Assembly: GCA_023053545.1 (NCBI GenBank)
Contig: JAKZAN010000007.1
Location: 9,486,001 to 9,550,000, forward strand
Direction of reading: 5' to 3'
Length of the DNA stretch: 64,000 nucleotides
Source: Lepidurus packardi
Lineage: Eukaryota; Arthropoda; Branchiopoda; Notostraca; Triopsidae
Shown here: positions 1-64,000 of the stretch, in pieces
Layout: each line of letters opens with the position of its first letter
Position numbering within the stretch: position 1 is the stretch's first letter
Translations under genes and position numbers: made by a program
Notes under the pieces: model-generated
Seen by the model: the letters and a program-made list of their open reading frames with translations, nothing else
The model's database searches: none
Told to the model about the DNA's origin: nothing

Positions 1-937
1 TTTCCAATGTAGACTAAGTGGCTGAACCCAACTTTTTCCTCTTGGAACTACTGGACTGGAACCCCCCCTAATAACCGTCGTTGATCCGTGGCGTTGAAAC
101 ATTCCTGGGCCAAGTCAATACGCTAGCAAAGGTCTCCCTATCACTTTTACTCGGCGTTTTAGAAGCCTCGGAGCAAGGTTTTTGGGGTCTCAACTCGGCC
201 TCCAAAAGTTCGACGTACCCCACAGTACCACGTCAGGGAGGAAGGGCCGATAACAATGAATAGATGAATAGGAACAAAAGCTGCTTTTGACGGTTAGGCA
301 ACGCCACCGTATGGGGCGATGTAAACAAGCTACACTTGTACTCCCAATATGTCTATCTCTTCCGTCAACGATACATTGTGTAGACATCTGCATGTGTACT
401 GTACGGTACTCTTTTGGTCGTGTTTTGGTCAAACTTGGCCAGCTTGGCCAGCTTCACCGTGCGTTGACTCTTGTTCAAGTCTTGTTCAATAGAAACCAGA
501 CAAAATAAAACGAGAAAAAAAGAAACAGCGACAAGATTGATCTCAAGTGCCTGCTGCTCACTGCTCAACGTTCAGGACCTTCTTGGATGGACATTAGGAA
601 TTCTTGTCATGTGGTAGGGACAGGTTTTCTCGTGTCTCTTTAAGCCTTGTCCTTCCACTTTGGGCTAAAGTAACCCGAGTTCAAGATTTCCTGTTGACCT
701 GAGACTGTTCATCCAACTTTCGAGGCCTTTTGCTCTGCTTTCTGCCGTTTCGGCCACCTACAATCTCAATTACCTCCTGTTCTACCGCCCCTTTCCTTGG
801 CAGTAATCCTTTATCTTAACAAACGTTTCCTTTAAGTCGAGATCATAGTCGGCTGCATGTAGGAAGTCAGTGTACTGTTAACTTATCGCACATTCTCACC
901 GACTTTTAGCACCTTTCAACACCTTTCAGCTCCAAAA
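1..937. other. intergenic, no supported gene
   Basis: I see no exon with a recognisable protein, no RNA gene and no clear repeat here. Short open frames exist on both strands but look like chance. The last part (from about 900) leads into the tandem array that follows. Confidence 0.5.
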
Positions 938-1975
938 CGCCTCAGGAAGGATCAATAGCGAGTACATTCCAAGTTTGAGTTCAAGTACACTCCGAGTACA
1001 TTCCAAGTGTACATTCCAGCTTTTGGTCTTCAAAGTCGTTAAAGGCAGAAGAAACAAAGTTACGCCTCAGGAAGGATCAATAGCGAGTACATTCCAAGTT
1101 TGAGTTCAAGTACATTCCAAGTGTACATTCCAAGTTTGGGCGAAGAAATGAAGACATTTGGTCTTCCAAGTCGTCAAAGGCAGAAGAAACAAAGTTACGC
1201 CTCAGGAAGGATCAATAGCGAGTACATTCCAAGTTTGAGTTCAAGTACACTCCGAGTACATTCCAAGTGTACATTCCAGCTTTTGGTCTTCAAAGTCGTT
1301 AAAGGCAGAAGAAACAAAGTTACGCCTCAGGAAGGATCAATAGCGAGTACATTCCAAGTTTGAGTTCAAGTACATTCCAAGTGTACATTCCAAGTTTGGG
1401 CGAAGAAATGAAGACATTTGGTCTTCCAAGTCGTCAAAGGCAGAAGAAACAAAGTTACGCCTCAGGAAGGATCAATAGCGAGTACATTCCAAGTTTGAGT
1501 TCAAGTACATTCCGGGTACATTCCAAGTTTGGGCGAACAAATGAAGACATTTGGTCTTCAAAGTCGTTAAAGGCAGAAGAAACAAAGTTACGCTTCAGGA
1601 AGGATCAATAGCGAGTACATTCCAAGTTTGAGTTCAAGTACACTCCGAGTACATTCCAAGTGTACATTCCAGCTTTTGGTCTTCAAAGTCGTTAAAGGCA
1701 GAAGAAACAAAGTTACGCCTCAGGAAGGATCAATAGCGAGTACATTCCAAGTTTGAGTTCAAGTACATTCCGGGTACATTCCAAGTTTGGGCGAACAAAT
1801 GAAGACATTTGGTCTTCAAAGTCGTTAAAGGCAGAAGAAACAAAGTTACGCCTCAGGAAGGATCAATAGCGAGTACATTCCAAGTTTGAGTTCAAGTACA
1901 CTCCGAGTACATTCCAAGTTTGGGCGAGGAAATGAAGACATTTGGTCTGAAAGAATGTCTTGGAAGTCTTCAAAG
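938..1975. repeat. tandem satellite, about 125/135-bp units
   Basis: Eight copies of one unit begin with CGCCTCAGGAAGGATCAATA (one copy has CGCTTCAGG) at about 938, 1063, 1198, 1323, 1458, 1591, 1716 and 1849. Spacings are 125, 135, 125, 135, 133, 125 and 133, so two unit types largely alternate as a higher-order dimer of about 260 bp. Each unit contains several ACATTCCAAGT-like sub-repeats. Open frames of 83-87 codons within it are copies of each other, created by the repeat, not genes. Confidence 0.9.
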
Positions 1976-3061
1976 GCAGAAGTTGAAGGCAGAAGAAAAG
2001 AAGTTGTTGGACCGAGTTTATGGATGTTCCTTACGGGGCTTTGACTGGATCTCATTAAGCGCAGATTGCTCATTATGTTGGGTAGATTAGGGTATTAGAC
2101 CGATATGGAGTGTTCGTAAAGCCTTCGTGAGCAAGAATAGCCATAACTTCCATTTATTAGTTGAAAGGGGGAGGTGTTTTCTTGTTTCGAGAATGGATTG
2201 GAGTTTCGGGTGGCGGTAGGGATCGAGGGAACGTTGTTCCGAATATGAGACGAGGTCTTGGCGTTTCATAGCTCAACTCCGGAGGTGGCCCGAAAGGTAA
2301 TAGCATTCGATTAGACTTCTTTTAAGACGTCCTTGAATCTTACTACGATGGATCACTCCTTAAGGTTCAATTGCTATCACGATCCTTGCCAAAAGACTGG
2401 CCTTAAGGATTGTTGCGACGAACACAGAAGCCAAAACTGGCAGGTTCCAAGTTGACGTATTGTTCGTAACTTTTTTTCATTTTTTAAGTATTCCCCCCTC
2501 CTTAAGCTTCAACAAAGCAATCACGACTGTCATCACGCTCAGTTTATTCGCGAAATAATCACTCGTTTCTCAAACGTGATGAGCTCGTAATAAAAAAGGA
2601 AGAGAAAGTGGTTTCCAGCTCCGTCCTTCGAGATTGTATTCCAATACCCTTAAAGCCGCAGGAGAGCCCTGTCCTGTCTTCAGGATGGACCTTTTTCTCG
2701 ACATTGAAGATTGGCTTTTCTTAGTCTTATGGCTTGTCAAGATCAAATAGATCCGGGTAGCTCCCACTGGCAACCCTGCTGAAGCTACAAACCCTGCTAA
2801 AAGCGTAGATAATAGTGTGTCTTTGTCACGTCTGCCAAATGTCACGCACATTTTTTGGCTCCTTCCAGTAAATTTGGTGCCAAATTTACTAGATTTACTA
2901 GATACCACCTAGATTCGTCAATACCGGCTAATTTGCCGCATCAATACCGGCCAATACCCGGCAATGAAACAATTTTCTGATTCAAATGAAGTAAGAATCA
3001 AAACTTGTGAGAACGCCCAAGGAGCTAACCACGCTTCCCACCAGTGAAGAAAAAACCTGAC
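1976..3061. other. intergenic, no supported gene
   Basis: No recognisable exon. A 112-codon open frame on the minus strand (2570-2908) has no family resemblance I can name and no splice context that supports it. Confidence 0.45.
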
Positions 3062-3182
3062 TTGTTACATTTAGTGCGCACTGAGTGCACTGAGTGCGAA
3101 CCTGGATGCACTGAGTGTGCACTAGGGTGCACCGAGTGTGCACTAGTGTGCTCCGAGTGCGCACTAGGGTGCACCGAGTGCT
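3062..3182. repeat. AGTGC/GTGCAC minisatellite
   Basis: A run of short imperfect repeats built on the core GTGCACTGAGTGC/GTGCACTAGGGTG. It is one of several loci in this window (also about 5140-5220, 5478-5547, 10797-10960, 18440-18500, 34683-34776) sharing the inverted core AGTGC...GCACT. Open frames through it encode only Cys/Thr/His/Gln-rich repeats. Confidence 0.8.
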
Positions 3183-4200
3183 GTCGGAATTTGGAAAGAT
3201 ACATCGGTTTCTGCCCTTGAATTCTAAACTCGTTGGGAATCTGGGAGAAAATCAAGCGTTCTAACCTCTGGGATGTCATGTATTTCTACGAATCCAAGAA
3301 ACTTTCTCTTGATAATTGTATTAATTTACATCTGCTCGGAGTTTGTATTGTATTTCAGCACAATCTTGCAACATCGTAACGGACTATCTTTATAGGATAT
3401 TTGGCTGAGAGCGTTTTAATCCTCACTGGAGTGGTCATTATGGGAAAAAGGGGCTTTACAGGTTCTGTTTGACGTAAAAAAAAGACTCGATTGGCCCAGC
3501 GTTTAGATATGTCTGTGTTCTGCCCTTTAGCCTTAGCGTGGCCTTAGCCAAAGATAACGGTACAACGCGAACGCCTATTGACCTCCTCTGAAATACAAGT
3601 TTTTGAAATTCGGTTTGTCCTACTACGACTGTCTTTTTTTCTGCTTTTCTTTACAAGAGCAAAAACATGCACCTGCGTGGTTAAGGAACCAGATTCCATA
3701 TCCTCGACTCATATTCACGAATAGCTCACAAAAACGACATGGCATCCTTTCCTCATTATACTAATTTCTTTTGAATGCACCAAATGCCTTGTATCCTTAT
3801 ATGTGTGTAGACTAAGTCCAACTCAGTTTGTTCTCCTCAGATTGCTATTCCTATTTGCTATTTCAGCCACCACTTTCTCTTGGTCAGTCGGTTGCATATT
3901 CAGGTCTGGGTAACTATGGTTAATGACTGTAGATTACGAGCGGCCGAATTAGTTCAAGGGAATTTTTTTTCCTCCAGATTTTCACTGACCAAACGACTGA
4001 CCAAACCTCAAGTCATGCGAAGCTGCAGTAAAAAAAAATAAAAATAAAAAAAATGAAGAACCGTGACTTAGCAATCTGTAGAAACATATTCACATCCCAC
4101 AGCTTTCCCTTTTCTGATAATAATAACTTGGTAATAAGATGTTGCCCCTTCGCGTTCGTTTTCCATGACTCTGATTGATAATAGAAATGAAAATGGAATC

Positions 4201-4201
<1 letters not shown>
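3183..4201. other. intergenic, no supported gene
   Basis: AT-rich sequence without a recognisable exon. It could hold the promoter or upstream non-coding exons of the membrane protein gene that follows, but nothing in the sequence fixes this. Confidence 0.4.
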
Positions 4202-4272
<71 letters not shown>

Positions 4273-4448
4273 GTGTGTAAATTTTTGTTTTTATTTTTTT
4301 GGTGTGTAAATTTTTGTTTTTATTTTTTTTGGTGTGTAAATTTTTGTTTTTATTTTTTTTTGGTGTGTAAATTTTTGTTTTTATTTTTTTGGTGTGTAAA
4401 TTTTTGTTTTTAATTTTGGTGTGTAAATTTTTGTTTTTATTTTTTTGG
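4202..4448. repeat. T70 homopolymer followed by T-rich tandem repeats
   Basis: About 70 consecutive T residues (4202-4271) are followed by about six units of GGTGTGTAAATTTTTGTTTT plus a further T run (period about 28-31 bp) up to about 4448. It ends just before an ATTAG acceptor-like site at 4455-4459 and the first clear coding exon at 4472, so on the plus strand it could act as a very long pyrimidine tract. Confidence 0.9.
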
Positions 4449-4471
4449 TGTATAATTAGGTGTTGTCGATA

Positions 4472-7053
4472 ATGGGAAGCTTCTTGGCGGAGTATCTACC
4501 CAATTGGCCTTATTCGGCAACCGTTTTGGGGTTGGGAGTCACTCAGTTGTTGTTAGTGGTAGTTTTGATGACTTCAGTTGATCCTGCTTGGAGGCATTGG
4601 ATGTCCCTTTCGTTGAAACCTAAACCAAAGCCTCGGCCACGACCAGCAGCTGGTGCTACTGCTGGTAGTACACCCCCGCTGCACAAGGAAATTTCCTCGA
4701 CGGGTAAAAATAAGATTCCAGGCGATAAAAGATGGGGTTTATTGAGAAGATTCGCCACGCTTTTCTCTTTTTCCGGGATTTTCTCCTAATTTTCTCCCGT
4801 TTTTTTCTTTGTTTCCGACTTTTCCGGGATTTTTATGGCGCTGTAGACGAAGAGGAACGCTTTCGCTTGGGACTCTACAATCATGACAATACTGAAGTGA
4901 AATTCCCCCTAACCAACGGATCCTTGTTTGCAAGCTTGATGGCAGCTGAGAATCAGGGCCTGACGGGTGCAGACAACAGGCGAGGTAAGCCTATACCTTG
5001 GATAATCGGATTTACAATCTGGGACTAGAAAACGGAGAAGGGTTCGTTTTAGTTCCACTTTTAGGAGGGATATTCTCTCCCACATTGTTCAGAATGTTAA
5101 GAGTATTTAAAAACAGAAATTTTTCAGCCTTCCTAAGCCCCAGTGCACTCTAGTGCGCACTCAGTGCAATGTAGTGCGCACTCAGTGCAATTTAGTGCGC
5201 ACTCAGTGCACTGCCTGCGAACAATTTTTTTAAGGTACATCCATGAATCTTCGATAAGAAGAGATGGACAAAAATTCTGACTTGTGCCACTTTAAAAAGA
5301 AATGTTTACAAAGATATTTTGGGATGCAAAATACCTTGGGTAATCGGATTTACAATCTGGGACTAGAAAACGGAGAAGGGTTCGTTTTAGTTCCACTTTT
5401 CGGAGGGATATTCTCTCCCACATTGTTCAGAATGTTAAGAGTACTTAAAAACAGAAATTTTTCAGCCTTCCAAAGCCCCAGTGCACCCTCAGTGCACTCT
5501 AGTGCGCACCCAGTGCAATCTAGTGCGCACTCAGTGCACCTGCGAACAATTCTTTTTCAGGTAAATCCACGAATCTTCGATAAGAAGAGATGGACACCAA
5601 TTCTGACTTGTGCCACTTTAAAAAAAAATGTTTGGGATGCTTACGTAAGGGAGATTCAAGGCGGCATTATTGCCCAATTGCCAGTAAATATGTCAATACC
5701 GTAGGCCGCAGAGCGTAACACGTTTAATCGACCATAAAAAGAAAGAAAAGGACAAAAAAATACACACATGACGTCTAAAAAAGGCATTTTTTTCAATACT
5801 GTTGTTCTGTAGGGCGTGACCGAAGAACCTCACGAATGGGCGTGTCCGCGTATGAACACCGCCGCCATTCCCATGCTCACCACGCTTTGCTGAACTCGTT
5901 CGGTCCCACATCTTTGCCCGATTCGCTCAATCAAGATGTGATCCCTTCATCATCCCTGAGTAGTTTCGGCAAGGCGAAAGTCCACGACCATGGCACTCCA
6001 GAACCGCATTCCATGGAACCCTTCTATAGTGACCCTTTGCCTAGTCTGGAATCTACGCCTGACAAAATGCGAACGGAGCCCATCTACGCCACCTTGTCCG
6101 AGACGCTGGGCTCTTGCGGGACCTTAATTAGCGTGGATAACAATTCCGACATTGAATCCGTGGACGCCAACGATGACTTTGTCTTCCATGACACCCGCTC
6201 TTCACGCCAAAACTTAAACGAGCTGGTCGAAGTGGATGAAGTGGAAGAAGTCACGCAAACTGTTGCGAAACCGTCCACGCCCGTGTCGGCAGTGAAACCG
6301 CGAGTGAAATTAGCCCGATCGGGCACTTACCGCATCTTGTGCAACGGTTTGGAGACGTTCGTAGTGAATTCCAAGATGGCGAGCGAGAGCCAGCATGGCT
6401 TGGTCACGTGTGTCTCGTCACTTCCCGTTAATGGCGGCGTGGCTGCTGCGGCCGACGCGCGCGAAACGGAAACGCTGGCCCGGCGCGGGTTGATTACCTC
6501 GCTCTCGATGAACGATTTGGACATGGTAGACGACGACAGTGGTCAAGAACTCTTAGTAACGGTGCCCATCAAAAGTGACTCGATGTTATCGCTCTATCAC
6601 ATCCCATCAAGCGAGAACAAACTAGAGAATAACAAGGGTCCCTCGAAGGAGCCACCAGCGCGTGGCAGGGAGTGTTTACCCAAAAACTTGCGTTCTTCCA
6701 TTGAATTGGCCAAGTATCAATGGGACGACAAGCAGAGGTTACGTGCGCCCACGAAAAGTGCATCGCGGCCCTCGATTTTAAACGACTGCAATCTTGCCAA
6801 TCAGCCGAAGAGCAGCGCTAATGGTGCTCACTACCGCAAACGTTCGCATCGGGGCCGAACCGCGGTGCTAAAACGGTTCCAGCAGCGGCAGTTGCTCGAA
6901 TCCAAGATGGCGGCGGATGGAATGCCAACCTTTGTTTCTATTGAACACCTCAGTCTAGCCTTGACTCAATCACCGGTGGCCTATTTGGACAACGGTGAAG
7001 AAATCTCGACGAGCTCCGAAAGGAAAACTGTTTTTGTCAGCGAATATTTGTAA
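4472..7053 (+). CDS. uncharacterised single-pass membrane protein
   Basis: I do not recognise this gene. Three exons (4472-4703, 4847-4984, 5813-7053) join in phase through GT-AG introns to give 536 residues. The chosen start is the first ATG after the T-rich repeat; an acceptor-like ATTAG at 4455-4459, with an open frame from 4460, means upstream exons are possible. Residues about 15-36 form one hydrophobic segment, followed by a Lys/Pro-rich stretch (KPKPKPRPRP). The rest is Ser/Thr- and charge-rich, probably disordered, with an acidic patch near residue 220 (EVDEVEEV) and a basic patch HYRKRSHRGRTAVLKR towards the C-terminus. The short N-terminus, single membrane segment and long polar tail would suit a type III or tail-in-cytosol membrane protein; function unknown. 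Confidence 0.7.
4993..5640 (+). repeat. 338-bp tandem duplication inside an intron
   Basis: Within intron 2 (4985-5812) of the membrane protein gene, a segment starting ATACCTTGG at 4993 recurs at 5331 (offset 338). Both copies carry ATCGGATTTACAATCTGGGA, the GTGCAC minisatellite block (5138-5219 and 5478-5547) and GAATCTTCGATAAGAAGAGA. The duplicate keeps a 146-codon frame open across 5264-5704, which I regard as repeat-derived. Confidence 0.85.
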
Positions 7054-7856
7054 ATTTTTTTTTGGGGGGGGAGAGAAAAAAAAGGACTTGTATACGGTGG
7101 TTTTCAGAGTTCATCACGTACAAATGCTCAGCACCAAAACCCTGCCCCCTCTTTTTATTGTGAACCCTTATAAAGGAGATTTGATGTAAAAAGATACATG
7201 CTCATACACGGTTTTTTATGCGCAAATTGAATTTGAGGGAATTTCAACTGACTTTTTTTCCAAGGAATTCTTAGATAATTGTTTCTTAGATAATCGCTTT
7301 TGTTTTCTGAATATATATCCATGATTTTACCTTATGGTATGTCGTTTTTCGCCCAGTCAGGAAGGAAACAAATTTGAAAAGTGCAGTTCTATTCCTATTG
7401 GCCGCCTGCGGCGTCTCGTTTGGCGAACGTTTTTGTTCGATTTTGTTCTTCAAAATGGCGGAGAACAGACTTTGGGACTTTAAGAAATGCTCAACATTAG
7501 TACAGAACGAAATTGATATAGCATTTTACCTTCAAGTTATGATGGGGACCGTAATGCTTAGGGTATTACTTGAACTTCATAATGTTTGAACTGTTGTGTT
7601 GGTAAACAACAGCACTGCGCACGATCCTTAAGCGTGGGGCACAATTTTTAATTTGTCACTTATGTTTAACTAATTCGCTTTCAAAGAATTTGCAGAGAGA
7701 ACAAGCAGAATTTACACTGGTTAACTTTAGAGTTTTTTACTTATTGTTTATAAGATTTTTGCTTATTATTCCCCTTTTAGCACAAAGAAAGTAATAAAAA
7801 CAACACAAGCACAACCCGAAAACACCCAAGCGCGCAGGTTAGGCGAAAACGCAGTG
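7054..7856. other. intergenic / 3' flank, no supported gene
   Basis: AT-rich 3' flank of the membrane protein gene. No recognisable exon or RNA gene; a G-run (GGGGGGG) lies just after the stop codon. The end leads directly into the palindrome at 7857. Confidence 0.45.
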
Positions 7857-7908
7857 CGGCGAATCGAGGTTCCGGCTTAAACGTTTGAGCCGGAACCTCG
7901 ATTCGCCG
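7857..7908. repeat. 52-bp palindrome with perfect 21-bp arms
   Basis: Arms 7857-7877 (CGGCGAATCGAGGTTCCGGC plus T) and 7888-7908 are exact reverse complements. The 10-base centre (TAAACGTTTG) itself contains the palindrome AAACGTTT, so only one T/G pair interrupts complete symmetry. It is more GC-rich than its surroundings. It is not a tRNA and is not followed by a T run, so an RNA-polymerase terminator is unlikely. It could form a strong hairpin or cruciform. Confidence 0.95.
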
Positions 7909-7942
7909 TGCCTAAATGGCGCGTAAAACCGTTTGATCTTTG

Positions 7943-8187
7943 TTAGCTAATATTTGAACCGTTCGAGCCACAGAAATGAGTTCAAGTTCTTTAATTTCAG
8001 AAAAATACGCCGTTTCTTGTATAAAAAGCGGACATTCATAGCGTTTCGCACTTAGTTTTGCTTAGCTTAGCTAATATTTGAACCGTTCGAGCCACAGAAA
8101 TGAGTTTAATTTCTTTATTTTCAGAAAAATACGCCGTTTCTTTTGGTATAAAAAGGGACATTCATAGCGTTTCGCACTTAGTTTTGC
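7943..8187 (+). promoter_or_regulatory. 124-bp tandem duplication, each copy with a TATA box
   Basis: Two near-identical copies (7943-8066 and 8067-8187) begin TTAGCTAATATTTGAACCGT and end CATAGCGTTTCGCACTTAGT. Each has TATAAAAAG (8020-8028 and 8147-8155) about 30 bp upstream of the conserved GTTTCGCACTTAG, the layout of a TATA promoter. No plus-strand gene is recognisable downstream; transcription would run antisense into the 3' end of EEF1AKMT4. The promoter reading is inference, the duplication is directly visible. Confidence 0.6.
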
Positions 8188-8220
8188 ATGTGTTCTTAGT
8201 CATGCGTAAAGGAGCGTTTG

Positions 8221-9077
8221 TTACAGTTCTATATCCATGTTGCTTAAATAGTTTTCGTTTTCTTCGGCAGGTAAAGACACAATTGGGGCAGTTGAAGTAG
8301 GCGAAAGTTCAGTGAGCTCTTGAGATAGGCATTTCCCTTTGGTCATTACGTAGAAAAAGAAGTGGAACATATCGCCAAATGTTTCCATATGCAAGTCCCA
8401 ATCATATTTTAATTTGGCGTAGACTCGTTTGCGGAAATGGGGTTGAGCGAAAGTTATGGAGATCAAGCGACCATTAGGCCTGAGCATTTTACTCACCTGA
8501 AACGATTTCAAAGATAGAATGTTTTCTAAAAAGGGAAATTCCTTATCGATCGAGTACTTTGCCTAATATGTTGTCCATGGTAGCTTCGGCAGCCAAAGAT
8601 AATTTCCATGGGTCTTTCTCTCCTACTAAAAGGGCATCTAAAGTAGCTTTCTCTAACACGACATCAAAGGAAGCATCTGGAAATGTCATGCTTTGGATGT
8701 CCATAACATGCCACGTCATCGCTCTGGTGGCGTCGTTTTTTTCCCGCATATTGGCGATAACCACTGGTGAATAGTCGACATTCACGACGTGTTCAAAACC
8801 ATCACGAAACAGCTCTTCACTCAGTGTGCTGTTACCACATCCTTTTCAAAAGAGAGGAAAGAAGATTAGAGGGAACGATTCCGTTGGAGAAAGTTGAATG
8901 TTTAACGGTTCCTTTACCCAAGATTAGAATCGTGTCCGTTTTCTTCACATGCAAATGCACGAGCTTTTGAAAGGCTTCGTAACTCTTGCACCAATCGAAA
9001 CTGCTCTCATTAGCATATCTTTCATTCCAGTACCCGATATCATTGTACTCGTCATTATTTCCTGGTAACGTCGTCAT
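8221..9077 (-). CDS. EEF1AKMT4: EEF1A lysine methyltransferase 4
   Basis: A class I SAM-dependent methyltransferase that in animals trimethylates a lysine of translation elongation factor eEF1A. Three exons (9077-8918, 8841-8558, 8496-8221) join in phase to 239 residues, close to the human protein (about 255). Visible family marks: an N-terminal WNERY motif, SAM motif I ILILGCGNS formed exactly across the first intron (residues about 50-58), NVDYSPVVI, the diagnostic FDVVLEKATLDALL, VSKMLRPNGRLISITFAQPHFR, and a C-terminal FHFFFYVM block. The start is the only ATG ahead of the WNERY motif. It is divergent from TMEM177. The two TATA-bearing repeats abut its 3' end. In vertebrates this gene neighbours or is fused in transcripts to ECE2; no such neighbour is seen here. 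Confidence 0.92.
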
Positions 9078-9639
9078 TCTAAACCAAGATTTTTCAAATT
9101 TAAACTCCCGCCTTTTAATAAAATGCCTTAAAATGCCTCTAAAAGCCGCTAGATGGCAGCGTCTCCTTCAAACTTGCCTAAATTCCGCTACCACGTTATT
9201 CTCTCGTTTGTTTTTTTCTAAACTTACCCCTTTTAATTTTCGTTGTCTTTCAAATCGTGGAACTCATACAATATTAATCGTGGAAAAAAATACAATATTA
9301 AAAATTGTCTTATTTTGCTATGCAAGGGAATTACACAGCAGAGAATTACAAACTTTACTATCGAGAATAGAACACGATAGATAATCGCTTAAACTTGTTG
9401 AGACGACACGGCGTGTCGTTTTTGTTTACATTTGTCATTTACTAATTCAATCGTCAATCGTGCCGTTTCCTTAATCCCACGTGGTTTTCCTATTGGTAAG
9501 GTAGCTATTTAAAACAGTTAAAATTTTCTTTTACTTACGTATTACATATTTAGACACATTTAAGTGCAATAGAACATACATTGCGTTTTAATAATGAATT
9601 TATTTGGTTCTCCAGGAATAGGATTCTGATTGGCATCAC
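9078..9639. promoter_or_regulatory. divergent intergenic region EEF1AKMT4 / TMEM177
   Basis: The 562 bp between the two start codons must hold both promoters. It is AT-rich and shows no recognisable exon. A short inverted repeat ACACGGCGTGT lies near 9407. No clear TATA box in a convincing position, as is usual for housekeeping genes. Confidence 0.5.
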
Positions 9640-10719
9640 ATGGCTCCGAAAACCAAGTGGGTTAATTGGTTTGCTAGCGATGCAGGCCAACAGTTTATGG
9701 GGTGTGTTGCTATCGGAGCAGGCGTTGGAGGTTACGCCTTAACTTGGCTTCCCAACACCTTTTTATTGGGTAAATTTGAAGAAGTGGTCCGTCTCTACAG
9801 GTTTGTCAAATTTGGGTCCTCAAACCGTTCTAATTTTACTTCTCTTTTGTTTTGCTAGAAAAGGCGAAAGTGTGTCTGTACCAGCAGAAGTTGTCGCACG
9901 AGCTGGAACGGTGAAACATGATCTCAAAATCCGGGATTTGGACAAAGATCTCGTTAAGCTTTTCACCGTCTACGGTTTCGACGTCTTCCATGCGGGAAGT
10001 CTATCGTACAATACGGGGGGCATTGTGGGCGTGCCCATTAATTTTGGGTACAAGACAGTGGACGACATCGACAAGAGCAGTATATTGGTGAGTTGCTTGT
10101 CATCTCGATGACTGTTACTAATAGTGCGGACGCTTGACGCTAGGTGGAGCAAAGCACGGTCCATTGGTCGACGCCCGAGGGTGTAACGTTACAGAACGCG
10201 TTACTTTTATCCGAAGAAGCTCAGAAATTCGCCTTAGCGCGTGAGATATCACAGTTGACGACGCAGGAAGTTACACTGCATAGTCTTTTGAATACGGCTG
10301 GAATTGTCGTGTATTACACCTTAGTGTATAGGGCCAATAGGAAGTTAAAAGCGTTTGAACGCCCCCTGGGCTTCCGCGTTATTTTGTATAGCATTCTAGG
10401 CTTGTTCGCTGGTACTTTCTGGCTTCTTATGAAGGATGCTACTACACTGTACTATGAAAGAGCCGCTGATCACAAAGCCATGATGGATCCTAGTTATACG
10501 CGAGGAGCAGTTGAGTTTTACACCAAGCAATTGCAGCGTAATGTAGCACTAAGGGGTTTGCTGGGTGATAAAGGACCAGACACCTATTCAGCTTATGGTA
10601 ATGTCAATTATGGGTTTCGCACCCCTCATGTGCCCATCACGGATCGACTACTCCTAGCTGAAACGCGTTTGGCAAGCTTGCAGCTAGAAGATCAAACCTT
10701 GCCCTTGGTAAATGTTTAG
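9640..10719 (+). CDS. TMEM177: transmembrane protein 177, mitochondrial COX2 biogenesis
   Basis: TMEM177 is a mitochondrial inner-membrane protein that associates with COX20 and stabilises newly made COX2 during complex IV assembly. Exons 9640-9800, 9859-10087 and 10144-10719 join in phase to 321 residues (human 311). Supporting motifs are the N-terminal membrane segment after MAPKTKWVNWF, VGVPINFGYK, the highly characteristic EEAQKFALAREI, two further membrane segments (TAGIVVYYTLVY and VILYSILGLFAGTFWLLM), and the C-terminal GAVEFYTKQLQRNVALRGLL followed by GDKG and YSAYGNVN. A polyadenylation signal AATAAA follows at 10752. The 3' half of its last exon has been copied twice downstream as part of the P450 duplication block. 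Confidence 0.92.
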
Positions 10720-10751
10720 GAAACTCAAAGTATTGTAATTGTTGCTTAAAT

Positions 10752-10757
10752 AATAAA
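10752..10757 (+). terminator. polyadenylation signal AATAAA of TMEM177
   Basis: AATAAA 33 bp after the TMEM177 stop codon, followed by a TG/T-rich stretch. A degraded version persists in both downstream TMEM177 relics. Confidence 0.7.
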
Positions 10758-10796
10758 ACAGTAGAAACTTGACTTTGCGACATTTTTTTATGTATT

Positions 10797-10960
10797 GCCC
10801 TAGATAGGTGCGTACTAGTGCTGCACTGGTTGAACACTAGTGCTGCACTGGTTCAAACACTAGTGCTGCACTGGTTCAACACTAGTGCTGCTCTGGTTCA
10901 GCACAAGTGCTGCACTGGTTGAACACTAGTGCTGCACCAGTGCAGAAACAAGTGCAAAAT
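10797..10960. repeat. minisatellite, CACTAGTGCTGCACTGGTTCAA units
   Basis: About six units of roughly 22-24 bp with core CTAGTGCTGCACTGGTT. The core contains the inverted pair AGTGC-T-GCACT, so each unit can form a small hairpin. Reduced copies lie at equivalent places after each TMEM177 relic (about 14150-14185 and 18440-18500) and near 18838-18905, showing it belongs to the ancestral duplicated block. Confidence 0.85.
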
Positions 10961-11126
10961 AGTGTAAAAACAAAATGGAACTAAACTTCTTTACAAATTG
11001 CAAACATTCTCGTCATATTCTGTGATTTTGATGAAATAGGTAGCAATTGCTATCGAATACTCCCAACGTTAATGACGCTTGAATGAAAGGAAAATAGAAG
11101 TCAGTGAAACATTTCTATTGGAACCT

Positions 11127-13152
11127 TTAATTCCGCAATGTTAAAATAACTTCATAAGGGAAACAACGATTAAGTAATGTAGCTTTACCGACCAGGGACG
11201 GTTTGGGTTTACCGGCAGGCAAAGTAAATTTGAATTTTTGCAACAAGCCAGTAGCGAACAGAAATAGTTCAATCTTAGCCAAACTCTCTCCGATGCACAC
11301 TCTCTTTCCTGGATTCCGTATTTAGACATGTTTAAAAACTTCAGATATATTACTAGAAAGATATTTACCAATGCCAAACGGAATAAATTGTGCAACGTGT
11401 TTAACTGCGCCATCTTTGGTTAAGAAATGTTCCGGATAAAATTCTTCTGGCTTTTCCCATACTTTGGGGTCATGTAGTATATGATACAAGTTCGGCATAA
11501 CGATAGTATCCTTAGGAATGACGTATTCCTTGAAGTCTAGCAGTTTAGAATGATTGTAATTAGGAAATTCCAAAGTGAAATCAATATATATTTCTCTATT
11601 TACTCGTCTCTGCTGTGCAGTAATGTAGAGTAACAGGTACCAAGCAAGCAAATCTTTGGCATTCCAGTAGTACTGCTTCAGTGTAGGTCATGCTGGTTCA
11701 GATTTACGTAATCCATTCAATAAAAATTCATAGTAAAATTCATAAAAATTCATAATAAAATGTCATACATACCTCGGCTTATCGTTCAAAGAAGGAAGTC
11801 TGTCCTCGCCGACCACTCGGCGTAATTCTTGATGGACTTTTTCTTGGACATCAGGATGCACAGACAGAAGCAAGAAAAGCCATAACAACGTGGAGGAGGT
11901 AGTTTCCGAACCAGCAGTAAACAAATCCAATTCACTGCTAATCAAATTAGCCACTACAAACAAAATTAAAGTAATTATAATTCCATAAGCTTTGATGCAT
12001 GGGTTACTTACTTCCATCTTCACCGGTAAAAGGAGTGGGTTTTCCTTTGTTTTCATCTTGCTGAATCTTATTAAGGAATACGTGGGTGAAATCGCTTGCG
12101 TCTCCTTCAGTGTGGTTTTTCTTGTGTTCAATAATATTATCCTACACAAACATTAAAACATTAACAACATAAACGTTATGTTAGAAAGCGTCTTGCTTTG
12201 ATTTATACTCTGATCATAGACTTGATAGTGGTGATCAACTGTGTCGCTTGAACTGGGAGTCCTTTCAGCTGCATGACTACCGGAATAAGTAGCGACAAAC
12301 GAATGGGAGATCCATCAAACATAAGCCTACGTCCATACGATTTTGGGTATAATAAGATGTGATGCATTTTGTAGTTATATTACTCGTTAAGTTTCTTTAG
12401 AGTGGCCGTCGCTATAGGATCATCAAGATCAAATCGCTTGCCAGTTGTGATGGTCCATAAAGCGTTGAGTACTGCTAGGTTGAAGGTGTTCTGCAAATTG
12501 ATTGGTTTGCCAACGTCACGCCTCCAGGAACAATGACACGGTAATTAGGAAATTCGAACCTCGAATGGCATTAATAAAAACTGTTTACTTGAAGGATTCT
12601 ATCAACTCTCGAATTTCTTCATTGATGATTCCCTCGAGACTGGACTTGCCGAAACCTAAATCTCGCAAATGTCTCAAAGCGAAACGACGCACTTTGCTCC
12701 AATTATGCCCTTCGGAGAACAATATGCCTATTCCGAACCCAGAGTTAAGAATCCGTTAAATTACAAGCGTTAAACCTTTATTGTTGGACCAGAACGCGAA
12801 AAGCGGAAAGGGTGGACAACCCATAAAGGTTTCTTCCTTCATAGCGTCCTTAACAAGCTCGTAAGAGTTCAAAATAACAGTACGATATCCGCCTATGTTA
12901 ATGCTGAATATATCGCCGTACTTTCTCGTCAAAGCACTGAAAGTGATGTAGGGACGCATTCCTAGAAAGGGCAAATAGCCAACAATAGGCAAGTTCCATG
13001 GTCCTAACAAAGGAAAAATTTGGATTTAAAATTGCTCTCAGTTAGAGAAGATCGTATTACTTACCAGGAGGAAAATTCTGTGGACGGGCAGTGTATTTGT
13101 AGGAGAGACAGCAAAGTATCCCTAATACCGGAACATAAACAAGAAACCACAT
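11127..13152 (-). CDS. cytochrome P450, CYP2 clan (copy 1, intact)
   Basis: Microsomal haem-thiolate monooxygenase; substrate unknown (CYP2-clan members in arthropods handle hormones or xenobiotics). Ten exons (13152-13065, 13003-12776, 12727-12589, 12521-12384, 12326-12209, 12141-12012, 11953-11773, 11692-11604, 11536-11369, 11308-11127) join in phase to 486 residues. Visible landmarks: N-terminal membrane anchor, proline hinge PPGPW (about 28-32), C-helix WSKVRRF, I-helix [10 protein letters not shown] (about 292-301), K-helix ExxR as [22 protein letters not shown], and the haem loop FGIGKRVCIG with the iron-ligand Cys at about 431. All catalytic motifs are present. A TATA box lies about 110 bp upstream of the start codon. 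CYP family number cannot be fixed without a phylogeny. Confidence 0.93.
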
Positions 13153-13810
13153 GATTGATGTCTAACAATAGTTAATTGAGGTTGGTTTGAGCCTTGCGCA
13201 CTTTTCGCACTGTGAAACGTTCAATCTTTGTTTTGTTTCTAAATCACCTATTCGTTCCTGAGGCCTTTTATACAAGGCAGGGGAAACCCATTCATGTGTT
13301 GTGAACGAATTAAAATAAAATAGAATTCCGGGTTCAAAGAGCTTTCGAAGAATGATGCCATTCCAGGTTGTAATGTAGATGTTGAATTGTAGATGTTGAC
13401 GTAAGAGGGTTGTTTGCCGTTGACAAAGAGAGTAATTAAGACTGTAATTAAGATTCAAAGTCACGTTTTGCCAAATAGGTCTTACATTCATTTGCTACAA
13501 CACGTCACAACAACAAATCGCTTTAAGTTAACGCCTTGGACTACTTAACTCTTAACAACCTATGCAATAGAATTTTTTAAATGTTCACATTGCTGTGTAA
13601 GATTAGAAATCAATCTTTGCTCTGGATGTCTCATACTGCTAGCATCTGAACATTGTTCAAACAAACTAAATGAATAATTAGTAATTAAAGTTTTTGTAAA
13701 GTTGTACAGTCAAGAGCAAAGTTTTACCCAATCGACAGATTCACGGAAAATGATGTCAAATGCTTTAACGCATAGCTTCGCAAGTCCCAGAAGATGTACA
13801 CCTATTTTAC
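13153..13810. other. 5' flank of P450 copy 1
   Basis: Contains the TATA box at 13264-13272 (minus) and otherwise AT-rich sequence without a recognisable exon. Its right end leads into the first TMEM177 relic. Confidence 0.5.
13264..13272 (-). promoter_or_regulatory. TATA box of P450 copy 1
   Basis: TATAAAAGG on the minus strand, about 110 bp upstream of the P450 start codon. Equivalent TATA boxes within a conserved GGCCT context occur upstream of copies 2 and 3. Confidence 0.7.
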
Positions 13811-14120
13811 ACCCAAGAAGCTAAGATTCAAAGTCTTTTGAATTATGGCTGGAGTTGTCGTGTATTACACCTTAGCAAACAGGCTAATAGAAAGTTAGAG
13901 GCGTTTGAATGCCCCATGGGCTACCATCTATACCTATAGAAATGACAATTTCTGGTTTTATATCCCTTATAAAGCCCAACGTGGATCGACTATTGAAAGA
14001 TGAAGGTGTTTGACAGCTTTTCTGCTACAAGATCAATCGTTGATCTTGGTAAAAGTCTAGAAAGCTGAAAGTATTGTAATTGTGGCTTGAATAACAATAA
14101 AAAAGTAAAAACTTGATTTT
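13811..14120 (+). pseudogene. TMEM177 3'-exon relic A
   Basis: Matches the last exon of TMEM177 from the AGTCTTTTGAAT / GTCGTGTATTACACCTTAG region, through GCGTTTGAA(T/C)GCCCC, a deleted middle, to the stop and 3' untranslated region (AGTATTGTAATTGTGGCTT, AATAACAATAAAAAAGT). Large deletions and stop codons make it non-functional. It is continuous with a minisatellite remnant and the 3' end of P450 copy 2 in the same order as the original, so it was copied together with the P450. Confidence 0.85.
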
Positions 14121-15258
14121 TGGGGGACTTCTTCATGTACTGCATTAGCAAGTGCCATCTAGTGGTGCACTGGTTCAACAGTGAAAAAAACAAAATAGAA
14201 CTAAATTTCATTACTGATTCCAAAAGTACCCATCAGTTTCGCATTCTGTGATTTTGACGAAATAGGTAGACACAGTGTCCGCTATCGGATTACTGCCTAA
14301 GGTAAAAGACACTTGCACTAAAGGAAAATAAGAAGTGAGGAAGTATCTTTACTTGAACCTTAATTCCGCAAAGTTAAAATAACTTCATAAGGTAAACAGC
14401 TATTAAATAACGAAGCTGTACCGGCCAGTGATGGTTTGGGTTTACCGGCAGGCAAAGCAAACTTGAATTTCTGCAATAGGGCAGTAGCGAACAGAAATAG
14501 TTCGATTTTAGCCAAACTCTCTCCGATGCACACTCTCTTTCCTTGATTCCGTATTCAGACATGTTTAAAAACTTCAGATATAGTACTAGAAAGGTATTTA
14601 CCAATGCCAAACGGAATAAATTGTGCAACGTGTTTAACTGCGCCATCTGTGGTTAAGAAATGTTCCGGGTAAAACTCTTCTGGCTTTTCCCATACTCTGG
14701 GGTCACGTAAAATATGGTACAAGTTCGATATAATCATGGTATCCTTAGGAATGACGTATTCCTTGAATTCTAGCAGTTTAGAATGATAGCAATTAGGACA
14801 TTTCCCAAGTGAATCCAAGATATATTGCTGTTTACTCGTCTCTGCTGTGCAGTGATGTAAAGTGGTAGTTATCAAGCTAGCAAACCGTTGGCATTCCAGT
14901 AGTACTGCTTCAGTGTAGGTCATGCTGATCAGGAATTTCATAAACCGGTCATTAAAATCTTACGCTAAAAATGACAAGATAATCTAAATAAAAATGTCTA
15001 AATACCTCGGCTTATCGTCCAAAGAAGGAAGTCTGTCCTCGCCGACCACTCGGCGTAATTCTTGATGGACTTTTTCTTGGACATCAGGATGCACAGACAG
15101 AAGCAAGAAAAGCCATACCAACGTGGAAGAGGTAGTTTCCGAACCAGCACTGAAGAAATCATATTGACTCATAATCAAATTAGCAACTGCGGAAGAAACG
15201 AAACAAACTTAAATAAGTTTTAATCCCATAATGTATAAAGGTATATTAAGGTACATTG

Positions 15259-15785
15259 GGGTGCGTTCCAATGGGCGGCTCAACCAGGGTTGAAGTGGGT
15301 TTTCAACCCGGGTTCAACTCGCCTGTTTCAATTGGCCAAACTCGGGTTCAAAGCGGAGTTTGGGGAAGGGTTGTTTGGATCAAGGTTGAACACAGCAGAA
15401 GCGAGTTGGGGGACGTTTCGCGTCTGGATACTAGGTGGAGTCGTGGTTCCATGTAAACAAAACAAAGCTTTTCAAGCATTTTCACTCTTTTCGTTTACAG
15501 TTATATTATCTTTTTGTATCGTCACATAAAAATATATTTGTTTAGAAATAGTATCCTTTCCTTAAATTTTCACTTTTAAATTTTAAATGAAGTAGTATTG
15601 TATCATTGAGTGCAATACAGCGATTCATTGTCTCCGAGTGTACAATCGATTGTACTGTGTCATTGTACAATCGATTCCAACGATAACCCGATTGAATAGT
15701 ACATGTGCCCATTGGGACGCGGGTTTACTCAGCCCGAGTCCGGAAAACTCAACTCCCTAGTCGAGTTCGCAATTGGAACGCACCC
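15259..15785 (+). mobile_element. non-autonomous DNA transposon (MITE-like), family A copy 1
   Basis: 527-bp element inside intron 6 of P450 copy 2. Ends are inverted (left GGGTGCGTTCCAAT, right ATTGGAACGCACCC) and it is flanked by the 3-bp direct repeat TTG (15256-15258 and 15786-15788). A second copy in the opposite orientation lies at 25290-25808. No transposase frame. Three-base target duplications suit PIF/Harbinger-like transposases, but the superfamily is inference. Confidence 0.85.
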
Positions 15786-15788
15786 TTG

Positions 15789-15935
15789 GTATATCGGTAT
15801 ATAGTATATTGGTATAGTATAGTATAGTATATTGGTATAGTATAGTATAGTATATTGGTATAGTATAGTATAGTATATTGGTATAGTATATTGGTATATA
15901 GGTATATATTGGTATATATAGGTATAAAGGTATAT
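15789..15935. repeat. TATTGGTATAGTATAG microsatellite
   Basis: Purely A/T/G repeats of GGTATA and TAGTATATT directly after the transposon, within the same P450 intron. Confidence 0.85.
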
Positions 15936-17191
15936 TGTTTCAAAGTAGGATAACTGTGCTGTATGCTGTGTAATTAGGACTATATACTGTGACATTAGGT
16001 GTAATGAATTGGTAACTTACTTCCATTTTCACCCGTAAAAGGCGTGGCTTTTCCTTGTTTTTCATCTTGCTGCATCTTGTTGAGGAATACATGGGTGAAG
16101 TCACTTGTGTCTCCTTCAGTGTGGTTTTTCTTATGTTCAGTAATATTATCCTGTACAACCAACATAACAAATGACTCCTTTAATAAATGTTAATTTGAAA
16201 GCCGTTTTCTTTTCTTCATACTCGGATCATCGACTTGATGGTGGTGATCAACTCTGTCGCTATGGTTGGGATACCTTTTAGCATCCTCACTATCGGAATT
16301 AGCAGTGAGAAATTAAAGGAAGAACCATCAAATATAACCCTACATTCAAAGATAGTTATATAATAAGGGGAATAGCATACATCCATTTTGTGATCAGGTA
16401 AATTATATTACTGGTTTAATGCTTTCAGATTAGCTTTTGCTATAGGATCATCGGAATCAAATCGTTTGCCAGTTGTGATAGTCCATAAAGCGTTCACTAC
16501 TGCTAGGTTAAAGGTATTCTGCAGTTTGATTGGTTTGCCCACGTCACGCCTTCCAGAAAAATGAAACAAATATTACACCAGTTAACTTAAATCCTCGATT
16601 TGCCTTTATGAACTAAAAACTCTTTACTTAAAGGATTCTATCAACTCTCGAATTTCTTCATGGATGATTCCCTCGAGGCTGGACTTGCCAAAACCTAAAT
16701 CTCGCAAATGTCTCAACGCGAAACGACGCACTTCGCTCCAATTGTGTCCTTCAGAGAACAAGATTCCTATTCCGAACCCAGAATTAAGTATACATAATAT
16801 AATAAAAAGTATAAGAAGCGTTAAACCTTTATTGTTGGACCGTAATGCGAAAATCGGAATCGGTGGACGGCCCATAAAGTTTTCTTCCTTCGAAGCATCC
16901 TTCACAAGCTCGTATGAACTCAAAATAACAGTACGATATCCGCCTATGTTAATGCTGAATATATCGCCGTACTTTCTCGTCAAGTCACTGTAAGTGATGG
17001 TTTGCGCGATCCTAGAAAGGGCAAATAGCCAACGATTGGCAAGTTCCATGGTCCTAAACAATGAAAAATTTGAATGAGAAATTGCTCTCAAGTAGTGGGA
17101 ACTTACCAGTAGGAAAATTTCGAGGACGGGCGGTGTATTTGTAGGAGAGATAGCAAAGTATTCCTGTTAGAATATAGACAAGACACCACAT

Positions 17192-17673
17192 AGTTTAACA
17201 AAAATAATTGACGATTAGAACTATGTGCACACTTTGTAAGACTTGAACTGAGATGCTCCACCTTTTGCTTCTAGATCGTGTGCTTTTATGAGGCCTTTAT
17301 ATATATAAGGCTGGAAAAAAGGACTAAACAATCATCAATTCGTGCTAACGCATGATGTAAACGTATGTTTGTTCCTGGTTCTTGTTACCAGGAGAAAGAA
17401 AAGTTTGGAAAGACGAAGGCCTTTTAGAAGTTGTTTCAATTTGTAAGGAGGATCACCAATTAAGATTCAAGTCATGGCTTAGTATAGGTTGTCCTAAAGG
17501 GATGTGTTACAACATGACACACAATAGATCACTTTAATGTAATTTCTCGAAATAACTGAATCTAACAAAGTGTACAATAGATGTTTTACATAATAATATC
17601 ATACATTGCTGTATAATACAGCAATGTATAATATTCATGATCGGAGTCTTTCTCTGGACGTCGCATTTTACTT
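17192..17673. other. 5' flank of P450 copy 2
   Basis: Promoter region. A TATATATAAAGG-like TATA box on the minus strand at about 17297-17308 occupies the same place as in copy 1. No exon is seen in the remainder. Confidence 0.5.
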
Positions 17674-17868
17674 AGTAATATATAGTAAGTTATACTTACT
17701 ATATATTACTAGGTATATAGCGATATACTTACTATACTATATAGTATAGTAAGTATATCGCTATGTATATATCTATATACTTATATCGATATATATCTAT
17801 CTATATACTTATATCGATATATATCGATATACTTACTATACTATATAGTATAGCAAGTATATCGCTAC
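17674..17868. repeat. cluster of long AT palindromes
   Basis: At 17674-17710 two 17-bp arms (AGTAATATATAGTAAGT and its complement) flank a 3-base loop. At 17717-17764 two exact 23-bp arms flank TA. A third, slightly imperfect palindrome (about 17826-17868) repeats the second one's sequence. These would extrude as cruciforms and are candidate breakpoints for the surrounding duplications. Confidence 0.9.
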
Positions 17869-17989
17869 TGCCAGCATCTAAACAGGGTAAAAAAAAATAA
17901 ATTAGTAATTAAAATTGTGGTTTAGTTTTACTGTCAACAGCAAAGGTACCCACATGGCAGAACCCTCTGAGGAAAAATGACGTCAAGTA

Positions 17990-18400
17990 CTTCAGATTAT
18001 GAAAATTCAAAATTTAGCGGAAATCATCGCAAGATCTGTAAGATGTAGATAACTATTTGATGACTTGATGATGCAAGAAGTTACATGAAAAGTATTTTGA
18101 ATATGGCTGGAGTTATCGTGTATTATAACTTAGCATATAGGGCTAAATAGGAAGTTAAACATTTCTAACGCCCGACATACTATCCTATACTATCCGGGCT
18201 ACTGGATAGCAATAACTACCTATGGAAATGTTAATTACGGGTTTCATACCCCTAATATGCCCATCACAGATGGACTGTAATCAAAGCTAAAATATGTTTG
18301 CCAGCCTTGCAGTTAGAAAATAAAGCTATGGTAAAAGTGTAGAAAGCTAAAGGTATTGCAGCAGTTGCTTACATAATATAAAAAAGTAGAAGCTTGATTT
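17990..18400 (+). pseudogene. TMEM177 3'-exon relic B
   Basis: Second decayed copy of the TMEM177 last exon: TTTTGAATATGGCTGGAGTT, CATATAGGGCTAAATAGGAA, GAAATGTTAATTACGGGTTT, CCCATCACAGATGGAC and the 3' untranslated tail GTAGAAGCTTGATTTTTGCG are recognisable. Stops and deletions abound (for example GGGCTAAATAGG creates an in-frame TAG). It precedes P450 copy 3 in the same order as relic A precedes copy 2. Confidence 0.85.
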
Positions 18401-19082
18401 TTGCGGGACTTTTTCACGTACTGCCCTAGATAGGTCCGTACTAGTGCTGCACTGGTTGCACCTAGAGCAACCGAGTGCTGCACCAGTACCGCGCAGGTGC
18501 AAAACAGTGCAAAAACAAAATGGAACTAAATTTCTTTCCTGATTCCAAACATTCCGTGTTTTGAGATTTTGATTAAAATGAAGATCCGCTATGGAGTACT
18601 GCCTAATGTAAAAGACACTTGCACTAAAGGAAAATGGGAAGTTAACAAAATGTTTATACTTGAACCTTTATTCCGCTAAGTTAAGAATGCGTGTCGTTCC
18701 ACACTTTGGAAACATGAATTGACGAGAAGTTTATGGCATTAGCAGGGGCGGTTTGTTTGGTGAGTTCACTATCTCTGTTTTTTTAATTAAAGGAAACTTT
18801 TTCTTTACGGAAAAGAACCGTTTACTTAAGGATTACTATATAGTGCTGCACTGGTTCAACATAGAGTGCTCTAAGTACTACACAAGAACAACACAAGTGC
18901 ATAACTTTGCAAAACAAAATGAAACTACATTTCTTTCCTGATTGAAAACATGCCTATCAGCAATGTACTCCGGGATTTTGATGAAATAGTTAGATCCTCT
19001 ATCCGTTATTAATTACTGTTTAAAGTAAAATCCATTTGTATTAAAGGAAAATAAGAAGTGAGGCAATATTGTTACTTGAACC
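18401..19082. repeat. minisatellite remnants and P450 3' flank
   Basis: Contains reduced AGTGCTGCACTGG minisatellite pieces (about 18440-18500 and 18838-18905) and duplicated copies of the flank AAACAAAATGGAACTAAATTTC (about 18516 and 18913), evidence that the flank was duplicated once more within itself. No gene is seen. Confidence 0.7.
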
Positions 19083-21918
19083 TTAATTCCGCAAAGTCAA
19101 AGTAACTTCATAAGGTAAACAGCTATTAAATAACGAAGCTTTACCGACCAATGACGGTTTGGGTTTACCGGCAGGCAAGGCAAACTTGAATTTCTGCAAT
19201 AGGGCAGTAGCGAACAGAAATAGTTCGGTTTTAGCCAAACTCTCTCCGATGCACACTCTCTTTCCTGGATTCCGTATTTAGACATGTTTAAAAACTTCAG
19301 ATATAGTACTAGAAAGGTATGTACCAATGCCAAACGGAATAAGTTGTGCAACGTGTTTAACTGCGCCATCTTTGGTTAAGAAATGTTCCGGGTAAAACTC
19401 TTCTGGCTTTTCCCATACTCTGGGGTCACGTAAAATATGGTACAAGTTCGCTACAATCATGGTATCCTTAGGAATGACGTATTCCTTGAATTCTAGCAGT
19501 TTAGAATGATAGCAATTAATACATTTCCAAAGTGAATCCAAGATATATTGCTCTGTTTACTCGTCTCTGCTGTGCAGTGATGAAAAAGGATAGGTATCAA
19601 GCTAGCAAATCTTTGACATTCCAGAAGTACTGCTTCAGTGTAGGGCATGCTTGTCCGGAATTCCATAATCAATTCATTACAATCTTATGACGATTAGAAT
19701 AACAAAATACCTCGACTTATCATCCCAAGAAGGAAGTCTGTCCTCGCCGACCACTCGACGTAATTCTTGATGGACTTTTTCTTGGATATCAGGATGCACA
19801 GACAGAAGCAAGAAAAGCCATAATAGCGTGGAAGAGGTGGTTTCCGAACCAGCAGTAAATAAATCCAATTCACTGATGATCAAATTAGCCACTACGGAAA
19901 AAATCAAATAAATTTTAATATGATATAATACCCTAAGGCACAATATGTATGTTTCACAGTAGGATAACTAGGGATGTAAAGGTTTTAGTGACAGAATGTT
20001 AAGGTAAAGGAATGTAAAGGTTTTAGTGACCGGCTTTCTCGGTATCAAGAAGATCTGCTGAAGATCTGCGGTTTGTGCTCAGTTAAATTGTAAACGTAAA
20101 CATTCACTGTGATGGTAAAATAAAGAACCATCAACAGGCGGTAGCCTATAATGGATTTTTCGATAAAAAAAATAAAAAAAAAAAGAAGATCTGCCAGTAC
20201 TAAAAGGAACATAAGATGGGCGGATTCACAAACTTGCCCATCTTATAACTAGGCACTCCTAATCTACTAGAAAAAGGGTTCGAAAAGACAACAAAACGCT
20301 CACAAAATGAGGAAAACTGCGGCCTTTCTCTCGGCTACTCTAGGGAGTTTTGGACTGTCGTAAAGTCCGACCTTCACTGCCCTTTATAAACCTTTTTGAA
20401 CTATTTAACTGTATTATTGAACTATGTAACTGTACTGAGAAGTTTAGGGAGGTAACCCTGTTTTTTTCACTGAAATCTACTCTTGGTGACGGAGAAAGTC
20501 GGTCCAAAACCCTTTACATTGGAAAATACCCTTGTTTTGTCTTACTGTGAAGCGTACATACTGCGCCATCAGGTGTAAAGAATTGGTAACTTACTTCCGT
20601 CTTCACCCGTAAAAGGTGTGGGTTTTCCTTGTTTTTCATCTTGCTGCATCTTGTTAAGGAATACGTGGGTGAAGTCGCTCGTGTCCCCTTCGTTGTGGTT
20701 TTGTTTATGTTCAATAACAGTATCCTACACAACAATGAAAACATGAATTCTCCTAAATCTATGCTAGGTTAGAAAGCGGTTGTCATTATATTCTGTACTC
20801 TGATCATAGATTTGATGCTGGTAAACATCTCTGTCGCTTGGACTGGGAGACCTTGCAGTTTCCTCACTATCGGAATAAGTAATGAAAGACGAACTGAAGA
20901 ACCATCAAATACAAACCTAGATCCATAATATGAGTGGTATGCTAAGGGGAATAAAATCTAATTTTTTTTTTTTTACTCTTTCTTACTCGTTAAATGCCCT
21001 TATACTGGCTTTCCCTACAGGATCATCGAGATCAAATCGTTTGCCGGTTGTGATAGTCCATAAAGCGTTGACTACTGCTAGGTTAAAGGTATTCTTCAAA
21101 TTGATCGGTTTGCCAACTTCAAGCCTTTCAGAAAAAGGACACGGTAATTATAATTGGTAATTGGTAATTAATAAAAAATAAAAAATAATAAAAAATTGTT
21201 TACTTGAATGATTGTATCAACTCGCGGATTTCTTCATTGATGATTCTCTCGAGACTGGACTTGCCGAAACCTAAATCTCGCAAATGTCTCAACGTGAAAC
21301 GACGCATTTCGGTCCAGTTGTGCCCTTCGGAGAACAGTATTCCTATTCCAAACCCACAATAAAGCTGTATGTACTGTAAATTACTATAATGTAATGTAAT
21401 GTACTATAAAGTACTGTGTAATTACTGTAATATACTGTAATGTAATGTACTATAATGTGCTGTGTAACTACTGTAATGTACTGTATAATTACTGTAATGT
21501 ACTGTATAATTACTGTAATGTACTGTAAATTATACGCGTTAAACCTTTATTGTTGGACCGGAATGCGAAAATCGGAAACGGTGGACGACCCAAAAAGGAT
21601 TCTTCCTTCATAGCATCCTTAACGAGCTCATATGAACTCAGTATAAGAGTACGGTATCCGCCTATGTTAATGCTGAATATATCACCGTACTTTCTCGTCA
21701 AGTCGCTGAAAGTGATATGAGGCTGCAACCCTAGAAAGGGTATATAGCCAACAATAGGCAAGTTCCATGGTCCTAGCAAGGAAAAATTTTTGATTTAAAA
21801 TTGCTCTCAATTAGAGAACATCGTATTACTTACCAGAAGGAAAATTCTTAGGACGGGCAGTGTATTTGTAGGAGAGATAGCAAAGTAATCCTGTTAGAAT
21901 ATAAACAGGGAACCACAT
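19083..21918 (-). CDS. cytochrome P450, CYP2 clan (copy 3, intact)
   Basis: Ten exons (21918-21834, 21772-21545, 21342-21204, 21124-20987, 20916-20799, 20724-20595, 19891-19711, 19649-19561, 19492-19325, 19264-19083) join in phase to 485 residues, with the same intron positions as copy 1. Landmarks: anchor, [16 protein letters not shown]-helix [27 protein letters not shown]-helix, KEYVIPKDT, haem loop FGIGKRVCIG. Its last exons are closer to copy 2 than to copy 1, suggesting copies 2 and 3 split more recently or have been homogenised by gene conversion. Intron 6 is enlarged (about 700 bp), as in copy 2, but by unrelated sequence that includes the direct repeat ATGTAAAGGTTTTAGTGAC. Start codon context and TATA box parallel copy 1. 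Confidence 0.93.
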
Positions 21919-22028
21919 GACAGTCTAACAAAAGTTGTAGCTGGTTTGAGTTACGTTCGCACTTTCTAAGAATCGGACTGATATCTTCAATCTGCGTTCT
22001 GTTTCTAGATCAAGTTTTTTTATGTGGC

Positions 22029-22039
22029 CTTATATAAGA
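22029..22039 (-). promoter_or_regulatory. TATA box of P450 copy 3
   Basis: CTTATATAAGG on the minus strand about 110 bp upstream of the start codon, matching the position of the TATA boxes of copies 1 and 2. Confidence 0.65.
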
Positions 22040-22229
22040 CAGGAAAAAAGAACCGTACAATCATCAATTCGTGACAATGCATGATGTAAGCGAATATAAT
22101 TCCGGGCTCGTGTTTACCAGGAGAAGAACTTTTCCAATAAGGAAGACATTGTCAATTTGTAATGTGTTGAAATATAGATTATCATTAATTAATATTCAAG
22201 TCACGGCTTGCAATATTGCACTATTGCAA

Positions 22230-22620
22230 TTTCCCTGATGAGAAACGTGAATGAGAAAAATGAGAAACGAACGGAAGAACCATCAAACACAACCCCACAT
22301 TCATAATATGAGACTCATATAAGAATATCTTCTAATCTAGAGTAATTATAATACGCGTTAAATGCCTTTATATTAGCCTTCGCTATAGGATCATCAAGAT
22401 CAAATCGTTTGCCGGTCGTGATGGTCCATAAAGCGTTGAGTATTGGTAGATTGAAGGTGTTCTGCAGATTGATTGGTTTGCCAACGTCACGCCTCCCAGA
22501 AGAATGACACGGTAATTAGAAAATTCAAACCTCGAATGGCATTTATCGAATAAAAACTGTTTACTTGAAGGATTCTATCAACTCTCGAATTTCTTCATTG
22601 ATGATTCCCTCGAGACTGGA
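22230..22620 (-). pseudogene. P450 relic 1 (parts of exons 5, 4, 3)
   Basis: Minus-strand pieces equal to the start of exon 5 (GATGGTTCTTCCGTTCG), a nearly whole exon 4 (about 22493-22356) and the 3' part of exon 3 (ATTCGAGAGTTGATAGAATC). At about 22618 exon 3 breaks and is fused directly to a copy of the P450 promoter region (22619-22705 repeats 22049-22135), so exons 1 and 2 were removed by a deletion. Non-functional. Confidence 0.85.
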
Positions 22621-22782
22621 AAAAGAACCGTACAATCATCAATTCGTGACAATGCATGATGACAGCGTATATAATTCCGGGCTCGTGTTTACCAGGAGAA
22701 GAACTTTTCGATCAGAGACCCGATCAAAGTGCACGTCTGTTAACCCGATCAGAGACCCGATTAGAGAGTCCCGATTAGAGAC

Positions 22783-23420
22783 CCTGATGAGAAACGTGAA
22801 TGAGAAAAATAAGAAACGAACGGAAGAACCATCAAACACAACCCCACATCCATAATATGAGACTCAAATACCAATATATTCTAATCTAGAGTAATTATAA
22901 TACTTGTTAAATGCATTTATCCTATAAATGATCCTATAGCCTTTGCTATAGGATCATGAAGATCAAATCGTTTGCCGGTCGTGATGGTCCATAAAGCGTT
23001 GAGTACTGGTTTTTGATTCTGCAGATTGATCGGTTTGCCAACGTCAGGCCTTCCAGAAAAACGGCACGGTAATTATAAAACCTCGATTTAAATTTATTAA
23101 ATATAAACTGTTTACTTGAAGGATTGTATCAACTCGCCGATTTCTTCATGAATGATTCTCTCGAGACTGGATTTGCCGAAACCTAAATCCCAACGCGAAA
23201 CGACGCACCTCGCTCCAGTTGTGCCCTTCACAGTAGTTGAACAGTATTCCTATGCCAAATCAAGCATAAAATATACCTTAAACTAGAAGTGTTAAACCTT
23301 TATTGTTGGACCATGACCCATAAGGGATTCTTCCTTCATAACATCCTTAACGAGCTCGTTATAAGCGTATGGTACCCAAAATTGCTGTCAATTAGAGATT
23401 CTTATATTACAAGGACGGGC
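22783..23420 (-). pseudogene. P450 relic 2 (parts of exons 5 to 1)
   Basis: Minus-strand remnants of exon 5 (start), exon 4 (disrupted by the inverted repeat TGATCCTATAGC / GCTATAGGATCA at about 22929-22956), exon 3 (internally deleted), a shortened exon 2 (GAAGGAAGAATCCC region, 23290-23370) and the end of exon 1 (TACAAATACACTGCCCGTCC). Several deletions break the frame. Together with relic 1 it marks the decayed end of the P450 array. Confidence 0.85.
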
Positions 23421-23908
23421 AGTGTATTTGTAGACAATTACACACAGAGAATAGGAGAATGGCGTTATTATTGCACACTTTATTATTGGCGTTATTATTG
23501 CACACAGAGAATAGGAGAAGGGCGTTAAAACCGCATGGGTTTGCGAACCGTGCTAGTAAGCATTATGAGTCACGTGGTAAACCCCCATGTTACGATGTTT
23601 AAGTAGCTTCCTGCTTGTCATTGAGCCAAAACCCGCCACCGACGGCACTGCGTTGCATCTGCGGGTTTTGCGGATATTCCTTAGCGACCTTGACGTGAAG
23701 TGTGTATGTATTTGTAAGCTTTGCAATGTGAGTGGTGTACAAGCGTTAATTCGCAGGTTAAATCGCTCCCCCAAAACTGCCTTCAACAGCTTTCTGGTAA
23801 GCTTCTCTTTTCCTTTTTCATTGTTAGGTTTTTCTTGGGTCAGATTCCATTGTTCATGGCTGCAATATATGTATATATATATATATGGCTGCAATATATA
23901 TACGTTAG
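23421..23908. other. flank and probable 5' exon of the 3CxxC gene
   Basis: Starts with a short tandem repeat (GAATAGGAGAAGGGCGTTA/TTATTGCACAC). A plus-strand frame from 23587 ends at a GTAAGC donor at 23797, and an acceptor TTAG ends at 23908 just before the next ATG; the two would join in phase, so this may be a 5' untranslated exon or a 70-residue N-terminal extension of the following gene. Confidence 0.4.
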
Positions 23909-24930
23909 ATGACTGTGAACAACGCACATAATTGGCAATGGCAAAAATGCTTTGCTCAAACCTTCAGGGAGCTTTTGCCAGATCAGTGGCGTCTATTTCC
24001 TGCCTCTGACGCATTCCTCGAAAGGAATGAAAGTCAATGTGTCAAATACAACTTCAAGTTACGGATGAACTGCAAGGTCAGGTTTCAGTTTTTCCTTATC
24101 AAATTTAATCACCCCAAAAACCTTTTTCAGATTAATAAGCTTTTCTCTTTTCTGTGTGATTGTGGAACTTCAGGATTGTCACAATATCTGGAACTCGGAA
24201 ACTTGCACCGTCTCCTTCTCCATTCCGTATTATCTGAAAAAGAGGATCCGAGCTCGAGTTCCCTTAAACGCTAATCCAGGTATATTATCTGAAAAACGTT
24301 ATAACCGCAGTCCCATGACACTTTCACGGTCGTTTTGATTACATTGTAGAAAAGAAAACCCAACTGTCAAATGAGAAGGAGAGTGAAACGAAGAAGAAAA
24401 AGAAGAGGAGGAAGAAGAAGGCTGTAATAGCTCCTGATTCCCTCATTGCAGCTGTGGAAGACCTTACTAAAGCTTTAAGTGACGTCAAACTCAATTCTGG
24501 AGTAAAAAATCTAGGAATTATTTGAGACTTTTTGTTTTTAGCAATTTGCGTACAGAAAATAACTGCTCGGGTCTTCTTTAGACAGTGTCAAGTGGAAATC
24601 CTTCCAAGTTAGAAGGTCTATCGGTAAAAGGATCCATTTACTACCGCGTTTGGGGCCAACAATGCGAGAAATGCGACAGCGAGGACTATTACGACCCTTT
24701 CTGGCCTAAGGAGACCATTTTGCTAGTAATTTTACAACCAATTGGCGTTGCAGGCTAAGGTGAAAGATTGCTAGGTAATGGAGTCGCTGCTAAGGACCAT
24801 TTTAAACCGAGTCTATGGCGTTAACAATGCTCCTCCCACTGCACATCCCGGTGGTCCTCGATCTAAACGCAGACAGAAGCATAAAGCAGATTTATGCGAG
24901 TTGTGCAGCTATGGATTTGGCCATGACTAA
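23909..24930 (+). CDS. RTP-like 3CxxC zinc-finger protein
   Basis: Five exons (23909-24076, 24174-24279, 24350-24501, 24582-24725, 24775-24930) join in phase to 241 residues. The order of parts follows the receptor-transporting-protein (zf-3CxxC) family: an N-terminal NWQWQKCFAQTFRELL helix, first CxxC (CKDC, residues about 55-58, formed exactly across intron 1), HNIWNSETCTVSFSIPYYLK, second CxxC in RVWGQQCEKC (about 170-173), WPKETI...RTILNRVYG, and third CxxC CELC (about 231-234) near the C-terminus. In vertebrates such proteins assist surface traffic of chemoreceptors. Unusual here is a Lys/Arg-rich insertion (about residues 95-125, KKKKKRRKKKAVIAPDSL) between the first and second zinc motifs. 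The 49-bp last intron is the least certain junction. The start may lie further upstream (see preceding entry). Confidence 0.8.
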
Positions 24931-25289
24931 AGGAAAACGATTCAATATCATACCTATGCAGCTTTTTGCTTGAACGTATTATATAACCGGGAACAGTTGT
25001 CTTTTGCATACAAACTTTTTAATCTTTTGCTTAACCCAGTCAATACACTAAACTCTTCATAGGATAACTCTTAACGTGCTTTTCATTGTTGATGCAGGAG
25101 ATTTGTACAGCAAATTCGAGTACAGCGAAGGTTTCAAAACAAGTCCGAGTCAACAATGAAACATTAGCCAACTCCCTTTCTCGATCTAAGCAGGTTGCAA
25201 GTATTGAATCTACTGTAAATTAAAAGCAGAGCTTATGTGTACCTTTTGTCTCCAACGAAAAATGTTGAGAACTACCGTCCGGTAACCTA
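24931..25289. other. 3' flank of the 3CxxC gene
   Basis: Presumed 3' untranslated and intergenic sequence. No further exon recognised. Confidence 0.5.
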
Positions 25290-25808
25290 GGGTGCGTTCC
25301 AATTGCGAACTCGACTAGGTAGTTGAGTTTTCCGGACTCGGGCTGAGTAAACCCGCGTCCCAATAGGCACATGTACTATTCAATCGGGGTATGGTTGGAA
25401 TCGATATAACTTGTAATCAGAGACAATGAATCGCTGTATTGCACTCAATGATACAATACTACTTCATTTAAAATCTAAAAGTGAAAATTTAAGGAAAGGA
25501 TACTATTTCTAAAAAAATATATTGGTATGTGACGATACAATAAGATAATATAACTGTAAACGAAAAGAGTGAAAATGCTGGAAAAGCTTTGTTTTGTTTA
25601 CAGGGAACCACGACTCCACCTAGCACCCAGACGCGAAACGTCCCCCAACTCGCTTCTGCTGTGTTCAACCCTGATCCAAAGTGGAGTCGAACAACCCTTC
25701 CCCAAACTCCGCTTTGAACCCGAGTTTGGCTAATTGAATCAGGCGAGTTCTGGAACCGGGTTGAAAACCCACTTCAACCCGGGTTGAGCCGCCAATTGGA
25801 ACGCACCC
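25290..25808 (-). mobile_element. non-autonomous DNA transposon (MITE-like), family A copy 2
   Basis: 519-bp element that is the reverse complement of 15259-15785 over its whole length with scattered substitutions and small indels. Terminal inverted repeat GGGTGCGTTCCAATTG. Flanked by the 3-bp direct repeat CTA (25287-25289 and 25809-25811). No coding capacity. The different 3-bp target duplications at the two copies show independent insertions. Confidence 0.9.
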
Positions 25809-26530
25809 CTAGATTGTTTAATAGGTTCCTGTGCATTTTATAAGGGGAATTTCAAGAAAAACACGGAATCTGATGGTTGGTCAATGGCAAAGCCGGATCC
25901 ATACAGACTACAAATGTTTCTATGTACTGTAACCGGAGGTATGGGCACGTTGTGTACAATTTCGCTTTAAATCTTTTTAACGCGAATATTAGGAATCGGT
26001 TGTGTAGAATGAAAGTTTGGAAATACTGCACTTTGCTGTTTAACTCTCTACGTCAGTCTCTAGGTTTGATTCTCAGTGTTCAGGCTTCCTTTCACGTTAC
26101 TCGAATACAGTTGGAGTTTCTTATAGTACGGAAGCTGTATTGTGTTTTCACTAAAAGTTAGTTACAACACACACTGCAATGACGAAATTTTAGAGTGTTT
26201 TTTTCGTGTTCCTACTCATTGTAATAGGAGAATTCCAAGAAATAATTGGAATTTGAAGGCAATAAAGGTTGGATCTATGAGGTACGTGCAAGACGTGTAA
26301 GCTTATTCCTGTTCTTGTAATGGGGGTCTAAATACTCCTGGAAGTTGACATTTGCAATTAGCGTATTATCGCCGTTGATACAACTGAGCACCCATTCTTC
26401 TTAACACTGAATTACAAGCACCAAACAAGGATTCTCAACACTAGCATAACGTCTTATTATTAGTGTTTACATAATATTATTACGTAAAAATCATTGTTGC
26501 AATCATAGCAAGTGAAGTAAGCTTACATAA
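25809..26530. other. intergenic, no supported gene
   Basis: A 94-codon frame at 25877-26161 has no recognisable features. No exon, RNA gene or repeat identified. Confidence 0.4.
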
Positions 26531-27068
26531 GGGGCCGTCCATAAATGGCGCCACCCAGGGAGAGGGTGGGTGGATTCAGTAAAAGATGACGAGAGGGTGG
26601 GAGGGGTTTTACATGAAAGTGACGCCATCCTGTAACTCTAAACTTAACTGGTGATTCTGTGCAAACTATGTTTACATAAGTGCCAAAGCGTGAATGTTAT
26701 TCTTGTGTTTTCACACTTTTGTGAAAGTGTTCTTGCTTTTTCTAGCTCCTAAGTAGACAGAGTTTGTAGCGTTTACCTTAACTCTTGAAGGATTGTCAAT
26801 ATGTCGGTTAAAAAAAGCCCATATTGGCATATTGTAATGGAACAATGGCTCATTACGTGGAGGACGGATTCAGATGCCCTCGCGTCTGCTTGAAATTTTG
26901 TTAAAAAGCAAGCGATCTCATTACACAAGATCTCCTATTTATTTTTTTCCCTTTTTTGTGAGAGGGGTCAACCAGGTGATGGTGCCATTTTAGAGGGTGG
27001 GGTGACTGGGAGGTGGGGGTGGGTAAAAAATTCGCGATTTTTGGGTGGCGCCATTTATGGACGATCCC
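26531..27068. mobile_element. non-autonomous DNA transposon (MITE-like), family B
   Basis: 538-bp element with inverted ends GGGGCCGTCCATAAATGGCG at the left and CGCCATTTATGGACGATCCC at the right, flanked by the direct repeat TAA (26528-26530 and 27069-27071). The outer 30 bp pair almost perfectly. Internal sequence is non-coding. Confidence 0.88.
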
Positions 27069-27071
27069 TAA

Positions 27072-28475
27072 TGTGAAAGCACATCCTAAATCCCAAACAA
27101 TCTTTACAAAATGAAAGTTTAGATATGAGTCTAGTCAGATTATGGAGTAAAGTAGAATGTAGTAGTTAAATAAGTAGTGTAAAAGTAGTTAAATGTAGGA
27201 GTGAAGTAGTTAAATAAGTTAGAATCAAAGATAGGAGAATAAAATAAGAATCAAAGTAAAACTTCTAAGTAAATTAAAGCAGTGTTTACAGGATTAGAAA
27301 ACCTGCGGTTTGGAATGTTTAAAGAGACCAGACGCATCCTTTGTTGTGTTTTTGTTGGTCGATTTCTAGGCTTAAAACACTCTCAAAATTCTTAAACCGT
27401 GTACATCTATACTTACGTTACACAAAGTCCAACGAATTCACAAGATGAAAAGTCCAAAGAGACATTCTATGGCAACGGATATACAAGGGATCTATTTCGA
27501 CCAACAACAAGTCCACCTTACTCTGGGTGTGTTAGACAAGGTATAGTCGATGTAAATAGTGCGTAATCTGATTACTAAGTCGAGAATCCACAGCAATGCA
27601 TGGTCTTATGTCGGTCTTCATGTTGGGACTCTTGTTTGCAGACTTATGTTCTCATATGTCTAGTGGGTATTTTGACGAACGGATTCTTGGCAAGTTCATT
27701 CTTGGCTAAGTTTGTAATTTGTAACGAAATTTAGGATTTTTCACGCAAAAATCGCGTCATTTCCTTTGAGTGACATAATGACGCAGCGTCAAGAAAAATT
27801 GGCCTTGCTTTCCCTGAGCAATGGCTTTTCCAACGGGAAGCACAAAGTGTATACCAGTTTCAATATGGTGAGTGTAGTACAAGTTTACATTTCCTATAAC
27901 ATGTCTTTTAGTTCGTTCTGGTTAGCATTCTAGTATACTTGAACTCAATGAAATACTGGAACTTACGTGACCAATTGATCTTAATTGATTCGTTAGGCTC
28001 CTTTAGATAACTATCAAGCCAATCCTTATTACATGGATTTGGGAGAAAGTTATATATACAGTTATATAACTGAAAGGCAAGGGTAATACTAGGCCTTTCA
28101 TTAGTGAATTCGGTGTACCATGTTATAATTTCGGGGATTACAGATACGAATGGGAATAACGCCAAAGTTTTAAGAAGTGTCAAGGCTTTCTTAGACTTAA
28201 TTTTCATTCGGGAGCATTCTCCAGGGTGTGCTATACCAATGTTTTTTGATTCCCTCACTCTATACTATCTGTATTCTATTCGAGGAATTTATTTCCAAAG
28301 ATAAGAACCAGGCTGATATCTATGCGCTATAAAACCTTCAACCCTGCGCTGCGTCCTAACCATTTCGGGATAGAGTTTGCTATAGTTTGTGTTCATTAGG
28401 GTGGAACAAGTTTCAATATTGGAAAACCAAAGTTAAATCGGTAAAAAAAAAAAAGAAAAAAACTCGTAGAACAAC
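27072..28475. other. intergenic with a possible upstream exon
   Basis: Contains AGTAGTTAAATAAGT-like repeats (27140-27220). At 27777-27869 an exon-like stretch begins with ATG (MTQRQEKLALLSLSNGFSNG) and ends at a GTGAGT donor in phase 0; it could be an alternative first exon of the ABCG gene below. A 116-codon minus-strand frame (27908-28258) is not supported by any family resemblance. Confidence 0.4.
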
Positions 28476-31400
28476 ATGGGGAAGAATTCCTACGTTCTGG
28501 AAAACAACGCTTACCAGCCAGATCCTGTCGGCGAGGTAAACAGTAGTCGAATTTGCAGTTTTTAAGTTGCAAATTGGGCTGAAAATAAGTGTTAGACTTA
28601 CGTAACAGCTATTTAAGCGAGTCATGCTCGATCAGCTGCACTGTCTTCGTTAAGCGTTAGCATGACACGACTAGATATGGATAGTGTGCTATCAAGGTGA
28701 TAAGATTACGGTAAAACCTGGTACTAAAATCTTCAATTCTCTTTTATTTTGGGTTCTAGGATACGGTTTCGATTCCCATTTCACGATTAGAAGCTGCTGG
28801 GTTACACAAAGTGACTTATGCCTGGGAAAATATTAACGTTTTCGCGCCACCGGAAGCTGGTGGTGGTCTTCTCAAGTGCCAAAAGCCGCAGGGGACAACA
28901 TCCAAACAAATCCTCAAGGATGGTAAACTATACTACGTAGCATTTACGAGTTATTGTTATGCATACTGTAATGTACAACAAGGATTCTAAGTTGTCTTTC
29001 TTTACGAAAGCAAGGATTAGTAAACAGAACTTGGCACGCCTTGGCATTAGATTAACAAACTAGTTGATACTTTGTGTAAATAGCGAGTAGAGGATTATTT
29101 TGCTTCGTATAGCGCCAACAATGAAGTTTACATCAGGATTTGCGACAGCTGCTAGAGAGATTTAAGCAAATAGTGAAGCTGATATTGATATTTATATTGA
29201 TATTTATATTGATATTTATATTAATATTGATATTTATATTAATATTGATATTTATATTGATATTTATATTGATATTGATATTTACATCAGGATTTGTGAC
29301 AGCTGCTGCTAGAGGGATTTTAGCAAATAGTGAAGCTGATATTGATATTTAAATTGATATTTATATTGATATTGATATATGGCTGAAATTGCTGAAATTG
29401 ATATTGATATATGGCTGAAATTGATGAAATTGATATTGATATTCTAGCCATTTTTTTATAATTTTATAATTTGTTATTTATTTATTGTGTATTCTAAATT
29501 TGGGACACAATTTTAAAAAGATATACAAAAGATTAGATACACATATGAATAGTAAGATTCCTTCCTGGTTCACTAAATTTATGAGATAAGCAAAATGGCA
29601 GAAAGGATCAACTGATGTGAAATCTTGGGATCACAATGTTGAATCCCAACAGTGTTTCCGATCTTATCTGTTCCTTTGATGCCAGATTAAGGAGGAAGTA
29701 CTTTACACTTCCTTTGACCTTACCCAACCATTATCTGTAGACATGAGGAAAACCCTAAGTACTAAAAACTAACCCATGATTATAGTGAGCGGCATTGTAC
29801 GCCCGGGGGAATTTCTGGCTATTATGGGAGCTAGTGGCGCCGGTAAAACTACATTGCTGAACGCTCTAACTTTTAAGAATATCGCAACCTTAAAGGTAAC
29901 TTTAACTATAACAAAAAGAATACTAGTAACATTTAAAAAAAATAGATTTCTGGTCAAAGGATTCTTAACGGAGCAGTTGTCAAGCCAGATACGTTGACCC
30001 GTATTTCTGCGTATGTCCAGCAACAAGATTTGTTTATTGGTACGCTTACCGTGCGTGAACATCTCCGATTCCAAGTAATTGCAATTTTTCATCTGTATAC
30101 ATTCTTTCTGTATACATTCAAACTTGATCTGTATACATTCAAACAACAAAATCATCCAGAAAAAGATTATAATTCCTGCAAAACATCCAGAAGAAACTGC
30201 AATACATTCAAAACATCCAGAAAAAGATTATAATTCCTGGAAATTGTCTAGGCTTTACTGAGAATGGACAAAGAAGTAACGTACAAGCAACGTATGGCTC
30301 GTGTGGATGAAGTATTGGCGGAAGTAATACTATCCTTTTCTATAAACAGTTCAAACTCTACATTTTTGTGATAGTTAGGGTTGACAAAGTGTCAAAATAC
30401 TGTTATTGGAACGCCTGGAAGGGTGAAAGGCATCTCAGGGGGTGAAATGAAGCGACTGGCCTTCGCTTCCGAAGTATTGACTAATCCTCCACTCATGTTT
30501 TGCGACGAACCCACGTCCGGCTTGGATTCCTACATGGCCCAAAACGTGGTCTATGTACTCAAAGCAATGGCCCAGAAAGGAAAGACGGTGGTTTGTACCA
30601 TCCATCAACCGTCTTCCGAAGTATTCGCCTTGTTTGACCGCGTATTGCTCATGGCAGAAGGCCGAGTAGCGTTCTTGGGACCCGTGGTAGATGCCATGAA
30701 GTTCTTTGAGAGGTAAAATCTACCTCCAGAGTGGAATCTATCGGAATCAATGCTTTCTATAAGAAATTAAAGGAATGTAACCCAGTTTTGCTTCTGCAGG
30801 GAGGGAATGCCTTGTCCTAGGAACTACAATCCAGCAGATTTCTACGTTCATTCTTTGGCAGTGGAACCAGGTGCGGAAGCGGAATCACGAGCTAAGATTA
30901 AGATGATTTGCGACAACTTTAGCACTTCCCCAGAAAGCGCTGAAGTGACTGAGGCCATTAAAGCGAGTACCCAGCACACTAACGGATTTATCAACGAACT
31001 TACTAACGATTCCAAGCCCAAACGCTCTCCGTACAAAGCCAATTGGTTCGCTCAATTCCGCGCCGTCTTTTGGCGATCTTTCCTGAGTGTTTTGCGCGAA
31101 CCAAGAATCCTGGTCGTCAAAGTCTTTCAAACCGTGGTATGTGTTAAGCGAGTCAAGTTTTAAGAAAAGGAAATCTAGGTATTGGTTTCGAATTCTAGGT
31201 TATTGCTGGCTTGATAGCGTTAATCTATCAAGGGCAAGATATCACGACCAAAGCTGGAGTTATGAACGTTACTGGCGTACTTTTTGTCCTACTGACCAAC
31301 ATGACTTTCCAGAATGTCTTTGGTGTCGTCAACGTAAGTTCTAATCAGCTGTTTGTGATTGTTATATAATAATAATAACTAGTTTGTTAACTACTGCTGT

Positions 31401-32814
31401 TTTGCTTTGTATCTTCCGTACATTCATTATGTAAACACGCTGGTTTTCTGACATTTCTTTGTTTACATTTTGAAAACTTCATTGTTGACAATACGAGAAT
31501 TTCTTGTTTACAAATTCGAATTGTTTCTTAGCAATTGGGATTTTATATTCAGTTAAATGGTTCTCTGTTAGTAATGAGACTGTTTTAAAATAGGTATTTT
31601 GCGAAGAATTGTTTTAATCAGCTTTAATCGTAAGTTTTAATCAGCTCTTTGTGATTGTTATAGAATAACTAGCTTTGTTAACTACTGTTGTTTTGCTTTG
31701 TAGCTTCCGTACATTCGTTATGTAAACACGCTGGTTTTCTGACATTTCTTTGTTTACATTTTGAAAACTTCATTGTTGACAATTTGAGAATTTCTGCTTT
31801 ACAAATTCGAATTGTTTCTTAGCAATTGGGATTTTTTATTCAGTTAAATGGTTTTCTGTTAGTAATGAGACTGTTTTAAAATAGGTATTTTGCGAAGAAT
31901 TGCCCATATTTTTCCGGGAACATTTCAGCGGAATGTATCGAACGGACGTCTACTTCTTATGCAAAACCATGGCAGAATTACCAGTCTACATATTCTTCCC
32001 GTTCTTCTTCATCTCCATTTGTTACTATGTCATCGGTTTACGTGAAGACGCGGCCTCTTTCTTTACTGCTTGTGCAGTCCTCGTCATCGTCGCCAACACC
32101 GCCACTTCTTACGGTATAACTCCTTCCTAACTTAAACTTTAAATGTAATGTTCTAATTTTAAACTTTCATGACTTTTTCAATAGGTTACTTTATGTCTTG
32201 TGTGAGTCCATCGACAGCATTCGCTCTAGCCATTTCTCCGGCCTTTGTGATCCCACTCTTAATTTTTGGTGGTTTCTTCCTCAATAGCTCGTAAGATTCA
32301 TACTTTTAGAACCATTATTCATACGATTATAACCATGAAACAAGTTTGATTGTAATTTCTTGTTAAATGTCTGTTTAGATCCGTGCCTGCATATTTCATT
32401 TGGCTGAAGTACGTGTCATGGTTCTATTACGGTAATGAAGCTCTTTCCATTAACCAATGGAGTGGTCAGGAAAACATTGCTTGCATTCCAGTCAACGGCA
32501 CGATTATTAACGGGGAACTTGTTACGGAAATCTGCAGTTCTGGAGAAGACATCCTCTTCTCGCTTGGATTTGACCCCGTAAGTCTCACTCTGATTATTAT
32601 AACTATAATAACTATTATTACTAAGATATTACGATTTATTAAGATATTATTATTAAGATATAACGATTATTATAACTAAGATATTACAACTAAGCACTTT
32701 CATTTTGATTAGAACGCCTTCTGGAAGGATATTGGATGTCTGTTTGCCTTAATCGTTGGATTCCGTACCCTAGCGTTTGTCAGCTTATTGTCCAAAACTT
32801 ATACTAAGAAGTGA
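28476..32814 (+). CDS. ABCG (white-type) half transporter, paralog 1
   Basis: ATP-driven half transporter that works as a dimer in membranes; white-type members carry pigment precursors, lipids or other small molecules, and the substrate here is unknown. Twelve exons (28476-28535, 28760-28922, 29786-29895, 29946-30074, 30252-30323, 30375-30712, 30800-31136, 31199-31333, 31885-32113, 32185-32290, 32379-32577, 32713-32814) join in phase to 659 residues. Nucleotide-binding domain first: Walker [10 protein letters not shown] (about 89-97), Q-loop [18 protein letters not shown], signature [10 protein letters not shown] (about 197-206), Walker [15 protein letters not shown]-loop [10 protein letters not shown]; then [12 protein letters not shown] and six membrane segments including [20 protein letters not shown]. 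All catalytic residues are present. Intron 2 is long and carries a GATATT repeat; intron 8 contains a duplication. Confidence 0.93.
29180..29440. repeat. (GATATTTATATT) microsatellite
   Basis: Repeats of TTGATATTTA/TTGATATTGA in intron 2 of the first ABCG gene, plus a direct duplication of the flank ACATCAGGATTTG(C/T)GACAGC (about 29129 and 29284). Confidence 0.85.
31334..31884 (+). repeat. intron-8 tandem duplication creating a decoy exon
   Basis: Two about 290-bp copies (from GTAAGTTCTAATCAGC at 31334 and GTAAGTTTTAATCAGC at 31630) each end with TTTTAAAATAG followed by GTATTTTGCGAAGAATTG. The duplication therefore copied the 5' splice site, the intron and the first bases of exon 9. The internal piece 31594-31629 (36 nt) is bounded by AG and GTAAGT and begins GTA TTT TGC GAA GAA TTG TTT TAA, that is, with an in-frame stop. 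Confidence 0.88.
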
Positions 32815-33099
32815 AAACTGTTCCCACTAGGACCAGCCAAAAGACAAAGAAAAGTTTTATATGGAGTTTATTAGAATACACGCAACTTCTAAACATGAGC
32901 CACATGAGCGTTCTTGAATTTGAGTTGTTTAGCCGGTTTGGGGACAACGGATACCATATTAATGTCGTATAATCCTTACGAGAAGCTTTATACGTGTTGT
33001 AATAGGGCTTCTTGGCCAATCTTAACTCAGTACAGCTGTTTCCGTACGAGTGGAGCCGTACTTTCAGCACGTTCATTCGAAAACCAGCGAAAGAAGAGT

Positions 33100-35998
33100 A
33101 TGGAGACGCTTAAGGATAGTGTGTGTCCTTCAATTCAAATGGAAGAGGTAATTACATACTTTTCAAGCTTGACTTTGTATCGTTTTGGTTCGTTTAGCTC
33201 GAGTTCTTGACTATAAGTAAGAAGAAGGGCAAAAATGACAGTTGGAGTCCGTTGGATGACGGGTTAACGTTGACATGGAAAGATCTTAGTGTTTATACAC
33301 CTTCCAAAAATGTGACAGGAAAAGGACCTTCGACTCCATTTAAACGCGTCCTCAATTCTGGTAAAGCCTCAGCAATGAAATTTCCTTCTATGTCGATCAT
33401 TCACGTTTAATTCCATAGTGAGTGGTGCTATGCAGCCTGGGACTTTGGTAGCCTTAATGGGAGCTAGGTATTAAATTATTACCTTCATTAATTAGTTGGT
33501 TACAATGTTGGATATGCTACCTGATATGTTAGTTGGTTATGCTATCTTATATTAAAGTTTCACTTTAAAATAACTTTCAAAATGTTTCATTGTTTACGTT
33601 TGAAGTGGCGCTGGTAAATCGACTTTAATGAACGCCTTAGCTTCTCGTAATTGCCGTAAGTTTGTTTTTAGATTCTCAGAAGATGAGTGAATTTTATTGA
33701 ATAGTTACCTTTATTTGACTTTTGGTTTGTATATGAATAGCTGACGTGGTTGTTGATGGCGATATTCGTATTAATGGCCGTCCTATTGGGCAATTCATGT
33801 GTGACATAAGCGGATACGTTTACCAAGACGATTTATTTATCGGAACACTGACAGCCAAAGAGCATTTGTTTTTCATGGTAATTTTACTCTAGGTGACAGC
33901 ATCAAATTCTAAAGATTTTCTTTCCTTAGGCTCAGTTGAAGCTGAGTCATTGTACTGCCGAACAAAGAGCCAAACGCGTTTATAGTTTGCTGCGTGAATT
34001 GGGATTGACCAAGTGCCATAATGGGAAGATTGGAAGTTCAGGCGAAAAAGGGTTATCTGGAGGAGAACTCAAAAGGCTAACGTTTGCTACTGAAGTATTT
34101 TACGAACATTTAGAATATCAAAGGAACGAAAATGAATTTGGTACAGATTCTTACAGATCCGCCATTGTTGTTTTGCGATGAGCCAACAACAGGTCTGGAC
34201 TCGTTTTCAGCTCGTAAACTTGTCTACATGATGAAAACCATGGCCTTGAAAGGGAAAACGATCCTTTGTACGATTCATCAGCCATCTTCCGAAGTATTTG
34301 CCATGTTTGACAATCTAATATTGCTGGCGGAGGGCAGATTGGCGTATATGGGTCGAAGCCAAGGCGCCCTTCAGTACTTTCAAAGGTTTTATTTTTAAAT
34401 CATCGATAGTATTAAGTTAAGTCATAGAGAACCTTCCTAATGTGTGACAGTTTTGGTTACGAGTGCCCGAAGACATTTAATCCCGCGGATTTCTACATCA
34501 GCACCTTGGCAGTAATGCCGGGCCACGAGTTGCAATCCAAACGAGCAATTCAACGTTTAGCAGATAATTTCGCAGTCTCCCAAGCTGCGCAGCAAATTGA
34601 TATGCTCATTCAGTACGAAATGAATCTCGCCGTCAGTCAAATGGATTACGGGGTAATTACGCTTTTTCTCACGTTGTCCCACACCAGTGCAATTGGTGCA
34701 CTCTGTGTGCACCAGTGCCGCACTCAGTGTGCACCAGTGCCGCACCCAGTGTGCACCAGTGCTGCACTGGAGTAGTGCATCACCAAAAAATTTCGAAAAT
34801 TAACGTTTCTGTTATTACTGTTGCAGCTGCAAGATGCATTGCTTGTTGATGCATATCGCCACAAAGCTAGTTGGTTTTGCCAAATATGGTGGCTAACATG
34901 GCGATCCTTTGTCAATTCCTACCGGAATCCGGCTGTTCACATTATCCGCATTATCCAGAAAATGGCCCTGGCCCTGACGATTGGTCTTTGCTACAATGGC
35001 AGCCTAGAATTTACCCAAGCTGGCATCCAAAACATCCAAGGCGCAATTTTCATACTCATTTTGGAAAGTACCTTTCCTCCCTTGTACGGAGTTTTGGATA
35101 CGTTTCCTGTCGAGTTTCCCGTATTCTCTCGCGAACACCGAAACGGAATGTATACTACATCGACCTACTATTTGGCCAAAGTTTTATCTATGGTACCCAA
35201 TCTATTTAATAATAACAATAACAAAATTAGGTTGCGAATTCTAAACCTTCACCTAAAACTTGTATTATTTTTATTTTAGGTTCCAGGATTTCTTTTGGAG
35301 CCATTTTTATTCGCAACAATAGCCTATTGGCTAGTCGGCTTGCGTGCCAATTTCGAATCCTACGCCTATTCCGTGTTTATTTTAACTTTGACTACAAACA
35401 CTGCCAGTGCTTGTGGTAAAATTAACTAATCTCCTCCTTTAACTTAATTAGTTTCATTACAATGCTTTTGTATTTCTAGGTATGTGCTTCTCTGCCATGT
35501 GTGAAACCATGCCAATGGCCTTGATTTTCCTGATTCCTTTCGATTACATCCTGATGATTACAGGAGGCTTCTTAATCAACCTCCAGTAATTTAATTTTTA
35601 TTTATTTTCTCGTTTCATTTTTAATTAAACCTTTACGAACTTTTTGTTTAAAGGTCATTACCGTCCTTCACCACGTGGACCAAGTACATTTCCTGGTTCT
35701 TGTACAGCAACGAAGCCCTTTCCATAGTCCAATGGAAGGACGTGACAAACATAAGTACTTACTTTAAAAAAAAAAAAAAAAAAAAAATCGATTTTCTTTC
35801 TAACTTTTTTTCTGTTTAGCGTGTACTACGCAAGACGAGATTGGGTGTCTCAAGACAGGGAACGAAGTCCTCGAGACGTTTTCGCTAAATCCCTCAAGAT
35901 TCGACAAGGACATCGCTGGGATGTTAATCTTGTATACGACGTTCCATTTCTTGGGTTATCTCGCATTGGATAGACGCATCAAACGTCGCAAATCCTAA
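33100..35998 (+). CDS. ABCG (white-type) half transporter, paralog 2
   Basis: Second half transporter in tandem, 286 bp after paralog 1. Thirteen exons (33100-33147, 33198-33360, 33419-33467, 33606-33655, 33741-33877, 33930-34094, 34147-34385, 34451-34652, 34827-35192, 35280-35415, 35480-35585, 35654-35754, 35820-35998) give 646 residues. Motifs: [12 protein letters not shown], Walker A GASGAGKST split by an intron (about 85-93), [18 protein letters not shown], signature [10 protein letters not shown] (about 190-199), Walker [15 protein letters not shown]-loop [19 protein letters not shown], then six membrane segments. Compared with paralog 1 it has extra introns, one inside Walker A and one (34095-34146, 52 bp) between signature and Walker B, while two exon junctions of paralog 1 are fused. 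Intron 8 carries a GTGCAC minisatellite. The start ATG is the best in-frame one near a short first exon; it is less certain than the rest. Confidence 0.92.
34683..34776. repeat. GTGCACCAGTGC minisatellite in an ABCG intron
   Basis: Imperfect units of CAGTGTGCACCAGTGCCGCAC within intron 8 (34653-34826) of ABCG paralog 2, sharing the AGTGC-GCACT core with the arrays at 3.1, 5.2, 10.8 and 18.5 kb. Confidence 0.85.
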
Positions 35999-36006
35999 AA
36001 AGGATC

Positions 36007-36012
36007 AATAAA
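36007..36012 (+). terminator. polyadenylation signal of ABCG paralog 2
   Basis: AATAAA begins 8 bp after the stop codon, implying a very short 3' untranslated region; an ACACTTGGCGTGTTTTTTT hairpin-like stretch follows. Confidence 0.65.
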
Positions 36013-36228
36013 ACTAACAAAAAAACACTTGGCGTGTTTTTTTATAGAAATTTTTTTACTAATCGCACCCCAACATACAAGTCAATATGTCTCCATGATG
36101 CTAAACTGACTATACTTCCATAGACTGCCCATACATCAAAGATAAAAAGAGATGGGAGGATGATGAAGGCAGCAAAAACAATTACAACGACGAAAACATC
36201 ATAGAAATGGAATACAGTGCGTTTTAGA

Positions 36229-36673
36229 TCATTCTACTTTAGCCAATAAATCTGTTTCCCTATAAATGTGGTATTCCTTGCTCTCAATCTCCACTTTCAT
36301 GCCTCCGTATTCGGGGAGCAGTACTTTGTCGCCTACTTTAACTGCAGGGGTAAGGAAACTTCCCGTCTGAAGTTAAACAAAAGCATCAAACTTATTAACA
36401 TCCAATGTAATTTTTTCTTATTTTTGTAACATGATATCAAGATGAAAAGTACCTCGGTTCTGGCACCTTGGCCTACTGCCATAACAGTTCCTTCCAGAAT
36501 CTTTCCTTGAGCTTTTTCGGGAATGACAATTCCACCTTTACTGCGCGTAATAGCTTCGGCTTTCTGGATCAAAACTCGGTCAAACAAGGGAACAAATCGC
36601 TTTAATGCACTGGCCTAGTTAATAAAATTAAATTAACATTGTATCTAATGACGAAGTTAACGTTTCTAACCAT
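36229..36673 (-). CDS. HSPE1: 10-kDa chaperonin, mitochondrial Hsp10
   Basis: Co-chaperonin that forms the heptameric lid on Hsp60 in the mitochondrial matrix. Three exons (36673-36671, 36614-36453, 36366-36229) give 100 residues, the usual length; the first coding exon is only the ATG, split from the rest by a 56-bp intron. Family marks: PLFDRVLIQKAE, the mobile loop SKGGIVIPEKAQGK, GTVMAVGQGAR, and VGDKVLLPEYGG near the C-terminus. No cleavable presequence, as normal for Hsp10. It is head to head with Hsp60 across a 601-bp interval. Confidence 0.95.
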
Positions 36674-36807
36674 TTTAATGTTAATTGTTATTTCGGCGAA
36701 GGCAACGTGATCACTTCTCCACGCTTTCACTGTCTATAACGGAATGCCAGCTTGAGGAAGGCGGGTCATGTAAGCGTATTGCAGATGCTGCGCACGTGTT
36801 TCCGCCC

Positions 36808-36820
36808 GAATGTTCGAGAA
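36808..36820. promoter_or_regulatory. heat-shock element 1
   Basis: GAA TG TTC GA GAA, three alternating nGAAn/nTTCn boxes with exact 5-bp spacing, followed by AG TCT, a partial fourth box. About 135 bp from the Hsp10 start codon. Confidence 0.8.
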
Positions 36821-36958
36821 AGTCTCAAAAGGCAAATTTTAGTACGCGAAACTTCATAAAAAAATTCCTGAATATATATTGATCACTATGATATGATTAA
36901 ATGGTTTTCAAATACATGTTTGCCTTTTCGGAAATTTATTAAGGTTATTTAATGGTCC

Positions 36959-36971
36959 GAATGTTCTAGAA
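36959..36971. promoter_or_regulatory. heat-shock element 2
   Basis: GAA TG TTC TA GAA, a perfect trimeric HSF1 site with 5-bp spacing, about 290 bp from the Hsp10 and 300 bp from the Hsp60 start codon. Confidence 0.82.
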
Positions 36972-37274
36972 CAAATCCTTTGTGAACGCCTTCCAAGGCC
37001 CAACAGCCCTCCTCTGGCCTTTCTTCTCCACTCTGCTTTCAGGCACGTGTCTGGAAAGAATATCTCGCCGGCTTTGTCAGCGAATAAAAAGTTTATATTT
37101 GTTCTCTTCCCGTTAAACCAAGTAAGTCAAGCCTTCCTTAACCTATCGCGAAAGTTAGCACAAGCCTCCCACGATTCATTGTAGGCGTATTTTTAACTTA
37201 ACGTGTGTTGGACGCTTGGTTAGTTTGTTCTTCGGCTGATTGCATAACTAATTTTTGTTATGATTTAAGGCACA

Positions 37275-39343
37275 ATGTACCGTCTCCCAACAATAATTCG
37301 CTCTGCAGCATCTCGCCGTATGGTTATCTCCGCCAGATCGTACGCTAAAGATGTCAGGTTTGGAGCAGATGTAAGGGCTTTGATGTTGCAAGGTGTAGAC
37401 ACGCTTGCTGACGCTGTAGCAGTCACCATGGGCCCCAAAGTGAGCCAAAATTTACCTTACTAGCTTCCTAAACAACCAAATAAATTGTTCTGTTTGTTTT
37501 AGGGCCGCAACGTTATCATTGAACAGTCGTGGGGCAGTCCGAAGATCACCAAAGACGGTGTAACTGTCGCCAAGGCTATTGAGCTCAAAGACAAGTTCCA
37601 GAACATTGGAGCTAAACTCGTCCAAGACGTTGCCAACAACACAAACGAGGAAGCTGGAGATGGAACCACAGCAGCTACCGTGTTAGCCCGAGCTATTGCC
37701 AAGGAAGGTTTCGAGAAGATCAGCAAAGGAGCCAATCCCGTCGAAATTCGACGAGGAGTCATGCTGGCAGTCGATGCTGTCATCGATAATTTGAAGAAAA
37801 TGTCAAAGCCAGTAACTACCCCAGAAGAAATCGCCCAAGTGGCCACCATTTCCGCCAATGGTGACGCTTCTGTTGGTAAATTGATCTCTGACGCCATGAA
37901 AAAGGTAAAAACATCTTACATTTATGCTTTTAAGCACCCATTTATTCATGTTTTGGATTTCATTGACCTTTTTGATGATTTTTTAATGTCGATTTGTTGC
38001 CTAGGTGGGTCGTGATGGGGTTATCACAGTCAAGGACGGCAAGACCTTGAACGACGAGCTGGAAGTCATTGAAGGCATGAAATTCGACCGAGGATACATT
38101 TCCCCTTATTTTATCAACACCGCCAAGGGCGCCAAAGTTGAGTTCCAAGACTGTTTGGTTCTCTTCAGCGAGAAGAAAATTTCGACCATCCAATCCATCA
38201 TTCCTGCATTGGAACTCGCCAATCAGCAGCGCAAACCTTTGCTCATCGTCGCCGAAGACGTGGACGGCGAAGCTTTGAGCACTTTGGTCGTTAACCGGCT
38301 GAAGATCGGCCTCCAGATAGCCGCAGTCAAAGCGCCTGGATTTGGCGATAACCGCAAGAATACCATCCACGACATGGCTGTTTCCACTGGTGGACTCGTC
38401 TTTGGCGATGAAGCCAACTTGGTCAAGATCGAAGATGTCCAAATCCACGATTTGGGCCAAGTTGGTGAAGCTATTGTCACCAAAGACGATACTTTGCTCT
38501 TGCGAGTAGGTTATTTCCTTATTTACTTTCCGAGTTTGAGTTCTAGACAATTCTGGTTTCATTTCTAACGAATTATTTTTGCAGGGCAAGGGGAACAAGA
38601 CCGATATCGAGCAGCGAGTGGAGCAAATCAAGGACCAGATCGCCTTGACTACTTCTGAATACGAAAAGGAGAAGCTTCAAGAACGTTTGGCTCGTTTGGC
38701 GTCCGGAGTGGCTGTTTTGAAGGTCGGAGGATCCTCGGAAGTCGAAGTTAACGAAAAGAAAGATCGAGTTAATGACGCGTTGTGCGCTACGCGCGCCGCA
38801 GTTGAAGAAGGTATCGTTCCTGGCGGTGGCATCGCTCTTATCCGGTGCTTGCCCATCTTGGACACCCTTGACATCAAAAACGAAGACCAGAAAATGGGTA
38901 AATTTTATTTTTCTAGAATTTTAATCGAATTTATTTGGAAATTTCAAGAGTTTTTTTTTTTTTTACTAACTTGTTTTTTTTTTTTTTTGTTTTTTTTTCT
39001 AGGTATTGATATCGTACGCCGTGCGTTGAAGATGCCTTGCATGACAATTGCCAAGAATGCTGGAGTAGATGCATCGGTGGTTGTCTCTAAAGTGATGGAA
39101 TCTGCGTCAGAGTTCGGCTATGATGCTTTGAATAACGAATATGTTAACATGATCGAGCGAGGCATTATTGATCCCACCAAAGTCGTCCGCACCTCATTGA
39201 TGGACGCAGCAGGCGTGGCTTCGTTGCTGACCACAGCTGAAGCAGTTATTACAGAATTACCCAAAGACGACAAAGAACCTATGGGAGGAATGGGTGGTAT
39301 GGGAGGCATGGGGGGTATGGGCGGCATGGGAGGGATGATGTAA
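37275..39343 (+). CDS. HSPD1: 60-kDa chaperonin, mitochondrial Hsp60
   Basis: Group I chaperonin of the mitochondrial matrix, folding imported proteins with ATP and Hsp10. Exons 37275-37439, 37503-37904, 38005-38505, 38585-38897 and 39003-39343 join in phase to 573 residues, the family length. An Arg/Ser/Ala-rich presequence ([19 protein letters not shown]) precedes [16 protein letters not shown]. Conserved ATPase elements include [13 protein letters not shown] (across intron 1), [25 protein letters not shown], the family signature [15 protein letters not shown], and the C-terminal GGM repeat tail. The start is fixed by the presequence. Codon choice is more GC-rich than in neighbours, as expected for a highly expressed gene. 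Confidence 0.97.
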
Positions 39344-40238
39344 AGTTAGTGAGGATTTGAATCAGTGTGAATGGATCAGTCATAAATTGCGTCATGTCAT
39401 TTTTCATTATCTGCCATGGGAGGAGGAGAACTAGGGAGAGAAAAAAAAAAGTAAATTCAGAAAAGCACTAGTGGTTTTTTCTTAGTTACAAGCTAGATGT
39501 ATATGAGTCTTTTGTAGCCCGGTCTGGTTCTTGGCCCTTGCCTTGTCGCCAATTCCGTTTTTTGCGAAGGGACCAAGGGCGGGAACGGCAGGCTCGTTTC
39601 CATATAATACATTTTTATAAAACATTGTCTGCTTTCTTTTTATTTATCTGTACTTACTTGAATGTCCTTAGATTCCTGGACAGGAAAGTGTTCGATGACG
39701 TAGCAATTTTCTGAAAGCGCAAGAAACGTTTGATGTAATTTAAACACAGTAACGTAAATATTTGAGATTCGCCTACTTCAGGAAAAGTAACTCCAATAGG
39801 CAGTTCAATTTTTTGGTAGCGTTTTTGCATTCATAATTTAAATTGTATCCATAAAAATTGGCAACTCTGAAAATGTAATATCTGCAATTCTTTTGAAAAA
39901 GCTAGACTGTAGGTGGAATATCTTCCGTTAGATGGCATTTGAAAGCAGTTTTTAGTTGCAATTCACGCATATTTATTCCCATGTTTATCTCTACACACTG
40001 GGCACGTGTTTTTCTTCCGTTACTAGTGATTAAATTTCCTTATCGTCTAAATTGTGCTGTTAAACCACGTTTGTAAGCCATGACTGACAAATTAAAATTG
40101 TCAAGAACCTAAATTCGCGATTCCTTCAGTTAAAGTTTCCTTAACATTTTAGGGACAATCAAGTAGTAGGTATGTTTTATTGTTATTCCTTGATTTGTAT
40201 TTAGATGATGAAATGATTTTCTTTGAAGTCGATTAAGA
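39344..40238. other. Hsp60 3' flank / D2HGDH 5' flank, no supported gene
   Basis: Holds the presumed Hsp60 3' untranslated region and the D2HGDH promoter. No exon or RNA gene recognised. A gap of 895 bp. Confidence 0.5.
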
Positions 40239-42095
40239 ATGCTGGCGAGGAAATGGATTCACAATTTTAGTGCAAGATTCGTACATTCTACAGCTGCAAT
40301 GTACGCTAAAGGCGAGTTAACATCTTTACGATATCCTCATATAAAACGAGGAAATTATGCTGTTCTACAAGACCAAGATGTCCAACTTTTCGAGCGTATC
40401 TTAGACAAGCACCGTGTAATTAGCGATCCATCGGAGCTCGAAGGGGTCAATAGCGATTGGCTGGGCATGGTTAAAGGTAGAATCGTCTCAATTGAGCCTC
40501 AAATCTTTATAAAGTCCTTTCAAACTCTCCCTAACAGGTGCTAGCAAGCTTCTACTCAAACCCAAGACTACAGAAGAAGTGTCTGCCATCTTAAGACACT
40601 GTAATGCAAGAAAATTGGCCGTCTGTCCCCAAGGAGGCAATACAGGCTTAGTCGGTGGCAGCGTACCAGTATTTGACGAGATTATCCTTTCTACCTCGCT
40701 TTTAAACAATGTTATATCCTTCCAAGAAATGATGGGTAGTATAAACAATACTTGTCTTGAAGTTAATTAGTAAAAAAATAGTGTTTTAATGATAGGGATT
40801 ATGGTCTGCCAAGCTGGGTGCGTTTTGGAAACATTAGACCATTATGCCGGCCAGTTTGACTACATGATGCCTCTTGACTTAGGGGCTAAAGGTAGTTGTC
40901 ACATTGGCGGCAATGTAGCTACAAATGCGGGTGGAATTCGCTTGTTACGTTATGGAAATTTACATGGAAGCGTGTTAGGACTTGAAGCTGTATTATCACG
41001 ATTTATCCATCATAAAGCTCTATTTATCCATTATTTCAAGGGGTGTTATGTTAGGTTTTAGCTAATGGAGAGGTTATAGACAGTTTGTCCTGCATGAAAA
41101 AGGACAACACTGGTTTCGACGTTAAACAGCTCTTTATTGGTTCAGAAGGAGCGCTGGGAATAGTCACCCAAGTCGTTATCCAATGCGTTCCTCGACCCAA
41201 ATCACAACACGTGGCTTTTTTAGGTATTTTTTTAGTAATATTTTCGACCTTTTAGTAATGTTCGAACTTTTTTAACGTCAATATTGTTAACTCACAGGTC
41301 TGCGAGATTTCCAGTCATGTTTAGAGACGTTCAAAGCAGCGAAATCCATGCTGGGCGAGGTTTTGTCTTCCTGTGAATTAATTGATGAATCCGCCATGGA
41401 CTCGATTACAAACAACTTAAAATTACGATCTCCCATAGCTCAGTTTCCTTTCTACGTCCTTTTGGAGAGTTCTGGCAGCAATAATAAGCACGACGAGGAG
41501 AAAATGTCGGATTTGCTAGAGAAACTAATGAGCGAAGGTACAGTGGAAGATGGAACTTTAGCGTCTGAACCTAGTCATATGCAGGTATTTTTTAATGAAG
41601 TTATGAATTTCTATTGTATTTATTTATTAATTTATTGTATTTAATTTACTCATTTTAATGTCATATTCATGCTAGGCTATATGGGGACTAAGAGAAAGGA
41701 TAGCAGAGTCTTTATTGCACGATGGTTATGTTTATAAATACGATTTATCCGTCCCCATTTCTGAGTTCTACGATTTGGTGGCGCGCATGCGCGAACGGCT
41801 TGGTTCCAACGCGGTTCGCTGCTGCGGATACGGGCATTTGGGCGACGGAAACTTGCATTTGAACGTGACGAGCCCAACCTTTGACGAAAACGTTCTCCGC
41901 CTAATCGAACCTTTTGTCTACGAATACGTTTCGCAGTTTAAAGGCAGCGTTAGCGCCGAGCATGGCTTAGGCTTCAAAAAACGGGACTTTATTCACTTTT
42001 CCAAGTCTCAAGCTGCGATCAACCTTATGAAACAATTAAAAAACATGATGGACCCGCATAACATCCTTAATCCCTATAAAGTGCTACCAGATTAA
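40239..42095 (+). CDS. D2HGDH: D-2-hydroxyglutarate dehydrogenase, mitochondrial
   Basis: FAD enzyme that oxidises (R)-2-hydroxyglutarate to 2-oxoglutarate and passes electrons to the electron-transferring flavoprotein. Six exons (40239-40476, 40538-40735, 40796-40989, 41055-41223, 41298-41584, 41676-42095) give 501 residues (human 521). A basic presequence ([17 protein letters not shown]) fits mitochondrial import. FAD/PCMH domain: [15 protein letters not shown] (about 106-120), [45 protein letters not shown]-terminal oxidase domain: [14 protein letters not shown] (about 413-426) and [12 protein letters not shown], ending NPYKVLPD. Its stop codon is only 50 bp from the convergent bHLH gene's stop codon, so the 3' ends probably overlap. 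Confidence 0.95.
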
Positions 42096-42145
42096 AAACA
42101 ATATACACAGCTGTTTATATATTTTTTTGGTAAACGTATACAAAT

Positions 42146-42880
42146 TCAGTTATAATACATGGAATAATCCGGCACTGGTTCGAAGAAGTTGGTCGGGAAA
42201 CTCTCGTTGAATATATCGGGCGATTTGGGCTGCAACAATGAACAGAATGAAGGTTTCAATATTAAGTTCCGACAACGAATGATAGATGGCGTTTTACCCG
42301 TTTTTTAAGGCTCGAGAGGCAAAAGGTGCAAACTGTGCGTGGCGATTGTTCATTGTTGTTTCTGTGTCGTAAACATGGCTGATCAGACGGTCCTAATCGG
42401 ATTGTATAAAAGTTAGAGGTTTAGAGAGGGTTTAGGGATAGTTTGAAGTACCGGAGTGTAAGACTGTGCCCAAGTGAGCGATATAGCTGGAAGCCAACCG
42501 CAGAATTTCGATCTTGGAGAGTTTCCGGTCCGCGGGTTCGGTCGGGATTAGCGTTCGCAATGTAGTGAAAGCACTGTTCACACTACATGTTACAAAACGA
42601 CTTTAAACAAGCATGCAGAAATGGATAGATTTTAGCTGGAATGGTATCTAAAAGGGCTTTAAATAGCAACAGAATTAACCAACCTGTGGGTTCGGTCTCG
42701 TTCGCGAGCATTGGCGTTAGACCGCTGTTTAGGACTAGCTTGTGATGTCACGAAATCGCTAAACACATCCAAATCTTCCACTAATTCTTCTTCCAACACT
42801 GGTTTTTTCACTTCACGTTTCTTGCGCTTCTTACTAGCGTCATGGTCTCCACGTTTGGCCATTTTGCGCGCACACTCCAT
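42146..42880 (-). CDS. bHLH transcription factor, paraxis/scleraxis type
   Basis: DNA-binding regulator of the TCF15 (paraxis)/scleraxis class, which acts in mesoderm in vertebrates. Four exons (42880-42684, 42582-42452, 42392-42298, 42229-42146) join in phase to 168 residues. Basic region [11 protein letters not shown] (about 54-65) leads across intron 1 into [34 protein letters not shown] and IAHLGTVLH, almost the vertebrate sequence. After the HLH comes SDQPCLRH and a [10 protein letters not shown] motif like the CTFCLSNQRK end of scleraxis, then a short tail ending DYSMYYN. A Lys-rich cluster ([10 protein letters not shown]) near the N-terminus is a likely nuclear signal. Two ATGs compete (42880 and seven codons or so later, MAKRGDHD). 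Paraxis versus scleraxis cannot be separated here, as arthropods usually carry one gene for both. Confidence 0.9.
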
Positions 42881-44459
42881 TTACTTTTAAACTTGAAAGG
42901 GATAAACTGGTATGCTTAATGAACTTATAACGAGATTGTCAACCCACACAAGCTGCTTTACCATGAGCATCTCCCCAGAGACTACTCCATGTACGACCTT
43001 AAATCTAGCTGAAAAGCTCGAGTGTGATCCTAGTCGAAAAAGAAGCTGTTTAGACCTGCAAAGTCAAGTGACTGGGTTAATTTGTACCAGATGCGCATCC
43101 TGAAAGAAGCGCTCGGCCACGTGGGAAGAGAGTCTGCTTCTATCCCAAGCGAAGCAACAAGTTCTATCCCTCCTCCTACTTCAATATAACCCATATGGGA
43201 TGGTTCAAGTTCTGCCCTGCCCTGTTGACAGCCGCTATTAAGCAGTAAAAAGAAGAGCAACCTTAGCCACTTGTCAAATTTTATTTGAGGGCAAGCGATA
43301 CCGGAGAAAAACTTCCAAAAATAAAATCAGAAGGTTTCATTACAACTCTTGTGGCGGTTTCGTTTTCGATCTTCAACTTTCGGTGGACTGAACGAGGTTC
43401 TCGTGTTAGGTAGTTAGGGTGTGCAGTTAGAGCGAGGATTTAAGAGTCGTGTTAGTTGTGACGTTCAATGTGGGAGGGGGAGAGTCAAAAGATTCGGGGG
43501 GCTTGTAGGGAAATTGGTTCGGGTTTCCTTCAGTTTTTGTTCCAAGAAGGAAACATCTCGTTGAGGTCATTTAGGAGCACCTCCTTCCGTGACGGTACAA
43601 ATTGGCGGAGTGTGGCCCGGACAATTGAGAAGACTTGTTCCCCTTTCAGAACGGTTTCTGAACCTTGGAAGTTCCCACAAGTTTTGTTCTCGCTCAATTT
43701 ATTCCGACTTCCTGTTCGCATTGATCTTCTCCTCGCACATGGGCCGAAATGCTGTGGAATGGATCTGGAAAAGTCATCAAGGCAAAGGTTCCTTTTGGGA
43801 AGACGTCGCGGTGGGCTTTTCTGACGTGTAATGTAGGGGCACCGTAAAATCAACAGAAGAAACGATGATGAACGACTTAAGAAGCCAAAAGTCCCTCGAG
43901 ATGCACCAGCGATTCCTATATCGCTTCTACCCCAAGCAAAACCTTAAAAAAAGAAAAAAAAAAGTAGGAATGGCAGGCGTGGAAGGGGATTGTTTGTTTG
44001 CTTACTTTGTGAGCTGGAGGAAAAGCAAAAACCCTAGATCTATATTGCGTATTTCCAACGCAGGGCCATCTGCTAACCATTCACTTGTCAAATATACCAG
44101 CTTTCAGCTTATTTTCACTTCCAATATAAGTGATGGCTGAGAATGTGCTATCATTACCCCCAATAGATCATTCTTTTAGTCTTCTCCGTTAAACTTCCCA
44201 CCCGAATTCATTGTTAAATCGCTTAACCCCAATTTTGGAACTAAAACTACTTAACTAATTCTACAAACAAAATACTACAGACAAATAATTTCCTACTAAG
44301 TTAAGCATATTACTCTTTTGGCATTTAAACCTTTAGAATGCTTTCAATTATGCGTGAATTGACTGCATTTAGCGAAGATTACAAAGAAAGGTTAAGATTA
44401 AAGAAGATTAAGAAAGCCACAACGGAAATTTGAGCCAATCTGAAAAAAGTTAAGATAAT
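42881..44459. other. intergenic, multi-frame open block at 43450-43860
   Basis: 1.58 kb without a recognised gene. The part 43468-43853 is open in two plus frames (118 and 80 codons) and one minus frame (107 codons) at once, because stop codons are scarce in it; none of the three products resembles a family I know. It could be an upstream exon region, a non-coding RNA, or chance. Confidence 0.4.
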
Positions 44460-45695
<1,236 letters not shown>

Positions 45696-45778
45696 AATTC
45701 AGTTTATAAAGAAATATCCCAAGAACTTCCTCAAGTGTTAACGTTAGGAAATGAAGTTCACTTTTCGACAATACTAGG

Positions 45779-47344
45779 TCAAATTAGAGCCTTTTTTGCG
45801 CTAATTAAGGCATAACAACGCGGGGATTTCACGGGGTCAAAGAGTCGCACCAAAAATGCGCTTGCGTCGTTCTCCAAAAGGAACACCAAACGATCCAATA
45901 GTATCAAACCTTCAATAACTGGTGCCAGTAAGGTTCTGAGCTGGAAAAAGCACTGCAATTCCATCCGTCTATGACTATACATTGTTTCGTAGTGAATAAG
46001 CTCTTCTTCAGTTACCTAAACAGTGGCAAAGTAGATACATTGTGCCAGGTACTGTAGTTTCTTACCTTGGAGTCTAGTTTAAGGCGTTTTAAGGCTTTCT
46101 GAGCGTATTCAACAAAGTTAGCACAGGGTTTTTTCATTCTTCCTACCTGGACTTCCATTTCTTGCACGCAGAATTTATCAACCAACACAACCTGCAAGAG
46201 TGCGCGGTAGAAAAGTACTTCCACTTGTACCTGAAAGGAAATAAGACCATGAAAGACGTGAAGAAAGGGTTGAGCAAAGGTTTGGGAGTGGAAATTACCT
46301 TCTCTTCGGCTGCAAAACGTTCGATAGGTTGAACGCACATCATACGCGCATTTCTGCCAAGTGCAAAGCGTTGGTCTCTCAATTGTTGGCTCAGTGGAAA
46401 CCCGAAAGATTTGAAACCCGTTTTGCCATAAGGATCAGGGCAGAATTCTTCGTCGATTAAGTGGTAGCAGCAAGCGACATTGCTAAACGCTGCCAGATTC
46501 AGATTCGCAAGGAATAGCTTTAAGCACGTGGGCGCCAAATTCCCGCACGTGTGCAGCCCAACCAAGATGGCGGAACTTCCGCTTAACTTTGGGTAGTTTT
46601 TGTTTATTATTGGGTCTAGGTCCAAATCTTCGGTAACGTAATGAGTTACGCGCTGAAAAGATACTTTCTTGTGGTTATTCTCGGTGATTTCCTTGGCTCT
46701 TAATGAGTTGTACATTTTCTATATACAATAGCTAATCAAAAACCAAGTTATGTGGGAAGCCAACAGTGAATTACTTCTAGGTTCTCTCGCTTTTCAGACA
46801 CATGGCCCATACTGCCTTGCGCTTCTAGTCCCAAAACGGAGCAAGAATGACTCAAAGATAAAATGGTTCCTAAATGTCCTTTGCCACAACCAATATCTAA
46901 GACTATTCCACTTCCAGCAGCGTTAGCCAGATTGGCGATGACGTCACAGTAGATCGAGACTTCATGGGCTTTTTTAGGGCTCATAAAGACATCAAATTGG
47001 AATTCAGAACTTATAGGAGAGGAAATACCATAAGTTTGGTAGACGGCCTGAATTTCAGAGAGAACATTCAAGCCAGCTAAGGTATGCGCTCTTGTGTTGG
47101 ATACAAATTGGCCTAATTCGTTCCCAAGGTCGGAATTAGGGTTCAAAAGGTCTTTAGAAACGAGTTGAAGCTGGTTTGGTGTAAAAGAGGACAATTCGCG
47201 TTCAAGTTGGAGTGGAAGTAAGGTTTTGAAGTGGTTTTGAGTAAAAACATGGACCATATGGGCGTTTGCGATGGGTAGAATAGGTTTGACATAGCAAGTC
47301 AGCTTTTCTAATGCTGCTCGAGCAGTTTCAAGAGAAAGGGCCAT
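45779..47344 (-). CDS. METTL25B: methyltransferase-like protein METTL25B (RRNAD1) type
   Basis: Predicted SAM-dependent methyltransferase of the METTL25/METTL25B family; substrate not established. Four exons (47344-46775, 46718-46299, 46230-46066, 46015-45779) join in phase to 463 residues. Family marks: DVFMSPKKAHEVSIY, SAM motif I GIVLDIGCGKGHLG (about 145-158), VGLHTCGNLAPTCLKLF, NVACCYHLIDEEFCP, RNARMMCVQP, YRALLQVVLVDKF, and the C-terminal LAPVIEGLILLDRLVFLLE / LFDPVKSPR blocks. The start codon (context GAACCATGG, good) lies only 9 nt after the stop codon of LTO1 on the same strand and in the same frame, so it may be translated from a shared mRNA or have a promoter inside LTO1. METTL25B is preferred over METTL25 by general similarity only. 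Confidence 0.88.
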
Positions 47345-47353
47345 GGTTCTTGC

Positions 47354-47875
47354 TTAGAAAGATGTTTCTTTTTTGGCGGCGATGTCCGTTGCGACTTTTA
47401 GGAGTGCGCAGACGAGTTTGAATTTGGCACGGATTTGTTGTAGTTGTTCTAAGATGTCTTGTTCTTTGATATTGGATTGCGGAAAGGCGTCGATCATGCT
47501 CAGTAGCTTTTTCAGAGGCTTCTGGACTTTCTCCTTCGCTGTGGTAATGCTAACATCCTTTAGAACGACATTAGAATCTTTTATAAGAGAAGAAAGCTCC
47601 TCATCGGACGTTTCGAGGGAAATGTGATCTGATTTAGTGACAGAATCGCTGGCTGAAGAGAGAAATGCTGCAGCGAAGCCTTTATAGAAACCTAATTCGG
47701 ATCCAATTTCAGCCCCTTTAGAAAGGCCTAATGCTTCCCCTTCAGCAGAGCCTGAAAGTGTACCAGCTTCCACGCCTTCCTGAAATCCCTTTTGCCACGC
47801 AGTTTCTTCGCTAAGAAAAATGGCGTCGAAGGCAGCATCAACATCGACAGTATCTAACGATTTTTCTGCCTCCAT
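47354..47875 (-). CDS. LTO1: LTO1 (ORAOV1) Fe-S cluster adaptor subunit
   Basis: With YAE1, LTO1 forms the adaptor that brings the ABCE1/Rli1 ribosome-recycling factor to the cytosolic iron-sulphur targeting machinery. Single exon, 173 residues. The defining motif of spaced glycines is visible: FDAIFLSEETAWQKGFQEG then VEAGTLSGSAEGEALGLSKG and AEIGSELGFYKGFA (about residues 15-70), followed by QQIRAKFKLVCALL near the C-terminus. The acidic N-terminus MEAEKSLDTVDVDAAFD gives a convincing start. The insert between residues about 72 and 100 is longer than in human LTO1 (137 residues). Its TAA stop is followed by nine bases (three codons) and then the METTL25B ATG in frame. Confidence 0.9.
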   Translation of the reverse strand: MEAEKSLDTVDVDAAFDAIFLSEETAWQKGFQEGVEAGTLSGSAEGEALGLSKGAEIGSELGFYKGFAAAFLSSASDSVTKSDHISLETSDEELSSLIKDSNVVLKDVSITTAKEKVQKPLKKLLSMIDAFPQSNIKEQDILEQLQQIRAKFKLVCALLKVATDIAAKKETSF

Positions 47876-48530
47876 TAATCTACAATGAAGAATATATTAA
47901 AGAATTGCGACTAGAAAGTGTAAACAACTTGCCGGTATTTACTGGATCCTAAAAGAAGTTTACATATGGCCCACTAGGTGGAGCCGCTTGTTTCATTTGG
48001 CAACAAAAGCGCGTGGATAAACGCGCATACAACTCGATTTCGAACGCTTTTGAAGATTCTCAACTATGAGATTCTCAAAGATTCCCAACTACAATGTTTC
48101 AATGACAACCTATGCTCGCTACGGACCGCAAACGTCTTCCCAGTCACGTCCAGTAGTTGCGTCTTGAAGCCAGTATCAACCATCTTAATGGCGCTCAATT
48201 CAAACGTAGAAGTTTAAACAAAATTATATGGCTTCCGTCCTGTTTTCCAAAGCGTTTTTTAACTTCTTTTGCGTTTGTTATGTTTTGGTAGGACTTGGTC
48301 CAATTTAAGCTTCATATACATCTTAACGGTTTACTTCTTAGAACCCATTTAGAGCGGTCACTTATGTATTTATTTAGAGTGGTCTCATTTATTTAGAGCG
48401 GTCACTTACAGCTCTTAATATTTCTGCTTGTAGTCCTATTAATTTGAGAAAAAGATTACACGTGAATAATCCTGGACACAGTTTATTTTAATATTTATAA
48501 TATTTAGCTCTTATGAACACTTTCTTGTTT
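47876..48530. other. intergenic, LTO1 promoter / TRAPPC12 3' flank
   Basis: Upstream of LTO1 and downstream of TRAPPC12, both on the minus strand. A TTTAGAGCGGTCACTTA repeat occurs around 48350-48410. A 79-codon plus-strand frame (47978-48217) is not supported. Confidence 0.45.
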
Positions 48531-51196
48531 TTACGCTTGGATTTGGGGTTGTAACTTTAAACAAGCTATGTTAAACGAATCCCCTTTCCACTGGGCTACC
48601 AGTCGCAGCATACCCAGTTTCCTTTGAACTGTTAGCGAGCTTTCCAATTCATATAAAGTGCAGACATTCAACAAAATAGACTCGTGCAAAAGCAAATCAG
48701 GTCTCTTGCCAATAGCTTCTTCTAACAGCACCACCGCCTCCTTCATTCTACCCGTATATAGCATACAAACCGACAAGTTGTTCAGCAACTAATAAAAAAA
48801 TAAATAATTAACTTCCAATTTTTCATCAGAACACTCTAAATTACCATCGGATTTTCCGGCTCGATCTGCAACGCTAATTCAAACTGTTTACAGGCGTCAG
48901 TATACGCGTTTTGCGCCATGGCAATATACGCAGCATCTACATGCGCACTTATCTTATTAGCACCAGTTTGAAGCCTCAAAGTTGACGCTTGCGAAAGCGC
49001 TTTTTGCGCCATTCGCACATCGCCGTTCTGGAGGTAACATCTGCCTAAAACTGCATTCAATTCAGGCGAAGGTGGGCTTTTATCGATTATCTTCGTCATG
49101 AGACTAATGGCACTCATGAAATCCTAAAAAACCCATTTGCAAATAGAAATTTGTAAAAATTCTTTAAACCCAAGTTATTCATATTTACTTTCATAGAAAT
49201 CGAACACGTCGCCATGGCAGACAAAACCTTCATCTCTCGCTCCCTCCAAACCTCCAGAGACTCACAACTGGGGTGATTTAGCCCATCTTCAGCTAAACCT
49301 TTCTCGAAATTCGATAAAATCTAGAAATTAAACCAAATAAATTCCAAATTAATTAGAATTTCCTTAAGGATTAAACTACTTAATCAATTGCTTAATCAAA
49401 CCTGACGAAGTGTTACAAGCATTCTTGAGAGATTGTCCAGAGCTTGGCTTCCGCTGTTGGTAAACTGTGGCAGTTCTGCCAACAAAAGACGAAAACTAAA
49501 AGACGCCATGCATCCTAATTGGGCTGCATACAACTCGGGGTAGAATTCGTAGTAAAGATCAGGTGAGGTAAGCTGGCCAAAGGCGGACCCTTCAGCTTGA
49601 GCCACGCTATATTGCTGTGTGAGAACGAGCAATGATAACCTCGCATGCCACAATTGGAGCGAATAAGGAGAATGTTTGCTTGGATGACCCGCCATCTTGG
49701 CGCCCTGACCCCACTCAGTGATTAAACGACCACAAAGGTTAATTGCCGCTCGATAACAATTAGCCTACCAACGAAATGAAGAAATTTAATTAATCCAAGA
49801 ATTCAAGAAATTTCATAACTAACTATCATAACATTTCATAACAAAAAAAGTGTGTTACTTAATTCTTCAAATTTTGTACTCTCAATATTGTACAATTTTG
49901 TACATTGTATCTTAAAATCTTGAAATTTTGTACTAACATTTCATAACAAAAGAAGTTTGTTACTTAATTCTTCAAATTTTGTACAATTTTGTACATTGTA
50001 TCTTAAAATCTTGAAATTTTGTACTAACATTTCATAACAAAAGAAGTTTGTTACTTAATTCTTCAAATTTTGTACAATTTTGTACATTGTATCTTAAAAT
50101 CTTGAAATTTTGTACTAACATTTCATAACAAAAGAAGTTTGTTACTTAATTCTTCAAATTTTGTACAATTTTGTACATTGTATCTTAAAATCTTGAAATT
50201 TTGTACTAACATTTCATAACAAACGAAGTTTGTTACTTAATTGTAAGAAAATCTTCCAATTTTCTACTTTCACCTGAACTAGATATCGAATCCCGTGTAA
50301 ATCTTGGGATACCGAATCAGCTGATGGTACTTGTCTTAAACTGGCTGCTGTGGGGCCATCAAAATGCTTAATTTGCTCCCTAATTGGATCTCCCTAATGG
50401 AGCAAATATTAGAAAAATCCAGAACAACATAAATATCTAGAGATTTTACCCATTCGTCGGTTTGTACCAAGCCAGGCATGGTGAGTTGGTCTTTTTCGGG
50501 GAAAAAAGTGCCAGGAGACGCTTTAATCCGTTCTAAAACTGCGCTACTTTCTGGTTTTAGGACCCAGAAATGCCCTTTGAAGTCCATAATAGGATGGTTT
50601 GCGAGACTTGGAAGTTGGGGAGGCGAAGGGAGGGAGGGGTTGATGGATAAGACGCTGGGGAGGATTGTGGAATTCATTGTTGGGGTGGGTGGTATAAACA
50701 TTGGACTCGCCGAGCGCGAAATGGGTTTCGCAAGTTGGGAAGTGGGCGTGACACTTGGAGAAGGACGCTTGTCAGTACTTTCGTGAGGGATTTTAGGGCT
50801 TTCTGAGGTTACAGACAAGTTTTTCATTGTTGAGAGGGTAGGGGCTTGCGATACCAAATCGAAGAATCCTTTGCCCTCGACATCTTTCGTTACTGCAGTT
50901 TCTACTTCAGCTGAGCTGGCGAAGTATGAGAAGATTTTAGGAGCTTCCGACTCTTCTTGTTCTTTCTTATAAGAAACCGAAGCTGAAAAGGAGGTTTTTA
51001 AATCTTCGCTAGAAGTAGAACGAAGCGTTGGGGTTTCGTAAAAGGAGAGAGCCGCTTGTGGTTCTTCTGTTTTGTTGGAAACTGGAGATGGAGCAAGTTT
51101 ATCAAAAATGTCATCTTCTTCTTGGGCGAAATATTGTCTAAGGGCAGTTGGATGAGCGGTTTCTGGTTTCTCTTTGATTGGATTGGAATCACCCAT
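48531..51196 (-). CDS. TRAPPC12: trafficking protein particle complex subunit 12
   Basis: Metazoan subunit of the TRAPPIII tether for ER-Golgi and autophagic vesicles, also linked to kinetochores. Six exons (51196-50450, 50393-50274, 49764-49402, 49320-49189, 49123-48845, 48788-48531) join in phase to 632 residues (human 735). The N-terminal 230 residues are Ser/Pro/Thr-rich and poorly structured (SPKIPHESTDKRPSPSVTPT), as in the family. The conserved core starts at DEWGDPIREQIKHFDG, then GIRYLVQANCYRAAINLCGR, and a TPR-like helical C-terminus (NAVLGRCYLQNGDVRMAQKA, AYTDACKQFELALQIEPENP, NNLSVCMLYTGRMKEAVVLL), ending FNIACLKLQPQIQA. Intron 2 holds a 91-bp tandem repeat. Confidence 0.92.
49840..50240. 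repeat. 91-bp tandem repeat in TRAPPC12 intron 2
   Basis: About four units; CTAACATTTCATAACAAA recurs at 49933, 50024, 50115 and 50206 (spacing exactly 91). Units contain TTTGTACAATTTTGTACATT. The last unit runs almost to the following exon (50274). Confidence 0.9.
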
Positions 51197-51427
51197 TATT
51201 TTCTAAATTTTCTCAATGTTTATATCTCAGATTTGTTCGATTTTTTTGTTTATCTCTAGTTGGTAATACTAGCGATGAAGACCCTTTAACGGTCCGTATA
51301 GGCTTACAAATGAGTTCGCTCGGGATTTTCTATTCCATTCTTTCGAAACTACGTCGAGTTATTCATAGTTTCGAACTTGAATACACACACCTAGTACAGC
51401 ATTTATTTTTCTTAAAAAAATAGAGGA

Positions 51428-52461
51428 TTATTTGGTTTTCTTCTCTTCCTCAAAGGTTCCCCCAGTGAGCAACGCTCTAATGGAGGGGATTTTGTACACG
51501 TAATATGATAGAGCCGAGCCGCCAAAGGCCCCAACCCAATATACCACAAAATGTTCTAAATTCGTGTGTCCTCTACAATTTAGCTTCAATGAGGTAGCCA
51601 AGACTGGGTTAAAATAACCTCCCGAGTAGTTAAAAGCTAAAACAGAGCAGATTTTCAGGATTATTTAAACGCTTTTAAGTTCAACGTAATTTACCCGTTA
51701 CGACGAGTCCAGTACTCACAAACGCGTCGATAGCAGAAGCAAATTGAGGTTCCAAGTCTGCTAATGCTCTTGAAGCTAGACGACACAAGCAAGTCGCTAG
51801 ACCTTCGATAATGGCACCTTGAAATACGGTGACCTAAGCAGAATTCAATAAATCAAACTCTAAATTACCCAAAAAGATACTACAAAATCGAAAAAACTAC
51901 TTGTAAATCAGCTTCGCAGTCCCATAACGATTTCCCAACGTGATGGTCCGTGATTTCCAAACTCCACAAGTACTGCACATACCTAAACACGCATTCCCGC
52001 TTAGTACTAAGAGAAACGGGCGGTACTTTTTACCTGTAAATAGCTAATCCGCCTGCTAATTGAGCCAAGGAGCACAAAAAGGCTTGATTAAACGGCGTTT
52101 GGGCAGCTAGATAAGATTCCATGTGTATATACGGACATCCAGACTCCTCCTGCCACTTATTGCACCACCATATCGATAAAAGGAAGAGCGCCGCAGCATA
52201 AATCCAAATTCCATAATTGTCAGCCACTAGAAAATTCAATTTAAAATGAAAATAAAATAAACGAAATGCTTTTCAGCTATATCCTTAACCAATAACGAGC
52301 TCAAAACACGCAGCACAGAGCTCGGCAGAAGCTACGAACTCTAAAAAAAGTAATCGCGACAATTCATCCTTGATGCCAGCGCGGATTCCAAAACGCAATA
52401 CTTCCGCAATACCACAAGTTAACGCTATGAACAATAACGAGGCGATTAAAGGAGCCCACAT
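51428..52461 (-). CDS. unorthodox aquaporin (AQP11/12-like)
   Basis: Multi-pass membrane channel of the superaquaporin subfamily, usually intracellular. Five exons (52461-52290, 52226-52034, 51982-51901, 51833-51695, 51636-51428) give 264 residues. The second half-helix motif is clear: FNYSGGYFNPVLATSLKLNC with NPV (about 205-207). The first NPA box is not canonical; at the matching place is EESGCPYIHME, so CPY (about 88-90) replaces NPA. Both departures suit the AQP11/12 group. Membrane segments are visible in IASLLFIALTCGI, IYAAALFLLSIWW, LCSLAQLAGGLAIYRY and FVVYWVGAFGGSALSYYV. The C-terminus is charged (EEEKKTK). It is 232 bp upstream of TRAPPC12's start side, same strand, no sign of co-transcription. 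Confidence 0.87.
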
Positions 52462-52933
52462 CTTTCTACACCCAAATTTCCCTACAACTAATAACTCTTT
52501 TCTGCTCTCGTAAAGATGAACTTGGGGTTCAGTTTAAAAATAGCCCCACGCGTGTGGTGAGGAACCCCAAAATAGTTCATTTCGGAGCTTAGTGGCAATT
52601 TTTTGTTTCAAAATCTCTTTATTTTGTATTAAAGACTAGTACAAAATCCCATACATAGTAAAAAAAAGAGAATCCATAGCACTTTACGCGTGAAAATACA
52701 AAATACAATGCTAAAAATACAATGCTAAACAAATATTTGATTACATTTAGATTAGAAAGTTATACAGAGAGTAAATACAAAACGGTAGAGGCAAACTATC
52801 CATAGATTTCCAAACAATTCTAAGACCGACCTCTTCAAAATCTTTTTTTTTTTTAATAAATTCATGTCTAATCACAGAAAGCTTTGCGTATATGATTTTT
52901 TTCAGCTTAAAAAATAAAATCTATTTAAAAAAT
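52462..52933. other. intergenic, aquaporin 5' flank and dsRBD gene 3' flank
   Basis: AT-rich, low-complexity stretches (A- and T-runs, ATACAATGCTAAA repeated). No exon recognised. Confidence 0.5.
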
Positions 52934-53768
52934 TTAAGGAAGCGGTCGAGTTAACGTAATAAAACAACGAACAGCTTCGTATGCTGCGTGACATCGAGCC
53001 TCTTCCGGCGTACTTCCCGAGCCGCACGTGTGTAAACAAGGCACTCCATCGAGAATTAGCACGCACTGGAATAACCCGTCCACTCCTATACTGAAAATAA
53101 GTTAAGTCGAATTTTCTAAATTTTTTTTCCCACCAAAATGACCTTTTTCGACACGGAAGACGTGGTAAGTTGCTCTGAAGCTCTGTTTATCGCAGATCCT
53201 TTCCACGTGTTTTTCGTGCTCTCTATTAGGCGTGGACAGAAGGGTCTGAAACAGGATGTTTGAATTAATTCTGGGCTGTACCCATTGATTATGTGAAAAT
53301 TGATTACGTGGGTAGCTTGGAACCGGTCCTCCCACGTTCCGTATAAGACTCGATGGATTTCTTCGAAAGGCAAGCCCCATAGCGGATTAAGTCTATCGGT
53401 GAGTTTGGTTGACTTGTGCGAAGTTAGACTTTTCGCTCCTTTCACCTGAGAAAATATAACTGCTAAAATTTTTTTTTGTGGGAATTAAATTCAAATTAAT
53501 CTGTAGAAGTTGTGATGATTCAGAATAGGAAGTTAGGACTCCATATGCTCTAGATTTCACACTTGACTGGCAAGGAAAAAGGAGATAGTTGGAAAACTTG
53601 TCTAGACTTGTTTGGACTTGGCCCTCGTTTCCGTATGCAACACAGCGTAATTAGAAAAACAAAACAAAAAAACCTTTACAATAGGGGAAAGTTATTATTA
53701 ATAATAAAAGGAATTTTGTAGAGCCAGTTAGGACTTACCAGAACACGGACATTTCTTTTACCTTCCAT
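52934..53768 (-). CDS. small double-stranded-RNA-binding-domain-like protein
   Basis: Four exons deduced from splice sites (53768-53739, 53445-53308, 53245-53143, 53085-52934) join in phase to 140 residues. I do not recognise the gene. The C-terminal half (about residues 80-130) reads YHVFRVEKGVDGLFQCVLIL, then CGSGSTPEEARCHAAYEAVR, which has the layout of a dsRNA-binding domain: strands followed by a conserved Gly-x-Gly-x-Ser, then a helix with the alternating A..AA pattern. Usual dsRBDs have KK in that helix; here it is PEEAR, so RNA contact may be weak. The N-terminus MEGKRNVRVLVKGAKS is basic. The last junction (donor GTCATT at 53142, acceptor ATAG at 53087-53086) was chosen because it preserves the dsRBD-like frame; it is the least certain. 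Divergent from CDCA3. Confidence 0.6.
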
Positions 53769-54292
53769 TTTGTACAACTTTAACACTTGAAATAAACTCT
53801 GACTTATGCTAAAGAAGTGTAAATAGAGAGCAAATGAATCACCGGCCAAAACATGTTTTATTTTCGTGAAATGTAATCGAATCGAGCGCAAAGTAGATCG
53901 TTGTCAGGGCGATATCAATACCAGTGGGTTAGACGATACCAATAAAAAAAATCAAGTTATGTCAACTTGTATAAGCGCCGTAACGGTCAATTGCTGAAGC
54001 AAATTTGGCGGTTGCGACTTGGATGAGTATTTACCATCAGAAGGAGCTTAAAACGTCGGTATCTCTGTTGAAATTAGGTAATGTGTGTTGTTCTTAATTG
54101 TAGTGTATTGGCAAGCTTCTAGTTTTAATGTTTAGTACTAAAACTTAATCAATCTCGTGTGCTTCTTTAGCAATGTTGTAACGTTTTTTCTTTGTGATCG
54201 TGGACGTGGTGTGTAATCTTTTACGTTCCTTGTTCTTATCTTCTTTTTATTCTAGATTCGCTGACAGCTGTTATTGGCATAAACTAAGCAAC
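53769..54292. promoter_or_regulatory. divergent promoter region, dsRBD-like gene / CDCA3
   Basis: Contains TTTGGCGG (54004-54011), close to an E2F site, which would fit a cell-cycle gene such as CDCA3. A probable 5' untranslated intron of CDCA3 ends at TTCTAG (54254). Regulatory reading is inference. Confidence 0.4.
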
Positions 54293-55065
54293 ATGGGATC
54301 AGGAATAAGCAGAGAAGTAGACGAAGTTGTCTCAACTAAAGGAACGCCAGTTAAAGAGGCATCTAATTATGGTTTTTCAATTTTCGATCCTCGTTCCCCA
54401 ACCGAAGAGATCAACCGCACTCCTATCCGCGTAGACGTATGTAACACTGACAGCCATGCATTATTATCTCATAAATAATTTGACATAAATCATACATTAA
54501 TATCATAATATCTCATAAATTATCTCGTTAATTATGTTCTCATTAGGTCATGGATAAAACTCCCAATACTCCCGTAATGCACGTCTCAGCTCTGGATCCT
54601 CGCTCGCCTACTTACGGTCTGGAACGCACGCCAATACTATTTGAAGACGACCCACGAAGCATAGATCTGCGACCCGATCTGGATGAATCCTTAGTCCTGA
54701 AGGAGCGCACCGATATAAGGGTTGAAACCCCCGAAATCTTGAACGAAATTCCATATATCTCCTCCATAACCGTCTCAGAACCCAGCGAGATTGAAGATCT
54801 TCCCCAAATCATTGAACCCGTTCCCGAAACTCCTCCTCAACGTCCGGTTTCGCCCATTTTCACTCCTCTTAACGTGAACGTAAAGCGCCAGACCGCGGAC
54901 AATCTCAAAAGAAACCTAAGAACCACAGTTTTAGACAAGGAAAACGCAACTTTGGGCTTCAAAGATGCCAAAAACGCTCAAGTCCAAAAACGCACGCCTT
55001 TAGGACACGTCTCGGCCAATTCCCCTGCACGTCACCAAGTTATCCGGCCCAGAACCCTTCGATAA
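54293..55065 (+). CDS. CDCA3: CDCA3 (Tome-1)-like cell-cycle protein
   Basis: CDCA3/Tome-1 is an APC/C-regulated protein that promotes mitotic entry by helping degrade WEE1. Two exons (54293-54436, 54547-55065) give 220 residues. The diagnostic feature is a duplicated motif: FDPRSPTEEINRTPI (about 31-45) and LDPRSPTYGLERTPI (about 64-78), equal to the two DPRSP...RTP repeats of vertebrate CDCA3. It also starts MGSG as vertebrate CDCA3 starts MGSA (possible N-myristoylation), and has a DKEN (KEN-box) motif in VLDKENATLGF for APC/C recognition. The remainder is Pro/Glu-rich and disordered. Converges on NDUFA10. Confidence 0.85.
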
Positions 55066-55248
55066 GGTAAAATCAAGTTTAATTGTACAAAACAGAATAG
55101 TGGGTGTCTTTTCTAAGCTTTATCTTAAGGGGAAATTTGTGTATCTTTCTTTTATTGGGCCAAAACACACACGTTTGGGTTAAAATTACAATGACGCGGT
55201 TCTAGCCAGGCTGCAACGTTCTCTATGTACTGAATCTGGATTGCGCTT

Positions 55249-56684
55249 TTACTTAAATAACAAACCTTTGTCTCCAAGACTTGTGTTATATCCTTTCGCG
55301 TATTCGAAGCCTGGAATCTAGAGACAAGCGACAATATTTCAATCACAGTAATGTTAGTAGAAATATTGGATTTCAAGTTACCTTAGCTCGTATTGTGAGG
55401 TACGTTTCCACGTCTTCAGCTTCAATCCAAACCTCAGGAAGGCTAGTATTAGGGACGTTTAAATAGCAGAGAATTTGCTCTGGGTGAGTGGTAAATCTTT
55501 AAAAAAGAAATTATAATAATGTTAGGCAGACTTGAAGCTTACAAAGCACGCTGATCAGCCCACATCCATTCATCTTTGTGCCGCCAATCCTTCATCTTAG
55601 GGTCATCCTTCGGAAAACGGTCCAAATCTAGACGTTCCATGTCTTCGACCACGACTTCCACATCGCCTTTCTCGGACCAATCGTAGACGAGTAGTTCGGC
55701 ATGAATGCTGATCTCTTTGAGGTATTTTTGCTTGTACGCGTCTTCCAAGGCTTTTAAATACGCAGCAGACGTAGCGGGCGAGTTCACTTCATGCGGTAAA
55801 TTGCGAGCTTTGATTTGCTCTTGGACTTGAGGAACGGGGACGTCCAAATAAAGCACCAAATGTGGACGAAAGACTTCTGTAATGGTGTTCTTTCGCACGT
55901 CATAGTAGTAATCCCGCACTAAAACCAAGGATCATAAGCATTTTTGGGTTATTTTCCACCAAAATTTAGTTTCAAAATTAGGGTTTTAATTACTCTGCTT
56001 AGTGACAAAGCCTTGACTGCACATAGCTTCGATGTAAACTAAATCACTATGGGGACAACGGTCCATAACGACGCCTTGGCCTAATAAGAAAGTTTTTAAG
56101 AGGTGAATTCAAAGAAACTTGGGAATATTTGACTAATTTGTACCCGTGTTGAGAATGTGGGCGAGAGCTTCGATATGCTTTCCTAAACGGTGCTGGTACT
56201 TTTGGAGCTGGAACACGATGGACTTCTTGCTGGCAGGGTTTTCCAAGAATTTTGTCTCGTCGAAGGATTTGAGGGACTCGGGGAACAAATGATCGTAGTG
56301 TCGTAGATCCACGCCAGAGTCGGAGATGTATTCCAGGTCCATAGTAGCGCTAGGGAAGTACAGCATGTCCAATTCAGCGGCTAGAGCTTTCGCCAAAGCT
56401 CCTTTGCCAACAGCCGGAGGTCCTTCGATGACAATTAGCTTGCTGTTTTCATCAAAACGACTGGTGGTACTGTCGAAGAACTTCTGCCAAAGTCCAAACT
56501 TCTTGTCTTTGTAGGGAAAGGGAGCAGGTTTGGGCTCTAAAGACAGACGATGTTTCATAGCTTTGCTGTAAATCGAACGAGCGGGTGGGACATTGCTCGT
56601 CAACTGCGGGAGAACGCAAACCCCAAGCAGTTGGTTGTTAGGGGTCGAACCTTTGAAAATACGGAAAGCTGTAACCATGGCCAT
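55249..56684 (-). CDS. NDUFA10: NADH dehydrogenase complex I subunit NDUFA10 (ND-42)
   Basis: Accessory matrix-side subunit of respiratory complex I, derived from the deoxynucleoside kinase fold. Five exons (56684-56144, 56080-55994, 55918-55543, 55496-55382, 55317-55249) give 395 residues, near the insect ND-42 length. Marks: N-terminal basic presequence, KLIVIEGPPAVGKGALAKAL (P-loop-like, about 82-101), VVMDRCPHSDLVYIEAM, RDYYYDVRKNTI, PHLVLYLDVPVPQVQEQIKA, and C-terminal FEYAKGYNTSLGDKGLLFK, corresponding to the vertebrate KYAPGYNADVGDKWIWLK end. The MAMV start is preceded by a typical promoter gap. The P-loop retains Gly and Lys, although the subunit is not known to be an active kinase. 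Confidence 0.95.
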
Positions 56685-57324
56685 GGTTAGTTCCTGTGAA
56701 ATAGTAAGATAGGACTATTATTTGTAATTATTAGTGGGAAATAATTATTTGTTTTGAAAAAAACTGTACCTTTCGATGCCCGAAAGTGGCTAATTCATAC
56801 TAGAAAGGGAGAGTGAATGAGGACCATTTCCGTAGTGTTACTCGCGGTTCTTAAGAAAGTAAACAGTACAAGCGGCGGCGATTCACAAGCATAAATGGCG
56901 CGTAACTGGATTCAAATTTTGGGAGCTTTTCTTTCTCACAATTCATTTGCCGTATTCTTATTATACCGTATACTGTAATGATTAAATTGTACGTATATTA
57001 ATATTTCCAAGGCTCCCTAGAAGGCTCTTTCTATATGGTAGAGCTAGAGAGTTGAGCTCAGGAGTTACTGGTGAGTGGTAGTTGGTCTCGAGTCATGCGG
57101 CGCGTAGCGGTGGTTTGTGGAAGTGGATTGTAGCGAGAGGTTTGATTGTTGAAGTGTTGGGTTTCATATAGTGAAGTTTAGAGGAACTTTTTTATTTTTA
57201 AGAACTACGGGATTCTATAACGGTTATTATACACATTCCTTGATTGATGAGAACTGATGAATATGAACTTTTCCCTTTTATGAATAGTTTCAAAGGATAT
57301 TTTTTAATTTAAAAGATTGGCATT
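56685..57324. other. NDUFA10 promoter and intergenic, no supported gene
   Basis: No recognisable exon. GC-richer patch GGCGGCGATTCACAAGC near 56875. Confidence 0.5.
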
Positions 57325-57535
57325 AAGACCAACCCCTTTCGTTAACGTTACTGATGATCGCTACAATTTTGGCTCGTTTTAACTGATGAACCCCAGCAAT
57401 GCGACGTATTATCCAGGAGGCAATGTTAGTATATTTGGTACCTTGAAAATTAATGGTACAAAACTACTAAGCACAGGAATAAGCTGCCCCGCTTTTACAC
57501 CCACTGGAGTGAGGATTCATGTAGAGGTTCGATTA
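57325..57535 (+). pseudogene. relic of the PAN-like secreted protein family
   Basis: Matches the C-terminal exon of the gene at 58562: ACCAACCCCTTTCGTTAACG, GATGATCGCTACAATTTTGG, CTCGTTTTAACTGATGAACC, CAGGAGGCAATGTTAGTATA and TTTGGTACC are aligned to the family. TGG has become TAA in GTTTTAACTG, and no upstream exons are found. A decayed fourth family member. Confidence 0.8.
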
Positions 57536-58561
57536 GAGACGTTTACCTAAAATTGCGGAATACCCAGGCTTTAAATAGTGTGGCAATATTATTTTGATTG
57601 CTTTTATTGACAATAAATCGACGAAAACCACAAGCTAAACATATTTAACATATGTAAAGTTCTAGTTAAAGTATTAGCTCGTGTGACCGTTATAAAACTT
57701 CTATTTTTGCATTCAATTCGAAACGTAAAGTTAGCACTTTAATTTCACTTAATCAGTAATGGTCGGTTCGATTGAAATGCTCTGAATTTTCCAGCAAACA
57801 AGCTTCGTTTAGTGTCGCTAACCGCTCAAGGATGGCGCTGACATTTGTTATTGTTTGGCAAAACCCCTGTCAGTTTCTTCCTTACCAAATGCATTAAAGC
57901 TAACCAAAAGAGAACAAAAAGGAAATTCGCCCCCCAAAAATGCAAAAGGCTTTTACGCTCACAACAAGAAAAACACTTCGCGAACAAAGAGCTACCTAAG
58001 TACGACGGCGCTTCATGTCCCTGTCTGCAAGCTTCCCTGCTTGGAGGCTTAATTGAAACTCTTTTCAGTTAACAATACATTCAATTAAGCACTTACGGGT
58101 GAAAAGCGCTTTCAAATAACGTACTTTGCTTTAAAGTACTTTCAATTAAGGCTCCACTAGAGGGTGCCCCGTGCGCATTGAATACAAAACCCCGCAGCTC
58201 GTGGCAGACCAAGAATATTTCACGAAATTTGTATCCGATATAGTGAAATTGATTGAAAATAGATGTCTTCAAACTCCACCGATACATGTCCCAAAGGATT
58301 GTCTGCGAAAGTTTTGACATACTTGAAATACAACGGGCAGGAACTCTTTTTAGTCCTTGGTGCTGGGATGGCAGGGAAGAATTTCAAATTGACAAAATAA
58401 AAATTGCAAATAATGCTCGTGGAAGGTGCGCGTAGAATCCAACCCTCAAGTCATGATCCCAACGAACACTCACCTACAGGTCTTCCTGTGGGGTTGAAGG
58501 GGTAAAAGTGAAGTTAAGTAAAAGTGTCAAACTTTCTTCTAGTTTAAACTAGTTTAAAAAA
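57536..58561. repeat. family-specific 5' flank, repeated before PAN-like copies
   Basis: About 57940-58440 matches 63060-63765 (ACAAGAAAAACACTTCGCG..., GCTCGTGGCAGACCAAGAAT, AAATTTGTATCCGATATAG, TCCTTGGTGCTGGGATGGCA) and in part 60400-60450 and 61190-61230. The block GCTCGTGGAAGGTGCGCGTA sits 110-150 bp before the start codons and may include the promoter. Open frames of 65-75 codons inside it are not supported. Confidence 0.75.
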
Positions 58562-59784
58562 ATGCTGACGGGCAATATGAATTGGGTACGCTTGATTCTC
58601 CAAATCGTATGGTACTGGCCAGCACGTTTCACAGGATCTGATGCTGATGCATCATGGAACAACTTCGCTTCAAGTCCAGGGTACGCAAATAGCCGACTGC
58701 TGGTCCCAGGAAACCTCTGCCGGTCACGCTATCTTGAAAAGGGTAATTATATAGAAAATTACATAGAAAAATGCTCCATTATATAGAAAAATACCAGTAA
58801 ATTACCCATACGTTTGACAGGATCGTCATTTATCTGGGCAAGGATGGACTGCAGTCGATCTTGCGCCACCAACGATGCTTGTCTGGCTTTCAACTTCTAC
58901 GAAAACGAGATGCACTACATCTGCGAGTTGCTATCAGTCAATTTATGCCGAAACCAGAACGCCTTAATGTTAACTAATCAGCCGAGAGGCTCAGTGTGGG
59001 ACAAGTTAACTACTGGCATGAACACGTCGTGTTACGAGATGCTGCCTTGGACTGCGCTTGATTGCGAAGTTGCTCGACCAGGATGTCAGGGAATTGTACC
59101 CAACTGCGTGAATTGCACCAAAACCTGCACGGAATGGGCTGAACGTATTGGTTATTCACGTAACTTAATAAATTAGAAAGAAAATAGTAAATAATGTGTC
59201 CCGATGTAGCCAATGGTTACACTTTGTGGCCGGATGGAGATGCACCGACTTCGGTACCTATTACTGGCCAATGCTGCGACTTTGATATGACAGTTTTGAT
59301 ATCAAGAGCAATTAATCTAACAACTGGAGAAGACTCCAAGAACTACACAATGTCTTTCCAAGACATGCACCGCATTTTCAAGCTGAAAGCTTATTCCACT
59401 TTGACGTTTTATTTTGGAGGCACAATGTCTGGCTTTCAACGTAATAACAGGAGCAAGTACACCAATGCATTCATCGACGCGGACGGGACATTGACAAACT
59501 TGACCTATAAAGCTTCAGATAGTTCGGCACCGGATATTTTCAACTTGAAAGGTCTGGCAATGAAACCAACACCTTTTATCAAAGTCACAGATGATCGCTA
59601 CAGTTGTGGCTCGTTTTGGCTGCTTAACGTCACCAATCAAACTTTCTGCCCTGGCGGGTCTCTTAGCATGTTTGGTACCGTAAGGAAGAATGCTACCAAT
59701 GTAGTAAACACAGGAATTCACCTCCCGGGTGAAAAACCGAATGATAAAATAACTAGAGTAATGGTATTCCTTGTAAATGATTAG
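58562..59784 (+). CDS. secreted PAN/apple-like glycoprotein, copy 1
   Basis: I do not know a named family for the whole protein. Three exons (58562-58742, 58821-59159, 59210-59784) give 364 residues (359 if the second ATG, MNWVRLILQ, is used; that ATG is the one conserved in the sister genes). Residues about 6-25 form a hydrophobic, secretion-like signal. Exon 2 carries a Cys-rich region with MDCSRSCATNDACLAFNFYE, HYICELLSVNLC, resembling a PAN/apple fold (adhesion or carbohydrate binding), then CNCTKTC-like pairs. Exon 3 encodes a 190-residue domain with TLWPDGDAPTSVPITGQCC, MSFQDMHRIFKLKAY, FNLKGLAMKPTPFIKV and SCGSFWLLNVTNQTFCPGG, with many NxT/S glycosylation sites. Sister genes follow in tandem. 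No membrane anchor at the C-terminus. Confidence 0.8.
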
Positions 59785-61339
59785 TGTAGAAGGCCTACAT
59801 TCTTTTGACCTTCAATTAAGAAATGTCTAGAATGGAGAGTTTAATTCTTCTATATTACAGTATGAATTTTACACCTTACTTGAGCTCTGGTTGTATTTAC
59901 GCACTTTAAATAAGTTTCCCATGTGATAGCCGTTTCTATTGCCTTGAAGTATTTCCCTTGATACTATTTGTTGAAAACTGATTTGTTGAACCGTTATGCT
60001 TTATCCATTTATCTGTTACTCGTTACAATTATGCAGCGTGTGTTTTCACTTCAAGTGTTTTGACACTAAGTTATTGACGGAATATCATATGCGAGTCAAA
60101 CTGCACACGATACACTATTCGGCACAGGTCAATATAATACAGCTTTGAATGTAAACATTGAAAGTAAATACAGTTTGCACATATAGATGGCGTTGAAATA
60201 GGTACAGAACACACCCTAATGCGGTGCAAATTAGCCGTAAAATATCCGTCACAAGGACTCCGGACCCGACAGAAGGACTCAAAACCTAATCTAACGTAAC
60301 TTAACCTAATTTTACCGTCCGTAATTGGAACCTTAATTGGTAGTATACTTTCAGCTGACAATCTGTATGAGTATGACTTTCAATAAAGCAATTATGGGTG
60401 AAAAATGCTTTCAGATAACGCACTTCGGCTTGAAGTGCTTTTAATGAAGGCTCCAAAGAAGTTCTTATGCACGAGATTTACAACATCCTTGGGAAAAGAA
60501 GATATGAACTCGGTCTGTACGATTCTTTTGGTAATTTTAAGTCATCTCAAAGTAATGTACAAACCATTCGAGTGTTTCGTCGCTAAGGTACATTATCCTC
60601 GTACATTATTGTAACTAGAATGAGCTACTAATTGAACAAAAATGATGCTGACCCAAATAAAGTATAGTGTGGCTAAGCTGAATTAGTTCAATGGAAAATG
60701 AGTGCTCGTGGACCATCGAAACACAAATAAAATATGTATTCCTATCGCAAAGTAGCGTTGGCATTCTTATTCTTGTAGCCTGAAAGATCAATTCTTTGCG
60801 AAAAAGCAGTTAGTGTTAGTGTTGTTAGCTTAGAAGAGGTGTAAATAATGATTTTTGAAATAATTTTTGAAGGTGAGTGTATCCTTAAGTTCAAGTGAAT
60901 CCTTAAGTTCAAGGTAAAACGACTCACAACGGGTAATATCAGTATCATTAGCTTGAACAAATTTCCTCTACGTTCTATTCGAAAAGGTTCGGTCCCCTTC
61001 CATTTTGGACGGTCTAGGAACCAAAGGAACTTTCTTATCGAGTAGCTAATTTATAACAAATTACATAGACCCCGATAGGGGACACAAAAAATATATGCTT
61101 TACACAGTAGCAAGCTAACTTGTTGGAATGCATTCATGTTTCAGAAACTCTGAAAGGTCAACTTGGTCAGCAGTTATCGTTAGTTTATAAATGAGGTGCG
61201 CGCGTGGAGTCCAACACCTAAAGTCAAATCGAAAAAATTATTATTCTCGAACTTCACAAGAGGTCTTACTCTGGAATTGAAAGGACACGAAGTCGAGATC
61301 AGAATCCAGAACTAGTGAACAACATAGTTGACCAGAAAC
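59785..61339. other. intergenic of the PAN-like array
   Basis: Contains partial copies of the family's 5' flank (AAAGCAATTATGGGTGAAAA and TGAAGTGCTTTTAATGAAGG at 60380-60450, GGAGTCCAACACCTAAAGTC at about 61208) and a short duplication AATCCTTAAGTTCAAG (60880-60915). No exon recognised. Confidence 0.55.
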
Positions 61340-62532
61340 ATGAATTTGGTACGTTTGATTTTCCAAACCGCATGGTACTGGACTGTGCTTTTCAAAAGAA
61401 TTGACGCTGATGCATCCTGGAACAACTTCGCTTCAAGTCCAGGGTACGCAAACAGCCGACTGGTAGTCCCAGGCAATCTTTTCACTCCGCGTTATATTCC
61501 AAAGGGTAAGCCCTTGCTCATTTTTGTTTTCTTATAGATAACAACCAGAAAATTACCCATAAAGTTGCTAGGATCGTCACTGATCTGGGCAAGGATGGAT
61601 TGCAGTCGATCTTGCGCCATAAACGATGCTTGCCAGGCTTTCAACTTTTACGAAAACGAAACGTTCTATCTATGCGAGTTGCTGTCAGTCAACTTATGCA
61701 GAAATGTGACTGCCTTGACATTAGCGAAGCAACCGGGAGGTTCAGTATGGGATAAGCTTACTAAAAGCATGAAGACTTCGTGCTTGGACACTGTGCCTAA
61801 CTTTGGTGCCCCTTGCGGGACTGTTCGACCAGGATGTCTGGGAACTATACCCAACTGCTATAACTGCACTAGGACTTGTATGGACTGTTATGCTCGAAAA
61901 GCCACAAGTAAAACAGTTTAAAAGATTAATTTCAATTCAATTATTCCCTATTTGATCCATTATTAACAGATAACTGCACCTTATGGCCAGATGGAGACGC
62001 AATGACTTCGGTACCCATTGCAGGTCTATGCATCAACTTGAATGAAACCTGTTTGATAAGGAGAAGAATTGATATAGCAAACAAGAAAGAAGCATCCGAT
62101 AATTATAGAATGAGCTTATATGACATGCATCGCATGATTAGGATTAAAGCTTATACTTTTTTACAAATTCTCTTCACAACTTCCTCGAGGGAATTGGGCA
62201 GCGTATACGCCTATCCTTTCATGGATGAGAACGGGACATTGTCAAACCTGACCTATCATCCCACAGGGTATTCGATAAGCGATATGTTCAATCTTGGCGG
62301 TCGGGCAATGAAGCCAACGCCGTTCGTAAATGTCACTGTTGACCTCTACAATTGTGGCTCATTTTGGCTTCTTGACTCTGCGAACGCCACCTCTTGCCCA
62401 GGCGGAACCCTTGGCATGTTTGGTTCGTTAAAGACAAATGCTACAACCGTACTAAGCACAGGAATGCGCCATCCCCTTACCACCCGTGGCGAACTAATCA
62501 ATTCTCTTTCTGTAACATTGATGCATTTTTGA
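61340..62532 (+). CDS. secreted PAN/apple-like glycoprotein, copy 2
   Basis: Paralog of the gene at 58562 with the same three-exon structure (61340-61505, 61572-61907, 61970-62532), 354 residues. Signal-like start MNLVRLIFQTAWYWTVLF; conserved DADASWNNFASSPGYANSRL; Cys-rich exon 2 (MDCSRSCAINDACQAFNFYE, YLCELLSVNLCRN, GSVWDKLT); C-terminal domain with WPDGDAMTSVPIAGLC, MSLYDMHRMIRIKAYTFL, FNLGGRAMKPTPFVNV, NCGSFWLLD, SCPGGTLGMFGS. The start chosen is the ATG shared by all three members. Divergence from copy 1 is spread over the protein while the cysteines stay, suggesting selection on the fold. Confidence 0.8.
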
Positions 62533-63851
62533 AAAAGAAAAAAATAAGAAGTTAAGCCGTAAAATATTTTTCACAGAATCAGAGAGATTCTTTTCGCACA
62601 TTTTATTTTTGGGAAAAGGGTTTTGTGCTTAAGCTTTTTACCTTATAGACTTAGATTTTTACCATGCGTGATGAGCATTATCTTTTCCTGTGCACGTTGA
62701 AAAAGCTTAGACACACTGCATTGTCATACGCTTGGATTGCTTACGCAGCTAGAATATGAATATCAGCAGTTCTCATAGCTTTTAATGTGTGAAATCTTCT
62801 GCTTTCGGCAGATTTGAAAAAGCTTGAAAGTTCTATCTCACCCCAATACTGTACAACACTACTCCTAATGCAAGTCGTAGTCTGGAAATACATTTTACTT
62901 AGCAGTAATCGACGGAATCAGAAAATTAGTTTGGTCGTAAAGGCGTACGTCGCCTACGTCAGTGCCATCTTCAATGTCGTCACGGATCTACTTAGCAAAT
63001 GAGAAATTTTCCGGTTGCGAGTTGCTACCTGAAATAGCTACCCAATATTTTCGCCATAGAAAATGTAAAATGCTCTTACGCTAATAGGAAAAGCACTTTG
63101 CGGATAAAAAGCTACCTAGATACGACGTCGTTCCATGTCCCTGACTGCAAGCGTCCCTGCTTGGAACCCTAATTGAGATCACTTTCAGTGGACAATACTT
63201 TCAATAAAGTACTTACGGGTTAAACGTGCTTTCAAATAGCATACTACGGATTAAGTACTTTTAATTAAAGTTGTGATACCTTAACTAAAAGTAGGGAACC
63301 CAGTCCGCGTTGAATCCAAACCCTGTAGCTCGTGGCAGGCCAGAAATATTTCACAAAATTTGTATCTGATATGGGGAAATTGATTGACAGTAGGTGCCCC
63401 GATACTTGTCTCAAGGGATTTTCACGACACTTAGAGCAAATTCTAAAAACAATGGATATGAAGTGGGTATTTATAGTTATTTTTATTCCTTGGTGCTGGG
63501 ATGGTATCTAAGAATTTGAAATTGAATGTGAGCGATAAGTTAACAAGTAAAAGGAACAAGTGATGAGCCTAAAGGGGTCAGCAAAAAATGAATAAATTAT
63601 GTCTACCTATCGCAAAGTAATATTCGCATTTGTTCCGGAGGGGAATTTGTCCGGAATGACAAGGACTAAATGCATGAAGAAAGGGGTTGATCAAGAAGGT
63701 ATGCTCGAAAGGGGTGCAAATAATGCTCGTGGAAGGTGCGCATAGAATCCAACCTTTAAGTCATGGAAAAAAAACTCACAACAGGCCTTACTGTGGAACT
63801 GAAGGGGTGTAAAGTCAAGCTCGGGAATATTGAACTTAGTTGACGGGCAAC
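62533..63851. repeat. intergenic with repeated family 5' flank
   Basis: From about 63060 the sequence repeats the 57940-58440 flank (GATACGACGTCGTTCCATGT, AAAGTACTTACGGGTTAAAC, GCTCGTGGCAGGCCAGAAAT, TCCTTGGTGCTGGGATGGTA, GCTCGTGGAAGGTGCGCATA). No other gene seen in 62533-63060. Confidence 0.7.
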
Positions 63852-64000
63852 ATGAATTTGGTACGCTTGGTTCTCCAAATCTTATGGTACTGGCCAGCAC
63901 GTTTCAGAGGATGTGATGCTGATGCATCATGGAACAACTTCGCTTCAAGTTCAGGGTACGCAAATCGCCGACTCGTGATGGTCCTCAGTCCCCTTTTCAG
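63852..64000 (+). CDS. PAN-like glycoprotein, copy 3 (cut by window end)
   Basis: First exon of a third family member: MNLVRLVLQILWYWPARF, then DADASWNNFASSSGYANRRL. The last 30 bases diverge from the sisters (VMVLSPLF against VVPGNLFT), so the copy may be altered at the end of exon 1. The rest lies outside the window, so whether it is intact cannot be judged. Confidence 0.7.
   Translation, partial: MNLVRLVLQILWYWPARFRGCDADASWNNFASSSGYANRRLVMVLSPLF

Follow-up and report, generated by a model that had tools for sequence, protein, structure and literature searches.

The window, by which we mean the whole 64-kb stretch of Lepidurus packardi DNA analysed here, carries two closely spaced genes on its minus strand. 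The upstream member of the pair is LTO1 (ORAOV1), a single-exon open reading frame (ORF) of 173 aa at positions 47354..47875. LTO1 is required to insert iron-sulphur clusters into ABCE1, the factor that recycles ribosomes at stop codons. The predicted protein matches the Pfam profile Yae1_N over its full length (1-39/39; E=8.9e-6), at 25.7 bits and thus slightly under the 27.5-bit cut-off, and has a visible G-x3 repeat, so that both deca-GX3 features are present. Its C-terminus reads ETSF, the last residue being a Phe, directly at the TAA, where either Trp or Phe was looked for. As far as the cited part of PMC4523923 goes, a C-terminal Trp is conserved on Lto1, with Phe in some organisms, and changing the terminal residue of the yeast protein to Ala strongly impairs binding of the CIA targeting complex and Rli1 maturation; the portion used of PMC10623007 is also relevant to the Lto1 C-terminus and CIA targeting.

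The LTO1 start codon lies in a weak context (ATTA ATG G, with T at -3), and a possible 63-nt intron is predicted in the 5′ UTR (47880..47942, minus strand), its acceptor (attgtag, 4.2 bits) ending 4 nt before the ATG. The donor at 47942 (CCA/gtaaat, 8.3 bits) scores better than 45% of the donors of 80 reference introns; the acceptor at 47880 scores better than 7% of the acceptors in the same set and, when every AG in the window is considered, better than 92%. Farther upstream there is a better acceptor at 47949, paired with a donor at 48334 (8.8 bits). The next gene in that direction is a TPR gene, which we take to be TRAPPC12-like, 655 nt from LTO1 and with polyadenylation signals past its own stop (ATTAAA at 48492, AATAAA at 48393 and 48374).

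The second gene of the pair is METTL25-like and comprises four exons, whose limits were set by hand. Exon 1 (46775..47344) opens with an ATG at 47344-47342 in the context AACCATGG; exon 2 (46299..46718), exon 3 (46066..46230) and exon 4 (45779..46015, ending in TGA) follow introns of 56, 68 and 50 nt, respectively, all on the minus strand. The spliced protein of 463 aa matches Methyltransf_32 with E=2.9e-22. The sequence-only reading had named this gene METTL25B. Among the eight Methyltransf_32 matches across the genome, two are exons of the window gene and another two belong to a single gene on a different contig (exons within C4:4375606-4376180), which looks METTL25B-like; a match at C4:5043814 looks like a second METTL25-like gene, and one on C3, inside a 631-aa frame, looks like GSTCD. 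The remaining two lie on C118 and C42, the latter match being bacterial-looking. The window protein contains RNARM and FDPVKSPRCYA, which we assume to be METTL25-type stretches. Inspection by eye found no METTL25B-type stretches in the window protein and similar ones in the C4:4375606-4376180 gene. The second gene is therefore probably METTL25 rather than METTL25B, a naming that rests on short diagnostic stretches in a genome with a second METTL25-like gene. METTL25 converges on a gene at about 44500-45611 (plus strand) that is presumably METTL18-like, the two stops being 167 nt apart; two methyltransferase genes thus stand end to end in the window.

Re-reading the junction between LTO1 and METTL25 bore out the geometry first described for it. 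The LTO1 stop codon (TAA, 47356-47354) is followed by a nine-base spacer, GCAAGAACC (47345..47353, minus strand), and then by the METTL25 ATG on the same strand and in the same frame, in a strong context with A at -3 and G at +4 (AACC ATG G). The description as one frame interrupted once also holds, the TAA being the sole interruption between the LTO1 ATG at 47875 and position 46775, where METTL25 exon 1 ends, as does the remark that nine bases leave no space for a promoter or a 3′ end between the genes. Sharing a frame is a one-in-three chance and is weightless by itself. The junction is single copy in the genome of 108,557,554 bases (108.6 Mb; one match, 501 bases, 100%), so the stop codon cannot be checked against another copy. 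An Rfam scan of the 64-kb window at gathering thresholds gave 0 matches, and searches of solved structures returned a sole match with E=5.7, evidently due to chance. Among the literature matches listed, judged partly by title, there was no report of an LTO1/METTL25 pair, which does not prove its absence.

A rough idea of how unusual such spacing is came from a mechanical scan of 264 kb, comprising the window and twenty 10-kb stretches taken from contig C1 alone. The scan flagged every coding-like ORF end with a further coding-like ORF of 80 codons or more whose ATG lies between -60 and +200 nt of the stop. At three thresholds, 66/371, 33/205 and 10/94 ORF ends were flagged; the LTO1 pair was flagged at the first two thresholds and not at the strictest, and a separate, stricter scan, which flagged 2/66 ends, missed it. 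When 13 other flagged pairs were read by eye, without profile searches, six had the look of intron read-through or antisense ORFs and seven stayed undecided; a recognisable pair of unrelated genes was seen in none of these 13. The nine-base spacing thus looks unusual in the sampled DNA, on a base rate that is rough; the gaps on either side of the pair, of 655 and 167 nt, are wider.

Signals for 3′ ends were searched on both sides of METTL25. Past the LTO1 stop, the first AATAAA lies at 46603..46608 (minus strand), inside METTL25 exon 2, and neither AATAAA nor ATTAAA occurs between that stop and 46608. If this signal were used, the LTO1 mRNA would end there and METTL25 would be truncated. In the 380 nt past its own stop, METTL25 likewise has neither hexamer and is followed by variant signals alone (TATAAA at 45708, ACTAAA at 45622, AGTAAA at 45401), which makes the missing signal after LTO1 weak evidence.

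Splicing at the junction is a possibility that the sequence-only reading had left off its list. We scored it with an acceptor matrix built from 80 mechanically chosen introns, whose leave-one-out acceptor scores run from 1.8 to 14.8. These 80 are the top-ranked among 247 candidate introns that were picked by frame continuity and ranked with the same matrix, so the reference set is biased high; it includes the real intron 2 of METTL25 and two incorrect joins that start from the donors of introns 1 and 3. The junction has two AGs, one at 47353 with a score of -0.8 and one at 47349 with -5.6, both under all 80 reference acceptors. Among the other 167 candidates, 16 have scores lower than that of AG 47353 and none a score lower than that of AG 47349; with a matrix rebuilt from all 247, 3/247 score under AG 47353. 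Both junction AGs have an A at -3, as do 12/247 candidates. Hence AG 47353 is weak and AG 47349 very poor, and splicing at the junction appears unlikely; the argument is weakened by AG 47353 outscoring some lower-ranked candidates and coming near the intron-1 acceptor of METTL25 itself, which scores 0.6.

Judged from the sequence, the locus is a real, tightly packed pair, most likely partly co-transcribed. The explanation we favour, tentatively and at a little short of even confidence, is that a common promoter serves both genes, that two separate proteins are made and that at least some of the mRNA is dicistronic. The two genes, lying head to tail, would each yield their own protein, with transcription from the LTO1 promoter continuing through METTL25; a dicistronic mRNA is proposed because a gap of nine nucleotides can hold neither a promoter nor a 3′ end. 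LTO1 would be translated by ordinary scanning, and the same message would also yield some METTL25, most likely through termination-coupled reinitiation 9 nt past the LTO1 stop or, alternatively, by ribosomes that occasionally scan past the weak LTO1 start. We count in favour of this explanation the possible 5′-UTR intron leading into LTO1, the weak first versus strong second ATG and, as weak evidence, the missing AATAAA or ATTAAA ahead of METTL25 exon 2, signals that the upstream TPR gene does have past its stop.

Translation of METTL25 is the weakest step of this favoured explanation, since reinitiation after long ORFs is presumably rare and AUGs are not depleted in LTO1. Specifically, such reinitiation is presumed to be very rare in the part of PMC5972666 cited here. 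Inside LTO1, six AUGs follow the start codon, five of them out of frame. Counting the start codon, the total is seven, against the 7.3 (s.d. 0.98) that 5000 synonymous shuffles yield on average, which leaves leaky scanning without special support. Furthermore, once a dicistronic mRNA is spliced, its first exon junction in METTL25 would lie 579 nt beyond the LTO1 stop, a position from which we infer that the mRNA could be a target of nonsense-mediated decay.

Of the three options originally proposed for the junction, two are kept here, one message carrying both ORFs and transcription of METTL25 from within LTO1. The sequence alone fits both; we place the dicistronic mRNA slightly ahead. A transcription start within the LTO1 exon, which we regard as a serious contender and quite possibly correct, would produce overlapping monocistronic mRNAs, with the LTO1 mRNA ending inside METTL25. 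The strong METTL25 ATG context and the presumed rarity of long-ORF reinitiation (PMC5972666, in part) argue for it, as do the AATAAA available at 46608 and the report, in the portion of PMC4528330 used, of monocistronic transcripts for both genes at 45/159 Drosophila loci and for one gene at 69. Set against these points, such a start is putative, and METTL25 exon 1 would form the 3′ UTR of any LTO1 mRNA that ends near 46608. Stop-codon readthrough, the third option, is disfavoured. The frames are continuous across one stop, as an LTO1-METTL25 fusion would demand, but TAA followed by G is not known as a leaky stop context. Moreover, a fusion would bury the C-terminal Phe of LTO1 needed for the CIA targeting complex (PMC4523923, in part); because the free Phe would be lost, readthrough is unlikely as the main product, and we hold the fusion to be highly improbable.

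The splice-site scores bear on two further explanations. In a trans-spliced operon, a spliced leader would be joined just before the METTL25 ATG and LTO1 would be polyadenylated around there. Trans-splicing and operons are known in several animal groups, in the literature as partly covered here, an acceptor-like site lies 4 nt before the LTO1 ATG, and AG 47353 is near the intron-1 acceptor in score and above 16/167 of the lower-ranked candidates. The fall of both junction AGs below the whole top-ranked reference set, of AG 47349 below all 247 candidates, and their uncommon A at -3 nevertheless make such an operon improbable. A search with the Rfam SL1 model against the L. packardi genome gave no match, but the controls likewise gave none, so this result is uninformative. 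The same junction AGs would have to serve if a leader exon were spliced past LTO1 directly to METTL25; good donors for this exist upstream (48334, 8.8 bits, and 47942, 8.3 bits), but the acceptor just before the METTL25 ATG is weak, and we think it quite improbable. Finally, the junction might act as a ribosome-recycling sensor, at which a shortfall of LTO1 or ABCE1 would let ribosomes left unrecycled at the LTO1 stop restart nine bases on, at METTL25, so that METTL25 output would rise as LTO1 function falls. In Rli1/ABCE1-depleted yeast, 80S reinitiation in 3′ UTRs beside stop codons is reported in the part of PMC5972666 used, with restart sites that are AUG-independent, which speaks against a precise restart at METTL25; we rate this idea a very long shot.

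Under the favoured dicistronic explanation, the closest parallels are in Drosophila, for which PMC4528330, in the part cited, gives 159 annotated dicistronic pairs (FlyBase release 6.04); at 45 of these, both proteins seem to come from dicistronic transcripts only. Like LTO1-METTL25, these are unrelated genes, close together on the same strand, in a pancrustacean host, and mixed mono- and dicistronic transcripts are common among them; the LTO1-METTL25 message differs in being a predicted one. Green-algal bicistronic loci (PMC11892635, in part) similarly combine a short inter-ORF distance, a weak first start and a strong second one, and a reporter there used a 14-nt inter-ORF spacer; in the leaky-scanning loci described, however, AUGs are depleted in the first ORF, a depletion that LTO1 does not have. 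Trans-spliced operons of nematodes and other animals share the minimal intercistronic distance and differ in that the junction acceptor is weak here and no spliced leader is known for this genome. The LTO1-METTL25 arrangement is unusual, yet no new kind of system. If the mRNA is dicistronic, a conserved housekeeping pair would join the dicistronic mRNAs known to occur naturally in animals. Its spacer would be short enough for testing termination-coupled reinitiation and, as the LTO1 pathway equips the recycling factor itself, the pair would be a handy reporter for reinitiation. If METTL25 simply starts inside LTO1, the locus would be a case of ordinary packing in a compact genome.

Several observations were made elsewhere in the window and the genome. 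On the plus strand of the window, two similar ORFs at 59194-59784 and 62002-62532 have the look of a tandem family; a Pfam search with the former gave nothing up to E=0.1. Contig C42 has bacterial-looking neighbours by eye, and COX1 matches without internal stops lie on contigs C52, C214 and C43; the assembly seems to contain bacterial contigs. Mitochondrial COX1 has many nuclear copies or fragments, on C6, C1, C2, C4, C5, C21 and C38, with TGA read as a stop in most. The COX1 insertion at C6:697216-698424 contains eight TGA and one TAA in the standard code, and the surrounding C6:695716-699924 keeps the order ND2-like, trnC, trnY, COX1, trnL, COX2. In its metazoan-mitochondrial mode, ARAGORN called trnC, trnY and an overlapping trnS upstream of COX1 in this insertion and a trnL(taa) between COX1 and COX2. 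A trnL in this place is a marker of Pancrustacea, so that the host looks pancrustacean on the assumption that the insertion derives from the animal itself. A run of ARAGORN with the bacterial code had called no tRNA here.
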